Origin: an uncultured Alphaproteobacteria bacterium
GTDB lineage: Bacteria > Pseudomonadota > Alphaproteobacteria > HIMB59 > GCA-002718135
DNA: 64,000 nt
Direction: 5' to 3'
NCBI GenBank assembly: GCA_902614085.1
Contig: CACMJS010000001.1
Coordinates: forward strand, 124,001-188,000
Positions 1 through 64,000 of the stretch are shown here, in pieces; the stretch's first letter is position 1, and every line of letters starts with the position of its first letter. A program made the translations under genes and the position numbers. The notes under the pieces were generated by a model. The model saw nothing but the letters and a program-made list of their open reading frames with translations, made no database searches and was not told the origin of the DNA.

Positions 1-282
1 TTCCTTAATTACTTCTAAAATTTCGTTGTAAGATTTATCATGATCTAAGGCTACTATTTCACTTCTAGGTATCATTAAATCTTCAACACTTTTTTCATTC
101 AAATTTACAATATTTTTAATTAGATTTTTCTCATTATTATCATTTAGATCATCAATGTTTTTATTATCTTCATCATTAGCTATAAAATTTAAAATGTCTT
201 CTTTTGTTGAATCATTGGATAATAATTTTTTAATTATCCAATTTTTCCAGCTAGATGATTTATCAGCGTTATTTGTGTTCAT
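1..282 (-). CDS. corC: CorC/HlyC-type CBS-domain protein, N-terminal part (runs off the window)
   Basis: The reading frame starts at ATG 282 and runs off the left edge, giving 94 visible residues. The acidic N-terminus is followed by 'VEDLMIPRSEIVAL', the conserved entry to the first CBS domain of CorC/HlyC (TlyC-like) proteins. Family members are cytosolic CBS-pair proteins with a C-terminal transporter-associated domain, linked to Mg/Co efflux or membrane integrity; the diagnostic C-terminus is outside the window. The start ATG overlaps the ybeY stop by one base (TAATG), so the two are translationally coupled. The order ybeZ-ybeY-corC is common in proteobacteria and supports the call. Function beyond the family is inferred. 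Confidence 0.8.
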   Translation of the reverse strand, partial: MNTNNADKSSSWKNWIIKKLLSNDSTKEDILNFIANDEDNKNIDDLNDNNEKNLIKNIVNLNEKSVEDLMIPRSEIVALDHDKSYNEILEVIKE

Positions 283-761
283 TAAATTGTGTAAGGATTG
301 TTAATTCCAAACGATCCTAAAATTTTTATCTCCTCTCTTTTCATTTTTTTAAATTCTAAATTTTTTTTATGATTGTATCCGTTAATATGCAATAAACTAT
401 GGATTAATAGATGGTTAAAATGATCATATATGCTAATTTTATTCCTACGTATATATTTTTCAATAGTATCAATTGAGAAAAAAATATCACAATATAAAAT
501 TTTTCCAACATTTTTATTTGAGTTCTTTGTAATAAAAGTAAGAACATCAGTATCTGTTTGTTTATTTTTATAGGTTTTATTAAGTTTAATCATTTTTGAT
601 TTATCTGTTAGAATTATATTCAGTTCAAATTTATGATCTCTTTTAAAATAAGAGCTCATTTTATTTATAGTTTTTTTTGTAATAGTCTTAATTTTAGGTA
701 TTCGCCTTGGCCATTTTTTTGATTCAGAAAAAAAATCAACTTTTATTTTTTTCATATGCAT
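282..761 (-). CDS. ybeY: Endoribonuclease YbeY (16S rRNA maturation)
   Basis: 159 residues, normal family length. The C-terminal 'HSLLHINGYNH' matches the zinc-binding H-x3-H-x5-H signature of YbeY, and 'TDTDVLTF' matches the conserved TDVLSF segment. YbeY is a cytosolic metallo-endoribonuclease acting in 16S rRNA 3' maturation and 70S quality control. The gene starts inside the 3' end of ybeZ (26-nt overlap) and abuts corC. The N-terminus reads ATG-CAT-ATG, so initiation could be at 761 or 755. Confidence 0.93.
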   Translation of the reverse strand: MHMKKIKVDFFSESKKWPRRIPKIKTITKKTINKMSSYFKRDHKFELNIILTDKSKMIKLNKTYKNKQTDTDVLTFITKNSNKNVGKILYCDIFFSIDTIEKYIRRNKISIYDHFNHLLIHSLLHINGYNHKKNLEFKKMKREEIKILGSFGINNPYTI

Positions 762-1695
762 TAATAATTTTTTTGACTAAATCATGTCGTACAACATCTT
801 TTTCTGATAATTCAATAAAACCTATATCATCAACTTTGTTTAACTTTTTTAATGCATCTTTAAGGCCTGAATCTTTTTCACTTACAAGATCAATTTGAGT
901 AATATCTCCTACAACTACCATTTGACTATTTTTACCTAATCTTGTTAAAAACATTTTCATTTGTGTTTTTGTTGTATTTTGAGCTTCATCTAAAATTATA
1001 AAACAATCTTCAAGGGTTCTTCCTCTCATAAAAGCAATAGGTGCTATTTCTATTGTGTTGTTAAGTAACTTTTTTTCTACTTGTTCATAAGGTAACATTG
1101 AATATAAAGCATCGTAAATTGGTCTCAAAAAAGGATCTACTTTTTCTTTTAAATCACCTGGGAGAAAACCTAATTTTTCACCAGCTTCAACAGCTGGTCT
1201 AGATAAAATAATTTTATTTACTTTTCCATCTTGAAGAGCTGAAACTGCTTTAGCAACAGCAAGATAAGTTTTTCCTGTTCCAGCAGGACCAATAGCAAAT
1301 GTAATATTTTTAGTATTTAGTAATTGAAGATATTTATTTTGTATTTCAGTTCTTGGTATAATTTTTCTTTTTTTAGTTTGAATAAATAAATCCATCTGTT
1401 TGTCTGTTTTAATATTCATAGATATTAAACTTTTATTATCTCTAATTCTATCCTCATCTATTTCAGCACCATTTTGTGCTTCTTTAAATAAATTAAGAAT
1501 AGTTTTTTTAGTTTCAAAAATTGATTTTTTATTACCTGATATTTTAATTTTATTTCCACGATATTGGATTTTAACTTGATTAATTTGTTCAATAAGAGAT
1601 AAGTTTCTATCATTGATACCAAATAAGTTACTTAAAATTGTATTATCTTCTAATTCTAATTCTAAATTTTCATTTTTATTTACTATATCTGACAT
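736..1695 (-). CDS. ybeZ: PhoH-family ATPase (YbeZ)
   Basis: 319 residues. Walker A 'GPAGTGKT' lies near residues 136-143 and Walker B 'IILDEAQN' near 233-240, both typical of the PhoH/YbeZ P-loop family; the first ~120 residues form the usual KH-like N-terminal region. YbeZ works with YbeY in rRNA maturation and ribosome quality control. Despite the PhoH name, nothing local ties it to the phosphate genes further right. It overlaps miaB by 13 nt and ybeY by 26 nt, so it belongs to the six-gene minus-strand operon. Confidence 0.93.
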   Translation of the reverse strand: MSDIVNKNENLELELEDNTILSNLFGINDRNLSLIEQINQVKIQYRGNKIKISGNKKSIFETKKTILNLFKEAQNGAEIDEDRIRDNKSLISMNIKTDKQMDLFIQTKKRKIIPRTEIQNKYLQLLNTKNITFAIGPAGTGKTYLAVAKAVSALQDGKVNKIILSRPAVEAGEKLGFLPGDLKEKVDPFLRPIYDALYSMLPYEQVEKKLLNNTIEIAPIAFMRGRTLEDCFIILDEAQNTTKTQMKMFLTRLGKNSQMVVVGDITQIDLVSEKDSGLKDALKKLNKVDDIGFIELSEKDVVRHDLVKKIINAYEKNKS

Positions 1696-2984
1696 TCAAG
1701 TGCAAAGTTAGTTGAGTCTGTAATTTTAACATCCAAAATTTGATTTAATAAATCCTTTTTCGAGTTAATAAATGTACTTTGATTATAGATTGTGCGACCT
1801 ATAAATTGATCTTTATGCCTGCCTATCTTTTCAAATAATACTTCCATTCCTTTATTAACAAATGATTTATTAAAATTTATTTGTTGTTGTGTAAGTAAAG
1901 ATTGCAATGCGCTTAAACGAGCCTTTTTATCTAACAAACTAATATTATCTTTGTTTTGAGCAGGTGTTCCTGGTCTTGGACTATAAATAAATGAATAGGC
2001 GATAACAAAATTTACTTTTTCGATAAATTTCATTGTGTCTTCAAAATCTTTATCCGTTTCTTCCGGGAAACCAACAATAAAGTCTGATGAAAGAGCAATA
2101 TCTGGGCGAACACTTCTTATTTTTTCAACTATACTTAAATAATCTTCAACTGTATGTTTTCTGTTCATTTTTTTTAAAATTTTATCTGACCCAGACTGAA
2201 TAGGTAGGTGAAGAAAAGGCATAAGTTTTGAATTATCAGCATGAGCATTTATTAGAGAATCTTTCATATCTATAGGATGGGATGTCATATATCTAATCCT
2301 CTTAATTTCTTCTATTTCACTGATTTTATTAATTAAGTAAGCTAAATCTTTTGATTTTCCATCTGAACCCACACCATGATAGGCATTAACATTTTGACCA
2401 AGCAAAATTATTTCTTTAATTCCATTTAATACATATTTTTTTGTCTCACCAAGTATATCATCAACTGGTCTAGAAAATTCAGGTCCTCTTGTGTAGGGAA
2501 CTACGCAGAAAGAACAGAATTTGTCACATCCTTCTTGGATAGATATAAATTCAGATGATAAATTAGAAGAATTGAAAATTAAGTTTTTAAATTTTTCATT
2601 TTGCAAAAACTCACTATTTTCAATTTCATCTACTTTATCAATCATATCTGGTAATTTGTGGTAAGATTGAGGTCCTACAACATAATCAACTGATGGAGAT
2701 CTTTTTTTTATTTCAAGACCTTCAGCTTGAGCTACACAACCAGCAACTACTAATTTCATATTTTGTTTTTTGTCTTTAATTTTTTTTACTCTTCCAATAT
2801 CAGAATAAACTTTTTCAACTGCCTTTTCCCTAATATGACAAGTGTTCAAAACTGTTAAATCTGCTTTAGAAATATCTTTTGTTATTTTATATCCTTTATT
2901 CGAAAATAAATCTTTAATACGGTTACTATCATATACATTCATCTGACAACCATATGATTTAATATAAATGTATTTATCACTCAT
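1683..2984 (-). CDS. miaB: tRNA-2-methylthio-N6-dimethylallyladenosine synthase
   Basis: 433 residues, full length. N-terminal UPF0004 cysteines C13, C49 and C83 and the radical-SAM C-x3-C-x2-C at C153, C157 and C160 ('CDKFCSFC') supply the two 4Fe-4S clusters; 'TRGPEFSRP' is a MiaB hallmark. A C-terminal TRAM-like segment follows. It methylthiolates i6A37 of tRNAs reading UNN codons, using SAM and sulfur. It overlaps rimI by 8 nt upstream and ybeZ by 13 nt downstream. Confidence 0.96.
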   Translation of the reverse strand: MSDKYIYIKSYGCQMNVYDSNRIKDLFSNKGYKITKDISKADLTVLNTCHIREKAVEKVYSDIGRVKKIKDKKQNMKLVVAGCVAQAEGLEIKKRSPSVDYVVGPQSYHKLPDMIDKVDEIENSEFLQNEKFKNLIFNSSNLSSEFISIQEGCDKFCSFCVVPYTRGPEFSRPVDDILGETKKYVLNGIKEIILLGQNVNAYHGVGSDGKSKDLAYLINKISEIEEIKRIRYMTSHPIDMKDSLINAHADNSKLMPFLHLPIQSGSDKILKKMNRKHTVEDYLSIVEKIRSVRPDIALSSDFIVGFPEETDKDFEDTMKFIEKVNFVIAYSFIYSPRPGTPAQNKDNISLLDKKARLSALQSLLTQQQINFNKSFVNKGMEVLFEKIGRHKDQFIGRTIYNQSTFINSKKDLLNQILDVKITDSTNFALECQI

Positions 2985-3456
2985 GATTAATTTTTTTTAT
3001 GAAGCATTTAGCATGAATATTTTTGTTATTATATCTATAATAGTTATGTCTAAAATTTAAAAAAACAAAGTTGTTTTTTTGATAAAAATTTACTGCTTCG
3101 ACATTATCTTCAGCAACTTCAATGAAAATCTTTGAAAAATTAACATTATTTGTTTCAATATAATTTAACAATTTTGTTGCAATTTTTTTTCTTCTTAGAT
3201 CTTTTGATACAAATAAAATATGCAGTTCCAAATCATATGCATTATCGTTTTTAATAATGTCACCAATTAACACTCCTGCCAATTTATCAGCCTCATAGTA
3301 ACCAATAGAGTAATTATTATTTTTACTTAATTGGTTTTCAATATTTTTTAAATTCCAACCTATCATTTTAAAATAATTAAATTCATTACTATTATCATCT
3401 ATAAACTTAATCATTGATGATAATTGTTCTTTATTTATTAAGCTAATTCTATTCAA
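2977..3456 (-). CDS. rimI: GNAT acetyltransferase, RimI-like
   Basis: 159 residues with one GNAT fold. 'LRRKKIATKLLNYIE' is the acetyl-CoA-binding motif A, and 'EVAEDNVEAVNFYQKNNFV' the motif B region typical of RimI (E-V-x-x-x-N-x-x-A-x-x-x-Y). RimI acetylates the N-terminus of ribosomal protein bS18 in Enterobacteria; in alphaproteobacteria the substrate is less certain. Its position directly after tsaB, with a 4-nt overlap, is the classic tsaB-rimI pairing. The sequence is divergent, so the name rests partly on context. Confidence 0.8.
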   Translation of the reverse strand: MNRISLINKEQLSSMIKFIDDNSNEFNYFKMIGWNLKNIENQLSKNNNYSIGYYEADKLAGVLIGDIIKNDNAYDLELHILFVSKDLRRKKIATKLLNYIETNNVNFSKIFIEVAEDNVEAVNFYQKNNFVFLNFRHNYYRYNNKNIHAKCFIKKINHE

Positions 3457-4064
3457 TTTAGTAATTGATTATTGGATATATAAATTGGTTTAATAATAAT
3501 ATTTTTTTTAAAATTTAAATTGTTATAATTATTGTAAAAATCTTTAAAAAAAGAAAACTTGATTTGTTCAATTTCATTATTTTCATTAATTTTACTATTA
3601 TTAAAAAGAATTAAATCGATATGTTGCGGAATTGAATATTTATTATTTTCAATTTTATCGTATTTTATTTCGTTATCTTTAGTTTTATAACATAAAAATT
3701 TCTGCTTGTTAGATGAGTTTATAAAAACTGCCAAATTTCTTCTAGAATATTTTATTGAATTAAATTTTAAGATATCCTCAATAGATAATGGGTAATAGGG
3801 AATATCACGAGAGATCATTAGACCAGACATAAATGCTGCACCAACTCTTAAACTTGTATAAGATCCAGGACCAATTGTCGTAGAAATTTTTTTAAGATTT
3901 TTTGTTAAATTTAATCGTTTATCTATTTCTATATAGGATTGTATTATATTATCACTTAACTTATCAGTTTCAGATTGAGTAATTTTTTGTTGTAATATTA
4001 TTTTGTTGTCATCAATTACACAAAATTCTGGTATTGATGATATAATATCTAGAAATAACAACAT
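3453..4064 (-). CDS. tsaB: tRNA threonylcarbamoyladenosine biosynthesis protein TsaB
   Basis: 203 residues. N-terminal 'MLLFLDIIS' and the conserved 'TTIGPGSYTSLRVGAAFMSGL' (residues ~62-82) identify TsaB/YeaZ, the ASKHA-fold scaffold that partners TsaD and TsaE for t6A37 synthesis on ANN-decoding tRNAs. It heads the minus-strand operon tsaB-rimI-miaB-ybeZ-ybeY-corC. Its ATG sits back-to-back with the ATG of the divergent deacetylase gene (CATATG at 4062-4067), leaving no intergenic DNA and no visible Shine-Dalgarno sequence on either side. Confidence 0.9.
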   Translation of the reverse strand: MLLFLDIISSIPEFCVIDDNKIILQQKITQSETDKLSDNIIQSYIEIDKRLNLTKNLKKISTTIGPGSYTSLRVGAAFMSGLMISRDIPYYPLSIEDILKFNSIKYSRRNLAVFINSSNKQKFLCYKTKDNEIKYDKIENNKYSIPQHIDLILFNNSKINENNEIEQIKFSFFKDFYNNYNNLNFKKNIIIKPIYISNNQLLN

Positions 4065-5093
4065 ATGAAATTACATAACTACATTCTATTGCTATTTTTA
4101 AAAAGTATTTCTTTAATTTTTTTATTAGTAAGTAGTGCTTTTGCTAATGAAGTAAAAAACTCAGCAACTGTATTTATGTATCATAAATTTGGAGTTTCTA
4201 AATATCCCTCAACAAGTGTAACTATTGACCAACTTAATAGTCATATTCAAGAATTAACTAAAGAAAAGTATACTATTAAATCATTAGATTTTATTATTGA
4301 TACAATTATCAATGATGGTGATCTTCCAACAAATACTATTGGCATAAGTGTAGATGATGCTGATAAGTCTTTTTTAGAAGTTGGGTGGCCTTTATTTAAA
4401 GAAAATAATATTCCTGTTACCTTATTTGTAACAACAGGAACAATTTCAAATAATAAAAAATATATTAACTGGGATCAAATAAGAAAACTGAAAGAAGAAG
4501 GCGTAGTAATTGGAGCACACTCTCATACACATGCACACATGCCAGATATAAGTATTGAAGAAGTAAGAAATGAAATTGAAACATCTAATAAAATTTTCTT
4601 AAAAGAACTTGGAGAAATACCTACTTTATTTGCATTTCCATATGGTGAAACAACAGATGAAATAATTAAATTAGTAAAAGAATTTAAATTTAAAGTTGCT
4701 TTTGGACAACATTCTGGAATAATTAATGAAACTTCTAACATGTATTATCTACCAAGATTTTCATTGAATGAAAGGTATGGTGAAATAGAAAGAGTAAAAT
4801 TTGCTGCTTCTTCTAAAGGATTAGGAGTTTATGACTTTATACCTCAAAACCCAACTATTAAACAAAACCCACCATTCATAGGCTTCTCCCTTCTTGATGA
4901 AAAAAAAGCTCAATCACTAGATTGTTTTATCTTTGATAGCAAAGGTCAAGTAGATAGAGAAATTTATAAATTTAACGAAAGAATTGAAATAAGACTTTCA
5001 CGAGAATTGTCACCTGGAAGATCTAGAATGAATTGTACTGTTAAAGATGATGAAGGTAATTGGAGATGGTTTGGTCACCAATTTTATTTTTAA
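4065..5093 (+). CDS. Secreted polysaccharide deacetylase (NodB/CE4 fold)
   Basis: 342 residues. A signal peptide ending near 'SSAFA' (cut about residue 27) is followed by a NodB-type domain: 'VFMYHKFG' near residue 37, 'ISVDDAD' (D97/D98, metal/catalytic), 'AHSHTHAHM' (H152-H158, metal ligands) and 'FAFPYG'. CE4 enzymes remove N- or O-acetyl groups from polysaccharides; the substrate here is unknown, possibly peptidoglycan or exopolysaccharide. About 100 C-terminal residues form an extra domain I do not recognise. It is divergent from tsaB with no gap and convergent, end to end, with the Bax-like gene. Confidence 0.85.
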   Translation: MKLHNYILLLFLKSISLIFLLVSSAFANEVKNSATVFMYHKFGVSKYPSTSVTIDQLNSHIQELTKEKYTIKSLDFIIDTIINDGDLPTNTIGISVDDADKSFLEVGWPLFKENNIPVTLFVTTGTISNNKKYINWDQIRKLKEEGVVIGAHSHTHAHMPDISIEEVRNEIETSNKIFLKELGEIPTLFAFPYGETTDEIIKLVKEFKFKVAFGQHSGIINETSNMYYLPRFSLNERYGEIERVKFAASSKGLGVYDFIPQNPTIKQNPPFIGFSLLDEKKAQSLDCFIFDSKGQVDREIYKFNERIEIRLSRELSPGRSRMNCTVKDDEGNWRWFGHQFYF

Positions 5094-6077
5094 TTAATAA
5101 GAAATAGTTTTTTGATCAAAAATACCAAAGTTATTAGTTTTAATAACTTGTCTTATTGTTTTAATATAATTTTCATCTTCTGCGTAAGTGCTTAATTTGT
5201 TTACGAGTAGGTTAACATTGGAAAAATTATTTCGTTTTCTCATTATGTTTCGGATATCACGAAATTCTTCATATGCATAATGAGAGTTAATATTATCAAA
5301 ATATGATTCAACACTGTTACTATATGAGCTGAATGCTTTGATTAGATGAGTATCACCATTTTCTCTTTCAAGCGGAATAACACCTTCCGAATCATCATAT
5401 GTGTATTCGCCAAAAAGTGCATTGTATTCTTTTGCAAATCTAGACTTACCCCATCCACTTTCTATTGCTGCTTGGGCTAATACTATTGAATTAGGTATTA
5501 CATCGACGTTTGAAAGTATTTCGTCAACTAAATCTAATTTGTGTTTATTTAGATACTTAATATTGTACTTTTGAGCAATATCATTAAGTTTTCTTATTTC
5601 ATTATTATTAAGAGTTCTAAAGGTTTCTAACTTACCTTTGAGCTCATTAACAAAACTTCTAATCATTAAAATATTTTGATTTTCATTAATAATTATTGGT
5701 AAAACAGTTTTAACAAATTCTTTTTTATTTGAATCAAGGTAATCAAAGTCTTTATCTGATAATGTTAACTGCAAACTGGGATTGTTTTGCTCTTCAATCT
5801 TTGAAGTGATAATAGGATTGATTGGCTTTATTCTTATTTTAACAATTAATTTTTCGTTCAATATTTCTGCTATAGGAGGACCTTTAAGGGTAATTTCTTT
5901 TTCAAATGGTGTGATTTCTTTTTCAGAATATAATTTGTTTATTTGATTTGCAGTTTGAATGTTACTCTTACTTTGAAAAGCATTAGTTCCTACAAACCCA
6001 ACAAAACCATTACTTAAAAAAATTAACCCAATAAGTAATAAGGGGAAGCAAAAAAAATTTAAAAGCCTATCCATCAA
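5094..6077 (-). CDS. Bax-like glucosaminidase-domain protein
   Basis: 327 residues. The N-terminal hydrophobic stretch (residues ~5-30) is a membrane anchor or signal. The region 'LAQAAIESGWGKSRFAKEYNALFGEY' (written in parts: AIESGWG, RFAKE, NALFG) is the catalytic glutamate core of the mannosyl-glycoprotein endo-beta-N-acetylglucosaminidase (GH73-like) family, as in Bax and FlgJ C-termini. It is expected to act on peptidoglycan in the periplasm. The start overlaps the nfuA stop by 11 nt, so it is co-transcribed downstream of nfuA. No flagellar genes are nearby, so Bax fits better than FlgJ. Confidence 0.8.
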   Translation of the reverse strand: MMDRLLNFFCFPLLLIGLIFLSNGFVGFVGTNAFQSKSNIQTANQINKLYSEKEITPFEKEITLKGPPIAEILNEKLIVKIRIKPINPIITSKIEEQNNPSLQLTLSDKDFDYLDSNKKEFVKTVLPIIINENQNILMIRSFVNELKGKLETFRTLNNNEIRKLNDIAQKYNIKYLNKHKLDLVDEILSNVDVIPNSIVLAQAAIESGWGKSRFAKEYNALFGEYTYDDSEGVIPLERENGDTHLIKAFSSYSNSVESYFDNINSHYAYEEFRDIRNIMRKRNNFSNVNLLVNKLSTYAEDENYIKTIRQVIKTNNFGIFDQKTISY

Positions 6078-6630
6078 TAGGCCTTACTTCTTGTACTTCT
6101 GGAACATAGTGCTTTAACATATTTTCAATACCCATTTTTAAAGTAGCAGTTGAACTTGGACATCCAGAACAGGCGCCTTGCATATGGAGATATACGACAC
6201 CATCCTTAAAACTATCGTAGATAATATCACCACCATCCATTGCCACAGCAGGTCTTACTCTTGTATCCAATAATTCTTTAATTTGTTTTACAATATCGGT
6301 ATCGTTTTCATCAATCTCTAATGATTTATCCTCACCTTTTTTAATAATATTAATTGTTGTATCTCCAGAATTATAATGATCCATTATTGATCCCAAGATT
6401 AAGGGTTTCATAACTTGCCAATCTAAAGTTTGATTTTTTGTAATTGTAATAAAATCACTTCCAAAAAAAACTCCTTCAACTCCCTCGACATCAAATAAGC
6501 GTTTTGCGAATGGTGAGTCTGCTGCTTCACCAATATTTTGAAAAAAGGCAGTTCCATCATCCATTACAACCTTTCCAGGTAGAAACTTTAATGTTTGCGG
6601 ATTTGGAGTTTGTTCAGTTTGTATAAACAT
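6067..6630 (-). CDS. nfuA: NfuA-type Fe-S cluster carrier
   Basis: 187 residues from ATG 6630; 'MFIQTEQTPNPQTLKFLPG' is the usual family N-terminus, so the GTG two codons upstream (6636) is less likely. Residues ~1-90 form the Nfu_N domain; the C-terminal NifU-like domain carries 'GACSGCPSS' with the C-x2-C that holds a bridging 4Fe-4S cluster. It delivers clusters to client apoproteins. It lies upstream of the Bax-like gene and downstream of trpS, 67-73 nt away. Confidence 0.93.
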   Translation of the reverse strand: MFIQTEQTPNPQTLKFLPGKVVMDDGTAFFQNIGEAADSPFAKRLFDVEGVEGVFFGSDFITITKNQTLDWQVMKPLILGSIMDHYNSGDTTINIIKKGEDKSLEIDENDTDIVKQIKELLDTRVRPAVAMDGGDIIYDSFKDGVVYLHMQGACSGCPSSTATLKMGIENMLKHYVPEVQEVRPIDG

Positions 6631-6703
6631 ATGCACTATATATAGTTATTAATATGTCTTTAGTATGAATTTTCTAAAAAAAAATTTAAAATTTGGGGAA
6701 TTT

Positions 6704-7711
6704 TTAGGATAAAAAACCAATAATTTCTTTAGTTTTTTGCAAAACAGGTTCTGCTACTGCTATAGCATTCTCTTTACCATGATTTAAAATAGAATCGATG
6801 TAAGAAACATCACTCATAAGTTTATTCATTTCACTCGTAATTGGCTCTAATTTAGCTACGGATAAATCTGCCAAATCTTTTTTAAAGGTGGAGAATTCTT
6901 TCCCTGCATAATCTTTAATAACACTTTCAATTGATGAATCTTGTAAAGAAGCAAATATCGAAATTAGGTTTTCAGCTTCTGGTCTCTTTTCTAAACCAGT
7001 TTTATCTTTTGGTAATGGTTCAGGATCTGTTTTTGCTTTTTTAATCTTTTGTATAATATTTTCTGCTATATCAGTTAACATGATTCTTGAATAATCAGAT
7101 GGATCTGATTTGCTCATTTTTTTTGACCCATCACGAAGACTCATCACTCTTGTCGCCTCTCCTAAAATTAATGGTTCAGGAATAGGAAAAAAATCTGTCT
7201 TAAAATCATTATTAAATTTTTGTGCGATATCTCTAGTGAGCTCCAAATGTTGTTTTTGATCATCACCTACAGGAACATGTGTTGCTAAATAAATTAGTAT
7301 ATCTGCTGCCATTAATGTTGGATAAGAAAATAAACCAACAGAAACATTCTCACTATTCTTTCCAGCCTTATCTTTAAATTGCGTCATCCGGTTTAACCAC
7401 CCCATTCGGGCAACACAATTGAACAACCATCCAAGCTGTGCATGTTGAGGAACTTGTGATTGAACAAAAATATTATTTTTCTTTGGATCAATACCAGAAG
7501 CAATAAAGGCAGCTGTTACTTCTCGCGTTTTATTTGCTAAAACTTTTGGATCTTGCCAAACGGTAATTGCGTGTAAATCAACAACACAAAAAAAACATTC
7601 ATATTCTTTTTGAAGAGTAACAAAATTTTTTATGGCTCCAAGATAATTTCCTAAATGAAGATCACCAGATGGTTGAACGCCGGACAGTATTCTTTTTGTT
7701 GGTTTTTCCAT
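6704..7711 (-). CDS. trpS: Tryptophanyl-tRNA synthetase
   Basis: 335 residues, normal for the bacterial class I enzyme. The HIGH-like motif is 'SGDLHLGNY' near residue 17, and the KMSKS loop is present exactly ('[10 protein letters not shown]', about residue 198). '[15 protein letters not shown]' is the tryptophan-specific segment. It charges tRNA-Trp. It follows murJ after 1 nt, so both are probably one transcript. Confidence 0.97.
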
Positions 7712-7712
7712 A

Positions 7713-9260
7713 TTATTTTTTTAAATATTCTCTTAACTGATTTACCGATAGGACTTTTAACACAATTACTAATCCAAAATAAATAATTATAGCTAAAAAG
7801 ATCATCAGAAATAAAAGTGCCGAGTTTAATAGCACTGAATTACCACTAATATTTGTAAAGAATAGTCCATTCAATAAGTATATACCTACAAATAATAGAA
7901 ATGAACTTAGTAAAATTTTGATGGAATTCCTTACTAATAGATCATCAAATTTCATATGATTCCTAATAGCTAAAAAGAGGTACAATAACAATGCATTCAC
8001 CCATGCACTAATTGCTGTTGCAACAGCAATTCCCATTTCTCTCATTGATCCAATTAAAAGTAGCGATAACACAACATTACTAATCACACTGACAATAGAT
8101 ATATAAAGAGGTGTTTTGGTATCTTCTCTTGCAAAGAAACAGGAAACCAAAACTTTAATTATAATGTAAGCAGGTAGGCCTAAGGCAAAATAACTTAATA
8201 CTTTAGCAGTATAAAAAGTATCTTCTTTTACAAATGCACCTCGTTCAAATAAAATTTGGATAATAGGTTCAGCTAAAATAAATAATCCAATGGCTGATGG
8301 TAAAGAAATTAATAACGAAAATTCAATAGATCTATTTTGAATATTATTTGTTGCTTCTTGATCTGATTGTTTAATAGCTTTTGATAAACTTGGTAAAAGA
8401 ACAATACCAAGTGCTATTCCAAATATGGCAAGTGGTAATTGGTTAAGACGATCTGCGTAATAAATATGACTGATAGCTCCAACAGGTAAAAACGAAGCGA
8501 TGATAGTTCCAATGACAATATTTAATTGAATAACACCTGAGCCAACAACGCCTGGTAAAAATAATTTGAAAAACTTTTTTAACTTTTCATTTAAAACGGG
8601 AATACGAATACGTGGCTGGTAAAAGTTTAAAACCGCTCTGTATAAATATAGAAATTGTAACACTCCTCCTATTAATACGCCATAGGATAATGCGTGACCT
8701 GCAGTTGTCACAAAAGGTGTAAGAAAGAATAATGATAGAATAAAACTTATATTCAAAATGGCAGGAGCAAATGCACCAGCAGCAAAACGTTCATGAACAT
8801 TATTAATTGAAGCAAAGTGAGCAGCTAAGGAAATAAAAATAATATAGGGGAAAATTATTTTTCCAAAGTGGACTGCAAGTTCGTAAGCCTCTTTATTGTC
8901 GGTAAATCCAGGTGCTAAAACTTGAATGATATAAGGCATCCCAAAGAAGAAAATGATTGTTAAAACGACCGTAGCAAAAAGTAACATTGAGGTCGTTTTT
9001 TCAACAAAGTCAGAAGCCTCGCGTTCATCTTTTGGATTGAGAACAACACCAGAGAAAACAGGGATTAATGCAGCACTGTATGCTCCTTCTGCTAGGACAC
9101 GGCGAAAAAAATTAGGAATACGAAATGCTACGAAGAATGCATCAGCAATGACTGTCGATCCAAGATATCTTGCTATTAATATGTCTCTGATAAAACCTAA
9201 TAATCGACTTAAAAATGTATAAAAGCTAACAGTAAAGAATGATCTAAAAAGACTCTTCAT
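7713..9260 (-). CDS. murJ: Lipid II flippase MurJ
   Basis: 515 residues and about 14 predicted membrane segments. The N-terminus '[23 protein letters not shown]' (parts: [14 protein letters not shown]) and '[21 protein letters not shown]' (parts: [18 protein letters not shown]) are MurJ/MviN signatures, including essential arginines. It flips lipid II across the inner membrane for peptidoglycan synthesis. It lies just upstream of trpS; the phoB stop is 54 nt before its start. Confidence 0.95.
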
Positions 9261-9314
9261 ATGGTGGTTTTATAGTTTGGTAAGTGATTTGTATAAGTGA
9301 AATTTATGGCTTAA

Positions 9315-9998
9315 TTACGAGCCAAAACAATATCCTGCTGATCTCACGGTTCTTATAAAATCTTCTTTTACGTCATTATTAATAGCTTTGCGCAGTCTTC
9401 TAATATGAACATCAACTGTTCGAGGTTCTACATTAGCCTCATTTTTCCAAACATGATTAAGTAATTGTTCGCGGCTAAAGACACGACCAATATTTTCCAT
9501 GAAGAAAGCTAATAAATTAAATTCTGTTGGACCAAGATGAAGAGTTTCTCCATCTCGTGATGCCGAGTGAGATACAAGATCAATTACTATTCCTTTATAA
9601 GTTAAAACTTCATCTACAAACATTGGTCTTATTCGTCGAAGAACAGCTTTTACTCTTGCCACTAATTCGTTAATTGAAAAAGGTTTTGTAATGTAATCAT
9701 CTGCGCCAGTTTCTAAGCCGCGAAGTTTATCTTCTTCTTCACCTTTTGCTGTTAACATTATGATAGGAATATTCTTATGTTCTTTATGTTTTCTAATTCT
9801 TCGACAAAGTTCAATTCCTGATAACTCTGGTAACATCCAATCAAGAATAATTATGTCAGGTGGTTTATATAAGATTTTTTCTAAAGCAGTTTCACCATCC
9901 GTTGCAGTATCTATTTTATATCCTTCTTTGTTAAAATTAAATTTTAAAAGATCTAGTAATGATTCTTCATCTTCAACGATAAGCATTTTAAGTTTCAT
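9315..9998 (-). CDS. phoB: Phosphate-response regulator PhoB
   Basis: 227 residues, OmpR/PhoB type. The receiver domain (1-120) has the acidic pocket 'VEDEE', phospho-acceptor D53 in 'ILDWMLPELSG', T83 and K105. The C-terminal winged helix (130-227) contains 'RTVDVHIRRLRKAI', the recognition-helix region close to PhoB. Phosphorylated PhoB activates Pho-box promoters. It is the last gene of the SET-phoR-pstSCAB-phoU-phoB run and is preceded by a Pho-box-like repeat at 10010-10027, suggesting autoregulation. The first ATG (9998) or the one four codons later may be used. Confidence 0.95.
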   Translation of the reverse strand: MKLKMLIVEDEESLLDLLKFNFNKEGYKIDTATDGETALEKILYKPPDIIILDWMLPELSGIELCRRIRKHKEHKNIPIIMLTAKGEEEDKLRGLETGADDYITKPFSINELVARVKAVLRRIRPMFVDEVLTYKGIVIDLVSHSASRDGETLHLGPTEFNLLAFFMENIGRVFSREQLLNHVWKNEANVEPRTVDVHIRRLRKAINNDVKEDFIRTVRSAGYCFGS

Positions 9999-10009
9999 GG
10001 GTCTCTACT

Positions 10010-10027
10010 ATTAAATTTTTGTTACAG
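10010..10027 (-). promoter_or_regulatory. Candidate Pho box before phoB
   Basis: On the minus strand the site reads CTGTAACAAAAATTTAAT: two 7-mers (CTGTAAC, ATTTAAT) separated by 4 bases, the 11-bp-period layout of a PhoB box (consensus CTGTNAT/C half-sites). The core TGTAACAAAAATTTAA is identical to the site upstream of DUF47-pit at 26772-26787. It lies only 11 nt before the phoB ATG in the phoU-phoB gap. Inferred, not proven. Confidence 0.5.
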
Positions 10028-10039
10028 TTCTATTAAAAC

Positions 10040-10750
10040 TTATTTTTTCTTTGGAAGAATTGCTTCCCAGGTTGGGTCTGGATTACCATCAAATAGGGGC
10101 TCACCAGAAACTGCATAATAAATATCTTCCGCAATATTTTGAACATAGTCACCTATTCGCTCTAGGTCTTTAACCATATATAAAAGACTTGTACATGCTG
10201 TGATTCTTTTTGGTTCTTCCATCATGTAGGTTAATAATTGTCTTAATATTCCAAGATATTCTTCATCAATTTGTCTATCCATTAACCAAACTTTTTTTGC
10301 GGCTTGATCTGAAAATTCTAAAAAAGCTTTTATTACTTCACTAATCATAATATTAACTTGTGCACCCATATTAATAATATCTCTCGAAGGTTTTTCTGGC
10401 AAAACTATTTCTGCTACTGCTACTCTTTTGGCAATATTTGTTGCATGATCTCCTATTCTTTCTAGATCTTTATTGATTTTAATTGCTGAAAAAATTGTTC
10501 GTAAGTCAGCAGCCATCGGTTGTCTTTTGCCAAGTATTTCAACTAAGCTTTGATCAAGAGCATTATATGCTTTATCAATTACATTATCGTTTTCTATAAT
10601 TTTTTCAGCAAATTCTGTATCTTTATCTTTTAAACACTGCAGTGAGTCTTTTAGTTGATTTTCAACTAAACTGCCCATATCAACAATATTATTTTTAATG
10701 TCTCTAATTTCTTCATCATATGATTTTACAATATGTCCTTCTTGTTTCAT
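10040..10750 (-). CDS. phoU: Phosphate signalling protein PhoU
   Basis: 236 residues, all alpha-helical, with the two tandem PhoU repeats: 'KINKDLERIGDHATNIAKR' (parts: LERIGDHATN) near residue 90 and 'MVKDLERIGDYVQNIAED' near 195, both with the E/D-rich metal-binding motif. PhoU links the PstB/PstA transporter to PhoR and damps the response when phosphate is ample. The ATG overlaps the pstB stop by one base (TAATG), so coupling to pstB is tight. It ends 41 nt before phoB. Confidence 0.96.
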   Translation of the reverse strand: MKQEGHIVKSYDEEIRDIKNNIVDMGSLVENQLKDSLQCLKDKDTEFAEKIIENDNVIDKAYNALDQSLVEILGKRQPMAADLRTIFSAIKINKDLERIGDHATNIAKRVAVAEIVLPEKPSRDIINMGAQVNIMISEVIKAFLEFSDQAAKKVWLMDRQIDEEYLGILRQLLTYMMEEPKRITACTSLLYMVKDLERIGDYVQNIAEDIYYAVSGEPLFDGNPDPTWEAILPKKK

Positions 10751-11511
10751 TATCCAAATCTCCCTGTAATGTAATCCTGTGTTTTTGTATTATCAGGATT
10801 TGTAAAAATTTTGTTTGTCTCGCCCGTTTCTATTAATTCTCCTAAATGGAAGAAACATGTTTTCTGTGAAACTCTTGCTGCCTGTTGCATAGAATGGGTT
10901 ACAATAATAATTGTATAGTTTAATCTTAACTCATCAATTAATTCTTCTATAATAGCAGTTGCTATTGGATCTAAGGCAGAGCAAGGTTCATCCATTAGAA
11001 TTATTTCAGGATTAACAGCAATTGCTCTTGCAATACATAATCGTTGTTGTTGACCGCCTGATAAACTTGTTCCAGGTTCATTTAATCGATCTTTTACTTC
11101 ATCAAATAGACCTGCCTTTTTTAATGATGAATGTACAATTTCTTCTAGGTCATTTTTTGAGTCAACTAAACCATGTATAGTTGGGCCATAAGCAACATTA
11201 TCAAAAATAGATTTAGGAAAAGGGTTTGGTTTTTGAAATACCATTCCAATTTTAGATCTTAGACTTACAACATCAGTTTTTTCACTAATAATTTCTTCGT
11301 TATCTACTTTTATTGATCCCGATACTTTACATATATCAATTAAATCATTCATTCTGTTTATACATCTTAAGAAAGTTGATTTACCACACCCTGAAGGACC
11401 AATTAATGCCGTAACTTCTTTCTCCTTGATATCCATTGAGATTCCAAAAAGAGCTTGTTTGGATCCATAATATACATCTACACCATTTGCCAATATTTTA
11501 GAGTTACTCAT
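10750..11511 (-). CDS. pstB: Phosphate ABC transporter ATPase PstB
   Basis: 253 residues. Walker A 'GPSGCGKST' near residue 38, Q-loop '[21 protein letters not shown]' (parts: [11 protein letters not shown]), signature '[14 protein letters not shown]' and Walker B '[11 protein letters not shown]' are all as in PstB. It powers high-affinity Pi import through PstC/PstA. It follows pstA after 3 nt and is coupled to phoU by a 1-nt overlap. Confidence 0.98.
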
Positions 11512-11514
11512 GTT

Positions 11515-12795
11515 TTACCACTTCCTTTCAAATCTATTTCTTAAGAACACTGCAATGGCATTCATCATAAACAAAAATATTAAAATTACCATTATGGCTG
11601 CGGCTGATTTTTCCTGAAAACCTCTTTCTGCACTTTCCACCCAAAGATATATTTGAACAGGTAGTGCTGCTGAAGGTTCTGTTAAACCAGTTGGAATATT
11701 AGGAATAAATGCAATCATGCCAATCATTATTAGTGGTGCTGTTTCTCCTAATGCTTGTGCTAATCCAATAATAGTCCCTGTTAAGGTCCCTGGTAGTGCA
11801 AGGGGTACGACATGATGAAATACCGCTTGTGTTTTTGTTGCTCCAACTGCAAGCGCTCCTTCTTTAATGGATGGAGGAACAGCTTTCAATGAAGCTCGGC
11901 AGGCAATAATAATAGTCGGTAACGTCATTAATGCTAACACGGAACCTCCAACTAACGGTGTGCTCCTTGGAAGACCAAAAACATTAAGCAATACACCTAA
12001 CCCAAGTAATCCAAAAACTATTGATGGGACTGCTGCAAGATTTGAAATATTTACTTCTATTAATTCAGTTATTCTATTTTTTGGAGCAAATTCCTCAAGA
12101 TAAACAGACGCTCCTATAGCAACTGGAAAAGATAAAATAAAAACAGTAAAAAGAGTAAATAATGATCCCATAAATGAACCAGCAACACCAGCAATTTCAG
12201 GATGCCTTGAATCTGCTTTTGTAAAAAAGAAATTATTAAAAACTTGTTTAACTCTTTTTTCTTCAACTAATTGATCAACATAACTTAATTGAATATCATT
12301 TAATTTTCTTCTATCTTCTGGCACATCCCTTCTTGAATTACCTTTTAATAGTTGATCCACATCACTATGGGCAGTTACCCAAATTTGTTGCTTTGTATTA
12401 ATAACTTCAGGATTATCTAAGAAGTAGTCTTTAATTTCGTTATCTACATTTATAGAAAATAGTTTTTTTACTAATTTAATATCTGATTTTGAGAGATCGG
12501 GGAAAAAATTTTCAATAGCCTGTTTTTTAACTCTAAAAAATTTTCCTTTTTCAATCTCTTCAACTGAAGAGTCAGGTGTTAGTTTTAACACCTCTTGATT
12601 ATAATCAACTTCTAGAAGAACAATTGTTTTTTGAAAAGCGGTGTATCCTTTAGAAAATATTGTATACAAAAGAAAAACTAAAACTGCTAAAGATAAACAC
12701 ATAGCCGTAAAGCCATAATACTTAAATCGCATATCTTCTAAACTTCTCTTTTTTCTCAAAGAAATAATTTTTTCTTTAGCAACAGAATTATTCAT
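11515..12795 (-). CDS. pstA: Phosphate ABC transporter permease PstA (long form)
   Basis: 426 residues, longer than the ~296-residue E. coli form. The N-terminal ~190 residues hold one membrane helix ('GFTAMCLSLAVLVFLLYTIF', ~28-47) and a periplasmic DUF3333-like domain, usual for alphaproteobacterial PstA. The BPD permease core begins near residue 205, with the EAA-like loop 'EGALAVGATKTQAVFHHVVP' (~314-333). It overlaps pstC by 8 nt and precedes pstB by 3 nt. It forms the heterodimeric channel with PstC. Confidence 0.95.
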   Translation of the reverse strand: MNNSVAKEKIISLRKKRSLEDMRFKYYGFTAMCLSLAVLVFLLYTIFSKGYTAFQKTIVLLEVDYNQEVLKLTPDSSVEEIEKGKFFRVKKQAIENFFPDLSKSDIKLVKKLFSINVDNEIKDYFLDNPEVINTKQQIWVTAHSDVDQLLKGNSRRDVPEDRRKLNDIQLSYVDQLVEEKRVKQVFNNFFFTKADSRHPEIAGVAGSFMGSLFTLFTVFILSFPVAIGASVYLEEFAPKNRITELIEVNISNLAAVPSIVFGLLGLGVLLNVFGLPRSTPLVGGSVLALMTLPTIIIACRASLKAVPPSIKEGALAVGATKTQAVFHHVVPLALPGTLTGTIIGLAQALGETAPLIMIGMIAFIPNIPTGLTEPSAALPVQIYLWVESAERGFQEKSAAAIMVILIFLFMMNAIAVFLRNRFERKW

Positions 12796-14161
12796 AACGC
12801 TCCCTGTATCTCTTTACTATTTGTAGAGCTATAATGTTAAGAAATAATGTAATAACAAATAAAACTAATCCTAAAGCAAATGCTGATAATGTTCTTGGGT
12901 TATCAAATTCTTGATCACCTATTAAGGCCACAACAATTTGCACTGTAACTGTTGTTACATTTTCAAAAGGATTGCCCGTAAGATTGGGAGCCGTACCTGC
13001 TGCAACTACAACAATCATGGTCTCCCCTATCGCTCTGGATATTGCTAATAAAAATGCTCCTACAATTCCAGGTAAAGCTGCTGGTAAAATTACTTTTTTA
13101 ATTGTTTCTGCTTTATTAGCGCCAATACCAAGCGATGCTTCCCTTAGACTTTGCGGGACAGAGTTTATTACATCATCAGATAGGGAAGAAATAAAAGGAA
13201 TAATCATAACTCCCATTACCATACCAGCTGCAAGAGCGCTTGTTGGTGAAGCATCAATTCCAATTGATTGTCCAAATGCTTTAACGAAAGGAGCAACACT
13301 AACAAAAGCAAAGAACCCATAAACTATTGTTGGTATCCCTGCTAAAATTTCAAGAAGAGGTTTAACTGTTTTTCTAACTCTTGGACTTGCGTATTCTGCT
13401 AAATAAATTGCTGTTAATAATCCAAGAGGTGCCGCAACACACATAGCTACTACCATAACTAAAAATGTTCCAGCAAATATTGGTACTGCACCAAAGGATC
13501 CCTCTGCAGCTGTTTGACCTTCTCTAATTGGAATAAAAGGATACCACTCAGTACTAAATAAAAATTCAAATATTGATACTTCTGCAAAAAAGCGAAGGCT
13601 TTCAAATATTAGTGAAAAAACTATTCCTATTGTAGTGAAAATAGCAACAGATGAACAAAATATAAGTATATATTGAATATATTTTTCAATTGTATGTTGA
13701 GCATGAAATTCTGGTTTTAATTTTTGTGAAGCGTATAAGGCTCCAAGTAACATTATAATGATTATTGAGGTATAAAAAGATATTTGACTTATTTGTCTTA
13801 AGGAAGAATAATGAGATGCAGCATTAATTATTTCTATAGATTTACCATCAGCAAAAGAAGGGTTATTAGCAACATTTCTAATCTCTGCTAACAATAATCC
13901 TTCGTTGTAAACTGCGCCCTCAATATATTCAAAGTTACTAATAACTATGTTTTGAATAATCTGTTCTTGAAAAATAGCCCATGAAAAATAAACAATTAGT
14001 GCAGGAAACAAACACCACATTAAAACGTATTGTGCGTAATAATTGGGAAGAGATTTGCTTTTCGTACCTTGTTTTTTAGAGTTTAATTTAATTCTTGATC
14101 TTCCGTATATAAAGGATGAGAAAATTCCGACTGCAATTAAAACTAAAGACCAAAAAAACAT
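12788..14161 (-). CDS. pstC: Phosphate ABC transporter permease PstC (long form)
   Basis: 457 residues with about 8 membrane segments. An N-terminal extension with extra helices (residues ~1-70 and ~130-175) precedes the permease core; the EAA-like loop is 'REASLGIGANKAETIKKVILP' (parts: ASLGIGANKAE). 'EILAGIPTIVYGFFAF' matches PstC/PstA signatures. It is separated from pstS by a strong hairpin-plus-T-run at 14179-14207, which probably lets pstS be made in excess of the permease. It overlaps pstA by 8 nt. Confidence 0.95.
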   Translation of the reverse strand: MFFWSLVLIAVGIFSSFIYGRSRIKLNSKKQGTKSKSLPNYYAQYVLMWCLFPALIVYFSWAIFQEQIIQNIVISNFEYIEGAVYNEGLLLAEIRNVANNPSFADGKSIEIINAASHYSSLRQISQISFYTSIIIIMLLGALYASQKLKPEFHAQHTIEKYIQYILIFCSSVAIFTTIGIVFSLIFESLRFFAEVSIFEFLFSTEWYPFIPIREGQTAAEGSFGAVPIFAGTFLVMVVAMCVAAPLGLLTAIYLAEYASPRVRKTVKPLLEILAGIPTIVYGFFAFVSVAPFVKAFGQSIGIDASPTSALAAGMVMGVMIIPFISSLSDDVINSVPQSLREASLGIGANKAETIKKVILPAALPGIVGAFLLAISRAIGETMIVVVAAGTAPNLTGNPFENVTTVTVQIVVALIGDQEFDNPRTLSAFALGLVLFVITLFLNIIALQIVKRYRERYE

Positions 14162-14178
14162 TTATAACTTAGTATTAA

Positions 14179-14207
14179 AAAAAAGGGGGCTTGTATGCCC
14201 CCTTTTT
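14179..14207 (-). terminator. Intrinsic terminator/attenuator between pstS and pstC
   Basis: Stem GGGGGC (14185-14190) pairs with GCCCCC (14197-14202) around a 6-base loop; flanking A and T runs extend the pairing. On the minus strand the stem ends in an uninterrupted T tract, so it should stop or reduce transcription after pstS. Because pstC-A-B-phoU lie downstream in the same direction, partial read-through is likely. Confidence 0.85.
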
Positions 14208-14224
14208 ATAAAAATTTAAGATTT

Positions 14225-15220
14225 TTATTTATAATTTGTTTGATTAGAAATAGCATCAAGAACAGTTGCTCTATCCGCAGGACTTAGTTGAACAAGTCCA
14301 GCATCTAGTAAATAACCTTCTGTTGCTTCTTCACTTACAAACTCATTAACATAATCCATTAAACCAGGAATAACACCAATGTGTGCTTTTTTAATGTAGA
14401 AGAATAAAGGTCTTGCTATTGGATATGAATAATCTTGGATACCTTCCATAGAGATTTCAACACCGTTAATCATTGACGCTTTAACTTTATCAGAATTATT
14501 AGATACAAAACTATAACCAAAGATACCGAATGCACCTTGTTCTTTAGTTATATGCTCAACATACAGTTCGTCATTTTCACCACCCTCAATAACATGGCCA
14601 TCTTCACGATACGCTTGACAATCACCGTCAGCAACTAACATATCTTTAACACAACCCTTTTTCATTACAAGTGAGTCAAATGCATCTCTTGTTCCAGAAG
14701 TCGGAGGAGGTGCCATAATAGAAATTTCAACTTTTGGTAATCTTTTATCTATTTCATACCAAGTTGTTGGAGCGTTTGCATTATCTCTAGCCATTGCCTG
14801 CCAGATTTCTTCTTTACTTAAATCAATGCCACCTTTCATTGTAGCACCGTTGGTATATTTCCACTCATAATCTGCAGCGTATGCAAAAGCTATACCATCA
14901 TTACCAACTCTAACTTCGATGATATCGGTTACACCGCCATCTTGGCAAAGTTTGAATTCTTTATCTTTTTGTGCTCTTGAAGAGTTAGTGATATCTGGGT
15001 GTTCAACTCCAACACCTGCACAAAATAATTTGTGTCCTCCACCAGAACCAGTTGATTCAATTACGGGTGCTTTCATTCCTTGAGATGCCATTTTTTCAGC
15101 AACTAAAGTAGCGAAAGGATAAACTGTAGAGGATCCTACAATTGAAATGTAATCTCTTGCTGAAACTGAAGTAGTTCCAAACAAAGCAAGGACAGCAATT
15201 AATTTAATTATATTTTTCAT
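14225..15220 (-). CDS. pstS: Periplasmic phosphate-binding protein PstS
   Basis: 331 residues from ATG 15220. I chose this start over ATG 15232 because a TGAGG ribosome site sits 8 nt upstream and the protein then begins with a clean signal peptide ('MKNIIKLIAVLALFGTTSVSA'). 'SIVGSSTVYPFATLVAEK' (parts: VGSSTVYPF) and 'ESTGSGGGHKLFC' (parts: STGSGGG) are phosphate-binding loops; 'PPPTSGTRDAFDSL' adds the SGTR loop. It captures Pi for PstCAB. It lies between phoR and pstC, with its own Pho-box-like repeat upstream and a terminator downstream. Confidence 0.96.
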   Translation of the reverse strand: MKNIIKLIAVLALFGTTSVSARDYISIVGSSTVYPFATLVAEKMASQGMKAPVIESTGSGGGHKLFCAGVGVEHPDITNSSRAQKDKEFKLCQDGGVTDIIEVRVGNDGIAFAYAADYEWKYTNGATMKGGIDLSKEEIWQAMARDNANAPTTWYEIDKRLPKVEISIMAPPPTSGTRDAFDSLVMKKGCVKDMLVADGDCQAYREDGHVIEGGENDELYVEHITKEQGAFGIFGYSFVSNNSDKVKASMINGVEISMEGIQDYSYPIARPLFFYIKKAHIGVIPGLMDYVNEFVSEEATEGYLLDAGLVQLSPADRATVLDAISNQTNYK

Positions 15221-15261
15221 ATTTAGCCTCATTTAAAATAAGGTATTACTAAAGATTATAT

Positions 15262-15279
15262 ATTAAGGATTTATTACAG
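15262..15279 (-). promoter_or_regulatory. Candidate Pho box / promoter before pstS
   Basis: On the minus strand CTGTAAT-AAAT-CCTTAAT gives two 7-mers with 11-bp spacing, followed immediately by TATAAT. The site covers the phoR stop codon. Alternatively CTGTAAT, 11-12 bp before TATAAT, is the promoter-proximal half-site, as in the E. coli pstS layout; the matching upstream half is then poor. A further CTGTAAT lies 15 bp upstream. Confidence 0.45.
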
Positions 15280-16315
15280 TTTGCTGAATTACAGGTAAAG
15301 AAATAGTAAATGTTGAGCCCTTATCCACCTTGCTTTTTATTGATAATTTACCATTATGCCTATTAGTTATATGTTTAACAATAGATAAACCCAAGCCGGT
15401 ACCGCCTTGATTTCGAGATCTATTTTTATCTACTCTATAAAATCTTTCAGTAAGTCTTGTTAAATGCTCTTTTGATATACCTTCTCCGTTATCTATAAAA
15501 CTTATTTGGCAAAAGGCGGTATTGTCATCAATGACTCCATCAATCTCAATACCAATAGTAGAATTTTCTTTACTATATTTTATTGCATTATCGGTTAAGT
15601 TTAAAAAAACTTGAATTAGAGCATCTTTGTTTGCTGATATTGTAGACTTATCAAAATCATCCTTGATTTGAACTTCAATTTTTTTTGCCATTAACTTGTT
15701 TTGTAAATTATCTACTACGCCATCAATTAATTGCCTTATATTCGCTTCTTGAAATTCTATAGGTTTATCTTCAGTCTCATATTTACTTAGTAATAATAAA
15801 TCTTCGACTAGTCTAGTCATACGCCAAGCCTGATCTTCCATTATATCTAAAAATTTACCAACCGTTTTGTCTTTGTTCTTATCTTCATTGAGTGAATTTT
15901 TAATTGTTTCAACATAGCCTAGAATTGAGGAAAGAGGAGTTCTCAATTCATGGCTCACGTTGGCCACAAAATCTGTTCGCATTTGTTCGTAGTTTTTAAG
16001 AAGACTTTGATCATTAAGTGATATTAATAATTCTTCATAATCTTTTTCAACAAATATTAAGTCAGCAATAAAATACATATCACTAAAATTAGATGGGGTG
16101 AATTCAAACTTAAAATCTTCTTTCTCCCTAAAGGCTTTATCAATAAAAGTATTTAACTCTGTTGATCTAATAATATTATTGAGATCTCTTCCTTCATCGA
16201 TAAATAAAAATTTTTGTTTAGCTGCATTATTGTAAAAAATTATTTCCTTATTTGTATCAATTGCAATAATAATCGAAGGTATCTTACTTAGACTTAGTCT
16301 TAGTTTTTTTTTCAT
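15263..16315 (-). CDS. phoR: Phosphate-sensor histidine kinase PhoR, without transmembrane segments
   Basis: 350 residues. A PAS-like domain (~10-105) leads to a HisKA domain with phospho-acceptor H122 in 'VSHELRTPLSSILGY', then an ATPase domain with N-box N243 ('NLTDNAIKYS'), G1 'DNGEGI' (275-280) and G2 'GGTGLGL' (304-310). These match PhoR, and pstS-phoB linkage fixes the role. Most PhoR proteins begin with one or two membrane helices; this one starts directly at the PAS domain and appears soluble. It overlaps the SET-domain gene by 32 nt and ends 43 nt before pstS. Confidence 0.9.
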   Translation of the reverse strand: MKKKLRLSLSKIPSIIIAIDTNKEIIFYNNAAKQKFLFIDEGRDLNNIIRSTELNTFIDKAFREKEDFKFEFTPSNFSDMYFIADLIFVEKDYEELLISLNDQSLLKNYEQMRTDFVANVSHELRTPLSSILGYVETIKNSLNEDKNKDKTVGKFLDIMEDQAWRMTRLVEDLLLLSKYETEDKPIEFQEANIRQLIDGVVDNLQNKLMAKKIEVQIKDDFDKSTISANKDALIQVFLNLTDNAIKYSKENSTIGIEIDGVIDDNTAFCQISFIDNGEGISKEHLTRLTERFYRVDKNRSRNQGGTGLGLSIVKHITNRHNGKLSIKSKVDKGSTFTISLPVIQQTVINP

Positions 16316-16811
16316 ATTTTTTTAATTTTGGCCAATCATTATCACTTAAAATATAACCAACACAATTTCTAGAACCACACTTACATATGTGATCCACAAA
16401 ATCAGTATCAAAAGGATAACCGTAGTTATAGAAAAGTTCGTCTCCTTTTTTTATTCGTTTAATGGAAGAAATCCAAATTTCATTATCTATGATGTCTACT
16501 TCACAATTAGGATTGCATGAATGATTGATAAATTTTGCAAAATTATAATCGACATCACCGTCAATGTCATATCGCTTGTTTAGCTCAAAAACATAGACCA
16601 TGCCATTATTTTTATCTTTTTTTGCTTTGCGGATTTGTTTATCTGCTCTTTTGTCACCCTCTCTTTTAGTAACTTTATCACCAATATATTGGATTACTTT
16701 CTGGCCTTTTTTAATATTCGTTTTTGCAAATAACCCAGAACCGTGAAGGGGTGATTTTTTTTTAAACCAAATTTTCTGCGTCATACTGTTATTTTTATAC
16801 AATACACACAT
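16284..16811 (-). CDS. SET-domain lysine methyltransferase-like protein
   Basis: 175 residues. 'SPLHGSGLFAKTNIKKGQKVIQY' (parts: GSGLFAKTNIKKG), 'FINHSCNPNCEV' (SAM and substrate site), 'GDELFYNYGY' and a post-SET cysteine cluster 'CKCGSRNCVG' give a complete SET domain. SET proteins transfer methyl groups from SAM to lysine; the bacterial target here is unknown. It is the first gene of the phoR-pst-phoB run and overlaps phoR by 32 nt, so it is probably co-expressed with the Pho regulators. The start could also be the ATG at 16784 (residue 10). Confidence 0.88.
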   Translation of the reverse strand: MCVLYKNNSMTQKIWFKKKSPLHGSGLFAKTNIKKGQKVIQYIGDKVTKREGDKRADKQIRKAKKDKNNGMVYVFELNKRYDIDGDVDYNFAKFINHSCNPNCEVDIIDNEIWISSIKRIKKGDELFYNYGYPFDTDFVDHICKCGSRNCVGYILSDNDWPKLKKYEKKTKTKSK

Positions 16812-16869
16812 ATAATAATAAATTGTATTATAAAATGATACTTTTATGTATAAGAAAAATCTTTAATTA

Positions 16870-17682
16870 ATGAAATTTAAAAGTAATAAAAAATTTTACC
16901 GCACAATTTGGATTTCGGATACCCATCTAGGAACTAGTGGTTGTAAAAGCAAGATGCTTTTAGAATTCTTAGAAGAAACAGATTCGGAATATTTATTTTT
17001 AGTAGGGGACATTGTTGATGGATGGCGCATGCGTAAGAAAATGTATTGGCCACAAGAACATAATGACATTGTTCAAAAAGTTTTAAAGAAAGCGAAAAAC
17101 GGAACTAGGGTAGTGCTTATTCCAGGAAATCATGATGAGGTATTAAAAGATTTTACAAATTTTTCTTTTGGAGAAATTTCTATCAAAAATGAAGATACTC
17201 ATCAATTAGCTGATGGAAGGAAAGTACTGATTACACACGGAGACGAATTTGATGCTGTGATCATTAATGCGAGATGGTTAGCCAAAGTTGGATCAGCACT
17301 TTATGAATATTTACTAAAGTTAAATAATGTATTTAATTTTATTCGACGAAAGATGGGCTTGTCTTACTGGTCACTGTCTCAATATTTAAAAAAGAAAACA
17401 AAGCATGCAACCAACTTTATTAGTAATTTTGAGTTTGCTGTATCTGATAGAGCTAGAAGAGAAAATGCCGATGTTGTTGTATGCGGGCATATACATAGAC
17501 CAGAAATAAAAGAATTAAATGGTGTTCTCTATTGTAATGATGGTGACTGGATTGAAAGTTGTACAGCACTTGTTGAAGATGAAATTGGAAATTTATCAAT
17601 TCTTAATTGGCCCGAAGAAAGAGAAAATTTAAAATTAATTTCTTTAGAAGAAAGACGAAAAATAAAAGAGGATGCAGCCTAA
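16870..17682 (+). CDS. plcP: PlcP-type metallophosphoesterase (phospholipase C for lipid remodelling), copy 1
   Basis: 270 residues. Calcineurin-like motifs in order: D17-x-H19 ('SDTHLG'), 'GDIVDGW' (D47), 'GNHDE' (N87/H88), 'THGDEFD' (H123) and 'CGHIH' (H207, H209). Such proteins are often labelled UDP-2,3-diacylglucosamine pyrophosphatase, but an immediately following GT4 glycosyltransferase with an 11-nt overlap is the plcP-agt arrangement known from Sinorhizobium, Phaeobacter and SAR11. PlcP cleaves phospholipids to diacylglycerol under phosphate starvation, freeing phosphate. It is divergent from the SET-phoR-pst operon. No convincing Pho box is visible in the 58-nt gap. Confidence 0.85.
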   Translation: MKFKSNKKFYRTIWISDTHLGTSGCKSKMLLEFLEETDSEYLFLVGDIVDGWRMRKKMYWPQEHNDIVQKVLKKAKNGTRVVLIPGNHDEVLKDFTNFSFGEISIKNEDTHQLADGRKVLITHGDEFDAVIINARWLAKVGSALYEYLLKLNNVFNFIRRKMGLSYWSLSQYLKKKTKHATNFISNFEFAVSDRARRENADVVVCGHIHRPEIKELNGVLYCNDGDWIESCTALVEDEIGNLSILNWPEERENLKLISLEERRKIKEDAA

Positions 17683-18673
17683 AAAAATCGCATTAATTAG
17701 TGATGCGTGGGTTCCTCAGGTAAATGGCGTAGTTACGACATTTCAAAGCGTTATACCTATTCTAGAAAAAAAAGGTTTTGAAATAAAAATATTACATCCT
17801 CAGATGTTTAATAATTTTAGTTATCCTAGGTACAAAGAAATAAAGATTTCTTACAACACTAAGAAAGTTACTGAAAAATTTTTTAAAGAATTTAATCCAG
17901 ATATTGTTCATATAATGACTGAAGGTCCAGTAGGTTTTGCTGGTCGTAAGTACTGTCTTAAAAATAAACTACAATATACTTCTTCCTTTCACACTCGTTT
18001 TCCTGATTATATTAAACAAAGAGCTTTTATCCCAAAGAGATTTACTTATTCCATATTAAGAAAACTACATAGTGATTCTGAAAGAGTTCTTGTTCCATCA
18101 GTTTCAATGCTAAATGAGTTAAAAAAATATAATTTTAAAAATTTAGTAGTTTGGAACAGAGGTGTTGATACAGAATTATTTAATCCAAATAAAAGAGATA
18201 TAAACAGCAAGGATACTCAGCTGACTTATGTTGGAAGAGTAGCAATTGAAAAAAATATTGAAGAATTTTTAAAACTTAAAGGAAATTATAATAAAATAGT
18301 TGTGGGGGATGGTCCTGAATTAGAAAAATATACTAATAAGTATCCTGAAGTAAATTTTGTTGGCTTAAAAACCGGAGAAGAATTAGCAAAGTATTATGCA
18401 AACGCAGATGTGTTTGTATTTCCTTCTAAGACAGACACTTTAGGAAATGTAATACTTGAAGCATTGGCTAGTGGAACACCAGTTGCTGCATATCCAGTAA
18501 CTGGGCCTATAGATGTATTAACAGATGAGAAGATTAACACTTTAGATAATGACTTATTACAATCAATTAAAAAAGCGCTTAAAGTAAAAAGGGTTGATTG
18601 TAGAAATTTTACACTTAATTTAACATGGGATAAATGCGTGAAAGAATTTTTAGAATACATGGTAAACGTCTAG
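17672..18673 (+). CDS. agt: Agt-type GT4 glycosyltransferase (diacylglycerol glycosylation), copy 1
   Basis: 333 residues. 'ISDAWVPQVNGVVTTFQ' is the N-terminal acceptor loop; the C-terminal GT-B half has 'GVDTELFNP', 'YVGRVAIEKNIEEF' and 'EALASGTPVAAYPVTGP' with the donor-binding E-x7-E region. In the known pathway Agt adds glucose or glucuronate to the diacylglycerol made by PlcP, giving phosphorus-free glycolipids. The start ATG lies within the plcP stop region (11-nt overlap). Which sugar is used cannot be read from the sequence. Confidence 0.85.
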   Translation: MQPKKIALISDAWVPQVNGVVTTFQSVIPILEKKGFEIKILHPQMFNNFSYPRYKEIKISYNTKKVTEKFFKEFNPDIVHIMTEGPVGFAGRKYCLKNKLQYTSSFHTRFPDYIKQRAFIPKRFTYSILRKLHSDSERVLVPSVSMLNELKKYNFKNLVVWNRGVDTELFNPNKRDINSKDTQLTYVGRVAIEKNIEEFLKLKGNYNKIVVGDGPELEKYTNKYPEVNFVGLKTGEELAKYYANADVFVFPSKTDTLGNVILEALASGTPVAAYPVTGPIDVLTDEKINTLDNDLLQSIKKALKVKRVDCRNFTLNLTWDKCVKEFLEYMVNV

Positions 18674-18693
18674 TTATTTAGGGTAATTTTGTA

Positions 18694-19350
18694 ATGACAT
18701 ATTCTTTAAGACAAAAAATACTAGCAGAATTTATTGGGACATATTTTCTTGTACTAACAGTTGTAGGTAGTGGAATTATGGGAGAGTTAATGTCAAATGA
18801 CCTTGGTATAATATTACTAGGAAACACAATTGCTACAGGCGCCATTTTATTTGTAATTATTTCTATGTTTATTAATATCTCAGGGGCATACTTTAATCCT
18901 GCTGTTGTATTAAGTGATATTATTCAAAAAAATATTCCTATTAATTATGGAATAATTTTTATTTTTACTCAGATTATTGCTGGTATATTTGGTTGTTTAA
19001 CTGCAAATTGGTATTTTGAATATCCCATAATTGAATGGTCACTCAATGAAAGAGTTGGTGTATTTAAATTCTTTTCAGAAATAATTGCAACTGTTGGATT
19101 ATTATTAACTATTTTTATATTAAAAGAGGTAAACAAGGAAAGAATAGCTATTGGTGTCGCTCTATTTATTACTGCAGGATATTGGTTTACATCATCAACA
19201 AGTTTTGCAAATCCAGCAGTAACCATAGGAAGAATGTTTACAGATAGTTTTAGTGGAATAAGTCCATCAAGCGTTATAGGTTTTATTTTAGCTCAGATTA
19301 TTGGGGCTCTTATTGCTACAGTTACTGTTAGATTGTTTTTTAAAAATTAA
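18694..19350 (+). CDS. Aquaporin-family (MIP) channel
   Basis: 218 residues, six membrane helices. Both half-helix motifs are present: 'FNPAVVLSD' (~residue 68) and 'NPAVTIGRMF' (~residue 172); the first is intact NPA, the second NPA followed by V-T. It lies 20 nt after agt in the same direction. With arsC in the same island, an AqpS-like role in passing arsenite is plausible (aqpS-arsC is known in Sinorhizobium), but water or glycerol transport is equally possible. It overlaps the convergent ppx gene by 4 nt. Confidence 0.85.
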   Translation: MTYSLRQKILAEFIGTYFLVLTVVGSGIMGELMSNDLGIILLGNTIATGAILFVIISMFINISGAYFNPAVVLSDIIQKNIPINYGIIFIFTQIIAGIFGCLTANWYFEYPIIEWSLNERVGVFKFFSEIIATVGLLLTIFILKEVNKERIAIGVALFITAGYWFTSSTSFANPAVTIGRMFTDSFSGISPSSVIGFILAQIIGALIATVTVRLFFKN

Positions 19351-20252
19351 TTCAACATATCATGTAAATAACCTTCACGAATTCCATATCTTACAAAAAT
19401 AATATTTTTAATATTATAAAATGAAGCAAGGCTAAATAAAATATATGTAGATAATTTTAATTTATCTAATCGATTGGGTTGAACAACATTCAATTTTTGA
19501 ATTTGTTTTTTATCCATAGAGTATAATTTGTGATAGAATATTTCTAACTCTGAAAATGGTATCAGGTAGCCATGTAGTTTATTTTTCTTGATGCCATTTA
19601 GATGTAAATGTAGTTTTGCAAGATTGCGCCACATGCCTCCAATAACATAAATATTTCCTACGTTTTTAGAAAATTTAAGAGATTGGTTTTTAAATTTCGA
19701 AAATAAAAAATTATCAAATTTAATTTTAGTAGTTTTGTACATATCAGATTCACTTCTTAAGATGCCAATTTTTAAACTTTTAGTCTCAAGTATGTTCTTA
19801 TTTTTTATTGAACTAAGTTCTAAACTTCCACCTCCCAAGTCAGCAACTAAACCGATTGGATTTTTTATTGAACTAATTACACCTAGGGATCCACATTTAG
19901 CCTCATTTTTTGGTGAGAGCACTTCTACTCTTACTGATTTTTTTTTCTTGAAAGGCTCGATAATTTCTTTTCCATTTATCGTTTCACGAATTGCTGCTGT
20001 TGCAATAATATGAATATCTAAGGACTCATAATCTTTTGCAATCTTAATATATTCTTCTAGGCATTTTATAGCTTCTTTAATTTTTACCGATGGGAGTTTA
20101 CCTGTGTTAATACTTTCACCTAATTTTAAAAATTCTCTTTTTTGATAAAGTATTGGAAAAGGATAAATAGCTTGCGCATATATAACCAGTCTAAATGTAT
20201 TAGAACCTAGATCAATCACTGTTATGGGATTTTTGTTTTTCATTTTAGCCAT
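19347..20252 (-). CDS. ppx: Ppx/GppA-family exopolyphosphatase
   Basis: 301 residues, covering just the two-lobed ASKHA phosphatase domain without the C-terminal HD-like domain of longer forms. 'VIDLGSNTFRLVIY' (phosphate loop 1), 'ATAAIRE' and 'GLVADLGGGSLELS' (phosphate loop 2) are diagnostic. It hydrolyses terminal phosphates of polyphosphate or pppGpp. It lies divergent to sixA and close to ppk1, making a polyphosphate turnover pair. Confidence 0.9.
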   Translation of the reverse strand: MAKMKNKNPITVIDLGSNTFRLVIYAQAIYPFPILYQKREFLKLGESINTGKLPSVKIKEAIKCLEEYIKIAKDYESLDIHIIATAAIRETINGKEIIEPFKKKKSVRVEVLSPKNEAKCGSLGVISSIKNPIGLVADLGGGSLELSSIKNKNILETKSLKIGILRSESDMYKTTKIKFDNFLFSKFKNQSLKFSKNVGNIYVIGGMWRNLAKLHLHLNGIKKNKLHGYLIPFSELEIFYHKLYSMDKKQIQKLNVVQPNRLDKLKLSTYILFSLASFYNIKNIIFVRYGIREGYLHDMLN

Positions 20253-20284
20253 GGAAATGTATATATCTAAAGTATTAAACTCGA

Positions 20285-20743
20285 ATGCTACAAGTTTATT
20301 TATTACGTCATGCCAAATCTAGTTGGGATAATTTAGAGCTTGATGACATTGATAGACCTCTCAATAAAAGAGGTATGAGAAATGCAAAACAATTTTCTAA
20401 AATATTAGATAAAAGAAAATTTCAAATTGGTCAGATAATATGTTCTCCTTCTAAAAGAACAACTAGCACATATGATATAATTTCTAACTCGTTTGATCGC
20501 TCAGTAAAATTTACAATTGATAACGAAATTTATGAATGTCCATCAAATATACTTGTAAGAAAAATTAAAAAATTAAAAAAAAATACTCTTATCATTGGGC
20601 ACAACCCTAGTTTGATAGAGTCAATTAATATTTTATGTAATTCAAATATTGAACATTTTCCAACCTGTGCTTTTGCTATAATATCCTTTAAAAATAGCTG
20701 GGTATTAAGTGAAATTTTAAAACCAAAAAATAAGAATTATTAA
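20285..20743 (+). CDS. sixA: SixA-type histidine phosphatase
   Basis: 152 residues. N-terminal 'YLLRHAKSSWDN' holds the catalytic R-H of the histidine phosphatase superfamily, followed by 'DIDRPLNKRGMRNA' and 'IIGHNPSL' with the second catalytic histidine; this set is typical of SixA-like short members. SixA acts on phosphohistidine signalling proteins in E. coli; the target here is unknown. It lies 60 nt upstream of ppk1 in the same direction and diverges from ppx. Confidence 0.85.
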   Translation: MLQVYLLRHAKSSWDNLELDDIDRPLNKRGMRNAKQFSKILDKRKFQIGQIICSPSKRTTSTYDIISNSFDRSVKFTIDNEIYECPSNILVRKIKKLKKNTLIIGHNPSLIESINILCNSNIEHFPTCAFAIISFKNSWVLSEILKPKNKNY

Positions 20744-20803
20744 AGAAATATGAATTTTTTATGAACATGTTTTTTTTATACCTAAAAAATATAAAAAAAA
20801 ATT

Positions 20804-22903
20804 ATGTTAAAGAAAAATACCACTTCTAACTATGTAAATAGGGAATTATCTTGGCTAAAATTCAATGAAAGAGTCTTAAGCCAAACGTCTGATAGTAAAA
20901 TTCCACTTTTAGAAAGGGTTAGATTTTTATCAATAGCATTCTCTAATTTAGATGAATTTTTTATGGTTAGAGTAGCAGGATTGAATGTTCAAAAATTTTC
21001 ACGAAATAAAAGTTTTGATGGATTAACACCACAACAACAACTCAAGCTGATAGATAAAGAAACATCGAAGATGATTTCAAATATAAAATCAATTTGGATA
21101 GATTTACTAAGAGAGCTTTCAGAAAACAAAATCCATATAGACGTAGAAAAAACACTGAAAGCAAAAGATAAAACATTTATTAAAAATTATTTAGAAGAAA
21201 ATAATTGGGGGGTTCTAACGCCAATTATTATTGATCCATCTCACCCATTTCCTTTTATACCAAATAAAGAAACAACCTTGGTATGTCGTTTAATAAATAA
21301 TAAAAAAACTTTTTATGGAATACTAAGAGTACCAGAGGGATTAGAAAAATTTATAAAATTACCTGGAAAAAAAACTCGTTTTGTATCTATGGAGACAGCC
21401 TTGCTTATTTCTTTAAAAGAAATTTTCCAGTGTGATAGAGTTTTGGATAAAGGTGTTTTTAGACCAATTAGGAATAGTGAATTAGAATTAGGAGGTGAAG
21501 GAGAAGATTTATTTTTAGTATTTCAAAAAGCTATTTTTGAGAGAAGAAGACAAGAGGTAATAAGAATTGATTTTGATGAAAACATATCTAGTCACTTAAT
21601 TAAATTCATAAATAAAAAACTTAACTATAAGGATGTAAATACATATAAACTGCCAATACCTGTTAATCTTTCTAGTATAGAGTCAATTTTTTTGAAAGAT
21701 TTTAAAAAATTATTTTTTCCAAAATTTAAGATACGATTTCCTGAAAGAATTAAAGATTTTAAAAATGATTATTTTAAAGCTATAGCAAATAAAGATATTG
21801 TTATTCATCACCCTTTTGAATCTTTTGAAGTAGTGACTCAGTTTATTGATCAAGCTGCAGATGATCCAAAAGTCTTATCAATAAAACATACTTTATATCG
21901 AACTACTGATGACTCACCAATAGAAGCAAGTTTAGTTAGAGCAGCACAAAAAGGAAAATTAGTAACTGTCATTATAGAATTGCAAGCACGTTTTGATGAA
22001 GAGCGTAACTTAAAATGGGCAAAAGAATTAGAATTAGCTGGAGCGCAAGTTGTTTTTGGCAATATTGATATGAAAACTCATGCAAAAATTACACTTGTAA
22101 CAAGGAAGCAAATGAATTCTGTTGTAAATTACGCACATTATGGAACAGGTAATTATCACCCAAGAAATGCAAGAGTTTATATGGATTTATCTTACTTCAC
22201 CTGTGACAAAACATTAACAAATGATGCTGCAAAAATGTTTAATTATTTAACTAGTTATTCAGAACCAACAACAATAAAAAAAATAGTATATTCGCCAATA
22301 ACTGCAAGAAACAAATTAAATGAACTAATTAGAAATGAAATTACAAATGCTGGAAAAAATAAACCATCTGGAATAGTATGTAAGTGCAATGCTCTTGTTG
22401 ATAAACAAATTATTGATGAATTTTATAAAGCATCTCAAAAAAATGTAAAAATTGAATTGTTGATAAGAGGAATTTGCTCTCTGATACCTGGTAAAGAAAA
22501 TCTATCAGAAAATATAGTTGTTAAAAGTATAATTGGTCGTTTTTTAGAACATACGAGAATATATTGTTTTTATAACGGTCATAAATTCCCTCATAAAAAA
22601 AATATCTTGTTTATTTCTTCTGCCGATTTAATGCAAAGAAATCTAGATAGGCGGGTTGAAACATTTATTCCTATTGAAAATGAAACTGTACATGAACAAA
22701 TATTAAATCAGATCTTAATTGCCAGTTTGACAGATAATACAAATTCTTGGCAAATGTTAAGTAATGGCAATTATCAGAAAAAAGAAATATCAAGCAAAGA
22801 GAAAAAGTTTTCCTCTCACAATTTTTTTATCAAAAATCCAAGCTTGTCTGGAAGGGGTTCAGCAAAACTCAAATCTAGAGCTAAGTCTAATTTAAAAATT
22901 TGA
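20804..22903 (+). CDS. ppk1: Polyphosphate kinase 1
   Basis: 699 residues, full length. 'NRELSWLKFNERVL' is the N-terminal signature; 'HHPFESFEVV' and 'DMKTHAKITLV' contain conserved catalytic histidines (the latter likely the autophosphorylated one); 'NLDRRVETFIPI' and 'SSADLMQRN' complete the PLD-like C-terminal domain. It makes polyphosphate from ATP, reversibly. Its lysine-rich last ~35 residues extend past the usual end. Downstream lies the left repeat of the second plcP-agt block. Confidence 0.97.
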   Translation: MLKKNTTSNYVNRELSWLKFNERVLSQTSDSKIPLLERVRFLSIAFSNLDEFFMVRVAGLNVQKFSRNKSFDGLTPQQQLKLIDKETSKMISNIKSIWIDLLRELSENKIHIDVEKTLKAKDKTFIKNYLEENNWGVLTPIIIDPSHPFPFIPNKETTLVCRLINNKKTFYGILRVPEGLEKFIKLPGKKTRFVSMETALLISLKEIFQCDRVLDKGVFRPIRNSELELGGEGEDLFLVFQKAIFERRRQEVIRIDFDENISSHLIKFINKKLNYKDVNTYKLPIPVNLSSIESIFLKDFKKLFFPKFKIRFPERIKDFKNDYFKAIANKDIVIHHPFESFEVVTQFIDQAADDPKVLSIKHTLYRTTDDSPIEASLVRAAQKGKLVTVIIELQARFDEERNLKWAKELELAGAQVVFGNIDMKTHAKITLVTRKQMNSVVNYAHYGTGNYHPRNARVYMDLSYFTCDKTLTNDAAKMFNYLTSYSEPTTIKKIVYSPITARNKLNELIRNEITNAGKNKPSGIVCKCNALVDKQIIDEFYKASQKNVKIELLIRGICSLIPGKENLSENIVVKSIIGRFLEHTRIYCFYNGHKFPHKKNILFISSADLMQRNLDRRVETFIPIENETVHEQILNQILIASLTDNTNSWQMLSNGNYQKKEISSKEKKFSSHNFFIKNPSLSGRGSAKLKSRAKSNLKI

Positions 22904-22918
22904 AAATAGAATTTAATC

Positions 22919-22967
22919 CCACTCACAATAATTGGACATAAGCAGGAAGAAATAATACTGTGAGTGG
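22919..22967 (-). terminator. Hairpin downstream of agt2 (left copy)
   Basis: CCACTCACA (22919-22927) and TGTGAGTGG (22959-22967) form a perfect 9-bp inverted repeat around 31 bases that contain AGCAGGAAGA. On the minus strand it follows agt2 and ends in an A/T-rich tail, so it may terminate agt2 mRNA. The same structure is kept in the right repeat copy. It could alternatively be a small structured RNA. Confidence 0.5.
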
Positions 22968-23050
22968 TAAGGAGCATTTAAATTTTATTTTTTACAGACG
23001 TGTTAATAGAATATTAAATTTTTATAAATTAAACTAATTTTTACATTTCA

Positions 23051-23109
23051 TTAATTCTCAAATAAATTTTAGTTCTTTCAATTTGTTAAAAATTGTATCT
23101 CTTACTTCT
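23051..23109 (-). pseudogene. arsC 3'-end remnant
   Basis: Minus-strand translation gives V-R-D-T-I-F-N-K-L-K-E-L-K, matching the end of intact ArsC (V-R-D-S-I-F-D-K-L-K-E-L-K-S-L-F-E-N). Two bases (AG) are missing in the last lysine/serine codons relative to intact arsC, shifting the frame to an early stop. Similarity ends at 23109. There is no start codon or N-terminus, so it is a fragment and not a gene. Confidence 0.8.
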
Positions 23110-23129
23110 TAGTAACTATAATTTTAAAA

Positions 23130-24125
23130 TTAATTTTTTGCATTTACAATATTTGATAGAAATTGATTTGCACATCTATCCCAAGTAAATTGCATTGCAA
23201 ATTTTCTACAATCATTTCTATCAATCTTTAAGGCTTTTTTAAGTGAGTTTTCAATATTGTTATCAAGACTGTCAATTAATGAGTTTTTTAAAATATCTTT
23301 AGGACCTGTTACTGGGTAAGCAGCCACTGGTGTTCCAGAGGCTAAAGACTCTAAAATTACATTTCCAAATGTATCTGTTTTGGATGGAAATACCAACGCT
23401 TCAGCATTTGCATAATAATTTGCTAAGTCTTGACCTTTTTTCATCCCAACGAAAGATACATATGGATATTTATTTTGTAATCGTTGCTTTTCTGGACCAT
23501 CCCCAACAACAATTTTATCCATCTTAGTTCTTATTTCTAAAAACGCTTCGATGTTTTTTTCTAATGAAACTCTACCGATGTAAACAATATACTTTTTCAT
23601 TCCTTTTTTTCTTTTTAAAGGATTAAATAATTTAGTATTAACTCCCCTTGACCAAATTTTAAGATTTTGAAATTGATATTTAGTTAATTCGTTACGCATA
23701 GATACTGTTGGGACCATTACATTACATGCATTTTTATGAAAATTTTTTAAAAAAGAGTACCCAATTATTTTTGGTATCATTATTCTCTGTTCTATATATT
23801 CTGGAAATCTCGTATGAAAAGAGGTTGTATATCTCAACTTATTATTCTCACAGAATTTTTTCCCCGCAATTCCAACTGGTCCTTCAGTGGCAATATGTAT
23901 AACATCTGGATCATAATCACCAAAAAATTTTTCTGTTATTTTTTTTGTATTAATTGCTATTTTTATTTCCTTATACCAAGGATAACTAAAATTAGTAAAC
24001 ATCATTGGGTGGAGTACTTCAATTTGATACTTTTGTTTTAAAAATGGATTAATTTGTAGGTATGTATTTACAACACCATTAACTTGAGGAAGCCAAGCAT
24101 CGGTAATGATCGCTAATTTTTTCAC
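23130..24125 (-). CDS. agt: Agt-type GT4 glycosyltransferase, copy 2
   Basis: 331 residues, clearly homologous to copy 1 along its whole length: 'ITDAWLPQVNGVVNTY', 'GVNTKLFNP', 'YIGRVSLEKNIEAFLEI' and 'ESLASGTPVAAYPVTGP'. It starts with GTG at 24125, overlapping the plcP2 stop (GTGA), so it is coupled to plcP2. Predicted to glycosylate diacylglycerol, perhaps with a different sugar from copy 1, as in organisms making both glucosyl- and glucuronosyl-diacylglycerol; that is inference. The arsC remnant follows 21 nt after the stop. Confidence 0.85.
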   Translation of the reverse strand: MKKLAIITDAWLPQVNGVVNTYLQINPFLKQKYQIEVLHPMMFTNFSYPWYKEIKIAINTKKITEKFFGDYDPDVIHIATEGPVGIAGKKFCENNKLRYTTSFHTRFPEYIEQRIMIPKIIGYSFLKNFHKNACNVMVPTVSMRNELTKYQFQNLKIWSRGVNTKLFNPLKRKKGMKKYIVYIGRVSLEKNIEAFLEIRTKMDKIVVGDGPEKQRLQNKYPYVSFVGMKKGQDLANYYANAEALVFPSKTDTFGNVILESLASGTPVAAYPVTGPKDILKNSLIDSLDNNIENSLKKALKIDRNDCRKFAMQFTWDRCANQFLSNIVNAKN

Positions 24126-24928
24126 ACTGATACACTTTCTGCTAGTTTGTTATGTTTATATTGAAAAATTTTTTCTCTTTCAATTGACCAGTCAATAAGA
24201 GATAATTGTCCCTCATTATTTTCCACTAGCGCAGAACAACTCTCAACCCAATCACCATCATTGCAATATAACACTCCATTTAATTTTTTTATAACGGGCT
24301 TATGAATATGGCCACACACAACAACATCGGCATTTGCTCTTTTAGCACTATCAGATACGGCAAACTCAAAGTTAGAAATAAAATTCGTGGCTCTTTTTGT
24401 TTGATGTTTGAGAAATTGAGATAATGACCAATAAGATAGACCTAGTTTTCTTCTGACAAAATTTAGATAGTTATTCAACTTTAATATAAATTCGTATAGG
24501 GATGACCCAATACTTGCCAGCCATTTAGCGTTTAATATAACTGCATCAAATTCATCACCATGTAAAACAAGGGCATTTCTTCCATCAGCTAGTTTGTGTC
24601 TAAACTTATTTTTTATTGATATATTCCCTAGTGAAAAACTTGTGTAACTTTTCACAAGTTCGTCATGATTACCTGGGATAAATATTACTTTTGTACCTTT
24701 TCTTGCTTTACGCAAAATCTTCTGGATAATGTCATTATGAGTTTGATGCCAATAAATTTTTTTTTTCATTCTCCATGCATCAATAATATCGCCAACTAAA
24801 AATAAATATTTTGAATCTGTTGATCTCAAAAATTCAAGAAGCATTTCACTCTTGCTATTTTCTGTTCCAAGATGAAGATCAGATATCCATATAGTTCTAT
24901 AATATGAAACTGATTGCTGATCTTTCAT
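24122..24928 (-). CDS. plcP: PlcP-type metallophosphoesterase, copy 2
   Basis: 268 residues, roughly two-thirds identical to copy 1 by eye. All metal motifs are kept: 'SDLHLG', 'GDIIDAW', 'GNHDE', 'LHGDEFD' and 'CGHIH'. The N- and C-termini differ most. It is coupled to agt2 by a 4-nt overlap and lies 78 nt after the acyltransferase gene, so the order of transcription is acyltransferase-plcP2-agt2. Predicted role: phospholipid cleavage to diacylglycerol during phosphate limitation. Confidence 0.85.
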   Translation of the reverse strand: MKDQQSVSYYRTIWISDLHLGTENSKSEMLLEFLRSTDSKYLFLVGDIIDAWRMKKKIYWHQTHNDIIQKILRKARKGTKVIFIPGNHDELVKSYTSFSLGNISIKNKFRHKLADGRNALVLHGDEFDAVILNAKWLASIGSSLYEFILKLNNYLNFVRRKLGLSYWSLSQFLKHQTKRATNFISNFEFAVSDSAKRANADVVVCGHIHKPVIKKLNGVLYCNDGDWVESCSALVENNEGQLSLIDWSIEREKIFQYKHNKLAESVSV

Positions 24929-25006
24929 TTTATTAATAAATAATAGAAAGAATTTGTTAAAATTTTATTTCAATTACATTAACTAAATTTTTTTTTTACA
25001 GAAGTA

Positions 25007-25849
25007 TTAATTAAATATTGAGTTTTTATTACTTGGATCTAATCTATAAGTGCTATTCCTTAAAAATTTTGTAATCTCAATAAGATTGCCAATTTCTTTT
25101 ATGGTTTCAAAGGGTATTCTTTGTCCAATATGAACATCAATTTTTTTTCCCATTCTTCTTTTAAGTTCATATATCATTAAAGAATATCGAAAGACTTGCC
25201 CAATTTTATCAGCAACATGAAAAAGTTCGCTATTTTGTCCTTCAAAAAAAATTGGGAGGACAGGTGATTGAGTTTTCATTATTATTTTTGAAGTAAATTG
25301 TTTCCATTCACGATCTATTGCTTTGATTCCTTTTTTTAATTTTGGTTTCGTTGAAACTGATCCTGATGGAAAAATGATTAGTGCCCCATTATTTCTTAAG
25401 TGTTCTTCGCATTCTTTACGTGCAGCGATATTATTTATTAAAGCATTTCTATTTTTTGAAAAATCAAGAGGAATAATTTTATTCTTAATAAGATCTGCTC
25501 CTTGTAAAACTTTATGCGTAATAATTTTGTAATCTTGTCTAATTTTACTAATTAAAGAGCATATTGTAAGACCATCAGCTATTCCAAATGCATGGTTAGC
25601 GATTACTACAAGTTTGCCATTTTTAGGAATATTACTTTTAGAATGATAATGTGTCTGAACACGGAGACCTAATCTTTCAATTGCATCATGCCAAAAATTC
25701 TCTGGAGGTAAATTTTCTCTTAAATAATCCTCATACAACTTACGTAACTTAATTTTACCCGTTCCCAATTCGGTTAATTGAATAATAATCTTTCCAACAG
25801 GATTAACTTCGGAGTTAGAAAAGGTAAGCGCTGGTTTATTAATTTTCAT
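25007..25849 (-). CDS. PlsC-like lysophospholipid/ornithine-lipid acyltransferase
   Basis: 280 residues. 'VVIANHAFGIADGL' (N85-H86, D92) is the catalytic motif of the HX5D variant of PlsC-like acyltransferases ('NHPFGGxDG' in relatives), and 'LIIFPSGSVS' is the glycine-rich substrate motif. The family includes enzymes acylating glycerolipids and lyso-ornithine lipid (OlsA-like). Being upstream of plcP2-agt2 and preceded by a Pho-box-like repeat, it probably joins the phosphate-starvation lipid programme. I cannot tell the acceptor; olsB is not in the window. Confidence 0.75.
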   Translation of the reverse strand: MKINKPALTFSNSEVNPVGKIIIQLTELGTGKIKLRKLYEDYLRENLPPENFWHDAIERLGLRVQTHYHSKSNIPKNGKLVVIANHAFGIADGLTICSLISKIRQDYKIITHKVLQGADLIKNKIIPLDFSKNRNALINNIAARKECEEHLRNNGALIIFPSGSVSTKPKLKKGIKAIDREWKQFTSKIIMKTQSPVLPIFFEGQNSELFHVADKIGQVFRYSLMIYELKRRMGKKIDVHIGQRIPFETIKEIGNLIEITKFLRNSTYRLDPSNKNSIFN

Positions 25850-25880
25850 AAAATTTACTTTAAATTCTTAATTTTATAAT

Positions 25881-25898
25881 GTTAAAAAATTGTTAAAG
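25881..25898 (-). promoter_or_regulatory. Candidate Pho box before acyltransferase-plcP2-agt2
   Basis: The minus strand reads CTTTAAC-AATT-TTTTAAC, two 7-mers with exact 11-bp period, followed by ATTATAAAAT (a possible -10). It is 32 nt before the acyltransferase ATG. The TTTAAC half-site also occurs in the DUF47-pit site. Confidence 0.45.
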
Positions 25899-25924
25899 TA
25901 CTCGAAAAAGGAGAAATAAAAAAT

Positions 25925-26121
25925 TAATCCCACTCACAATTATTGGTAATTAGCAGGAGGAAATAATACTGTGAGTGGTAAGAAGCATTTAAATTTTATT
26001 GTTTACAGATAGATTAATGGAATATTAAATTTTTATAAATTTAATTAATTTTTAACTTCATTAATTCTCAAATAAACTTTTTAGTTCTTTCAATTTATCA
26101 AAAATTGAATCTCTTACTTCT
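25925..26121 (-). repeat. Direct repeat, right copy (3' end of intact arsC plus hairpin)
   Basis: 197 bp matching 22914-23109. This copy includes the real arsC 3' end (26061-26121) and its downstream flank. Together the copies bracket about 2.8 kb holding agt2, plcP2 and the acyltransferase. Confidence 0.85.
25930..25978 (-). terminator. Hairpin downstream of arsC (right copy)
   Basis: CCACTCACA (25930-25938) pairs with TGTGAGTGG (25970-25978); in this copy the stem extends through ATTATT/AATAAT with a two-base bulge. On the minus strand it is followed by a T6 run after five bases, so it can act as the arsC terminator. The loop contains AGCAGGAGGA. Confidence 0.6.
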
Positions 26122-26480
26122 CTAAACTTATCCAATTGGTTTGAACTAAAACGATCTGATGCCGGATCATCAAATGGGATTGAAAGTATCTGAGCTTTAG
26201 AATTTAAAACTGGACACACTTCTTCCTTACAAAGCGTAAAAACAGTATTTAATTCATCTCTGAACTTATTGTCTAAACTTTCAAAATCTTTTGAATAATG
26301 TTTTGATATATCAATATCTATTTCACTCATAACCAAAATTGCATTGGGATTAACCTCTTTGGGCACTGATCCTGCACTTTGAATAGTACAATTTGGATAT
26401 AATTTTTTTGCAATTCCTTCAGCCATTTGACTTCTTGCTGAATTAGCAACACACATAAAAAGAATATTTTTATTTTTCAT
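26061..26480 (-). CDS. arsC: Arsenate reductase, thioredoxin-coupled type
   Basis: 139 residues of the low-molecular-weight phosphatase fold. The P-loop 'CVANSAR' (C10 to R16) and the redox pair C84 and C89 ('LCKEEVC') match the three-cysteine ArsC mechanism (C10/C82/C89 in plasmid pI258 ArsC). It reduces arsenate to arsenite. It starts within the stop of the small membrane protein (4-nt overlap). Placement in a phosphate-uptake island fits: cells scavenging Pi also import arsenate. No arsB/acr3 pump is in the window; the aquaporin may serve instead. Confidence 0.88.
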   Translation of the reverse strand: MKNKNILFMCVANSARSQMAEGIAKKLYPNCTIQSAGSVPKEVNPNAILVMSEIDIDISKHYSKDFESLDNKFRDELNTVFTLCKEEVCPVLNSKAQILSIPFDDPASDRFSSNQLDKFREVRDSIFDKLKELKSLFEN

Positions 26481-26704
26481 GTTAGCAAATAAATATATCC
26501 AAAAATAAATAGTGGTAGTTGTAAACCAAAGTTTGTGAGCAGAGCTCTATCTTTTGTCATATAACCAACAATTGACCAACCAACAGCACCTGTACCGTGA
26601 ATAATTATGTTAATTGGATAAGCATTTAAATTGGTTAATAATATTCCTGATAAAATTAACGCGGTGCTAAACCACTTAATTCTATTAATTGATAAATCTG
26701 TCAT
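26477..26704 (-). CDS. Small membrane protein (unknown, DUF6552-like)
   Basis: 75 residues with about three hydrophobic helices ('FSTALILSGILLTNLNAY', 'IIIHGTGAVGWSIVGYM', 'LQLPLFIFGYIYLL'). An AGGAGG ribosome site lies 7 nt before ATG 26704. It resembles short alphaproteobacterial proteins sometimes mislabelled as UbiE; I do not know a function. The overlap with arsC implies co-expression and perhaps a role in arsenic or phosphate handling. Confidence 0.7.
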   Translation of the reverse strand: MTDLSINRIKWFSTALILSGILLTNLNAYPINIIIHGTGAVGWSIVGYMTKDRALLTNFGLQLPLFIFGYIYLLT

Positions 26705-26770
26705 ATGTCCTCCTAAATTCTATATATTGCGAATATTACACTTTACTTAAAGATAAGGAAATTAATCAAA

Positions 26771-26788
26771 TTGTAACAAAAATTTAAC
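26771..26788 (+). promoter_or_regulatory. Candidate Pho box between arsC and DUF47-pit operons
   Basis: TTGTAAC-AAAA-ATTTAAC, two 7-mers at 11-bp period; 16 bases (TGTAACAAAAATTTAA) are identical to the phoB-leader site. It lies 39 nt before the DUF47 start and 67 nt upstream of the divergent membrane-protein/arsC operon, so it could serve both. Confidence 0.5.
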
Positions 26789-26827
26789 ATTTGTTTCCTT
26801 TTTTTTTAAAAGTTCTATAAGCACGTC

Positions 26828-27490
26828 ATGTTTGGACTAAAAAGTGCATCTTTATTTGGTGACACCAAAAAGCTTGAGAGAGAAATTGATGAATTTGTCG
26901 ATATTGTCTCTGAAGTAGGCTTGGTATTTAAATCTATTGTTCCTACTTATCTCAATCATTCCGCCAACGGTAAATTTGAGGAAATGGTTGAAAAAGTTAA
27001 AGAAATGGAAAGTAAGGCAGATAGAATTACGAAAGATGTTGAGCATACTCTTTATGAAGAAACACTAATTCCAGATGCAAGAAGTGATGTTTTAAGACTT
27101 TTAGAACATATCGATGAACTAATTGGAATGTACCAAGGAAATTGCTATCACTTCTCTATTCAAAAACCTAATTTTCCAAAAGAATTTCATGAAGATCTAA
27201 TTGAGTTAACAGAGACCGTTGTAAATTGTGTTGAGTCACTTTGTTTGACTGTCCGATCATTTTTTAGAGATATTAAATCAGTTAGAAATAATGCTCATAA
27301 AGTAACTTTTTATGAAAAAGAATCTGATATAAAATTTAGTGCACTTGCAAGAAGAATTTTTGATTCTGCATTACCACTAGATCAAAAAATGCATCTTCGA
27401 TATTTTGTAGAGAAGATTGATCGTATTTGTGATCAAGCAGAAGACATAGCTGACGAGGTTCAAATTTACGCTATTAAACGCTCCGTTTAA
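26828..27490 (+). CDS. PhoU-like DUF47 protein (Pit accessory)
   Basis: 220 residues, all helical, TIGR00153/DUF47 family: 'MESKADRITKDVEHTLYEET' (parts: ADRITKDVEH) and 'FVEKIDRICDQAEDIADEV' (parts: EKIDRICDQAED) resemble the two PhoU metal-binding repeats. DUF47 genes almost always precede pit, as here with a 6-nt gap, and are thought to regulate or assist Pi transport. A Pho-box-like repeat lies upstream. ATG 26828 follows a weak ribosome site. Confidence 0.88.
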   Translation: MFGLKSASLFGDTKKLEREIDEFVDIVSEVGLVFKSIVPTYLNHSANGKFEEMVEKVKEMESKADRITKDVEHTLYEETLIPDARSDVLRLLEHIDELIGMYQGNCYHFSIQKPNFPKEFHEDLIELTETVVNCVESLCLTVRSFFRDIKSVRNNAHKVTFYEKESDIKFSALARRIFDSALPLDQKMHLRYFVEKIDRICDQAEDIADEVQIYAIKRSV

Positions 27491-27496
27491 TTTTCA

Positions 27497-28549
27497 ATGG
27501 AAATTACAATTCTAATTTTTTTATTTGGTGGTCTTTTTTTAGGTTGGTCACTTGGCGCCAATGATGCAGCAAATGTTTTTGGAACTGCTGTTGGAACGCG
27601 AATGGTTAGTTTCACAAGTGCAGCAATTATTTGTAGTGTCTTTGTTATTCTAGGTGCAATTATTAGCGGAGCAGGAACAACAGAAACCTTAGGTAAGTTA
27701 GGCGCTATTAATGCATTGCCTGGTGCCTTTGCAGCATGTGTTGCTGCAGGCATATCCGTTTATTTAATGACCAAAGTTGGCTTGCCTGTTTCTACAACGC
27801 AAGCGATTGTTGGAGCAATTGTTGGTTGGAATTTATACACGGGATCTTCAACTAATCTTCAAGTTTTAATTACTATTTTAGGAACATGGATACTCTGTCC
27901 TATTATTGCAGGGGTTATTGCAATGGGTTTATTTACTTTTACAAAAAGAGTTATACTCAATAGAAAGTTGCATATTCTCAGACTTGATGCCTATACAAGA
28001 ACAGCTTTAGTTTTAGCAGGTGCTTTTGGTGCTTATAGTTTAGGTGCAAACAATATTGCCAATGTAATGGGTGTCTTCGTACCTATATCACCGTTTACTG
28101 ATGTTACTATTGGAAATTTATTTGTCTTTTCCTCAAAAGAACAGTTATTTTTGCTAGGTGGTTTAGCAATAGCTGTTGGTGTTTTTACTTACTCAAAAAG
28201 AGTTATGTTTACCGTTGGTAATGATCTCTTAAAAATGACACCAGTGGCAGCGTTTATTGTTGTTATATCGCATTCTATTGTTTTATTTTTATTTGCATCT
28301 CAGGGTATAAGTGCTTTTTTACAATCTATAAATCTTCCCTCCATACCTTTGGTTCCAGTATCAAGTTCCCAAGCTGTTGTCGGTGGCGTAATTGGAATTG
28401 GTCTTTTAAAAGGAGGAAAAGAAGTTCAATGGTCAATTGCAGGAAGAATTTCTTTGGGTTGGATGACATTACCTGTTATTGCAGCATTAATTTCTTTAAT
28501 TGTTTTATTTATTCTAGAAAATATTTTTAATTTAAGGGTCTCTTTTTAA
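27497..28549 (+). CDS. pit: Low-affinity inorganic phosphate transporter, Pit family
   Basis: 350 residues and about 10 membrane helices, shorter than E. coli PitA. The duplicated PiT signatures are clear: 'GANDAANVFGTAVGTR' near residue 20 and 'GANNIANVMGVFV' near 182; 'VSTTQAIVGAIVGW' and 'VSSSQAVVGGVIG' are the paired substrate loops. Pit moves metal-phosphate with protons or, in marine forms, sodium. It is paired with DUF47 upstream and overlaps the convergent phosphatase gene by 4 nt. Confidence 0.95.
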   Translation: MEITILIFLFGGLFLGWSLGANDAANVFGTAVGTRMVSFTSAAIICSVFVILGAIISGAGTTETLGKLGAINALPGAFAACVAAGISVYLMTKVGLPVSTTQAIVGAIVGWNLYTGSSTNLQVLITILGTWILCPIIAGVIAMGLFTFTKRVILNRKLHILRLDAYTRTALVLAGAFGAYSLGANNIANVMGVFVPISPFTDVTIGNLFVFSSKEQLFLLGGLAIAVGVFTYSKRVMFTVGNDLLKMTPVAAFIVVISHSIVLFLFASQGISAFLQSINLPSIPLVPVSSSQAVVGGVIGIGLLKGGKEVQWSIAGRISLGWMTLPVIAALISLIVLFILENIFNLRVSF

Positions 28550-29070
28550 TTAACTGCTCGATAAGAAAAAATAAAATCTTCTTGGATTTTTGATTCAATA
28601 GCTCCTTTTCTTCTTGATCGCACTAAATCAATAGCTTCTTGTTTTTCATAATTAAATTCAATAAGTAAAATAGCAGCTATAGTGCCAGCTCTTCCTTTTC
28701 CTCCACGGCAATGTAAAACTATATTTTTACCATCTATTAATTCGTTTTTTAGCAAAACTTTTGTTGTTTCCCATTTATATTTAAAATCTTTATCTGGTGC
28801 TCCCATGTCATAGATAGGTAAATGGTACCAATGTAATTTATGTTCATAAATACTTTTGACAAATAGAGTTTTATTACACAATTTTTCAAATTCGCCATCT
28901 TCAACAAAAGAAGTAATGGAGCTGCAATTATTATCTTTAAATAATTCTAATTCTTTTTTTAAAATTTTTTCTTCAAACAAACCATTCGAATTTAGACCTG
29001 GGAAAGAAGTTAATATAATTTTGCCTGCAAATGACTTTGAATCTATAAAATCATAGTTGCTAAATTGCAT
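28546..29070 (-). CDS. Dual-specificity/tyrosine phosphatase-like protein
   Basis: 174 residues. 'VLHCRGGKGRAGTIAAILLIE' (parts: HCRGGKGRAGT) is the HC-x5-R phosphatase P-loop, and the preceding 'YHLPIYDMGAPD' supplies the general-acid aspartate region typical of cyclin-dependent-kinase-inhibitor-3-like or dual-specificity phosphatases. The substrate is unknown; lipid or protein phosphates are possible. It abuts the phnZ-like gene (stop of one next to start of the other) in the same direction, so it may belong to the phosphonate cluster. Confidence 0.8.
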   Translation of the reverse strand: MQFSNYDFIDSKSFAGKIILTSFPGLNSNGLFEEKILKKELELFKDNNCSSITSFVEDGEFEKLCNKTLFVKSIYEHKLHWYHLPIYDMGAPDKDFKYKWETTKVLLKNELIDGKNIVLHCRGGKGRAGTIAAILLIEFNYEKQEAIDLVRSRRKGAIESKIQEDFIFSYRAVN

Positions 29071-29640
29071 TTATGCTTGTTTAGCTAAAAAAGATTTTCT
29101 TGCGTTTTCTAAATAGGGACGAAAATGTTCAACATCGGGAGTTTTTTTATCTAAAATTTTTGCTAAATCATCAAATCTTCGAAGCTCTACTGCTTTATCC
29201 ATAAAAGGTTTACTAATAAAATCATCTGCTTCTTCTTTTGTAAAAGGACCACCTTGAACTTTTAGCGAAAGCTTTGATGCCTCTGATAAACTATCATAAT
29301 AACCCTCTTCTACACTTGATAAATATCTTTTTGAATCAACATGCGCTCTAATTGGTAAAATAACATCTTCACCAAAATATTTTTTTAAAAAATCTGCACC
29401 TAAATTTTCATGATGACCATCTTTACCCTCGTGGATGGGATCGCCGTCTTCATATATGAGATGCCCTATATCATGGAGCAGGGCAGCTGCTATTGTTGGG
29501 CCAGGTAATTTATGTTGTTCTGCCAATTCAGCACATTGAAGGGCGTGTTCAAGTTGTGTCACATCCTCATTACCATATTGAATATCAGCACCTTTTGTTT
29601 TCAAAAGATCTAAGAGATAATCTACGATATTTTCTTCCAT
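29071..29640 (-). CDS. phnZ: PhnZ-like HD-domain protein of phosphonate catabolism
   Basis: 189 residues. HD-domain ligands 'QLEHALQCA' (H32), 'ALLHDIGHL' (H-D) and 'RAHVDSKRYL' fit the TIGR03276 family found in phosphonate operons, which includes the mixed-valent di-iron oxygenase PhnZ. Y22 and E25 upstream of H32 match the Tyr-x-x-Glu spacing I recall for PhnZ iron switching. PhnZ cleaves 1-hydroxy-2-aminoethylphosphonate to glycine and Pi, but needs the dioxygenase PhnY*, which is not in this window. It is divergent from phnW, 94 nt away. Confidence 0.82.
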   Translation of the reverse strand: MEENIVDYLLDLLKTKGADIQYGNEDVTQLEHALQCAELAEQHKLPGPTIAAALLHDIGHLIYEDGDPIHEGKDGHHENLGADFLKKYFGEDVILPIRAHVDSKRYLSSVEEGYYDSLSEASKLSLKVQGGPFTKEEADDFISKPFMDKAVELRRFDDLAKILDKKTPDVEHFRPYLENARKSFLAKQA

Positions 29641-29734
29641 TCTGATTTATAATTAACTTATTAGAAAATAAATTCAATTCCAACTTTAATAAGATTGATC
29701 AAATTTATAATAATATTTATTAAGTAAATATTTA

Positions 29735-30832
29735 ATGGATAAAAAATTATTAACCCCCGGCCCTCTCACGACATCGATGTCAACAAAAGAGGCTATGCTT
29801 CATGATTGGGGTTCGAGAGACACTAAATTTATTGATCTCAATGCATCAATTAGAGATTCCCTTGTTAGATTAATAGATGGTGAAAATAAATATCAGTGTG
29901 TTCCAATGCAGGGGAGTGGAACTTTTGCGGTAGAGTCGATGGTGAGCTCTCTTACACAAAAAGATTCTAAAATTTTAATTCTTATCAATGGTGCATACGG
30001 ACAAAGAATGAAAAAGATGTGCACTTATTTAGGTAGAGATTTTATTGAATATGAAGTTGCTGAACATGAAGTACATGACATCAATAAAATTGAAGAATTA
30101 ATTGATAGCAATGATTTAACACATGTCTTTACTGTATATTGTGAAACAACATCGGGCATTTTAAATCCTATTGAAGACATTGCAAAATTAGTTGAGATGA
30201 AAAAATTATCTTTATTCATCGATGCAATGAGTGCATTTGGGGCCTTACCCTTAAGCTCAAAAACAATTGCTTTTGATGCTGTTGCAGCTTCATCTAACAA
30301 ATGCCTAGAAGGTGTACCAGGAGTTGGTTTTATTCTTGTTAAAAATGAAGTTATTCAAAATGCAAAAGGTAATAGTCACTCACTAAGTTTAGACTTGTAT
30401 GATCAATGGCAAGCAATGGAAAAAAATAAACAATGGCGATTTACGCCTCCTACACATGTATTGGCTGCATTCAATCAAGCTATTCAAGAGCATAAAAAAC
30501 AAGGTGGTGTAGAGGGAAGAGGCAAAAAATATAAAAAAAATTGTGAAATTATATGTAATGGAATGAAGGATTTAGGATTTGAACAATTGCTTCCAGATAA
30601 TTTACAAGCACCAATCATTATTACGTTTAAGCAACCTAATGATCCTAAATTTAACTTTGAGAAATTTTATAACGCTCTTAGTGAAAAAAATTTTTTGATT
30701 TATCCTGGAAAATTAACAGTCGCAGAAACCTTTAGAATTGGTTGTATTGGAAATTTAGATGAACAAGACATGAGGGATACAATAAAAGCTGTAAAAGAAG
30801 TTGTTACTGAACTGAAAATAACATTAAACTAA
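29735..30832 (+). CDS. phnW: 2-aminoethylphosphonate:pyruvate aminotransferase
   Basis: 365 residues, class V PLP fold. 'LLTPGPLTTSMSTKEAMLHDWGSRD' (parts: LLTPGPLTTS, HDWGSRD) is the PhnW signature; 'SSNKCLEGVPGVGFIL' carries the PLP lysine. It converts 2-aminoethylphosphonate plus pyruvate to phosphonoacetaldehyde plus alanine. PhnY and PhnA, acting next in the route, are encoded 3-6 kb to the right on the other strand. The next gene starts 7 nt downstream. Confidence 0.95.
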   Translation: MDKKLLTPGPLTTSMSTKEAMLHDWGSRDTKFIDLNASIRDSLVRLIDGENKYQCVPMQGSGTFAVESMVSSLTQKDSKILILINGAYGQRMKKMCTYLGRDFIEYEVAEHEVHDINKIEELIDSNDLTHVFTVYCETTSGILNPIEDIAKLVEMKKLSLFIDAMSAFGALPLSSKTIAFDAVAASSNKCLEGVPGVGFILVKNEVIQNAKGNSHSLSLDLYDQWQAMEKNKQWRFTPPTHVLAAFNQAIQEHKKQGGVEGRGKKYKKNCEIICNGMKDLGFEQLLPDNLQAPIIITFKQPNDPKFNFEKFYNALSEKNFLIYPGKLTVAETFRIGCIGNLDEQDMRDTIKAVKEVVTELKITLN

Positions 30833-30839
30833 TACAAAA

Positions 30840-31472
30840 ATGACAAAAGAAATTGAAATACCTTTAGTAAAAGCAACGAATGAAAATCTCAAAGGATATG
30901 GATATTTAATTGATAGTTTTGAAAAAAGTGAAATTGAAATTGTTACTTGGCCAAAACAAGGATGGCGCGAAATAGAAGAGGGAACTGGTAATGAAGGTGG
31001 AACTACCGAAGGTTCTTTTGATACTTGGTGGAAAGGTGACGTTCTTTATGGACAAAATAATGCTGTTCAACATAAGAGTGATTATGAAGTAGATGGAAAA
31101 TATATACTGGGTTATGCCAATAATCCTGATCAAGAATTACAAAAAGATAAATATACAGACCCAACAAAAATATTTCTATGGCATGCAAATTATCATCCTG
31201 ATGGAGGTCAGCTTTTTTTTCCTGAAGAAAATAAACCATTTATTTGTCCTTTAGCCTTACCAACAGACGACATAGAACCAGAACATTTCAAAGCATTTTA
31301 TTGTGATGGGTCAAAAGGGTTGTATATTCATCCAAACATTTGGCATGAAGGGGTGTTTCCAATTACAGAAAAACAATCGTTTCAAGGAAAACAAGGCAAA
31401 GTACATGCAAGAGTTAGCATCGATTTAAAAGAGGAATTTAATAAATATATTTATTTTAAAACTGCGATCTAA
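30840..31472 (+). CDS. AllA-like (ureidoglycolate lyase family) cupin protein
   Basis: 210 residues. 'AFYCDGSKGLYIHPNIWHEGVF' (parts: GSKGLYIHPNIWHEG) and 'HARVSIDLKEEF' resemble the ureidoglycolate lyase (AllA) cupin core, where the N-x-W-H segment lines the site. The N-terminus 'NLKGYGYLIDS' also fits (A-x-G-Y/D). No other allantoin genes are present. It sits 7 nt after phnW and 17 nt before a phosphoesterase, so a role on a phosphonate-derived compound is more likely than ureide breakdown; that is inference. Confidence 0.65.
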   Translation: MTKEIEIPLVKATNENLKGYGYLIDSFEKSEIEIVTWPKQGWREIEEGTGNEGGTTEGSFDTWWKGDVLYGQNNAVQHKSDYEVDGKYILGYANNPDQELQKDKYTDPTKIFLWHANYHPDGGQLFFPEENKPFICPLALPTDDIEPEHFKAFYCDGSKGLYIHPNIWHEGVFPITEKQSFQGKQGKVHARVSIDLKEEFNKYIYFKTAI

Positions 31473-31489
31473 TAATAAATTTATACTAA

Positions 31490-32281
31490 ATGATGAAAAT
31501 TATTCACCTGTCAGATCCTCATATTTATATAGATAAAATTCACGGCATAGATCCTGTCAGTAAGTTTAAAAAAGCATTAAGCCATATAAAAAATAATCAT
31601 AGTGATGCAGATGTATTTGCGATCACTGGTGATATTACAGACTTGGGAGATAAAGATTCTTATCAGTTATTTATACAAGTAATCAATGAAGCAGACTTAC
31701 CAGAAAATTTAAAACCTCAACTAATTATTGGTAATCACGATAATAGAGAAGAGTTTAAGCTTTGCTTTCCAGATATTGAAACTGATCCAAATGGATTTAT
31801 TCAGTACTTTAAGGATATAGATAATAAACGTTTAATTTTTATAGACACTAATCTGATTAATACTCACCAAGGACATTACTGTGACGAAAGGCAAGACTGG
31901 TTAAATAATATTTTAAGTAAAACTAATACAGATACGTATATCTTTATGCATCATAATCCGCTGGCATTAGTGAAAGAAGAGAGTGATGGAATAGGATTAC
32001 AACAAAAGAAAGAGTTTCAACAAATTTTAACTAAAAATAATAAGATAATAAAACATATTTTTTTTGGTCATCAGCATATTACAAGTTCTGGTTCTTATTG
32101 TGGTATTACTTTTTCTTCTCCAAGAAGCACTTGGTCACCTCTAATACCTAACTTTTCAAACGAATATCGTTTAGGGTCTGCTAATACTGAAGCAAATTAT
32201 AATGTTGCAATAATACGATCAGACGCTTTAATTATTCATACAGAAGATTTTTTAAAAACTGACGTTAATTGGTTTGAATAA
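31490..32281 (+). CDS. Class III phosphodiesterase (CpdA/GpdQ-like metallophosphoesterase)
   Basis: 263 residues. Metal motifs in order: 'LSDPHIY' (D-x-H), 'ITGDITDLGD', 'GNHDNRE', 'FMHHNP' and 'FFGHQH'. This is the cAMP phosphodiesterase/GpdQ branch, distinct from PlcP. GpdQ relatives cleave glycerophosphodiesters and other diesters. In this setting it may release phosphate or phosphonate from lipid- or glycan-derived diesters. It is the third gene of the phnW transcript and ends 3 nt before a convergent gene. The first two codons are both ATG (31490 or 31493). Confidence 0.82.
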   Translation: MMKIIHLSDPHIYIDKIHGIDPVSKFKKALSHIKNNHSDADVFAITGDITDLGDKDSYQLFIQVINEADLPENLKPQLIIGNHDNREEFKLCFPDIETDPNGFIQYFKDIDNKRLIFIDTNLINTHQGHYCDERQDWLNNILSKTNTDTYIFMHHNPLALVKEESDGIGLQQKKEFQQILTKNNKIIKHIFFGHQHITSSGSYCGITFSSPRSTWSPLIPNFSNEYRLGSANTEANYNVAIIRSDALIIHTEDFLKTDVNWFE

Positions 32282-32284
32282 AAG

Positions 32285-33391
32285 TTAATTTTTTTCAATT
32301 ACAAATATTTCGTTATTAAAATAAAGGCCTTTATTTTTTGCAACAATATTTTTGACTACTTTTTCATAATTACTTTTCTTTTCAGCCTTCATTACTTTGT
32401 CATCATCCATTTGATTGACATAAATGGCAGCATTCCATGCTGAAAATATTAATGAAGTAGCAATACTTCCACTTATTTCATTTGGTAGTGCTCTTAATTT
32501 ACATTTGATATTTTTTTTATCTTTAAATGAAAGTTTTTGTAAAATTTGTTTATCTAAATTTTTCTTTAAATAAGCAATAATGCTATTTCCTAAAGAAGGA
32601 AAAGGGTCTTCTTTCGGCCAAATTTTTTTAATGATATCATTTGCAGGATCCTTTCCTGATGCATGAATTGTAAGTAATTTGCCCTTCGATTTTAGTGCTT
32701 TGATCATCGGCTCAATAACATATCTTACTTTTTTTTCTGCTGTTATTCTTGACCGATAAGGTTGAGATGCAATAATTAAATCAAACTTATTCTCTGAATT
32801 GTTTTTGGTTGGAATAAGTTCATTAACATTAAACTCTTGATCCTCTCTATAGATAACCATAACAGATGGTTCTTTATATGTAGGATTCCCAGTTTTTTTA
32901 TTAATTTCTATATTCCATTTTTTTTCTAAAAATTCATTCTGTTTTCTTAATTGTTGAGAAAATTCAATGGAAGTATCTCCTTTTAATTTAACTACATGCC
33001 AATTAATTTTTTTTTGTTTTTGTAAATTGTTAGATTTAAGATTAGCAGCCTCTGCGTAGTGTAAGTTTGAAATAACAAAAACGGTATTTTTATGCTCAAT
33101 AAATCTATCAGGTAATTTTTCTAAACCAAGGCGAACATCCTCAATACTGATTTCTTTTGTAGAAACTAAGAGAGGAATAGTTGGATTTGATACATGACAT
33201 TGACGCATAACATTCATAAGCAGTGATCCATCACCCATACCAGCATCAAAAATTTTTATACCTGGTTTTTGAGGTTTTATTTTATTTACATATGGTCTAA
33301 TTGCATCAGCTATCTGATTCTTTTCATTTGTAGTGGTTACAAACAATAAATATTTCTGTCTATTGTCATAAAATCTAAAATTTTTTTTCAT
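32285..33391 (-). CDS. SAM-dependent methyltransferase-like protein (unknown substrate)
   Basis: 368 residues. 'IKIFDAGMGDGSLLMNVM' (D49-x-G51-x-G53) is Rossmann motif I for SAM, and 'FDLIIASQPYRSR' near residue 212 resembles the catalytic motif IV. 'SKGKLLTIHASGKDP' fits motif VI. I do not recognise the subfamily. It follows phnY (55 nt) on the minus strand within the phosphonate cluster, so the substrate may be a phosphonate or its product; this is context only. A gene-neighbourhood survey would be decisive. Confidence 0.6.
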   Translation of the reverse strand: MKKNFRFYDNRQKYLLFVTTTNEKNQIADAIRPYVNKIKPQKPGIKIFDAGMGDGSLLMNVMRQCHVSNPTIPLLVSTKEISIEDVRLGLEKLPDRFIEHKNTVFVISNLHYAEAANLKSNNLQKQKKINWHVVKLKGDTSIEFSQQLRKQNEFLEKKWNIEINKKTGNPTYKEPSVMVIYREDQEFNVNELIPTKNNSENKFDLIIASQPYRSRITAEKKVRYVIEPMIKALKSKGKLLTIHASGKDPANDIIKKIWPKEDPFPSLGNSIIAYLKKNLDKQILQKLSFKDKKNIKCKLRALPNEISGSIATSLIFSAWNAAIYVNQMDDDKVMKAEKKSNYEKVVKNIVAKNKGLYFNNEIFVIEKN

Positions 33392-33446
33392 TAGAAGTAA
33401 ATATTATTACTTTTACACATAATTAGAAAGTTTTTAAAACTAGATT

Positions 33447-34886
33447 TTACCAAGGTAGTGAAAAGGTTTTAACATTTGTGAAACTTTTCATAGCTTCAAT
33501 AACCCCCTCTTTGTATCCCAAACCGGAATCTTTAATTCCACCAAAAGGAGACATTTCAATTCTGTAACCTGGAACCTCCCAAATATTTACAGTACCAACA
33601 TTTAAACCTTGAATATATTTTTTAGCTCTCATGAAGTTATTAGTACATACACCAGATGATAATCCAAATGCTGTTGAGTTAGATATTTTCATTACTTCAT
33701 CATCATCATTTGGAACACGAATGATTGGGATAACTGGGCCAAATGTTTCTTCTAAAACTAATTCACTTTTGGGATCAACGTTATCTACCACTATTGGAGG
33801 TAACAAAGCGCCATTTCTTCCAGGATGATATAAAATTTTTGCACCATCTTCTTCTGCCTTTGATACTCTCTTATCAAATAGTTCAGCAGCTTCAGCATTT
33901 ACTACTGTACCGAGGTCTGTCTCCAACTTCATTGGATCACCAAACTTAATTTTTTTAGCTCGTTCTAAAGCCATTTCAACAAATTTGTCAGCAACTTTGT
34001 TCTGACACAAAATCCTTTTTACTGCAGTACAACGTTGTCCTGAGTTTTTTGTTGCACCAGTGACAGCTAAGTCCGCTGCTTTTTTTAAATCATCATCATC
34101 AAGATCATCTAAAACAATTAAGGGATCATTTCCTCCTAATTCAAGAACGGTTCTTTTGTAACCTGCTTGCTCAGCAATATACTTTCCAACACCTACGCTG
34201 CCAGTAAATGTAATTAAATCAATATTTGGATTTTGAATCATTTCTAATCCAATGTCTTGAGGCCATCCAGTGACTACAGAAAACATTTCTGGAGGCAGGC
34301 CTGCTTCATATAAAATATCTGCAAGAATCATTACTGTCATAGGTGTTAATTCTGTTTGTTTGCAAACCGTACAGTTATTTGTCGCTATTGATGGAGCAAT
34401 TTTATGAGCAACCATATTTAAAGGATGGTTAAAAGGTGTGATGGCAGAAATTACATTTAGTGGCTCTCTTATTGTAAAAATTTTTCTAGCCTTACCATGA
34501 GGAGTTAAATCACAAGAAAATATTTCCCCATCATCTAAAATACATAATTGAGCAGTTAAGGAAAAAACATCAAATGCTCTACCAACCTCGTACAAGGAGT
34601 CTTGTTTTGATATGCCAAGCTCAAGTGTAATAATATCTGATATTTCTTCTTTCCTACGCACTAATTCTTCTGCAGTTTTTTGAAGAATTTGTTGTCGTTC
34701 ATAACGTGTTAAGTTTGGTTTATAGTTAGCTGCAATTTTTATAGCATCTTTTGCATGCTGTGCGCTCCCAGCTGGGACTGTTCCTATTACTTCATTTGTG
34801 TATGGATAATGGACATTGATAGTTTTTTCAGTTTCAATTTTTTTTCCTGCTATTCTCATAGGTTGATGAATAATAGTTTTATTCAT
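33447..34886 (-). CDS. phnY: Phosphonoacetaldehyde dehydrogenase
   Basis: 479 residues, aldehyde dehydrogenase fold. The general base is E249 in 'LELGGNDP' and the nucleophile is C286 in '[11 protein letters not shown]', the exact motif of Sinorhizobium PhnY. It oxidises phosphonoacetaldehyde to phosphonoacetate with NAD(P)+. It overlaps phnA by 4 nt, which settles the substrate assignment against other aldehyde dehydrogenases. (This PhnY is unrelated to the dioxygenase PhnY*.). Confidence 0.92.
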
Positions 34887-36127
34887 GAAGTTGCTCCTTC
34901 TAATGCATAATAGAAAGCATCATAATTATTTAACTTATCAGTACTTTCTAGTGATGTAATTTTTTTATTAGAAATAAATGGTACTTCTCTTTCATGTAAA
35001 CCACCATGTGAACGGAGAGGTTCCTTTAGGTTTGTAAAATCATGAGCTGTTTCTGATGAGCCTATTGTCATGTATTTAGAGCTCATACATATTATATCTC
35101 CCATTCTATCCTGAGGTAAATGATATTTTTCACATGCAACATCATTTGTTAATACAATTTCAATGTCATCAAATTTTTTTATTTCTGAAATTGCATGATT
35201 GACCATCGATTTATCAGACAAATATATTGTTGCAAAAGAACCTAGAGCTCCATGGTGTACGACATATGGATCTGTAATAGGTAAAATAACCTTTGATTCG
35301 TTTTTTCCAAGTTTCTCATCGAGAATGTCCTGTAAGTAAATGGCATTTGGTGTTCCATCGGATTTTGATTTGGGTTGCATGCCATGATCTGCTGTTATTA
35401 TTATTGAATTATTATTAGTATTTAATTCACCAATATACTTATCAAACATAGCATAAAAAGTGTTGGCCACTTCTTCACCTGGTGCATATTTGTGTTGAAT
35501 AAAATCTGTTGTAGATAAATACATTATATCAGGTTTAAATTCATGAAGTAGTTTTACTCCCGCAGCCATTACAAACTCAGAGAGTCCTTGTGAATATACT
35601 TCTGGTACTTCCATTCCTAGCCATTTATTAACTTCCTCAATACCATTTTCATTTAATGACACTTGATCAGATTTTTCTGAAGAAAAACATATTGCCCTTG
35701 CATCATTAAATGCAAGTCCGTGGGAAAGTAACTTACGAAGTTTATCTTTAGCAGTGACAATTGCTATCTTAGCTCCAGACTCATAATATTTTTGAAAAAT
35801 TGTTGGGGCTCTTAAAAATTTAGGATCATTCATCATCACTTCTTCACCTGTAGATGGGATGTAAAAAAAATTTCCACAAATGCCATGAATCGAACTTGGT
35901 CTTCCAGTGACTATCGATATATTATTTGGGTTAGTAAAACTAGGTATAGCACTATTAACTAACAGGTCTTCTCCATTTTTTTTAAAAGAGTCAATGTTTG
36001 GTGTTAATTTAAGCTTTGATGCCTCTTCAAAATATTCTTTTTGGCTTCCGTCTAAACATATTACAATTGCTGTTGATTTAAGAATTCCAGGATAAATCCT
36101 ATCATTAACTTCTATAGCTGCTGTCAT
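34883..36127 (-). CDS. phnA: Phosphonoacetate hydrolase
   Basis: 414 residues of the alkaline phosphatase superfamily. '[11 protein letters not shown]' (D26, metal) and '[13 protein letters not shown]' (nucleophile T65) correspond to D29 and T68 of Sinorhizobium PhnA; '[13 protein letters not shown]', 'ITADHGM' and 'LRSHGGLHE' supply the remaining zinc ligands. It splits phosphonoacetate into acetate and Pi, completing the PhnW-PhnY-PhnA route. It is first in the phnA-phnY-methyltransferase transcript and diverges from an EamA transporter. Confidence 0.94.
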
Positions 36128-36193
36128 ATATCTTTAAAAATTGTAGCCTTATCGATGGTATCTATATGGATTTAGATATAAAACCAACTAGTT

Positions 36194-37036
36194 TTGTCTT
36201 CGGCATTAGTTTTTTTGTTAGTCTTGTTTGCAGCTTTATGTCACGCTACGTGGAGTGCCATTGTAAAAAAAAGTAATAATGGGCTGGCAATGATGGCAAT
36301 TACATCTGTGGTTGAGATTATTGTTTTTTTACCATTAATTTTCACTGTACCTTTTCCATCTATAACCTTATGGATATTCATCGCGGCAACAACAATCATT
36401 CATGGTTTTTATCGCTATAGCGTAATTGTATCTTATAAGTTTAGCGATTTATCATTTGTTTATCCTATAGCGAGAGGGGGCTCTTGCCTGATAATTGCAA
36501 TTATTAGTTTATTTATTATTAAAGAGAATATCACCGCTCTTGGTATTGTAGGAATATCGATAACCTCTATTGGATTATTTATAATTGCTTTTTCGTCAGC
36601 TCAAAAATTTAATTCAAAAGCCTTTTTCATAGCAATCACTACTTCTATTTTAATTGCTGGTTACACAATTCTAGATGGTATAGCAGTAAATTTAAGTGCA
36701 AATGCATTCACATTTATTTTCTGGATGTTATTACTAAATGGAGTTCCAATGCTTATCTATGGCATTATATCTAAAAATGGAATTCGTCTAACTAAAAGCT
36801 ATAGAGTTTTAGATGGTGTTGTTGCAGGAATATGCGCAATCATAAGTTATGGATTAGTCGTATGGTCATTTCAATTTATTAAGGTTGCATATGTTTCAAG
36901 TATTAGAGAAATGAGCATAGTTTTAGCCGCTGTCATAAGTCTTTTTATATTAAAAGAAAAAGAAGCGGTGGGTAGAATTATTCCTTCAATAATTATAGTC
37001 TTGGGAGTTACTATATTGTATTTTGAGATAACTTAA
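36194..37036 (+). CDS. EamA/DMT-family transporter
   Basis: 280 residues, ten membrane helices in two EamA repeats; 'FVYPIARGGSCLIIAIISLFIIKE' (parts: VYPIARGG, LFIIKE) and 'VAYVSSIREMSIVLAAVISLFILKE' (parts: SSIREMSIV, LFILKE) are the repeat signatures. The only in-frame start is TTG at 36194, as a stop lies at 36179. It diverges from phnA by 66 nt. No phosphonate ABC importer is seen in the window, so this may move a phosphonate or product; the direction and substrate are unknown. Confidence 0.8.
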   Translation: MSSALVFLLVLFAALCHATWSAIVKKSNNGLAMMAITSVVEIIVFLPLIFTVPFPSITLWIFIAATTIIHGFYRYSVIVSYKFSDLSFVYPIARGGSCLIIAIISLFIIKENITALGIVGISITSIGLFIIAFSSAQKFNSKAFFIAITTSILIAGYTILDGIAVNLSANAFTFIFWMLLLNGVPMLIYGIISKNGIRLTKSYRVLDGVVAGICAIISYGLVVWSFQFIKVAYVSSIREMSIVLAAVISLFILKEKEAVGRIIPSIIIVLGVTILYFEIT

Positions 37037-37088
37037 AAAATGACTAAAAAACTGGACTATTCTTAATTTATTTTTTATAGCGGATTAA

Positions 37089-37250
37089 GTGGAAGAAGAT
37101 ATTAAAGTAGTTAGCTCGGATACAGAAACTATCTCTTGCGATGGTGGTGAAGATGGTTTAGGACATCCCGCAGTTTATTATACCTTCAATAATGAGAACA
37201 AAATTGTTTGCGGTTATTGTGGTAAAATATTTATAAAAAAAGAAGATTAG
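37089..37250 (+). CDS. zf-CHCC zinc-finger protein (NDUFS6-like), 53 aa
   Basis: A 53-residue frame starting GTG 37089, directly after an in-frame stop, and ending TAG 37250. 'ISCDGGEDGLGHPAVYYTF' (parts: CDGGEDGLGHP) and 'VCGYCGKIF' give the Cys-His-Cys-Cys pattern of the PF10276 family. These short proteins are alphaproteobacterial relatives of mitochondrial complex I subunit NDUFS6. It lies 2 nt before the FYDLN gene, so they share an mRNA. Too short to be picked up by many gene finders. Confidence 0.88.
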   Translation: MEEDIKVVSSDTETISCDGGEDGLGHPAVYYTFNNENKIVCGYCGKIFIKKED

Positions 37251-37252
37251 AA

Positions 37253-37606
37253 ATGTACAAAGAATCTTGGGGTTTAAAAAGAATATGTCCAATGTGTAGT
37301 AAGCAATACTACGACTTAGGAAGAACGGAACTGGAATGTCCTGAGTGTGGTAAAGAAATTGAAGTTACTACCATGACTAGACCAAGACGTGGAAGAAAAC
37401 CTGGAAGTACTAATGCTGCTCCTTTAACTAATCCTATTCCTCCAAAACCAAAAGAAAAAGATGATGATCTTGATATTGATAATTTGGATTTGGATAACAA
37501 CGAAGACAATCTTGAGGATGATACTGTTTTATTAGAAGATGAAACAGAAATTGATCCAATAGCCGAAGGTATTAAACCTAAAGAAGACGGCGAAGAAGAA
37601 TACTAA
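37253..37606 (+). CDS. FYDLN_acid / TIGR02300 family zinc-ribbon protein
   Basis: 117 residues. 'KRICPMCSKQYYDLGRTELECPECGKE' (parts: CPMCSKQYYDLG, CPECGKE) is a four-cysteine zinc ribbon with the Y-Y-D-L variant of FYDLN; a very acidic tail (D/E-rich from ~70) follows, as in the family. Function is unknown and the family is essentially alphaproteobacterial. Pairing with the zf-CHCC gene 2 nt upstream suggests co-expression. Confidence 0.88.
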   Translation: MYKESWGLKRICPMCSKQYYDLGRTELECPECGKEIEVTTMTRPRRGRKPGSTNAAPLTNPIPPKPKEKDDDLDIDNLDLDNNEDNLEDDTVLLEDETEIDPIAEGIKPKEDGEEEY

Positions 37607-37628
37607 AATTTCAATAAAAATTTAGAAG

Positions 37629-38867
37629 ATGTTTAAGGTACTACAAAACACTTGGGCCCTTTTTTTTGGCTTTGCTTTAATTAGTCTTGGTCATGGTTTG
37701 CAAGGAACACTTATCGGTGTTCGTTCTGTTTTAGAAGGTTTTAGTTTTTTTGCATCAGGACTTATTATAGCTGGTTATTACGTTGGATACTTAACTGGCG
37801 CGTTAACAATTCCAAGTTTTTTACAACGTGTTGGTCACATAAGAGTTTTTGCAGCTTTAGCATCGCTTGCCTCTATCGCTATATTATTACACTCAGTATT
37901 TGTGCATCCTTATTCATGGATGTTTATACGAATATTAACTGGTTTAAGTCTTGCTGGAATTTATGTGATTATGGAGAGTTGGTTAAATGAAAAATCAACT
38001 AATCAAACTCGCGGTCAATTACTTTCCGTTTACATGATTATTACTTTTGTGTTTGTTGGAGCAGGGCAATTTTTATTAAATTTAGGTGATCCTGCTAAAG
38101 TTGATTTATTTATTTTAGTATCAATCTTATTATCATTCGCACTTCTTCCTATTCTTTTATCTTCAACAGAACAACCTAATACAGAAAGTCCTAAATTTTT
38201 TTCTTTAAGAGAATTTTATACTGTTTCACCTTTAGGTTTTGTTGGTGCCTTAGCAACTGGTTTATCACATAGTGCAGTTTTTGGGTACGGTGCAATTTAT
38301 GCTTCATCTATTAATTTAAGCTTATTTGAAATTTCTCTGTATATGATGATTATAACATCAGCTGGTGCCCTATCTCAATGGCCTATTGGATATTTGTCGG
38401 ATAGAATTGATAGACGTGTTATTCTTATTGGTGTTTCTTTTATGGCTTCAGGTTTAAGTTTATTTTTTGTTTTTGCAAACTTTATGCCGCTAACATTATT
38501 CTTAATTTTTACCGGTCTTTTTTCAGTTGCATGTTTACCAATGTATTCACTTACAGTTGCTCATACAAATGACTTCTTACAACCTAATGAGATAGTATCA
38601 GCAAGTGCAACCTTTGGTATACTTATTGGTATTGGATCAATTATCGGACCTTTGTTTGTTTCTGGATTCATGGAAATTTTGGGAGCGGTAGGTTTTTACA
38701 TCTATTTATTTTTAATACATGGACTACTAGGACTGTTTGGTTTGTATAGAATGACACAAAGAACTAAACCCCGTGATCTTGAATCACAATACAATCCTTT
38801 ACCACGAAATATTAGTCCTGCCGGTATGGAAATGAACCCCGTTACTGAGCCAACTGAGGAGGAGTAA
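37629..38867 (+). CDS. MFS transporter (YcaD-like)
   Basis: 412 residues, 12 helices. 'GYYVGYLTGALTIPSFLQRVGHIRVF' (parts: GYYVGYLTG, RVGHIRVF) is the loop 2-3 MFS motif, and 'IMESWLNEKSTNQTRGQLLSVYMI' (parts: MESWLNEKS, RGQLLSVYM) is typical of the YcaD/YfkF branch. The substrate is unknown. A C-terminal polar tail of ~25 residues is unusual but unremarkable. It overlaps the convergent msrQ by 26 nt. Confidence 0.85.
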   Translation: MFKVLQNTWALFFGFALISLGHGLQGTLIGVRSVLEGFSFFASGLIIAGYYVGYLTGALTIPSFLQRVGHIRVFAALASLASIAILLHSVFVHPYSWMFIRILTGLSLAGIYVIMESWLNEKSTNQTRGQLLSVYMIITFVFVGAGQFLLNLGDPAKVDLFILVSILLSFALLPILLSSTEQPNTESPKFFSLREFYTVSPLGFVGALATGLSHSAVFGYGAIYASSINLSLFEISLYMMIITSAGALSQWPIGYLSDRIDRRVILIGVSFMASGLSLFFVFANFMPLTLFLIFTGLFSVACLPMYSLTVAHTNDFLQPNEIVSASATFGILIGIGSIIGPLFVSGFMEILGAVGFYIYLFLIHGLLGLFGLYRMTQRTKPRDLESQYNPLPRNISPAGMEMNPVTEPTEEE

Positions 38868-39447
38868 GTCTTTTAAATATTCTGTGAAGTAATAAGAGGA
38901 TAATTATTCCCATATAAATGACTGGTTCAGTTTTATCAGCACGAACTAAAACATAAAAATGCATACTAGCCAGAATGGCTACTGGGTAAATTAAATAATG
39001 AATTTTCTTCCATAATTTAAAACCTAATCGTTTAATCATATTGTTTGTTGAAGTGCTAGCAAGTGGGATTAAAAAAAGAAAACTTATAAAACCAAAAGTT
39101 ATAAATGGTCTTTTTATAATATCTTGTATGATAAATTTCATATCTAAAAAATGATCTAAAACTATGTAAGTGGAGAAATGCAAACAAACATAATAGAAAG
39201 CAAAAAGTCCAATCATTCTTCGTAATACAACTATCGATTTTAAAGGTTTAATATTTGATAGAGTAGTAATCATAAGAGTTATTATTATTAATCTGAGTGC
39301 CATTAGACCTAACTCATCCATTAGTTTTTCAATTGGATTTACTCCAAGATTCCCAGTAACAAATTGGTACGCCCAGATTAGACTAGGAAATAGAATTAAA
39401 ATAAATAATACAGGTTTACTGCGGTTAAAATTTCTTGTTGAAAACAT
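38842..39447 (-). CDS. msrQ: MsrQ, haem-binding membrane subunit of methionine sulfoxide reductase
   Basis: 201 residues with about six helices of the ferric-reductase-like domain; 'YVCLHFSTYIVLD' and 'IHYLIYPVAILASMHFYVLV' hold haem-ligand histidines. It passes electrons from the quinone pool to MsrP, which repairs oxidised methionine in periplasmic proteins. It follows msrP with a 3-nt gap, which fixes the assignment. Confidence 0.92.
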   Translation of the reverse strand: MFSTRNFNRSKPVLFILILFPSLIWAYQFVTGNLGVNPIEKLMDELGLMALRLIIITLMITTLSNIKPLKSIVVLRRMIGLFAFYYVCLHFSTYIVLDHFLDMKFIIQDIIKRPFITFGFISFLFLIPLASTSTNNMIKRLGFKLWKKIHYLIYPVAILASMHFYVLVRADKTEPVIYMGIIILLLLHRIFKRLTPPQLAQ

Positions 39448-39450
39448 TCA

Positions 39451-40368
39451 TTAATAGAATTTAGTTAAATCTAAATCTTTGTAGAGATGTGCTACTTCTT
39501 TTTCATAGCCATTAAACATAAGTGTTTCTCTTCTTTTAAACTCTCCAATTCGTCTCTCTGTTCCTTGACTCCATCTTGGATGGTTAACATTAGGATTAAC
39601 ATTAGCATAAAAACCATATTCCCAAGGAGCTAAAGTTTCCCAAGATGTTTCAGGTTGTGTATCTAAAAATCTAATTTCCACAATTGATTTAATTGATTTG
39701 AAACCATACTTCCATGGAACAACTAATCTTATGGGTGCACCATTTTGATTAGGCATTTCATGACCATACAATCCAGTTGCTAATATTGTTAAAGGATTCA
39801 TTGCCTCATCCATTCGAAGCCCTTCTCTATATGGCCAAATGATTGTTCTCTTTTGCTGACCTGGCATTTCTTCCGGTCTGAACACAGTTACAAATTGAAC
39901 ATACTTTGCTGAGCTTAAAGGTTCAGCCATTTTTATAAGTTCAGATAACTGAAAACCTTGCCAAGGAATAACCATGGACCATGCTTCAACACATCTCAAT
40001 CGATAAACCCTATCTTCTATTGTTACGTTTGATAAAATTTTTTCTAAGTCAAATGTTTGAGGTTTTTTCACGAGACCATCTATTTTTATTGTCCATGGTC
40101 TAGGTTTAAAATTTCCAGAGTTTAAATGCGGATGTTTTTTATGAGTCCCAAATTCATAAAAATTATTATACGTTGTGATTTCTTCGTAAGAATTGAGTTT
40201 ATCGTTCTCATTTAAATATTTATTATAAATTGAAGAATTATTATCATGATTAGCAAAAGCTGATGATGATACTGTTGCCAACAAAGCACTTGCTAATGAG
40301 CCTTTAATAAACTTTCGTCTATTTAAATAGGTTTTATATGGTGTAATCTCAGAGCTTAAAATCTTCAT
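39451..40368 (-). CDS. msrP: MsrP, molybdopterin methionine-sulfoxide reductase catalytic subunit
   Basis: 305 residues. The Tat signal '[23 protein letters not shown]' (parts: [14 protein letters not shown]) directs it to the periplasm; '[18 protein letters not shown]' (parts: [10 protein letters not shown]) contains the Mo-ligand cysteine of the sulfite-oxidase fold. It reduces methionine sulfoxide in envelope proteins. It forms an operon with msrQ. An inverted repeat (ATTTTAGAT 40369-40377 / ATCTAAAAT 40390-40398) sits right at its start. Confidence 0.93.
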
Positions 40369-40454
40369 ATTTTAGATATATATTAATAAATCTAAAATTG
40401 TAGTAATGTTAAGAACATCTTTATCAAATCCATTTAAATTGTTAGTGTAAATCT

Positions 40455-42245
40455 ATGAAAAATCTTCCGATCTTACTACTTAGTGTTTTCTTATTTTTAT
40501 TACCTTTACAGTTTGCATCTGCAGAAAAAGTTCATGGAATTGCAATGCATGGTACACCAAAATATAGCAATAATTTTACACACTTAGATTATGTTAATCC
40601 AAATGCACCTAAAGGCGGAACAGTAAAATTTGGATCATATGGATCTTTTGATAATCTAAATAGGGTAGCTTTTAAAGGTTCTAAAGCCGCTGGTCTTGGG
40701 TATGTTAATGATACGTTAATGAGAAGAGTATGGGATGAAGCATTCTCTCTCTATGGTTTAATAGCTGAAAAAGTAGAATTGCCAGAAGATAGATCGTCTA
40801 TTACTTTTTATTTAAATTCAAATGCAACCTTTCATGATGGCTCACCAATAACACGCGATGATGTATTGTTTAGTTTAGAAACGTTTCAAACAAAAGGTAC
40901 TCCAAATCAGAAAAAAACATATGGCAAAGTTGTTGAAACTCAATTGATTGGAAATGATGGAATAAAAATGATTTTTGAAAATAATGAAGATAAAGAATTG
41001 CCTCTTATTATTGCGGGCTTTCTTCCTATCATTCCAAAAAAGTTTTATGAAAATCTTGATGTTACAAAAACATTTTTAGATATCCCTCTAGGCAGTGGTC
41101 CATACCAAGTTGATAGTCTCGATCCAGGCCGTCAAATAAAATACAAACGGGTTGAAAATTATTGGGCAAAAGATTTGCCTGTAAATAAAGGTCTCTATAA
41201 TTTTGATACAATTATTTATGATTATTACAAAGACTCAAATGTCTTAGTTGAAGCATTTAAGGTTGGTGAATACGACTTTAGAAGGGAGTACAACGTTAAA
41301 CGTTGGTTATCAGAATATGATTTCAAAGCTGTCCAAAATGGTGAAGTAATACTGACAGAAATGAATAACGATAGACCTGTTGGAATGAATGGTCTTGTGA
41401 TGAATACAAGACGTGACATATTTAATAATAGAAATGTAAGACTTGCTTTAAGTTATGCCTATGATCATGAATGGATTAATAAAACGATATATCAAAATGC
41501 TTATGTGAGAACAGATAGTTATTTTGATAATTCACCATTAGCTTCTTCAGGCTTACCATCAAAAAATGAGTTAGAATTACTGAATGTATGGAAAGATGAA
41601 ATTCCAGCAGAGGTATTTACAGAAACATTTACTCCACCTATTACGGATGGCAGTGGTAATGACCGTAAAAATTTATTGAAAGCAAAAGAAATACTCGAAA
41701 AAGAGGGTTGGTTTGTTGAAGATGGAAAACTGGTAAAAGATGGAAGGGAATTCAAGTTTGAGTTCTTGATTGTCAGTCCATCTGATGAGAAAATTGCGTT
41801 AGCCTATCAAAGTAATTTAAAAAAACTCGGCATTACAATGGATGTAAGAACTGTTGATTCATCACAGTATCAAGAACGTTTGTTAAGTTATGATTTTGAT
41901 ATGATTAAAAGATATTGGGGAGTCAGTTTAAGCCCAGGAAATGAGCAACAATTTTATTGGGGATCAGAAGTTGGTCAAAAAGATGGAAGCAGAAATTATC
42001 CTGGTATCAATAGTCCAGCAGTTGATGCATTAATTGAAAAACTAATTAGTGCAACAAATAGAGAAGAATTAACAACGGCTATTCACGCACTTGATAGAGT
42101 ATTGTTATGGGGTCACTATGTAGTTCCTCTTTATCATAGCAACAAAGACAGAATTGCTTATTGGGATTTTTTTGAATACCCAGACGAAATTCCACTTTAC
42201 GGAATTGTAATTGAGTCTTGGTGGATTAATAAAGATAAACAATAA
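40455..42245 (+). CDS. Family 5 extracellular solute-binding protein (YejA-like)
   Basis: 596 residues with a signal peptide ending near 'FASA' (~23). 'HGIAMHGTPKYSNNFTHLDYVNP' (parts: HGIAMHGTPKY, YVNPNAPKGG) is the YejA-type N-terminus; 'SITFYLNSNATFHDGSPITRDDV' (parts: FHDGSPITRDDV) is the SBP_bac_5 hallmark. It binds peptides or microcin-like compounds for import. No matching permease or ATPase genes are adjacent, so the transporter must be elsewhere. Confidence 0.9.
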   Translation: MKNLPILLLSVFLFLLPLQFASAEKVHGIAMHGTPKYSNNFTHLDYVNPNAPKGGTVKFGSYGSFDNLNRVAFKGSKAAGLGYVNDTLMRRVWDEAFSLYGLIAEKVELPEDRSSITFYLNSNATFHDGSPITRDDVLFSLETFQTKGTPNQKKTYGKVVETQLIGNDGIKMIFENNEDKELPLIIAGFLPIIPKKFYENLDVTKTFLDIPLGSGPYQVDSLDPGRQIKYKRVENYWAKDLPVNKGLYNFDTIIYDYYKDSNVLVEAFKVGEYDFRREYNVKRWLSEYDFKAVQNGEVILTEMNNDRPVGMNGLVMNTRRDIFNNRNVRLALSYAYDHEWINKTIYQNAYVRTDSYFDNSPLASSGLPSKNELELLNVWKDEIPAEVFTETFTPPITDGSGNDRKNLLKAKEILEKEGWFVEDGKLVKDGREFKFEFLIVSPSDEKIALAYQSNLKKLGITMDVRTVDSSQYQERLLSYDFDMIKRYWGVSLSPGNEQQFYWGSEVGQKDGSRNYPGINSPAVDALIEKLISATNREELTTAIHALDRVLLWGHYVVPLYHSNKDRIAYWDFFEYPDEIPLYGIVIESWWINKDKQ

Positions 42246-42266
42246 AATAAGTAATCAAATATTTTT

Positions 42267-43151
42267 ATGAGTCATACAAGAGCTAACATACTCATGTTAA
42301 TTGCCTCACTTATATGGGGAACAGCTTTTGTAAGCCAAACTACTGGAATGGGAGCCATAGGTCCTTTTACTTTTAGCTTTGGAAGATTCTTTTTTGCTTT
42401 TTTAACAGTAATTCCATTTGCGATTTATCTAGAACAACAAAATATTTTTAAAATATTAAGTGATAGAAAAAAAGTTTATCTTTGTTTGGCTACAGGTTTT
42501 TTTCTTTTTGGTGGTATGGGTCTTCAACAATACGCTTTACAAAAATCATTAATATCAAATGCTGCTTTTCTTAGTACTCTTTACGTTCCTTTTGTTGGTA
42601 TAATTTCAAGATTCATAATTAAAAAACAGGTACACTGGATTATCTGGATTGCTATTTTACTTTGTTTGTATGGATCATATCTTTTGTCCTCTAATCAATC
42701 AGTTGAAATTCAACAATCAGATTCACTCTTATTTATTGCTGCTTTGTTTTTTGCCTTACATATTATTTGTATCGATATTTTTATGAAAGAACTTAACAGT
42801 CCTTTTTTATTTGGAAGCATTCAGTACTTTATTGTTTTTATTTTATCTATGATCCTAGCTTTTATATGGGAGGAACCAAAGCTCTCCAATATGCAAATTG
42901 AATGGTTTGAAATTTTATATACGGGTATTTTTTCTGCTGGCATTGGATATACACTTCAAATTATTGCTCAACATAAAGCTAATCCTGCTCCTGCTGCTAT
43001 TATTTTATCAATGGAGTCAGTCTTTGCTGCAATAGCAGGTTGGATACTTTTAAATCAAGTTTTAGACACACAAAAAATACTTGGATGCCTTGCAATATTT
43101 ATTGGAGTCATTATAGTACAATTAGTACCAATAATTATTAAACAAAAATGA
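42267..43151 (+). CDS. EamA/DMT-family transporter
   Basis: 294 residues, ten helices. 'ILMLIASLIWGTAFVSQTTGM' (parts: ASLIWGTAFVS) and 'PAPAAIILSMESVFAAIAGWILL' (parts: AAIILSMESVFAAIAGW) are canonical EamA segments of the RhaT/YdcZ-like exporter type. The substrate is unknown. It ends in a 4-nt overlap with the sugar-kinase gene, which may hint at a nucleoside-related substrate. Confidence 0.85.
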   Translation: MSHTRANILMLIASLIWGTAFVSQTTGMGAIGPFTFSFGRFFFAFLTVIPFAIYLEQQNIFKILSDRKKVYLCLATGFFLFGGMGLQQYALQKSLISNAAFLSTLYVPFVGIISRFIIKKQVHWIIWIAILLCLYGSYLLSSNQSVEIQQSDSLLFIAALFFALHIICIDIFMKELNSPFLFGSIQYFIVFILSMILAFIWEEPKLSNMQIEWFEILYTGIFSAGIGYTLQIIAQHKANPAPAAIILSMESVFAAIAGWILLNQVLDTQKILGCLAIFIGVIIVQLVPIIIKQK

Positions 43152-44122
43152 GTGATAAATTAGACGTAGTTGGAATTGGAAATGCTATGGTAGATGCCAT
43201 AATTCCTTCCAATCAAAGTGAAATTGAAAAACATGAAATTAATAGAGATTCTATGAATCTTATTGATGAAAATTTAAAAAATAATTTGCATGAAAGTTAT
43301 TCCATCAGAGAAATGGCTGGTGGAGGTTCCCTTGGTAACTCCATGTTTGGTATCACCTCTTTTGGCGGTAATGGAAGTTTTATTGGAAAAATTAAAAATG
43401 ATGAAATTGGAGTATACCTTCAAAAAGATATGATCCGGGAAGGACTAAAATTTCCATTGGGATTTACATCTCCTGATATTTCAACTGGATGTTGTACAAT
43501 TTTTGTTGAAGAAGATGGAACTAGAACAATGTGTACTTTTCTTGGTGCTGGAACATTAATAGGTCCTGAAGATATAAAAGAGGATGATATTAAAAATCAT
43601 AAAATAGCATATTTGGAAGGCTACTTGTGGGACAATGAGAATGCAAAAAAGGCTATGAAAAAAATGGTGGATATTTGCAAAGCTGATAATCAAAAAATTG
43701 CATTTACTTTATCTGATCTTTTTTGTGTTGATAGACACAGAGATTCTTTTAAAGAATTAATAACTGAGAATGTTGATATTCTTTTTGCTAACGAAGATGA
43801 AATCAAAGCAATGGCACAAACAGAAAGTTTTGAAGAAGGTCTAGAGTATGCAAAATCATTAAATATAATTTCTGCAATTACTAAAGGAAGTAGTGGATCA
43901 GTTATTGTTTCTGGTAATGACATCACTGAAGTTGCTGCAAAAAAAGTAGAAAAAGTTGTAGATACAACTGGAGCTGGAGATTTATTTGCAGCTGGTTTTT
44001 TATTTGGTTATTCTAAAGGTAAAGCAATGGATGAATGCGGTAATTACGCATCAATTGCTGCCGCAGAAATTATTTCTCATTATGGTGCAAGACCTTTAGT
44101 AAAATTATCTAGTTTAATTTAG
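43148..44122 (+). CDS. PfkB-family kinase, probable adenosine kinase
   Basis: 324 residues. 'VVGIGNAMVDAI' opens the ribokinase fold, 'GGSLGNSMFGITSFGG' (parts: GGSLGNSM) is signature 1, and 'DTTGAGDLFAAGFLFG' contains the catalytic aspartate of signature 2. Many such alphaproteobacterial proteins are adenosine kinases; the convergent adenosine deaminase next door (14-nt overlap) supports adenosine as substrate, giving AMP salvage versus deamination from one locus. Confidence 0.82.
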   Translation: MSDKLDVVGIGNAMVDAIIPSNQSEIEKHEINRDSMNLIDENLKNNLHESYSIREMAGGGSLGNSMFGITSFGGNGSFIGKIKNDEIGVYLQKDMIREGLKFPLGFTSPDISTGCCTIFVEEDGTRTMCTFLGAGTLIGPEDIKEDDIKNHKIAYLEGYLWDNENAKKAMKKMVDICKADNQKIAFTLSDLFCVDRHRDSFKELITENVDILFANEDEIKAMAQTESFEEGLEYAKSLNIISAITKGSSGSVIVSGNDITEVAAKKVEKVVDTTGAGDLFAAGFLFGYSKGKAMDECGNYASIAAAEIISHYGARPLVKLSSLI

Positions 44123-45089
44123 CTAATAATTTATTTTTATTTTCATCATCGCAAAAAGAATATTTTATAGCGTTATGAGTAAGGGAAGTTAGCTCCTTTT
44201 CATTTAAACCTAAATCTTCCATGACTTTGTATTCACCGTTTATCGTAGCATTAAAAAAAGGAGGATCATCAGAATTGACTGTTACTTTTACTCCTTGATC
44301 AAATAATGTTTTCACAGGATGATCTACATAATCTTTGTAAATTTTAGTTGCAATATTACTTGTTGGACAAGTTTCTAGAATAATATCTTTATCAATTATT
44401 TCTTTTACTAAATCAGGATCCTCTATTGATCGAACTCCGTGGCCTAATCTTGTTGGATGGAGAAGATTAATAGCATTCCTTATATTTACAGGTCCATCCC
44501 ATTCACCTGCATGAACCGTAATTGGAAAATTTTCTTTTTTTAACATATCAAATGTTTCAACAAATAAGTTTGGAGGAAAATGCAATTCATCCCCAGCCAA
44601 ACCAAAACCAACTAAACAAGGATGAGGATTATTTAAAACTTCCTCTGCAGTTCCTTGTACTGACTCTGGTCCTAAATGTCTGATCCCATTCATTATGTAA
44701 CGTGAAACAATACCAAAATCTTCTTCAGCTTTTTTGGAAGCTTCATAGACTCCTTCAATAAAAGAATGATAGGTCATGCCTTTTTCTTTAGCATGAGTTG
44801 AGGAAATCATCGCTTCGACATAAAGAACATTGTTAGCCGCACAATCTTTTAAATATTCATACGTTAATTCAAAATAATCTTCTGGCGTATGTATGACAGA
44901 AGTAACGATGTCATATTTTTTTATAAAATCATAAAAATCATCCCATTGGTATGCGTACTTTGAGCCAAACATTTCTTCAGGTATTTCATAATTATTACGT
45001 TTGGCAAATTTCTTACATAAATCTGGCGTAATGGTTGCCTCTAAATGAACATGAATTTCTGCTTTTTTAACTGAATTAAAAATATTCAT
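44109..45089 (-). CDS. add: Adenosine deaminase
   Basis: 326 residues from ATG 45089; the frame is open for another 43 codons upstream, but 'MNIFNSVKKAEIHVHLEATITP' (parts: KAEIHVHLEAT) is the usual N-terminus and the extension would overlap the divergent peptidase gene. Zinc motifs: 'HVHLE', 'TVHAGEWDGP', 'RLGHGVRSIEDP' and 'NSDDPPFF'. It converts adenosine to inosine (adenine deaminase is a possible alternative). Convergent with the kinase gene. Confidence 0.9.
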   Translation of the reverse strand: MNIFNSVKKAEIHVHLEATITPDLCKKFAKRNNYEIPEEMFGSKYAYQWDDFYDFIKKYDIVTSVIHTPEDYFELTYEYLKDCAANNVLYVEAMISSTHAKEKGMTYHSFIEGVYEASKKAEEDFGIVSRYIMNGIRHLGPESVQGTAEEVLNNPHPCLVGFGLAGDELHFPPNLFVETFDMLKKENFPITVHAGEWDGPVNIRNAINLLHPTRLGHGVRSIEDPDLVKEIIDKDIILETCPTSNIATKIYKDYVDHPVKTLFDQGVKVTVNSDDPPFFNATINGEYKVMEDLGLNEKELTSLTHNAIKYSFCDDENKNKLLAKLN

Positions 45090-45118
45090 ATAAATAAAAT
45101 TACCTATATAATAATAGT

Positions 45119-46030
45119 ATGGAAGCAAGAATAAACAGAAGAAGCTTTGTTTTTGGCGCAAGTTGCTCTTTATGTGGTTCGATGATTTTACCCTCTTGTA
45201 CACAAGTACCATTAACAAATCGAAGTCAGTTAAATTTATATGATAGCAATCTACCTATAATTTTAATGGGAGGTGGTGTTCTTGGTACTCCAAAAATTTA
45301 TCCCAATGAAAGATCTCTAAATCAAGAAGTTGAGAAAACATATTCAAGATTTTTATCAAAAGCTAAAGAAGATAAAATTTTATTAGATAACACAGATGAA
45401 TCTAAAAAAATTGAAGAAATTGGAAAAGAAATTTATACCTCTCTAGATACATTTTATATTAATAAGCGTGAAAAAAATCCTGTAGAAAATTTTAATTGGC
45501 AATTTGCTCTAATTGAATCTGATACAAAAAATGCATGGTGTATGCCTGGTGGAAAAATTGCTTTCTACACTGGTATACTTCCTGTTTGTAAAAATGATGA
45601 TGGAATTGCAGCAGTCATGGGACATGAAATTGCGCATGCATTTGCTAGACACACTGTTGAAAAATTAACTCAAGCATCTATGATGCAAATGGCAACAATT
45701 GGAATATCGCGAAGTAAATACGCTGAACTTTTAAATAAATCTTTCAGAGTTGGTAACGTAGGTGGTAATGTTTACAACTCAGTAGTTAAGTATGGAATTT
45801 TTCTCCCATTTAGTAGAAAAATGGAAAGTGAAGCTGATTATTTAGGTATGGGATTTATGAATCTTGCTGGATTTAACATTAAAGAGCCTGCTAAGCTATG
45901 GCAAAGAATGATGGCAGGTCAGGAAGGAAGAGTGCCTGAATTTATGGGATCACATCCAAGTCCTGATAATAGATCTAAAAAGTTTCTTGAATGGGAAAGT
46001 GAAATTATTGATAAATTTCCTCAAGTTTAA
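45119..46030 (+). CDS. M48-family metallopeptidase, exported lipoprotein-like
   Basis: 303 residues. The N-terminus has twin arginines ('INRRSFVFGAS') and a lipobox-like 'ILPSC', so it may be a Tat-exported lipoprotein. 'VMGHEIAHAFARHTVEK' contains the HExxH zinc site and 'ESEADYLGMGFMNLAG' (parts: ESEADYLGM) the third ligand, as in LoiP/BepA-type envelope quality-control proteases. It diverges from add by 29 nt and precedes fbpC by 21 nt. Confidence 0.88.
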   Translation: MEARINRRSFVFGASCSLCGSMILPSCTQVPLTNRSQLNLYDSNLPIILMGGGVLGTPKIYPNERSLNQEVEKTYSRFLSKAKEDKILLDNTDESKKIEEIGKEIYTSLDTFYINKREKNPVENFNWQFALIESDTKNAWCMPGGKIAFYTGILPVCKNDDGIAAVMGHEIAHAFARHTVEKLTQASMMQMATIGISRSKYAELLNKSFRVGNVGGNVYNSVVKYGIFLPFSRKMESEADYLGMGFMNLAGFNIKEPAKLWQRMMAGQEGRVPEFMGSHPSPDNRSKKFLEWESEIIDKFPQV

Positions 46031-46051
46031 TTTTAGTGTAATAGGTATTTT

Positions 46052-47098
46052 ATGTTAGCAGTTGAAGTTCAAAATCTTACACACTCAATTAATAATAAAA
46101 AAATTTTAAATAATATTAATTTTAATTTAAATAAAGATAGTATCTCGTGCATTTTGGGACCATCTGGAAGTGGCAAAACTACATTACTAAAACTTATTGC
46201 AGGACTTGGAAAAGTACAATCTGGTAAAATCTTAATCAATGGTGAAGAAGTTAGTAGCGCAAATAAACATTTACCAACTGAAAAGAGAAAAATTGGCTTC
46301 TTGTTTCAGGACTATGCTTTGTTTCCACACTTAACAGTAAAACAAAATTTAGAATATCCAATTAATTATAAGAATTCAGAATATAAAATTGAAGATATTA
46401 TTGATTTAATAAAACTTCCAAACTCTTTGAATAAATTTCCTCATGAATTGAGCGGAGGTGAACAACAAAGAGTTGCATTAGCAAGATCAATAATTTCTCA
46501 ACCAGATTTACTACTTTTAGATGAGCCATTCTCTAGTCTTGACTTAAATCTTCGAGAAGAAGTGCGTGATGAAACATTACATTTATTACAAAAATCAAAT
46601 ATCTCCGTAATCATTGTTACCCATGATCCTTTTGAAGCAATGTTTATTTCTAATCAGATAAATATTATGGATACATCAGGGTATATTATTCAGTCAGGAA
46701 GTCCCGCTGAATTATATAAAAATCCAAAGAATTCTTATGTGACTGAATTTTTTGGAGAAACAAATAGATTTAATGGAATAGTGAGTAATTCTTTTGTGCA
46801 AACTCCAGTTGGAAAAATAAAAGCACCTAATGAATTTGAAAACAAGAATGTTGAAGTGCATGTAAGGCCACAAGGTATTAAACTAAAACAGCAGCCAACA
46901 CCCGTTAATGGTATCAAAGGTACCGTCATGGCTTCAAAATTAATGGGATCCTTTAGTTTTATTCATTTGTCAGTGCTCAATGATAATAATGAGGTCGTCC
47001 ATGTACACAGTCATATGCCTCCCGAATTTAACCCTCAGCAATCATCAGCAGTAGAAATTGAAATAGATCAATCTCAAGCTTTTATTTTTAAAAATTAA
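46052..47098 (+). CDS. fbpC: Ferric iron ABC transporter ATPase FbpC
   Basis: 348 residues. Walker A 'GPSGSGKTT' (~residue 34), signature 'LSGGEQQRVALARS', Walker B 'LLLDEPFSSLD', plus a C-terminal TOBE-like regulatory region with 'VHVRPQGIKL'. This is the FbpC/PotA-type ATPase. It is encoded on the plus strand, convergent with fbpB (4-nt overlap), an unusual split of the fbpABC operon. Confidence 0.9.
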   Translation: MLAVEVQNLTHSINNKKILNNINFNLNKDSISCILGPSGSGKTTLLKLIAGLGKVQSGKILINGEEVSSANKHLPTEKRKIGFLFQDYALFPHLTVKQNLEYPINYKNSEYKIEDIIDLIKLPNSLNKFPHELSGGEQQRVALARSIISQPDLLLLDEPFSSLDLNLREEVRDETLHLLQKSNISVIIVTHDPFEAMFISNQINIMDTSGYIIQSGSPAELYKNPKNSYVTEFFGETNRFNGIVSNSFVQTPVGKIKAPNEFENKNVEVHVRPQGIKLKQQPTPVNGIKGTVMASKLMGSFSFIHLSVLNDNNEVVHVHSHMPPEFNPQQSSAVEIEIDQSQAFIFKN

Positions 47099-48726
47099 TT
47101 ACTTTCTTTTTTTTGTGAAACTCTTTGAAGTGTAGAGTTTAAAAATATAACTGGTCCGAGACCAACAACAATAATTATTAATGCGGCAAATGAAGATTCT
47201 TGTAAAAGCTCGTCTGATGCGTATTGATAAACATACGTAGCTAAAGTTTCAAAATTAAATGGACGTAGTAAAAGGGTGATGGGAAGCTCTTTTAAAATAT
47301 CAACGAATACAAGTATTCCACCAATTAAAATATTAGTATAAATTAACGGTAAAACAATTACTCTAATTGTGTTTAAGAATCCTTTTCCCATTGTTTGTGA
47401 GGCATCTACGGCGTTTGGGTGAACTTTTAATATTCCAGATCTAAGTGCTGCATTTCCAACTGCTAAAAATCTTGTTGTATACGCAAAAATTAAAACTAAA
47501 AAACCACCTGCAACATAACTAATTTCAAAATTAATAATGCTGTTTAGCCAGCCAAAAAATATTACAATTCCTACTGCTAGAATTGTACCTGGCAATGCAT
47601 AACCACACGACGCAACAAATATTAGTCCTTTTTGAAAAGTATTTGATCTGTAATTAGATACAATAATTAAAATTATAGAAACCAACATTACTGTTACAGC
47701 TCCACCAAGAGCTAAGGAAATACTAGTTGTAGCCGCAAAAGTAACCTCACTAAAATTAATTATAGAAAATCCATTTAGTACAAAATTAAGAAGAATAATG
47801 ACTGGAATAATAAAACCTAGAGTTATTGGAAGTAAACATATGATAAAACAAATTAATTTACCTGAAAAAGTTATTGTTTCAGATTGTAACATATTTTGAC
47901 CACTACTTTTTTCAAAAAATCTTTGTCGGCGTCTAGCGAGATATTCAATGGTTAAAAGAACAACAACAAATATAAAAAGAACTGAAGATATCTGTGAGGC
48001 ACCAGAAAGACTATTCATACCCAACCAAACATTAAAAACACCAAGTGTTAATGTTTCTAAAGCAAAATAATCAACTGTTCCAAAATCTGAAATTGTTTCC
48101 ATTAATACCAATGCTAAACCAGCAAATATCCCTGGTCTTGCAAGTGGTAGGGCAACTGAAAAAAAACTATTACGTCCATAAATCAAACTTGTTTGGTAGA
48201 ACGATAATGGCACAGTTAAGAATGATGCTCTCGTCATCATATAAATGTAAGGATACAACACGCATGACATAACTAATATGGCACCACCCATGGAACGAAT
48301 TTCAGGAAACCAATAATCATTTGGTGAGCTCCAATTAAAAATTTCTCTTAAAAATTTTTGAAGTGGTCCAGCATATTCTAAAAAGTCTGTGTAGGTATAA
48401 GCTATTATATACGCAGGTACTGCAGCCGGTAATAATAAAGCCCATTCAAAAAATTTTTTTCCTAAGAAATTATATCTAGTTACAACCCATGCAGAAGAGA
48501 CACCAAAAATTATACTTAGCATACCAACACCTATCATCAGGACAATCGTATTATATACATATCTTGGAAGTACAGTTGAGAAGAGATGAGGCCAAAGACT
48601 GGTATCCCCTAAAAATGCGGAGTAAAAAATAGCAACTATTGGACTTATAATAAATAAAGCAAGTAAAGTTGCCAGTGTTGATGAACTATTCCAATTGTAC
48701 AAATTCACTTGTTTATAAACTACCAA
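47095..48726 (-). CDS. fbpB: Ferric iron ABC transporter permease FbpB
   Basis: 543 residues and about 12 helices in two homologous permease halves, as for FbpB/ThiP-like fused permeases. EAA loops: 'SLIYGRNSFFSVALPLARPGI' (parts: YGRNSFFSVALPLARPG) and 'ASQTMGKGFLNTIRVIVLPLIYTN' (parts: SQTMGKGFLNTIRVIVLPL). It carries Fe3+ released by FbpA. It overlaps fbpA by 7 nt upstream. Confidence 0.92.
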   Translation of the reverse strand: MVVYKQVNLYNWNSSSTLATLLALFIISPIVAIFYSAFLGDTSLWPHLFSTVLPRYVYNTIVLMIGVGMLSIIFGVSSAWVVTRYNFLGKKFFEWALLLPAAVPAYIIAYTYTDFLEYAGPLQKFLREIFNWSSPNDYWFPEIRSMGGAILVMSCVLYPYIYMMTRASFLTVPLSFYQTSLIYGRNSFFSVALPLARPGIFAGLALVLMETISDFGTVDYFALETLTLGVFNVWLGMNSLSGASQISSVLFIFVVVLLTIEYLARRRQRFFEKSSGQNMLQSETITFSGKLICFIICLLPITLGFIIPVIILLNFVLNGFSIINFSEVTFAATTSISLALGGAVTVMLVSIILIIVSNYRSNTFQKGLIFVASCGYALPGTILAVGIVIFFGWLNSIINFEISYVAGGFLVLIFAYTTRFLAVGNAALRSGILKVHPNAVDASQTMGKGFLNTIRVIVLPLIYTNILIGGILVFVDILKELPITLLLRPFNFETLATYVYQYASDELLQESSFAALIIIVVGLGPVIFLNSTLQRVSQKKESN

Positions 48727-49739
48727 CCTACTCGATCAATTATCTTTTGTGCCTCTGGAGCTAATTCTGCTATTTTGATAATTGGAAGGGTGTCTTCACG
48801 AAAACTGCCCCAGCTTTTTAACTCGTCTCCAGGTTCTATTTTAAGATTTGCAGGATATTCGAAATTTATTTCACCATAAAGTTTTTGTGCTTTTTCACTT
48901 GTTAAAAATTCTAAAAGTTTTTGAGCTTCTTCTTTATTCTTTGAAAATTTTGCTATTCCACCCCCTGATATATTAACATGAGCACCTCTATCACCTTCAG
49001 CTTGGTTAGGAAAAACCAATCTAACACTTTCAGCCCATTTTCTTTGCTCAGGATCTTCTGAGAATTTAAGTTTTCCAAAATAATAATTATTAATTAAAGC
49101 AATTTCGCACTCACCTTCATGGATTGCTTTAACTTGAGCTCTATCATTTCCTTGTGGTCTTTTTGCAAAGTTAGCAACCATATCCTTTGCCCATTTTTCT
49201 GCTTTTTCTTCACCTAGTGCAGCTAAAACAGAAGCCATAATACCTCGATTATAAACATGGCTTCCAGGTCTTGAACAAATTTTTCCCTTCCATTTGGGAT
49301 CGGCTAATTCTTCAATTCTCGTTATGTCCCCATCTGCAATCTTTTCGTTATGGACTACGATAACTCTAGCTCTTTTGGATAATCCAAACCATGTATTATC
49401 AGGACTTCTTAAATAATTAGGAATATTATTTTGAAGTTTTTTTGAATCTATTGGTGCAAGAAGATCAAGATCATCATAAACATACAACCTTCCAATATCG
49501 ACAGTGAGTATAACGTCAGCTGGACTATTTTCACCCTCTGCTTTTAATCTTTGGGCAAGACCTTTTTTTGAGTAAACTACATTAGTTTTAATTCCAGTTT
49601 CTTGAGTAAATAATTCTAAAAAAGGGTTAATTAAAAAAGGTTGTCTATGAGAATAAATATTAAGCTCTTTAGCGTTAAGGTAAGGTGTTAAAATAAAGAC
49701 AACAAATACAAATAAAAGACGTAATAGATTAGTTCTCAT
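48720..49739 (-). CDS. fbpA: Ferric iron-binding periplasmic protein FbpA
   Basis: 339 residues with a signal peptide ending near 'YLNAKE' (~24). 'LNIYSHRQPFLINPFLELFTQETGI' (parts: NIYSHRQPFL, FTQETGI) and 'EIALINNYYFGKLKF' (parts: INNYYFG, the paired iron-binding tyrosines) identify FbpA. 'NISGGGIAKFSKNKEEA' is also typical. It captures Fe3+ for FbpB/FbpC. It overlaps the sterol-desaturase-like gene by 11 nt, so these are co-transcribed. Confidence 0.93.
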   Translation of the reverse strand: MRTNLLRLLFVFVVFILTPYLNAKELNIYSHRQPFLINPFLELFTQETGIKTNVVYSKKGLAQRLKAEGENSPADVILTVDIGRLYVYDDLDLLAPIDSKKLQNNIPNYLRSPDNTWFGLSKRARVIVVHNEKIADGDITRIEELADPKWKGKICSRPGSHVYNRGIMASVLAALGEEKAEKWAKDMVANFAKRPQGNDRAQVKAIHEGECEIALINNYYFGKLKFSEDPEQRKWAESVRLVFPNQAEGDRGAHVNISGGGIAKFSKNKEEAQKLLEFLTSEKAQKLYGEINFEYPANLKIEPGDELKSWGSFREDTLPIIKIAELAPEAQKIIDRVGW

Positions 49740-50739
49740 TTAATGATCTCCATTTTAAGTTAATTGAATAAATTTTATTTTTAATTTTGAGAAATTTTTT
49801 AAAAAAATAATTTTTAATTTCTACAAAAGGGTTGATATATAAATATTTTAGATCATGACTTTCATCTTTTTGATTTTTTTCGATTCCTAATTCAAGTGTA
49901 TCAAACTCAACAGAATGATGTAAAGATCCAAACACCCAATCCCATACAGCAAGTGCTGCTCCAAAATTTTTATCATGATGCTCTCTTGCAATCGAATGAT
50001 GAAGTTGATGTTGTGCTGGTGAAATAAAAATATATTCTACCCACTTCCAATATCTGATACCAACATGGGAATGACGTAAATTAGAGCCAAGAATATTAAA
50101 AAGAAAAACAAATATATTTACACCTAATACAGTGTACAAACTTACGGTATTTCCAAAAAGAAATATAAATGAGGATATGCTGATAGCTTGAGTAACTGAA
50201 CTTCTGAGTGAAAATATAATTCCTTCTAAAGGATGTGTTCTAAAAACTGTCATTGGTGTCAGCACTGTTGCTGAGTGGTGTACTTTATGTAGCGACCATA
50301 AAATTGGCCACTTATGCATAAAGCGATGAATGATATATTTACTAAAATCATCAATTAAGAATTGGAAGGTAGTAAAAGATATAATTACAATTATTGGCAA
50401 TGTGCTATTGAACATTCCAACACTTAACCAATCAATTGTATGGAAATAGAAATAAAGTGCTGTTGCAATGGTTAATTGTGTAATTAAAAATGGTGACACA
50501 GTCATCATAATCAATTGATTGATTAAAAACACTTTGTAGTCTGACTTTGCTGACTTTGAAAAAAATATCTTTTTATCGAAAATTTTTTTTATTGCGCCTA
50601 CGAACGAATATTTTTTGTTTAAAATAAACCACACAAATGCAATAGCTATTGATATTGCAATATAAGCAATAAAAATTCTCTTTTTAGGATCAATAAATTG
50701 ATTACCTATGTTTGATATATATTCTATTAATATTTCCAT
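49729..50739 (-). CDS. Sterol desaturase / fatty acid hydroxylase family membrane protein
   Basis: 336 residues, 4-5 helices. Three histidine clusters of a di-iron oxygenase: 'IHRFMHKW', 'LHKVHHSATVL' and 'QLHHSIAREHHDKNFG' (with the preceding 'RHSHVG'). Such proteins hydroxylate or desaturate lipids. The overlap with fbpA suggests that it shares iron-dependent expression; an iron enzyme beside its iron importer makes sense but is inference. The substrate is unknown. Confidence 0.88.
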   Translation of the reverse strand: MEILIEYISNIGNQFIDPKKRIFIAYIAISIAIAFVWFILNKKYSFVGAIKKIFDKKIFFSKSAKSDYKVFLINQLIMMTVSPFLITQLTIATALYFYFHTIDWLSVGMFNSTLPIIVIISFTTFQFLIDDFSKYIIHRFMHKWPILWSLHKVHHSATVLTPMTVFRTHPLEGIIFSLRSSVTQAISISSFIFLFGNTVSLYTVLGVNIFVFLFNILGSNLRHSHVGIRYWKWVEYIFISPAQHQLHHSIAREHHDKNFGAALAVWDWVFGSLHHSVEFDTLELGIEKNQKDESHDLKYLYINPFVEIKNYFFKKFLKIKNKIYSINLKWRSLNEN

Positions 50740-50751
50740 TCCAATTTAGTA

Positions 50752-50776
50752 AGTGTGGCTTAAATTAAGCCACACT
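50752..50776 (-). terminator. Strong palindromic hairpin between DUF4856 gene and sterol-desaturase operon
   Basis: AGTGTGGCTT (50752-50761) is perfectly complementary to AAGCCACACT (50767-50776) around 5 bases. On the minus strand it follows the DUF4856 stop by 13 nt. There is no long T-run after it, so it may be a weak terminator or mRNA-stabilising structure. Confidence 0.6.
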
Positions 50777-50789
50777 AATTGTATATAAT

Positions 50790-52169
50790 TTAGTCGTTCT
50801 CTGCTGAGTCAGAGCTACCCATTGAACCAGCTAGCTCTTCCATTGCAGCTAATTGATCATTATTTCTTGCAGTAACTCCAAATTCATCAACCATTAGTTT
50901 TTGAATTTTTAGCATGTGAAGTTTAAATTCACTCCACTCTTGAGCCTGATCTTTTATAAAATTACCACTTGAATCTACTCCAACAACTTGAGATGCATTT
51001 AATAGAACGGGACCAAAACCCATCATACGGTTCATTTTAACTGCTGTTTCACCCAAGTCACTTGGTCCACATTGTAAAGCTAAAGCAAAACCTTTAAGTT
51101 CTCCCCAATGCTTAGCATATTTTCTGAAAGCATCAGTTGTATCTCCGTTAGCATCCATAATAGTTTCAAGTGCAACTATATCTTTATATGTTGAGCCTGC
51201 ATATTTGAAGACTGACTCTGCGATTACCTTTTGCCAGTTATCTACAATTATATCTCTTGCTGCTAACATTTCGGTTCTTTCAGAGAAATTTAAATTTCTA
51301 CCGCCAGCATCTCTGATAACCTTACGTCCATCAATAAATGCTTGGTTAATTGTTGCTAGATAATCAGTTTTACCACCTTTATCATAACTTGAAGCGTAGT
51401 AAGCATGAGCAAATAACATCTCAGAATATAAATCCACAACACCATCACCATTGTAATCAGCTGCAGCTAAATCTTTCATTTTAGCAACATTATAATTTTG
51501 TTCTGCTGTTAATGTTAAAGAGTGTGCCGGAGCACCCCAATATCCAAATGCTTCATCCCAACTATGCTCTTTTCCAGTATAGTATGCTCCATCCTTGTAA
51601 GGTTTGTTATTTGGTTTTTGACCAATTTCCATTTTACTTCCAAGATAGTTATTTACAGCTTGGTTATAAAAAACAGCACCCATAGCAAACTTAGAAATTA
51701 ATTGGGTGTAATCAAATCCTGTAGAAGGATCAAAATCACCACCATTTTCACTAGCCTTTTGCATCATATGCTCTAAAGCTTCAGGACCAGTTAGGTTGCC
51801 CCATCCAGGAATATAACCTTTGTACATTTTGCCAGATAAATTTCCACTGCCTATCTCTGCAACCATAGTTTGCATTACTGGAAAACCATCTTTTGATTTT
51901 GGGGCAATAATCTCTAAACCATCTTCCCCATTGTAATAGGCCATCATTTTTTCTAGATCACCAGTTTTAACAAGTTTCTTCAAACTATCATGTAAAACTT
52001 GCCTTGCCATTTGACCTGTATATTTTACTGAATTTGTTTCATCCCCTTCATAACCTTTTAGAGTAATTGGATATGGACCATAAATCTCTGGGCCATGACC
52101 ATCTGCAAAAGATTTAGAAAAGCTAAATGAGAAAACTAATGCACTAGCAATCACTAATATTTTTTTCAT
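50790..52169 (-). CDS. Periplasmic DUF4856-family protein
   Basis: 459 residues with signal peptide 'MKKILVIASALVFSFSFSKSFA' (parts: VIASALVFSFS, SKSFA). 'KHWGELKGFALALQ' and 'QVLHDSLKKLV' are DUF4856 hallmarks; 'ADYNGDGVVDLYSE' looks like an EF-hand/dockerin-type calcium loop (D-x-N-x-D-x-x-x-D). A C-terminal acidic stretch ends the protein. DUF4856 proteins have no firm function; some occur near iron-uptake genes and imelysins, and here fbpAB lies downstream in the same direction. A long structured leader precedes it. Confidence 0.78.
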   Translation of the reverse strand: MKKILVIASALVFSFSFSKSFADGHGPEIYGPYPITLKGYEGDETNSVKYTGQMARQVLHDSLKKLVKTGDLEKMMAYYNGEDGLEIIAPKSKDGFPVMQTMVAEIGSGNLSGKMYKGYIPGWGNLTGPEALEHMMQKASENGGDFDPSTGFDYTQLISKFAMGAVFYNQAVNNYLGSKMEIGQKPNNKPYKDGAYYTGKEHSWDEAFGYWGAPAHSLTLTAEQNYNVAKMKDLAAADYNGDGVVDLYSEMLFAHAYYASSYDKGGKTDYLATINQAFIDGRKVIRDAGGRNLNFSERTEMLAARDIIVDNWQKVIAESVFKYAGSTYKDIVALETIMDANGDTTDAFRKYAKHWGELKGFALALQCGPSDLGETAVKMNRMMGFGPVLLNASQVVGVDSSGNFIKDQAQEWSEFKLHMLKIQKLMVDEFGVTARNNDQLAAMEELAGSMGSSDSAEND

Positions 52170-52208
52170 ATTTTTTTTCCTTAATTATTAATTTCTTAGT
52201 TTATGGTT

Positions 52209-52277
52209 GTGGAGATAAGTAAAAACCTGTTAGGTTAAGATGCGCTTTTACCCTTAAAATAGATTACTTATCTCCAC
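52209..52277 (-). promoter_or_regulatory. Structured 5' leader of the DUF4856 gene (possible three-way junction)
   Basis: GTGGAGATAAGTAA (52209-52222) pairs perfectly with TTACTTATCTCCAC (52264-52277). Inside the 41-nt loop are two smaller stems: AACCT/AGGTT (52224-52228, 52232-52236) and TTAAG/CTTAA (52235-52239, 52253-52257), sharing two bases. On the minus strand it lies 40 nt before the DUF4856 ATG. There is no T-run after either arm, so it is not a simple terminator; a cis-regulatory RNA is plausible. Confidence 0.55.
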
Positions 52278-52370
52278 GTCCTATTACTAAGGATCTAGAA
52301 GCTTTTTATAATATTATTAAAGGCATAATTTTTTATTTTAATTGACTAGTTTTTTTGGGAAAAATTATCT

Positions 52371-52400
52371 GTTTTTAGAGTTATTCTAATTTAAAGAAAT
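52371..52400. repeat. 30-bp direct repeat, first copy
   Basis: Begins GTTTTTAGAG and matches 52555-52584 at 26 of 30 bases (four substitutions). The copies are 184 bp apart in the same orientation. The second inverted repeat lies between them. Meaning unknown. Confidence 0.6.
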
Positions 52401-52409
52401 TTTGAAGTA

Positions 52410-52466
52410 GGTGGTTAATAATCGTAATATTAAATGTGAGTTATAATGTTATAAAAATTAACCACC
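52410..52466. repeat. Inverted repeat (10-bp arms)
   Basis: GGTGGTTAAT (52410-52419) and ATTAACCACC (52457-52466) are perfect complements around 37 bases. It could be the stem of a small RNA transcribed from the plus-strand promoter-like site at 52342, or a protein-binding dyad. Confidence 0.5.
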
Positions 52467-52554
52467 ATGGAACGGAAGTAGAGTTTTAATTAATAAAAAA
52501 AAAAATATTTTGTAAAAAAATTTTTTATTCAATATTTCGAAACAATTATGAAGT

Positions 52555-52584
52555 GTTTTTAGAACTATTCTAATTAAAAGGAAT
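52555..52584. repeat. 30-bp direct repeat, second copy
   Basis: Begins GTTTTTAGAA; pairs with the copy at 52371-52400. It ends 22 bp before the hsp20 terminator-like hairpin. Confidence 0.6.
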
Positions 52585-52605
52585 ATCACAAAAACTGAAT
52601 TGGTT

Positions 52606-52623
52606 GGGGCCACTTTGGGCCCC
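52606..52623 (-). terminator. G/C-rich hairpin after hsp20
   Basis: GGGGCC (52606-52611) pairs with GGCCCC (52618-52623) around ACTTTG. It is the most G/C-rich patch in the area and lies 10 nt after the hsp20 stop. The T-run on the minus strand is delayed (about 12 nt), so termination may be partial. Confidence 0.6.
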
Positions 52624-52632
52624 TATCCAAAA

Positions 52633-53070
52633 CTACTTTATTGAAATTAGTCTAGCTTTTTTTTCTTCTGGAATAATTCTCTCCAAATCAATCGCTAAAA
52701 GTCCATTCTTCAATTCAGCATCTTTAACTTTGATGTCTTCTGAAATTGTGAACGATCTTTCAAACTGTCTTGTTGAGATTCCTTTATGGATTACACCATT
52801 GCCATTTTCATTAACCACTTTTTCTTTAGGTTTATTTCTAACAGTTAGGTTGTTTTCTTTTAATTCAATCTCAATATCTTCTTTACTATATCCAGCGAGA
52901 GCAACTTCAATTTTATAGTTGTGCTCATCAACTCTATGAATATTGTAAGGTGGATAATTTGTATTGTATCGTTCCGTAGACTCCAACATTCTATCAAATT
53001 CATCAAAAATTGAGTCAAATCCAACAGAGAATGGTCTTAGAGAATTCCAAACGGATAGGTTTCTAGTCAT
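52633..53070 (-). CDS. Small heat-shock protein Hsp20/IbpA
   Basis: 145 residues from ATG 53070, chosen because GGAG lies 6 nt upstream and the product starts 'MTRNLSVWNSLRPFSVGFD', as in IbpA relatives ('FDRML' follows). The alpha-crystallin domain (~35-125) has 'YKIEVALAGYSKEDIEIELKE' (parts: VALAGYSKEDIEIE) and the closing 'LKNGLLAIDLER'. It binds unfolding proteins until DnaK/ClpB act. A textbook heat-shock promoter precedes it. Confidence 0.93.
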   Translation of the reverse strand: MTRNLSVWNSLRPFSVGFDSIFDEFDRMLESTERYNTNYPPYNIHRVDEHNYKIEVALAGYSKEDIEIELKENNLTVRNKPKEKVVNENGNGVIHKGISTRQFERSFTISEDIKVKDAELKNGLLAIDLERIIPEEKKARLISIK

Positions 53071-53133
53071 AATAACTCCTTTATTAAGCAAGTTTATTTT
53101 GCCCGCACCCACAATGGCATACAGACAATTATT

Positions 53134-53161
53134 ATGTGGGGATGATTGTGTTTAATTCAAG
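53134..53161 (-). promoter_or_regulatory. Sigma-32 (RpoH) promoter of hsp20
   Basis: On the minus strand CTTGAA (53161-53156), a 14-base spacer, then CCCCACAT (53141-53134): a near-consensus heat-shock -35/-10 pair. A start near 53127 would give a ~57-nt leader before ATG 53070. The short leader holds a weak GCC/GGC stem and could also act as an RNA thermometer, but I see no clear ROSE-type pairing over the GGAG. Confidence 0.85.
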
Positions 53162-53167
53162 TCTTTG

Positions 53168-53824
53168 TTATTTCTTTCTTATAAACGATAATCCATCAGA
53201 TAAAGGCAGGAGAGAGAATTCCACCCTTGTGTCATTTTGTATTTTTAAATTTAAATCACGGATAGTTTTTGTTTGAGAGTCTTGTTTAGTTTCATCTGCC
53301 ACATCACCGTGCCAAAGCATATTATCAATAATTATTATTCCATTTGAAACTAATAGGTTTAGCGACAGTTCGTAATAATTTAGATAATTATTCTTATCAG
53401 CATCTATAAAAATTAAATCATAACTTTGTTGACGGTCTATCATGCTTTGCATTACCTCAACACCATCTCCAATAATCGATTCAATTTTTGAGCTCATATT
53501 ATCTAATTCCCAATATTTTTTTGCTAAGGGTAAAAATTCATCTGAATTATCAACAGTTACAATTTTTCCTGATTCAGGTATACCTCTAGCCAAAAACAAA
53601 GTGCTCATTCCTGTAAACCTTCCAATTTCTAAACAGTTTTTAGCATTGGAAATTTTAGTTATCATTTCTAAAAACTGACCTTGTTCTTTTGCAATCTGCA
53701 TTTGTGAAACACTACCAAGTTTTAAAGTTTCATTTTCTAGTTCAGTAATTATTTTATCTTCTCGGTAACCTACACTTTGTAAGTATTGCACAAGTGCTTC
53801 ATTAATTTCAGTTTGAGTGCTCAT
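53168..53824 (-). CDS. O-methyltransferase (caffeoyl-CoA OMT-like)
   Basis: 218 residues. 'CLEIGRFTGMSTLFLARG' (SAM motif I) and 'YDLIFIDADKNNYLNYYEL' (parts: LIFIDADKNNY; metal-binding D-A-D-K-x-N-Y) are signatures of the metal-dependent Methyltransf_3 family. The substrate is unknown. It follows deoA with a 1-nt overlap (TAATG), so it is the last gene of the cdd-punA-deoA transcript. It ends just upstream of the hsp20 promoter. Confidence 0.9.
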   Translation of the reverse strand: MSTQTEINEALVQYLQSVGYREDKIITELENETLKLGSVSQMQIAKEQGQFLEMITKISNAKNCLEIGRFTGMSTLFLARGIPESGKIVTVDNSDEFLPLAKKYWELDNMSSKIESIIGDGVEVMQSMIDRQQSYDLIFIDADKNNYLNYYELSLNLLVSNGIIIIDNMLWHGDVADETKQDSQTKTIRDLNLKIQNDTRVEFSLLPLSDGLSFIRKK

Positions 53825-55134
53825 TAATTTATGGTTTCAAATATTTCAGATAGTTTTTGAGTTTTTTTATCTGAAATAATGAAACAGGCTTTTATTTTAT
53901 TTATTAAATTATTATCTATATTTTTACTTGAGTATAAACTTAACAGTGGAGTTGAGGAATTTACTTCATCGCCTATATTGAGAACATTATCATATCCAAC
54001 TCCGTAATCTATTTTATCGGTCACCTGTTTTCTTCCCCCTCCAAGTTCAATAAGTATAAGGCCTAATTCTCTGGTATGAATTTTTTCTATCCATCCTTCT
54101 TCACCAGAAAATACATCTTTTCGAACGGAAGTATTTATTAAATCTTTTTCATAAGATGATAAAATATTTTTTGGTCCACCCAAGCCTGCAACCATCATTT
54201 CAAATTTTTCTGCAGCTTGTCCATTATTAATAACCGTATTAATTTTATTATATGCTTCTTCTTTTGAAATTTTGTAAATGTTTACTAATAGCGAAGATAT
54301 TAATTCATTAGTGATCTTTTCTAATCGATGATCTTTAAAATCATTTTTAATATATTTTATGCATTCTAATATCTCTAGTGTATGACCAGCACTTTTACCT
54401 AAGACCTGATTCATATCTGTTAATATGGCTTCGCAATGTAAACCTGCTCCTTTAGCGACTCTTACTAAGGAGTTGGATAAATCTCTTGCTATATCAATAG
54501 TGCTATTAAAAGATCCATTACCAACTTTTACATCAAGCACCAAAGATGAAAGACCGCTTGCAATTTTTTTTGAAAGAATAGATGATGTTATTAAGGGTAA
54601 AGATTCTACTGTGCCTACAATATCCCTTATTGAATATAATTTTTTATCAGCTGGCGCTAAGTTAGAGGTTTGACCGATAATTGCACAACCAACGTCTTTT
54701 ACAACTTTTTTAAAAGTTTCTAGATCAGGCTTTGTATTGTACCCAGGGATTGAATCAAATTTATCTAGGGTACCGCCCGTATGCCCCAAACCTCTACCTG
54801 AAATCATTGGTACATACAGTCCACAAGCTGCAAGTATTGGTGCTAATATAACGCTTGTCTTGTCTCCAACACCACCAGTTGAGTGCTTATCACAAACCAA
54901 CTCAGAATCTACAATCTCAGACCAATTCAGTGTATCGCCTGAGTTCGTCATCGCCTCAGTTAAACAAACAGTTTCTTCAGGAGTCATTCCATTTGAAAAT
55001 ATTGCCATGCTCATTGCTGCAATTTGCGCGTCTGAAAAAGATCCATTTGTTAAACCGTCTACAAAAAAGTTGATATCTTCTTTTGATAGATCTTGGTTAT
55101 CTCTTTTTTTTCTAATTATCTCTTGAGGTATCAT
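53824..55134 (-). CDS. deoA: Thymidine phosphorylase
   Basis: 436 residues. 'VCDKHSTGGVGDKTSVILAPI' (parts: KHSTGGVGDK) is the phosphate-binding signature and 'MISGRGLGHTGGTLDK' (parts: SGRGLGHTGGTLDK) the second conserved loop. It splits thymidine or deoxyuridine with Pi into base and deoxyribose-1-phosphate. It overlaps punA by 23 nt. Confidence 0.95.
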   Translation of the reverse strand: MIPQEIIRKKRDNQDLSKEDINFFVDGLTNGSFSDAQIAAMSMAIFSNGMTPEETVCLTEAMTNSGDTLNWSEIVDSELVCDKHSTGGVGDKTSVILAPILAACGLYVPMISGRGLGHTGGTLDKFDSIPGYNTKPDLETFKKVVKDVGCAIIGQTSNLAPADKKLYSIRDIVGTVESLPLITSSILSKKIASGLSSLVLDVKVGNGSFNSTIDIARDLSNSLVRVAKGAGLHCEAILTDMNQVLGKSAGHTLEILECIKYIKNDFKDHRLEKITNELISSLLVNIYKISKEEAYNKINTVINNGQAAEKFEMMVAGLGGPKNILSSYEKDLINTSVRKDVFSGEEGWIEKIHTRELGLILIELGGGRKQVTDKIDYGVGYDNVLNIGDEVNSSTPLLSLYSSKNIDNNLINKIKACFIISDKKTQKLSEIFETIN

Positions 55135-55942
55135 CGAATTGAACTTCTTGTATAAATTGTTTAATTAAATTTAAAACATTGTTCTCTGCTAAACTTGCAT
55201 TCTCTAAAGTTTCTTGATGACTTAATTTTGTTTTATTCATACCAGCAGCTAAGTTGGTGATTACACTGATACCAATAACAGGAAGTCCGCAATGATTAGC
55301 AACTAAAACTTCTGGTACTGTAGACATTCCAACTGCATTTCCGCCTATTACTTTTAAGGCATTGATTTCAGCAGGTGTTTCAAAGTTTGGTCCTGAGTAC
55401 ATACAATAAATACCTTCATAAATTTTTTGATCTATTTTTTTAGCGACTTGCATTAACTGATCTCTATAAAACTTATGATACCCATCACTCATATCATGAA
55501 AGCGAGGACCATACTCTTCAGCATTGGGTCCAATAAGTGGATTGAAACCACTCCAGTTAATATGATCTTTAATTGCCATTAGACTGCCAGCCGGCATAGC
55601 TTCATCTAAACTACCTGCTGCATTTGTAACAACTAATAACTTGCACCCAATGTCCTTTAATACTCTTATGGGTGAAGCTAAGCTTTGAGGATTGTGTCCT
55701 TCATAAATATGGGATCTTCCATACATACAAACAACATTTAAAGTATTTATTTTTCCTAAAACTAATTTACCTGCGTGACCTTTGACAGTTGGCTGTGGAA
55801 AATCAGTTAACTGTTCATATGAAATTGATTCTTGAATATCTTTTTCTTCAAAAAAATTAGTTAGTCCACTTCCTAAAATTACGGCAATATCAGGTGAAGT
55901 ATTATTTGTTATGTTTAAAAATTTTTTGGCCGAAGGTAGCAT
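55112..55942 (-). CDS. punA: Purine nucleoside phosphorylase (trimeric type)
   Basis: 276 residues. 'AVILGSGLTNF', 'GHAGKLVLG', 'GRSHIYEGH', 'VTNAAGSLDEAMPAGSLM' (parts: TNAAGSLDEAM) and 'GNAVGMSTVPEVLVANHCGLPV' (parts: GMSTVPEVLVANH) match the PNP/MTAP phosphorylase family (xanthosine/inosine/guanosine). With cdd and deoA it forms a nucleoside-scavenging operon; the enzyme consumes Pi and yields ribose-1-phosphate. Shares one base with cdd. Confidence 0.93.
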   Translation of the reverse strand: MLPSAKKFLNITNNTSPDIAVILGSGLTNFFEEKDIQESISYEQLTDFPQPTVKGHAGKLVLGKINTLNVVCMYGRSHIYEGHNPQSLASPIRVLKDIGCKLLVVTNAAGSLDEAMPAGSLMAIKDHINWSGFNPLIGPNAEEYGPRFHDMSDGYHKFYRDQLMQVAKKIDQKIYEGIYCMYSGPNFETPAEINALKVIGGNAVGMSTVPEVLVANHCGLPVIGISVITNLAAGMNKTKLSHQETLENASLAENNVLNLIKQFIQEVQFDDTSRDN

Positions 55943-56358
55943 TAAAGATTCTCTGGGCCAAAAGAATCTGGAAGTAATTCTTCGAGCGTAGATGTTTTCA
56001 TATGACCATTTTCGTTACACATATGAATCTTAGTATCTAAAGTAGCAAATTCTCTTAACCTCTGTCTACAACCGCCACAAGGTGAGCATAATAATTCACC
56101 TGAACCTATAACCACAACTTCTAAAATTTTTTTGTTTCCATTAGATATCATATTTCCAATTGCTGAAGCTTCGGCACACTGGGATTGAGGATAGGCTGCA
56201 TTTTCAACATTACAACCAGTAATAATTTTACTATCTTCTGTTAGAAAAGCTGCTCCTACTTTAAAATTTGAATATGGCACATGAGCTTGCTCTCTAACTT
56301 TTTTTGCAGCCTTGAATAAACTATCAAAATTTTCTGAAACCATATTCTTGTTTAACAT
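55942..56358 (-). CDS. cdd: Cytidine deaminase
   Basis: 138 residues. 'GCNVENAAYPQSQCAEASAIG' (parts: NVENAAY, CAEASA) and 'LCSPCGGCRQRLREF' (parts: SPCGGCRQ) provide the catalytic glutamate and three zinc cysteines of the homotetrameric CDA type. It deaminates cytidine and deoxycytidine to uridine forms, which DeoA or other phosphorylases then split. It is first in the cdd-punA-deoA transcript. The start could be the fifth-codon methionine. Confidence 0.95.
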   Translation of the reverse strand: MLNKNMVSENFDSLFKAAKKVREQAHVPYSNFKVGAAFLTEDSKIITGCNVENAAYPQSQCAEASAIGNMISNGNKKILEVVVIGSGELLCSPCGGCRQRLREFATLDTKIHMCNENGHMKTSTLEELLPDSFGPENL

Positions 56359-56384
56359 GAAATTACTAAAAAAATTATTTATTT

Positions 56385-57536
56385 CTAAATCTTAAACAAA
56401 TCTTGAGACAAATCAGGAAGTTCATCTCCCCAAAAAACTTCTTTACGTAAAAATTCTGGATCTTGGTTAAAACAAACAGACATTGCAGAATTATAAACAG
56501 CCCTTGAGTCAATAGTCGAATTTAGATCTCTTCCCTCAAACAATTCTTTCTTTTTTAGTCCAGGCCAATCTGTATAAACTTGAGATTTTTTTAATAAACC
56601 TCCAGCCATTAGTATTGCACTTCCATATCCGTGCTCAGTTCCATAACCTCCATTTTGTTTTATAGTTCGGCCAAATTCAGTCAGAGTAAGAATTAATGTA
56701 TTATCAAATGCTTGGCCAAGATTTTCATGTAGAATAGTAACAATCTTATTTACTTCTTCTAGTTCATCAGCATGTGCTCCATCAACACCTCCTTGAGCAG
56801 CATGGGTATCAAAACCATCTAAATCAAATACAGCAACTCGAGGACCACTTTGATCTTTTAATTGTTTAGCAGCTTCAAGAGCAAGTTTTTTTCTATCATC
56901 AGAGTCAGTAGCTATTTGCATAGACAATGGTCTTTGTCTTATTGTATCAAGTGTAGATTTAATTAGCTCGTTATGCTCACCCTTAAATTCATTATAAATT
57001 TGATCTATTAACTTTGTTTCAACAAAATCTGGTGATGGGAAGAAATTATTATTCTGTGGCACACCTCTTAGTAAAAGTGGCATTGGTAAAGATATTGCCA
57101 AACCTTTTCCTATAATATTTGAAGCTAGTAACCCCCTACCAAGCCATCCTGTTTTTTCTTTGTATGGAATGTGCGCTCCAGTTTCCATTAAATTTTGTCC
57201 ATCAAAATGTGATCTGCCTGTGTAAGGAATATTTGTTGCATGAACAATTGCCGCTTGATTTTTTTGCCAGAGTTTATGAAAAATTTCTAATTTAGGATGA
57301 AGGCCGAAGTCACTGTTCAAATTAAGAACGTCTTCCAGAATGAGTTTTTTTCTTAATTTTTTGAGACGTTTATCTCCAATAACAGGAACAGCTGTTAAAC
57401 CATCCATTCCTCCACGAAGTGATATAATAATTAGATTTTTTTTCTGCATTGAAGCAAAACTTATTTTTGGAAAATATCCAGAAAGAAACAATGTTGTTGA
57501 TCCTCCAATTAAAAAATTTCTTCTTGTGCAGTTCAT
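56385..57536 (-). CDS. DUF1501-family protein (Tat-exported)
   Basis: 383 residues. Tat signal 'CTRRNFLIGGSTTLFLSG' (parts: TRRNFLIGG) and 'LIIISLRGGMDGLTAVPV' (parts: SLRGGMDGLT), 'SHFDGQNLMETG', 'LTEFGRTIKQNG' and 'DGFDTHAAQGG' are DUF1501 motifs, with a sulfatase/phosphatase-like metal site (D/H/E). Function is unknown. It overlaps the DUF1800 gene by 4 nt, the standard pairing of these families. Confidence 0.92.
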   Translation of the reverse strand: MNCTRRNFLIGGSTTLFLSGYFPKISFASMQKKNLIIISLRGGMDGLTAVPVIGDKRLKKLRKKLILEDVLNLNSDFGLHPKLEIFHKLWQKNQAAIVHATNIPYTGRSHFDGQNLMETGAHIPYKEKTGWLGRGLLASNIIGKGLAISLPMPLLLRGVPQNNNFFPSPDFVETKLIDQIYNEFKGEHNELIKSTLDTIRQRPLSMQIATDSDDRKKLALEAAKQLKDQSGPRVAVFDLDGFDTHAAQGGVDGAHADELEEVNKIVTILHENLGQAFDNTLILTLTEFGRTIKQNGGYGTEHGYGSAILMAGGLLKKSQVYTDWPGLKKKELFEGRDLNSTIDSRAVYNSAMSVCFNQDPEFLRKEVFWGDELPDLSQDLFKI

Positions 57537-58969
57537 ATTTTTAATACTCCTGGCAAATTACAAATGACTCCATACTTTTGCCCTAAATCATAATCTGATG
57601 TGCCAAATCTAAAATTATCAATAAGTGATGCCATATTTTCATGTTCTTCAAAATTATTTTTAAGACAAGATAAAATAAAACCATGGGATCTGTTTCCAGA
57701 TTTAACAAGCATTGGAAGTTCGACTGAAGCAAACCAAAAGCGACGTAATAATAATTCTGGCGATACCCAATCTACCTCCAAATCACTCCAACCATTAGGT
57801 TGTTTAGCACGATAAGGTGAATGACCTATTTCTCTAAGTATCCAAGATAACTGTCTTTGTCTATTATTTGGCTTTATCTTAAAAGTATAATTCATTTTTT
57901 CAAATGAAAGCGGAATATTTAAATCAAACATTCTAGATAATTGCATTAACCATATTTCAGGTGGATGAAATTTATGTGTAATCTCATTATACTTATAAGC
58001 TTGCGTTATAACTGCTTTGTGAATTTCAATCAGGCTACCGTTGGATTTGTTCCATGCATCTATAACTGGGTTTATCATTTCATCTGTTGGTTCATCTGTA
58101 ATAAAATGCCTGCATAATTTTGTTGAAACAAATTTGATACATATTGGGTGTGTTGCCAAATCATGAATTACCTTTGCAAGTTCTCTTTTTGCATCATTTT
58201 TATATTTAACTCCTAAAACTACTTTATCTCCTTTTTGATGCATTTCCTGATCAAACCATATATCCCCGGTTTCTAAATTTTTTCTATCCCATTTGTGCGC
58301 CCAACCTGTCATGATATAGGCTAACTGAATCACATCTTCCTGAGTGTATCCAGCATTTGGAGATACTGTATGTAATTCTAATAATTCTCTTGCATGATTT
58401 TCGTTTATCGTTTCTCCCCATTCCATTCCTTTTTTAGAATTGGGGCCAAAAGATTCTGAATTATCAAGGTGGTGAATCATACACCATGAAGTTGTAACTG
58501 ACTGAACCATCTCTTCAAAAGTTTTAACCATGTTAGGTCTAATAATTTCACGTTGATAGGGTCCGGTACTAAACTCTGCTAAAAAATCTTTTTCACTTAT
58601 TGCAAAATGATTTCCCCAAAAAAGCCAGAAACGCTCGAAAACGGGTTGTTTGGAATACTTTGTTTGAAAATGACGAATGGCATGTTCATTTAATTCAAAA
58701 TATCTTTCTCCAGTTTTTATTCTTAATTCATCTTTTGCTTTCCTATAGGCATGTTTATCATTTTTAAATTTTTTTCTTAAAACTTCTCTATCTCCGTAGA
58801 CCCATTCACCATATTTTTTTCTTAAATCTTTTTCTGTTGGGATTGTTCCAGGCCACAAGAGATCAGGGATGGTATCTAATTGATTTATTGCCCAATTAAG
58901 AGGATCTTTATCTGGTTTTTCATGTGGCGACAGGCCAAACGCTACTCGTCTATAAAAATTTAATGACAT
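57533..58969 (-). CDS. DUF1800-family protein
   Basis: 478 residues. 'RVAFGLSPHE', 'ERFWLFWGNHFAI', 'NENHARELLELHTVSPNAGYTQEDV' (parts: NENHARELLELHT, GYTQEDV) and 'KLCRHFITDEP' are DUF1800 hallmarks. Function is unknown; DUF1800/DUF1501 pairs are thought to act on an envelope or extracellular substrate. No signal peptide is obvious, so it may travel with the Tat-exported partner. It diverges from the TrpF-like gene by 52 nt. Confidence 0.92.
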   Translation of the reverse strand: MSLNFYRRVAFGLSPHEKPDKDPLNWAINQLDTIPDLLWPGTIPTEKDLRKKYGEWVYGDREVLRKKFKNDKHAYRKAKDELRIKTGERYFELNEHAIRHFQTKYSKQPVFERFWLFWGNHFAISEKDFLAEFSTGPYQREIIRPNMVKTFEEMVQSVTTSWCMIHHLDNSESFGPNSKKGMEWGETINENHARELLELHTVSPNAGYTQEDVIQLAYIMTGWAHKWDRKNLETGDIWFDQEMHQKGDKVVLGVKYKNDAKRELAKVIHDLATHPICIKFVSTKLCRHFITDEPTDEMINPVIDAWNKSNGSLIEIHKAVITQAYKYNEITHKFHPPEIWLMQLSRMFDLNIPLSFEKMNYTFKIKPNNRQRQLSWILREIGHSPYRAKQPNGWSDLEVDWVSPELLLRRFWFASVELPMLVKSGNRSHGFILSCLKNNFEEHENMASLIDNFRFGTSDYDLGQKYGVICNLPGVLKI

Positions 58970-59021
58970 ATATAAAAAAAAATAGTTTACATATATTTAT
59001 AATTTTTAAAAATAAAATTTA

Positions 59022-59672
59022 ATGAAAAATATACCTCTAAAAATTTGTGGCATAACAAATGTAAAGTCTGTTGAAGTGGCACATAAAAATAAAATAAAAT
59101 CATTGGGTTTTGCAAGTAAAAATTTGAATGGACCAAACACAGTTAGTGATAAAAAAATACAATCATTAATTAAAGAATGTAAAAATTATAAGATAGAATC
59201 AGTACTTCTGACTCGGTATGTCTCTTTAGACAAGCTAATAGAACAAATAGATTTTACAAAACCAAAGACAATTTCATGTTCATATCATTTTCCCAAAAAA
59301 GATTTATTAAAAATAAAAAAAATATTTAGAAGATTAAAAATAGGTATTGCTATTAATCCAGAAAATTTTGATAAAAAGTACATTGAATCAATTAGAAAAA
59401 TTGTTGATGTTATTTATTTTGATATGAATGTTTATAGAAAAAAGAGTATTAAAAAATATTCATTGAGAAAAAGTATTAAACAAATACAATTTATAAAAAG
59501 TAAAAATATTCCAGTTTATATTGGTGGTGGTATAGACAAAAAAAATGTTTCAAACATTCTAAAACAAATAATACCTTTTGGATTAGATATTTCTAGAAGT
59601 TTGAAAAATCAGAGAAATTTAATTTCTAAATCAAAACTCAAAGATTTTTTAAATCAAATTTCGGTAGGATAA
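59022..59672 (+). CDS. trpF: Divergent phosphoribosylanthranilate isomerase-like (TrpF) protein
   Basis: 216 residues. 'PLKICGITNVKSVEVA' (K-x-C-G-I-T, catalytic cysteine), 'VDVIYFDMN' (catalytic aspartate region), 'VYIGGGIDKKNV' and 'GLDISRSLKN' give the TIM-barrel TrpF outline. Unlike typical TrpF, the GGTG loop is lost and the C-terminal G-x-D-x-S-S-G-x-E phosphate site has weak 'DISRSLK' in its place; Lys/Ile are abundant. It is not beside other trp genes but beside the folate operon (convergent, 24-nt overlap with folK). It may be a true TrpF or a repurposed relative. Confidence 0.7.
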   Translation: MKNIPLKICGITNVKSVEVAHKNKIKSLGFASKNLNGPNTVSDKKIQSLIKECKNYKIESVLLTRYVSLDKLIEQIDFTKPKTISCSYHFPKKDLLKIKKIFRRLKIGIAINPENFDKKYIESIRKIVDVIYFDMNVYRKKSIKKYSLRKSIKQIQFIKSKNIPVYIGGGIDKKNVSNILKQIIPFGLDISRSLKNQRNLISKSKLKDFLNQISVG

Positions 59673-60149
59673 TCTTTTAATAATATATTTATTTTGCAAC
59701 TCTTTCGATAATACTTTTATTGATTTTTTTTCGATCGGATGTCTGAGAAAAGGATCAATATCAAGTATTGGATATAACACGAAGTCTCTTTCAGCTGCTC
59801 TAGGGTGAGGAATTATTAAATTTTTTTTATTAAATATTTGTTTGCCAAAAAAAATAATATCTAAATCAATAATTCTTGGACCATTGATTATTTTTTTATT
59901 TTTTTTTAATTTTTTTTCAATTTCATAAATATTATTTATTAATTCTAATGGCTGCTGATTGGTTAATAGTTTAATTGCGGTGTTAAAAAAATTACTTTGC
60001 GATTTGTATCCATAAGGAGAAGAAATATAAATATTAGCAATTTTTTTTATATTACCAATATTTTCTAACTCTCTAACGGCAGAGCGTAAATTAAATATAG
60101 TATTACCTAGATTTGAGCCAAGTGCGATTATTGTTTCAGTTTGATACAC
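59649..60149 (-). CDS. folK: 7,8-dihydro-6-hydroxymethylpterin pyrophosphokinase
   Basis: 166 residues. 'IALGSNLGN', 'SPYGYKSQSNFFNTAI' (parts: QSNFFNTAI) and 'GPRIIDLDIIFFG' with 'IPHPRAAERDFVLYPI' (parts: PHPRAAERDFVLYP) are the complete FolK signature. It transfers pyrophosphate from ATP to hydroxymethyl-dihydropterin, making the FolP substrate. It is last in the pab/fol operon and overlaps folB by 14 nt. Confidence 0.94.
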   Translation of the reverse strand: MYQTETIIALGSNLGNTIFNLRSAVRELENIGNIKKIANIYISSPYGYKSQSNFFNTAIKLLTNQQPLELINNIYEIEKKLKKNKKIINGPRIIDLDIIFFGKQIFNKKNLIIPHPRAAERDFVLYPILDIDPFLRHPIEKKSIKVLSKELQNKYIIKRLSYRNLI

Positions 60150-60480
60150 TTAGTGATTCAGCTCCATATTTTTTTGCTACAGATGTTTTATTAATTGTAA
60201 TTTTAACTTTTTTTATTTTAAATTTTTTTTCAAGAGCATTGGATGTTTTTATTATTAAATTCTCAAGAGTATGTGATTGAGATTCCTTTATGAAAGTTTT
60301 TAAATATTTAGTAATAGATGAATAATCCTTCACATTATTTATATTATTTAAATCTAGTGAGTTTTTAACAGGATAACTAAATTCTAATGTTACCTTTAAT
60401 AACTGTTTTTTCTTTCGCTCTTGAGCAGTGATACCTATGTTTGCACTGATGGATAAGTTTTTAATTTCTACTTTGAACAT
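60136..60480 (-). CDS. folB: Dihydroneopterin aldolase
   Basis: 114 residues, the normal monomer size. 'FKVEIKNLSISANIGITAQERKKKQ' (parts: NLSISANIGITAQERKK, with the catalytic-region I-G-x-x-x-x-E), 'DYSSITKYL' and 'VKITINKTSVAKKYG' fit FolB. It yields hydroxymethyl-dihydropterin and glycolaldehyde. Between folP (13-nt overlap) and folK (14-nt overlap). Confidence 0.9.
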   Translation of the reverse strand: MFKVEIKNLSISANIGITAQERKKKQLLKVTLEFSYPVKNSLDLNNINNVKDYSSITKYLKTFIKESQSHTLENLIIKTSNALEKKFKIKKVKITINKTSVAKKYGAESLSVSN

Positions 60481-61286
60481 AGTTTTTCAAAAATTTTTAA
60501 TGATTGAGACGTTTCTTTTATGTCGTGAACTCTAAATATATCAACTCCCTTTTGATAACAATATAATGCAGAAGCTATTGAACCTCCCAATCTTTGATTT
60601 GTTTCACTCTTATCTATGAAGTTGATCCAGCTTTTTCTAGATGATCCTAATAATAATCCATATCCCTTAAACTTAAACTGATTAATTTTTTGCATAATTT
60701 CTATATTTTGTTTTAAATTTTTACCAAAACCAATACCTGGGTCAAACCAAACTTTGGATGAAGGAATTTTTATTTTTTCTAATTGTTTAATTTTCTGAAG
60801 AAATATTTTTTTAATATCTTGTACAACATTATTATATGAGTGTATTTTCTTTTGCATCGTTTTGGGTGGTGCAGGTGTGTGCATTAAAATTAAACCAGTT
60901 TTAAATTTTTTACTTAAAAAGAATAAATCTTCTGAGCCACCGAAGACATCATTTATAATATGTGCTCCCATATTTAATGCATATTCTTGAGTTTCAATTT
61001 TATTAGTATCAACCGATATGACAAATTTATTTTTTGGTAATTTTTTTAATATTGGTTCTAATCTTTTAACTTCTTCTTTGTGAGTTAATGGATCTGAACC
61101 AGGTCTTGTACTTTCAGCCCCAATGTCAATAATACTTGCTCCATTTTTGACCATTTCTTTAATATTTTTTAGTGCATCTAAACTTTTAAAACTCTTTCCA
61201 CCATCACTAAAAGAGTCAGGAGTAACATTGCATATTCCCATTACCGTTGGACTAGTTAGTTTAAAATTATATTTTCCTAATTTCAT
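60468..61286 (-). CDS. folP: Dihydropteroate synthase
   Basis: 272 residues. 'VMGICNVTPDSFSDGG' and 'SIIDIGAESTRPGSDP' are the two DHPS signatures; 'FVISVDTNK', 'HIINDVFGG' and 'LLLGSSRKSWI' complete the TIM-barrel site. It condenses the pterin pyrophosphate with p-aminobenzoate. The p-aminobenzoate genes pabC, pabA and pabB lie directly upstream, so the whole folate branch is on one transcript. Confidence 0.96.
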   Translation of the reverse strand: MKLGKYNFKLTSPTVMGICNVTPDSFSDGGKSFKSLDALKNIKEMVKNGASIIDIGAESTRPGSDPLTHKEEVKRLEPILKKLPKNKFVISVDTNKIETQEYALNMGAHIINDVFGGSEDLFFLSKKFKTGLILMHTPAPPKTMQKKIHSYNNVVQDIKKIFLQKIKQLEKIKIPSSKVWFDPGIGFGKNLKQNIEIMQKINQFKFKGYGLLLGSSRKSWINFIDKSETNQRLGGSIASALYCYQKGVDIFRVHDIKETSQSLKIFEKLCSK

Positions 61287-62038
61287 TTCAATAATATTTT
61301 TGAATATTTTTTTGATAAAAAATTATATATTTTTATAGAAGACCTATACCAATTAAATTGTTTAATAAAAGAAATACTAACCACCCCTTTGCCAGAGCCA
61401 ACTAAAAGTATTTCACTAAATTGATGTAAACTAGAAAAATTAATATCTGTTTTATAAATTTTATAAGGTAGATTTTTAATTAAGTATCCTAGAGTAATAC
61501 CATAATAATAGTAATTTTTTGGTATAAATAATTTATTACCATTTACAAAAATTAAATTGGTCGTAGAGCCTTCTAAAATTTTATTGTTAAAGTAAAAAAG
61601 AATTTCTTCTTTTTGTAAATTAATTTTTTTTTGTAAAGAAATTATTTTTTTGTACTGTAAGTTTTTGAAGTTAGGTAAAGACCGCTGGTATCTAAAAAAT
61701 TCTGCAGTAAAATACTTATGATCTTTGTTTCGTTTACGTACAGATAATGAAATTATTTTTTTTGTGACTGCAATTCTTAATAGGTGGTCGTAATTTTTAA
61801 TTTTAGAATATTTATTTAAAAAATTAGTTAAAAGATTTTTTGAAATTTTAATATCAATGCCAAAATATCTTAAATCTCTATTTAGTTTTTTTAAATGCTT
61901 ATCAACTAAGATAAAATTTGGCTCTTTGCCAAATAGTCTAATAGTTGTAAAGATACCCTTGTATCCCCAAAGAGAATTGAACTTAAGTAATTTAAAATTC
62001 TTAGCGTGAAAGGATTTTTTTAATAAGATATTTTCCAT
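61283..62038 (-). CDS. pabC: Class IV aminotransferase, probable 4-amino-4-deoxychorismate lyase
   Basis: 251 residues, divergent. 'GYKGIFTTIRLF' near residue 26 resembles the F-E-T-I/L-R segment, 'LRIAVTKK' the PLP-lysine region's neighbourhood, and 'EGSTTNLIFVNGNKLF' (parts: EGSTTNLIFV) the E-x-S-x-x-N motif of PabC/IlvE-like enzymes. PabC releases pyruvate from aminodeoxychorismate to make p-aminobenzoate. The 38-nt overlap with pabA and position before folP support the name. Low complexity and high Lys content lower certainty. Confidence 0.8.
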   Translation of the reverse strand: MENILLKKSFHAKNFKLLKFNSLWGYKGIFTTIRLFGKEPNFILVDKHLKKLNRDLRYFGIDIKISKNLLTNFLNKYSKIKNYDHLLRIAVTKKIISLSVRKRNKDHKYFTAEFFRYQRSLPNFKNLQYKKIISLQKKINLQKEEILFYFNNKILEGSTTNLIFVNGNKLFIPKNYYYYGITLGYLIKNLPYKIYKTDINFSSLHQFSEILLVGSGKGVVSISFIKQFNWYRSSIKIYNFLSKKYSKILLK

Positions 62039-62558
62039 GTGGAGTTAAAAATGAATCTGGGTGAAACTGTAATCCATACACTTTATTAATATCATCTTCA
62101 ACCGCCATTGCTACATTTGTTTTTACACAACGCATTGTAATTATCATTGATTGAGAAACAAATGGTTCAGCCATTTTTAAGGAATGATATCGACCTCCTA
62201 AAAAATTAAAATTTTTTTTAAAAATTGATTTATCGTTAGTAACTTTAATATGACTCTGATAACCATGAAGAATATTTTTTTGTTGAACTATTTTAGCTCC
62301 CTCACAAAAAACTATTTGTTGGAAACCTAAACATATTCCTAATATTTTTTTCTTTCCTTTATATTTATTGTAAATCTTTGTTGTTAATGGATAATCTTTT
62401 GGTTCACCAGGGCCTGGTGAAAGAACGATGGTCGAAGATTTTTCTAGTTTTGTTTGATCTATTTCATAATAATTTGAAACAAATGTTGGCTCAATACTAT
62501 CTAGTAGATGAGCTAAATTGTATGTGAATGAGTCTTCGTGATCAATGAGATAAATCAT
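62001..62558 (-). CDS. pabA: Aminodeoxychorismate synthase glutaminase subunit
   Basis: 185 residues, class I glutamine amidotransferase. 'IVLSPGPGEPKDYPLT' (parts: LSPGPGEPKD), 'ILGICLGFQQIVF' (nucleophilic cysteine) and 'GLQFHPDSFLTPHGKYLI' (parts: FHPDSFLTPHG; catalytic histidine and acid-like D) are all there. PabA and TrpG are close homologues; the folate context favours PabA, though it could serve both. It shares one base with pabB. Confidence 0.9.
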   Translation of the reverse strand: MIYLIDHEDSFTYNLAHLLDSIEPTFVSNYYEIDQTKLEKSSTIVLSPGPGEPKDYPLTTKIYNKYKGKKKILGICLGFQQIVFCEGAKIVQQKNILHGYQSHIKVTNDKSIFKKNFNFLGGRYHSLKMAEPFVSQSMIITMRCVKTNVAMAVEDDINKVYGLQFHPDSFLTPHGKYLIKKILSR

Positions 62559-63763
62559 TAGTTAAATAGATCTAAAAGTGATTTAGCTTTAATATAATTT
62601 TCATTATATTCTTTTTTTGCGGTACTCCCTAAGATCACACCACTGGCAACTGATAATTCAATATCATTTTTAAAATTAAGTAGTGTTCTAATCATTATGT
62701 TAAATCGCATATCCCCATTTGAATGTATAATTCCAAAACTGCCTGTATAAATATTTCTGTCAAATTTTTCTTTTCTATTTAGAAGTTGAATAGTACTAAT
62801 TTTTGGACAACCAATGACTGAACCACCTGGCATTAAAGAAGAAATTATATCATGGTTACTGATATTATTTTTTATAACTCCCTTGATTGTCGTAACGTAA
62901 TGAAAAAGATCACGATATTCCTCAACTTTTTTTAGTTTATCTATTTTTACAGATCCTGTTTTACAAATTTTAGACAGATCATTTCTTTCCATATCAACAA
63001 TCATATTATGTTCTTTGGTTTCTTTTTCATTTCTTCTAAAGAATGTGAGAGCTTTATTTTTATTTAACTGCTTTGTTTTTCTTAATGTTCCAGCAATAGG
63101 TTTAGTTCTAATTATGTTATTTTTTTTCAATATGAGTGTCTCTGGTGAACAACTTACAATATTATAGTCTTTTTCCCTGATAAGAAAACTTTCAGGCGAT
63201 TCATTCATTTTCATTAGCTTCCAAAAAAGATCAATAGAATTGATATTACCTTTTTTCGAATATGTTTGAGCTATTTTAATTTGATAAGTTTTTCCCTGCT
63301 TAATATTTTTAGAGAAATCGTTAAATATCTTAGAGTACTGCTTTAAAGATAAATTAAGATTAAACTTTTTATTTAACTGTAAATATTTTTTTGTATTTAT
63401 ACTTATATTTCTAAAATTGGCTTTAATGCTTTTGATTATTATTTTTTTACCAATACTAATTTTAGTTTGTGGCTTGTAAAATACGCCGCTAGGAAAATTT
63501 TTAGATTGCTGTTTTGGAAACTTTATTCCTATATTTTCACAAAGAAGTTTATAACCAAAGAAACCAACATAACAATTCAATTCTTCAATCTTAGATTTTT
63601 TTGATTTTGATTGGATATTAAGAAAATATTTTAGATTTTTTTTGTTAATAATAATTCTTCTAGAAAAATCAGTATAGATGTCATAGCCCTTATCGGTTTT
63701 ATAAATTATAAGAGGTTTATCTGATTGATATAGTGTATTTAGATATTCTTTATTGTTCAGCAC
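62558..63763 (-). CDS. pabB: Aminodeoxychorismate synthase component I
   Basis: 401 residues, chorismate-binding domain in the C-terminal 260: 'SFLIREKDYNIVSCSPETLILKKNN' (parts: VSCSPETLI), 'IRTKPIAGTLRK', 'MIVDMERNDLSKICKTGSV' (parts: VDMERNDLSKIC), 'LMPGGSVIGCPKISTIQLL' (parts: PGGSVIGCPK) and 'YTGSFGIIHSNGDMRFNIMIRT' (parts: YTGSFGIIH). 'P-I-A-G' rather than the lysine-containing variant of PabB is also found in TrpE, so TrpE is not excluded, but the folate operon favours PabB. It is first in the operon. Confidence 0.88.
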   Translation of the reverse strand: MLNNKEYLNTLYQSDKPLIIYKTDKGYDIYTDFSRRIIINKKNLKYFLNIQSKSKKSKIEELNCYVGFFGYKLLCENIGIKFPKQQSKNFPSGVFYKPQTKISIGKKIIIKSIKANFRNISINTKKYLQLNKKFNLNLSLKQYSKIFNDFSKNIKQGKTYQIKIAQTYSKKGNINSIDLFWKLMKMNESPESFLIREKDYNIVSCSPETLILKKNNIIRTKPIAGTLRKTKQLNKNKALTFFRRNEKETKEHNMIVDMERNDLSKICKTGSVKIDKLKKVEEYRDLFHYVTTIKGVIKNNISNHDIISSLMPGGSVIGCPKISTIQLLNRKEKFDRNIYTGSFGIIHSNGDMRFNIMIRTLLNFKNDIELSVASGVILGSTAKKEYNENYIKAKSLLDLFN

Positions 63764-63791
63764 TTGATTCTATTATAATTAGGATACTTAT

Positions 63792-64000
63792 ATGAAAAGT
63801 TTTTTTACTAAAATATTCTTTTTTTGCTTAACAGTCACATGGTCTTTAGGTCTTTTTGCACATGGAACTATCATTTTTCCAAATGTAGAACATGGTGATG
63901 GTTACATTGATGTTAAGATATATGACTCAAAAGAGAGCTTTTTGGATGAAGAATTAGCAATTGAGAGCGTTAGAAAAAGAGTGCAAAAGGGTGAGGTTGT
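63792..64000 (+). CDS. DUF2141-family exported protein, N-terminal part (runs off the window)
   Basis: An open frame from ATG 63792 to the window end, 69 codons. A signal-like hydrophobic N-terminus (ends near 'GLFAHG') is followed by 'YIDVKIYDSKESFLDEE', the DUF2141 start pattern (V-x-I-Y-D/N-S-x-x-x-F-L). Function unknown. It diverges from pabB across 28 nt. Confidence 0.7.
   Translation, partial: MKSFFTKIFFFCLTVTWSLGLFAHGTIIFPNVEHGDGYIDVKIYDSKESFLDEELAIESVRKRVQKGEV

Follow-up and report, generated by a model that had tools for sequence, protein, structure and literature searches.

A conserved hairpin leader downstream of an Irr-like box precedes a probable iron-uptake operon in marine Alphaproteobacteria

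Background

Iron often limits bacteria of the open ocean. In a 64,000-nt stretch of DNA from an uncultured alphaproteobacterium (hereafter, the window), a long palindrome stands upstream of a DUF4856 gene, behind which lie genes resembling fbpA and fbpB. The first-pass annotation read this palindrome as the outline of a cis-acting RNA, either riboswitch-like or a translational switch, with iron or a metal as a possible signal. The locus therefore raises two questions: is the palindrome a conserved element of the mRNA, and, if so, what might it do for the genes that follow?

Results

The palindrome is part of a longer leader

The 14 perfect pairs enclosing 41 nt that had been described are present on the minus strand (H1, Table 1), and 39 nt separate the end of the stem from the A of the DUF4856 ATG at 52169, in agreement with the earlier estimate of about 40 nt. 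The reported absence of a terminator also agrees with the terminator scan, which flagged none. Two inner stems had been drawn inside the loop; the GGUAA/UUA-ACC stem is kept in relatives, and the other is absent from the consensus. Compared with dinucleotide shuffles, the fold is unusually stable (z -3.80 for 181 nt of the plus strand, with 0/200 shuffles as good, and z -3.22 for 261 nt of the minus strand, with 2/200 as good). H1 is part of a longer conserved leader that begins near 52296 and adds an outer 6-bp stem and a 19-nt 5' segment, H0, which can either form a 4-bp local hairpin or donate its CUUAGU to the outer stem. A search of the whole window against Rfam 15 gave 0 matches at the gathering cut-off, and the leader region searched at E up to 5 gave only MIR1888 and SNORD98, both unrelated and far under the cut-off.

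Table 1 Features of the leader, its upstream region and the genes downstream (window coordinates)
Feature	Position	Strand	Remarks
fbpB-like permease gene	47095..48726	minus	
fbpA-like substrate-binding protein gene	48720..49739	minus	
Fatty acid hydroxylase family gene	49729..50739	minus	
DUF4856 gene	50790..52169	minus	459 aa; Pfam PF16148, 42.2 bits (cut-off 22.3); first gene of the presumed operon
Shine-Dalgarno-like AAGGA	52178..52182	minus	predicted mostly unpaired
Outer stem, 3' arm ACUAAG	52195..52200	minus	5' arm CUUAGU at 52286-52291
H1, main hairpin	52209..52277	minus (gene strand)	14-bp stem, 52264-52277 with 52209-52222; 41-nt loop
Inner stem within H1 loop	~52233..52252	minus	GGUAA with UUA-ACC; kept in relatives with G-U changes
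H0, 5' segment	52278..52296	minus	AGATCCTTAGTAATAGGAC; at the putative transcript start
-10-like TATAAA	52305..52310	minus	8 nt before leader start; putative promoter
ICE1, Irr-box-like	52375..52389	minus	TTAGAATAACTCTAA; 78 nt before leader start
M1, second structured element	52404..52479	minus	79 nt after ICE2; folds into 9-10-bp stem
ICE2, Irr-box-like	52559..52573	minus	TTAGAATAGTTCTAA; shares 31-nt direct repeat D2 with ICE1

To judge by their spacing, the DUF4856, fatty acid hydroxylase, fbpA and fbpB genes would form one operon. The curated models nearest to the fbpA-like protein are those of 2-aminoethylphosphonate binding proteins, which it matches far below the cut-off, so that iron can only be its presumed substrate; the label of a probable iron transporter comes from the naming in the first-pass annotation, the Irr-like boxes and the relatives. 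The named best matches are marine single-cell and metagenome genomes, among them AG-422-J16 (100% protein identity) and MarineAlpha5 and SAG-MED31 records; we infer that the lineage belongs to the AEGEAN-169/HIMB59 clade (PMC10308909, in excerpt), a paper on which names the strains HIMB59 and LSUCC0245.

Pairing is kept in relatives and the letters are replaced between groups

Is the hairpin retained in other genomes? DUF4856 is present in 31 of the 101 genomes of the genus and in 35 of the 110 of the family. Within the genus, 31 upstream regions were read, G011 (L031), truncated upstream, being left out, and a hairpin leader was found in all 31 readable loci: 19 with the type of the window (group A), 11 with a second type (group B, which takes in L029 and L074) and one, L027, with an unrelated 15-bp hairpin. 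Among three DUF4856 loci from other genera, L071 has a hairpin with different letters, and L072 and L073 have none. The loss of pairing in homologous leaders, which would have spoken against the annotation, is thus seen in these last two loci, with pairing present in L071 and throughout the genus.

Because MAFFT put the 3' arms in the wrong place when groups A and B were aligned jointly, the groups were analysed apart and the arms compared directly. Across the 19 group-A loci (171 pairs), no difference is seen in H0 or in the first 8 nt of either H1 arm, against a background of 0.53-0.60 identity at 4-fold sites and 65% in the linker between box and leader. In group B, the H0 letters are identical in the 9 of 11 loci compared, and the arms are 85-94% identical, depending on the subset. 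The whole loop side is 71-78% identical, and within each of groups A and B parts of the apical loop are conserved. The first 8 pairs of H1 are kept in all leaders of both groups (19/19 and 11/11), and G-U replaces Watson-Crick pairs in several stems. Ten group-B rows contain four pairs with changes on both sides, compared with 0.6 in shuffles (0/500 reach four), as counted on a structure derived from the same alignment. When 13 arm pairs from seven sequence groups were exchanged, pairing fell from 99% for own arms to 57% for all swaps and 51% for swaps between groups, a value close to that of shuffled arms (52%). The outer stem is paired in 16/16 group-A rows, in one through U-G, and since its other pairs never vary, this amounts to conservation, not covariation. 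The ribosome site has a mean unpaired probability of 0.31-0.99 across the folded leaders and falls below 0.5 only in L026, L024 and L021.

A related leader occurs where DUF4856 is absent. The gene for FbpA was found in 93 of the 110 family genomes. In the loci without DUF4856 that were read, it follows Hsp20 or a membrane-protein gene, presumably HupE-like. Upstream regions of this kind were retrieved from 56 loci, of which 53 were analysed, and 46 of the 53 carry a compact leader directly before fbpA (group C). This leader consists of ATTCTTAATCATAGAAC, with single changes in a few cases, and a 9-bp stem, mostly GTGGAGATA/TATCTCCAC, with a 5-nt loop; all nine pairs are formed in 41 of the 46, and one pair is broken in the other five. 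In the other seven of the 53, different hairpins stand in L269 and L270, the 5' half is gone from L230, and no such hairpin is present in L267, L271, L272 and L273, which come from other genera; in L271 a box at one mismatch is missing as well. Four further loci, L187-L190, have a stem that begins with GAGGGTT, has AACCCTC at the base and varies in its letters higher up, one inner position being unpaired in L188 and L189.

The cis-acting RNA proposed in the first-pass annotation is supported by conservation, compensatory changes and linkage to the start of the operon both with and without DUF4856. Location, conservation, covariation, fixed box spacing (see below) and linkage to the same kinds of gene can all be read from the sequences themselves.

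As side observations, FbpA is 73-100% identical to that of the window in 33 genomes, all with DUF4856, and 54-61% identical in 60 genomes, none with a DUF4856 match. Two FbpA matches have one internal TAA (G105:C3:80001-81014 and G106:C1:542488-543501), both in genomes of one sister genus.

Copies elsewhere in the genomes

Covariance models of the leaders (R1 and R2) were searched over the 110 genomes with stricter filters. The matches comprised 19 and 11 DUF4856 leaders, three weak fbpA leaders (G079, G066 and G026) and, on the reverse strand, echoes of these palindromes. A riboswitch dispersed over several operons was rejected on this basis, the models finding one operon per genome, with limited sensitivity: most of the 46 group-C leaders went undetected, and copies with other letters at other genes would likewise escape them. 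A search for H0 in the window with up to three mismatches found no second match, where 0.93 would be expected by chance. In 31 genomes, 12 of the 37 matches to the H0 motif were the leaders, and five of the other 25 were checked, all lying within open frames.

The leader starts at a fixed distance from an Irr-like box

Another important question is how the leader is placed relative to possible control sites. The ICE box has the consensus TTAGAA-N3-TTCTAA. With at most one mismatch to this consensus, an ICE-like box lies 77-80 nt upstream of 74 of the 76 leaders of groups A-C. The gap is 78 nt in 18 of the 19 group-A leaders (77 in one), 79 nt in 10 of the 11 in group B (80 in one) and 77 nt in 43 of the 46 in group C (78 in one, two being without a box at one mismatch), and it stays fixed while the distance from leader to ATG ranges from 56 to 131 nt. 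The linker is mostly variable in groups A and B, with a better-kept block at about -45 to -40; the group-C sequences are all close to one another. A box without a hairpin is found in L072 and L073, and a hairpin without a box at one mismatch in L071.

The fixed box geometry, the TATAAA 8 nt upstream and the jump in conservation at the first base suggest that the start of the leader is the start of transcription; in group A, a conserved block at -15 to -10 is followed by a jump to an identity of 1.00 at the leader start. A scan for consensus promoters did not flag TATAAA, its nearest site having the second hexamer at 52313-52318, and the two sites that it reported are no more than in shuffles (3.1).

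Over the whole genome, ICE-like sites are hardly enriched (30 versus 24 for reversed-pattern controls). Of the 21 loci whose box has no more than one mismatch, 17 fall within open frames; the boxes outside are the two described here and that of L284, which a long open frame follows after 19 nt, and L293, cut off at its contig end, was left unplaced. Two Fur-family proteins are encoded in the genome. The best model for L299 is IrrA (NF045678, 4.4e-44, 149.7 bits versus a cut-off of 150), with the Irr model at 145 bits versus 170, and L300 is nearest to Zur (79.2 bits versus a cut-off of 167). PMC3413700 describes ICE motifs near the promoters of Irr targets; according to its introduction, every species examined by that date showed repression by Irr under iron depletion, and its abstract reports an activator function of Irr in Rhodobacter.

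Iron as the signal, offered as a guess in the first-pass annotation, receives indirect support from the two ICE/Irr-like boxes, the Irr-like protein, the fbp-like genes downstream and the Fur-like boxes before DUF4856 elsewhere, and the operon is probably an Irr-box-linked iron-uptake operon. The Fur-like boxes were seen outside the clade, in other alphaproteobacteria and proteobacteria: by eye in L065-L070, and in 26 of the 50 loci L105-L154 at up to six mismatches of 19, a threshold that is loose and had no shuffled control. Such frequent upstream boxes raise the possibility that the DUF4856 family is widely iron-regulated.

A second box is followed by a second structured element

Upstream of ICE1 lies another structured element, M1. 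One pair of its stem is seen as G-C, G-U and A-U and another as U-A and U-G, the rest of the outer stem being invariant. The gap from ICE2 to M1 is 78-79 nt in all 17 group-A loci with two boxes, and M1 is 95-96% identical in group A, compared with 54-63% at 4-fold sites and 68-72% in the linker upstream. A short peptide encoded within M1 (ATG...TAA in the window) was considered and rejected, its frame not being kept in L018 and L023.

In L017 and L018, M1 precedes a gene for a protein of 119 aa that matched no family in Pfam; in the other 17 group-A loci, the boxes are 166-169 nt apart, with no room for this gene. The genome of the window carries a 37% identical relative of it elsewhere. Nine of the 11 group-B genomes have a related gene directly before the DUF4856 leader, the copy in G068 having an internal TGA. 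In eight aligned group-B loci, this related gene is itself preceded by a box and then, with 84-86 nt between the box and where conserved letters begin, by another conserved hairpin; its invariant loop is TTGCAGGTACCAGCG (L099:2359-2443 and seven more loci), and the L099 leader had no meaningful match in Rfam. Taken together, the DUF4856/fbpA leaders and the small-gene leaders indicate that at least two kinds of leader share the plan of a box, a near-fixed gap and a hairpin.

A wider scheme could be built on this plan, namely a two-layer iron control module in which every Irr-type promoter would have, at a set distance, the start of a structured leader RNA unlike any in Rfam, and in which M1, the leader of a missing 119-aa gene, would have been kept at about 95% to serve either as one of two tandem leaders or as a small RNA under iron control that acts on the adjoining operon. 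We regard this scheme as doubtful.

Discussion

What could the leader do? Our preferred explanation, held tentatively at a probability of roughly 0.4, is that it is a 5'-end stability or ribosome-access element on the mRNA of the iron-type operon; a specific partner comes next, then an anti-Shine-Dalgarno switch, with a riboswitch lower. Under presumed Irr control, of either sign, and with a presumed response to iron, transcription would begin some 78 nt beyond the Irr-like box; the initial 19 nt, together with the strong hairpin, would fold at the 5' end of the mRNA and leave the ribosome site mostly open; and this folded end would shield the long mRNA from 5'-end-dependent decay and keep the ribosome site clear. 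Stem-loops in the 5' UTR are reported to confer stability on the recA and vacA mRNAs (PMC7509114, in excerpt). The leader resembles stabilising stem-loops of the ompA/recA/vacA type in having a strong hairpin near the putative mRNA 5' end, with the ribosome site mostly free, and in keeping its structure while the letters change between lineages. It differs from them in that its letters are frozen in group A and that it is attached to Irr-like boxes at a fixed spacing.

Pairing kept with the letters free to change is what is found between groups, and a structural role at the 5' end of the mRNA fits because the letters are replaced there while the pairing is retained; it is not what is found within group A, where the frozen letters call for an additional, specific constraint. 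A stabiliser for which any hairpin would serve does not explain zero changes across 35 nt of group A. Our preferred explanation also has against it the loci without the hairpin (L072 and L073), without such a hairpin (L267, L271, L272 and L273) or with the 5' half lost (L230), the hairpin of L071 that has no box at one mismatch, the broken pair in five of the 46 group-C stems and the slight genome-wide enrichment of ICE-like sites. In group A, where the exact letters are held, a specific protein or RNA partner may add to the effect of the fold.

Alternatively, the leader would be a docking site for such a partner, a specific trans-acting RNA-binding protein or small RNA that adjusts the operon post-transcriptionally. 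In favour of this reading, H0 and the letters at the stem base are frozen in group A, where pairing alone would permit change; groups A and B each conserve parts of the apical loop, even if identity over the whole loop side is no more than 71-78%, and M1, kept at 95-96% without an adjacent gene, could supply the RNA. We nevertheless consider it unlikely: from one lineage to another both the stem letters and the loop are completely exchanged, the R1/R2 and H0 searches, of limited sensitivity, revealed no copy at other genes, and we know of no partner.

More improbable is the translational switch of the first-pass annotation, in which the 5' segment would choose between a local hairpin, the outer stem and the Shine-Dalgarno site as alternative pairings, a signal shifting the balance. 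Group A allows it, since UCCUUAGU can pair there with AUUAAGGA over 8 bp (-8.7 kcal/mol) in four of the six leaders tested, in competition with the CUUAGU/ACUAAG outer stem. The energy between a leader's own 5' segment and ribosome site has a mean of -5.07 versus -2.52 for shuffled segments, with 7.5% of the shuffles reaching the own mean; cross-group pairs, however, come near to own pairs (-3.89 versus -5.07), groups C, E, F and G give weak energies, and the predicted probability of the anti-Shine-Dalgarno pairing is at most 0.35 in every leader folded.

A metal- or metabolite-binding riboswitch, the other form proposed at first, is not supported and seems very improbable. Although a structured leader before uptake-type genes, with loop letters conserved within groups A and B, would suit it, no Rfam family was matched, one operon per genome was found (at limited sensitivity), and distant carriers have no ligand-binding core in common, stem letters and loop being replaced between lineages and the loop shrinking from 41 nt in the window to 5 nt in group C. 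Least probable of all is a feature of the DNA, in which H0 would act as a dyad operator where transcription starts and a protein would bind the palindrome: H0 is indeed a dyad, nearly invariant and always equally far from the ICE-like box, but G-U replaces Watson-Crick pairs in several stems, the separation of the arms varies more widely than a DNA-binding dimer would readily tolerate, and the five near-matches to the dyad that were checked all lie within open frames.

Like the Irr/ICE-regulated iron genes of alphaproteobacteria, the iron-type genes here have TTAGAA-N3-TTCTAA boxes upstream, and the genome encodes an Irr-like protein; unlike them, they have the predicted box about 78 nt before the putative start and then a structured leader. 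Structured 5' elements have likewise been found by comparison in marine and other bacteria, as candidate RNAs of Pelagibacter and metagenomes (PMC2704228 and PMC2864571, both in excerpt). A term search in the accessible text of PMC2704228 found no 'iron', 'ferric' or 'fbpA', and in that of PMC2864571 'iron' occurs once, within the reference list. The leader is apparently an undescribed RNA, no description of it having been found in the literature searched on DUF4856, on AEGEAN-169/HIMB59 and iron, on Irr and on marine structured RNAs, a scope that leaves most subscription journals outside. A conserved leader on the iron-uptake operon of a streamlined marine clade, presumably AEGEAN-169/HIMB59, would imply that an RNA layer on iron uptake is retained even by genomes with little regulation. 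The analysis also provides a concrete testable RNA and covariance models that can be searched in ocean transcriptomes.

Other features of the locus

An imelysin-like fold for the DUF4856 protein was considered and rejected, the predicted structure (mean pLDDT 87.5) having no Foldseek match at E up to 0.001. In the VIA-align rows for this model, the matches consist of bundled helices (best Z 9.3, 197 aligned, rmsd 3.9), which falls in a range that the tool calls common, and a PDB sequence search with DUF4856 returned no relative; for the predicted model, these searches do not exclude a known fold.

A GC-rich palindrome, GGGGCCACTTTGGGCCCC, lies at 52606-52623, directly after the Hsp20 gene and in AT-rich surroundings; it is perhaps the Hsp20 terminator, which the terminator scan did not flag. 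Between the DUF4856 and fatty acid hydroxylase genes, a 12-bp perfect inverted repeat (AGTGTGGCTTAA / TTAAGCCACACT, 1 nt apart) occupies 50752-50776. It is perhaps a processing or attenuation point within the operon, and hairpins resembling it occur in the loci of relatives.
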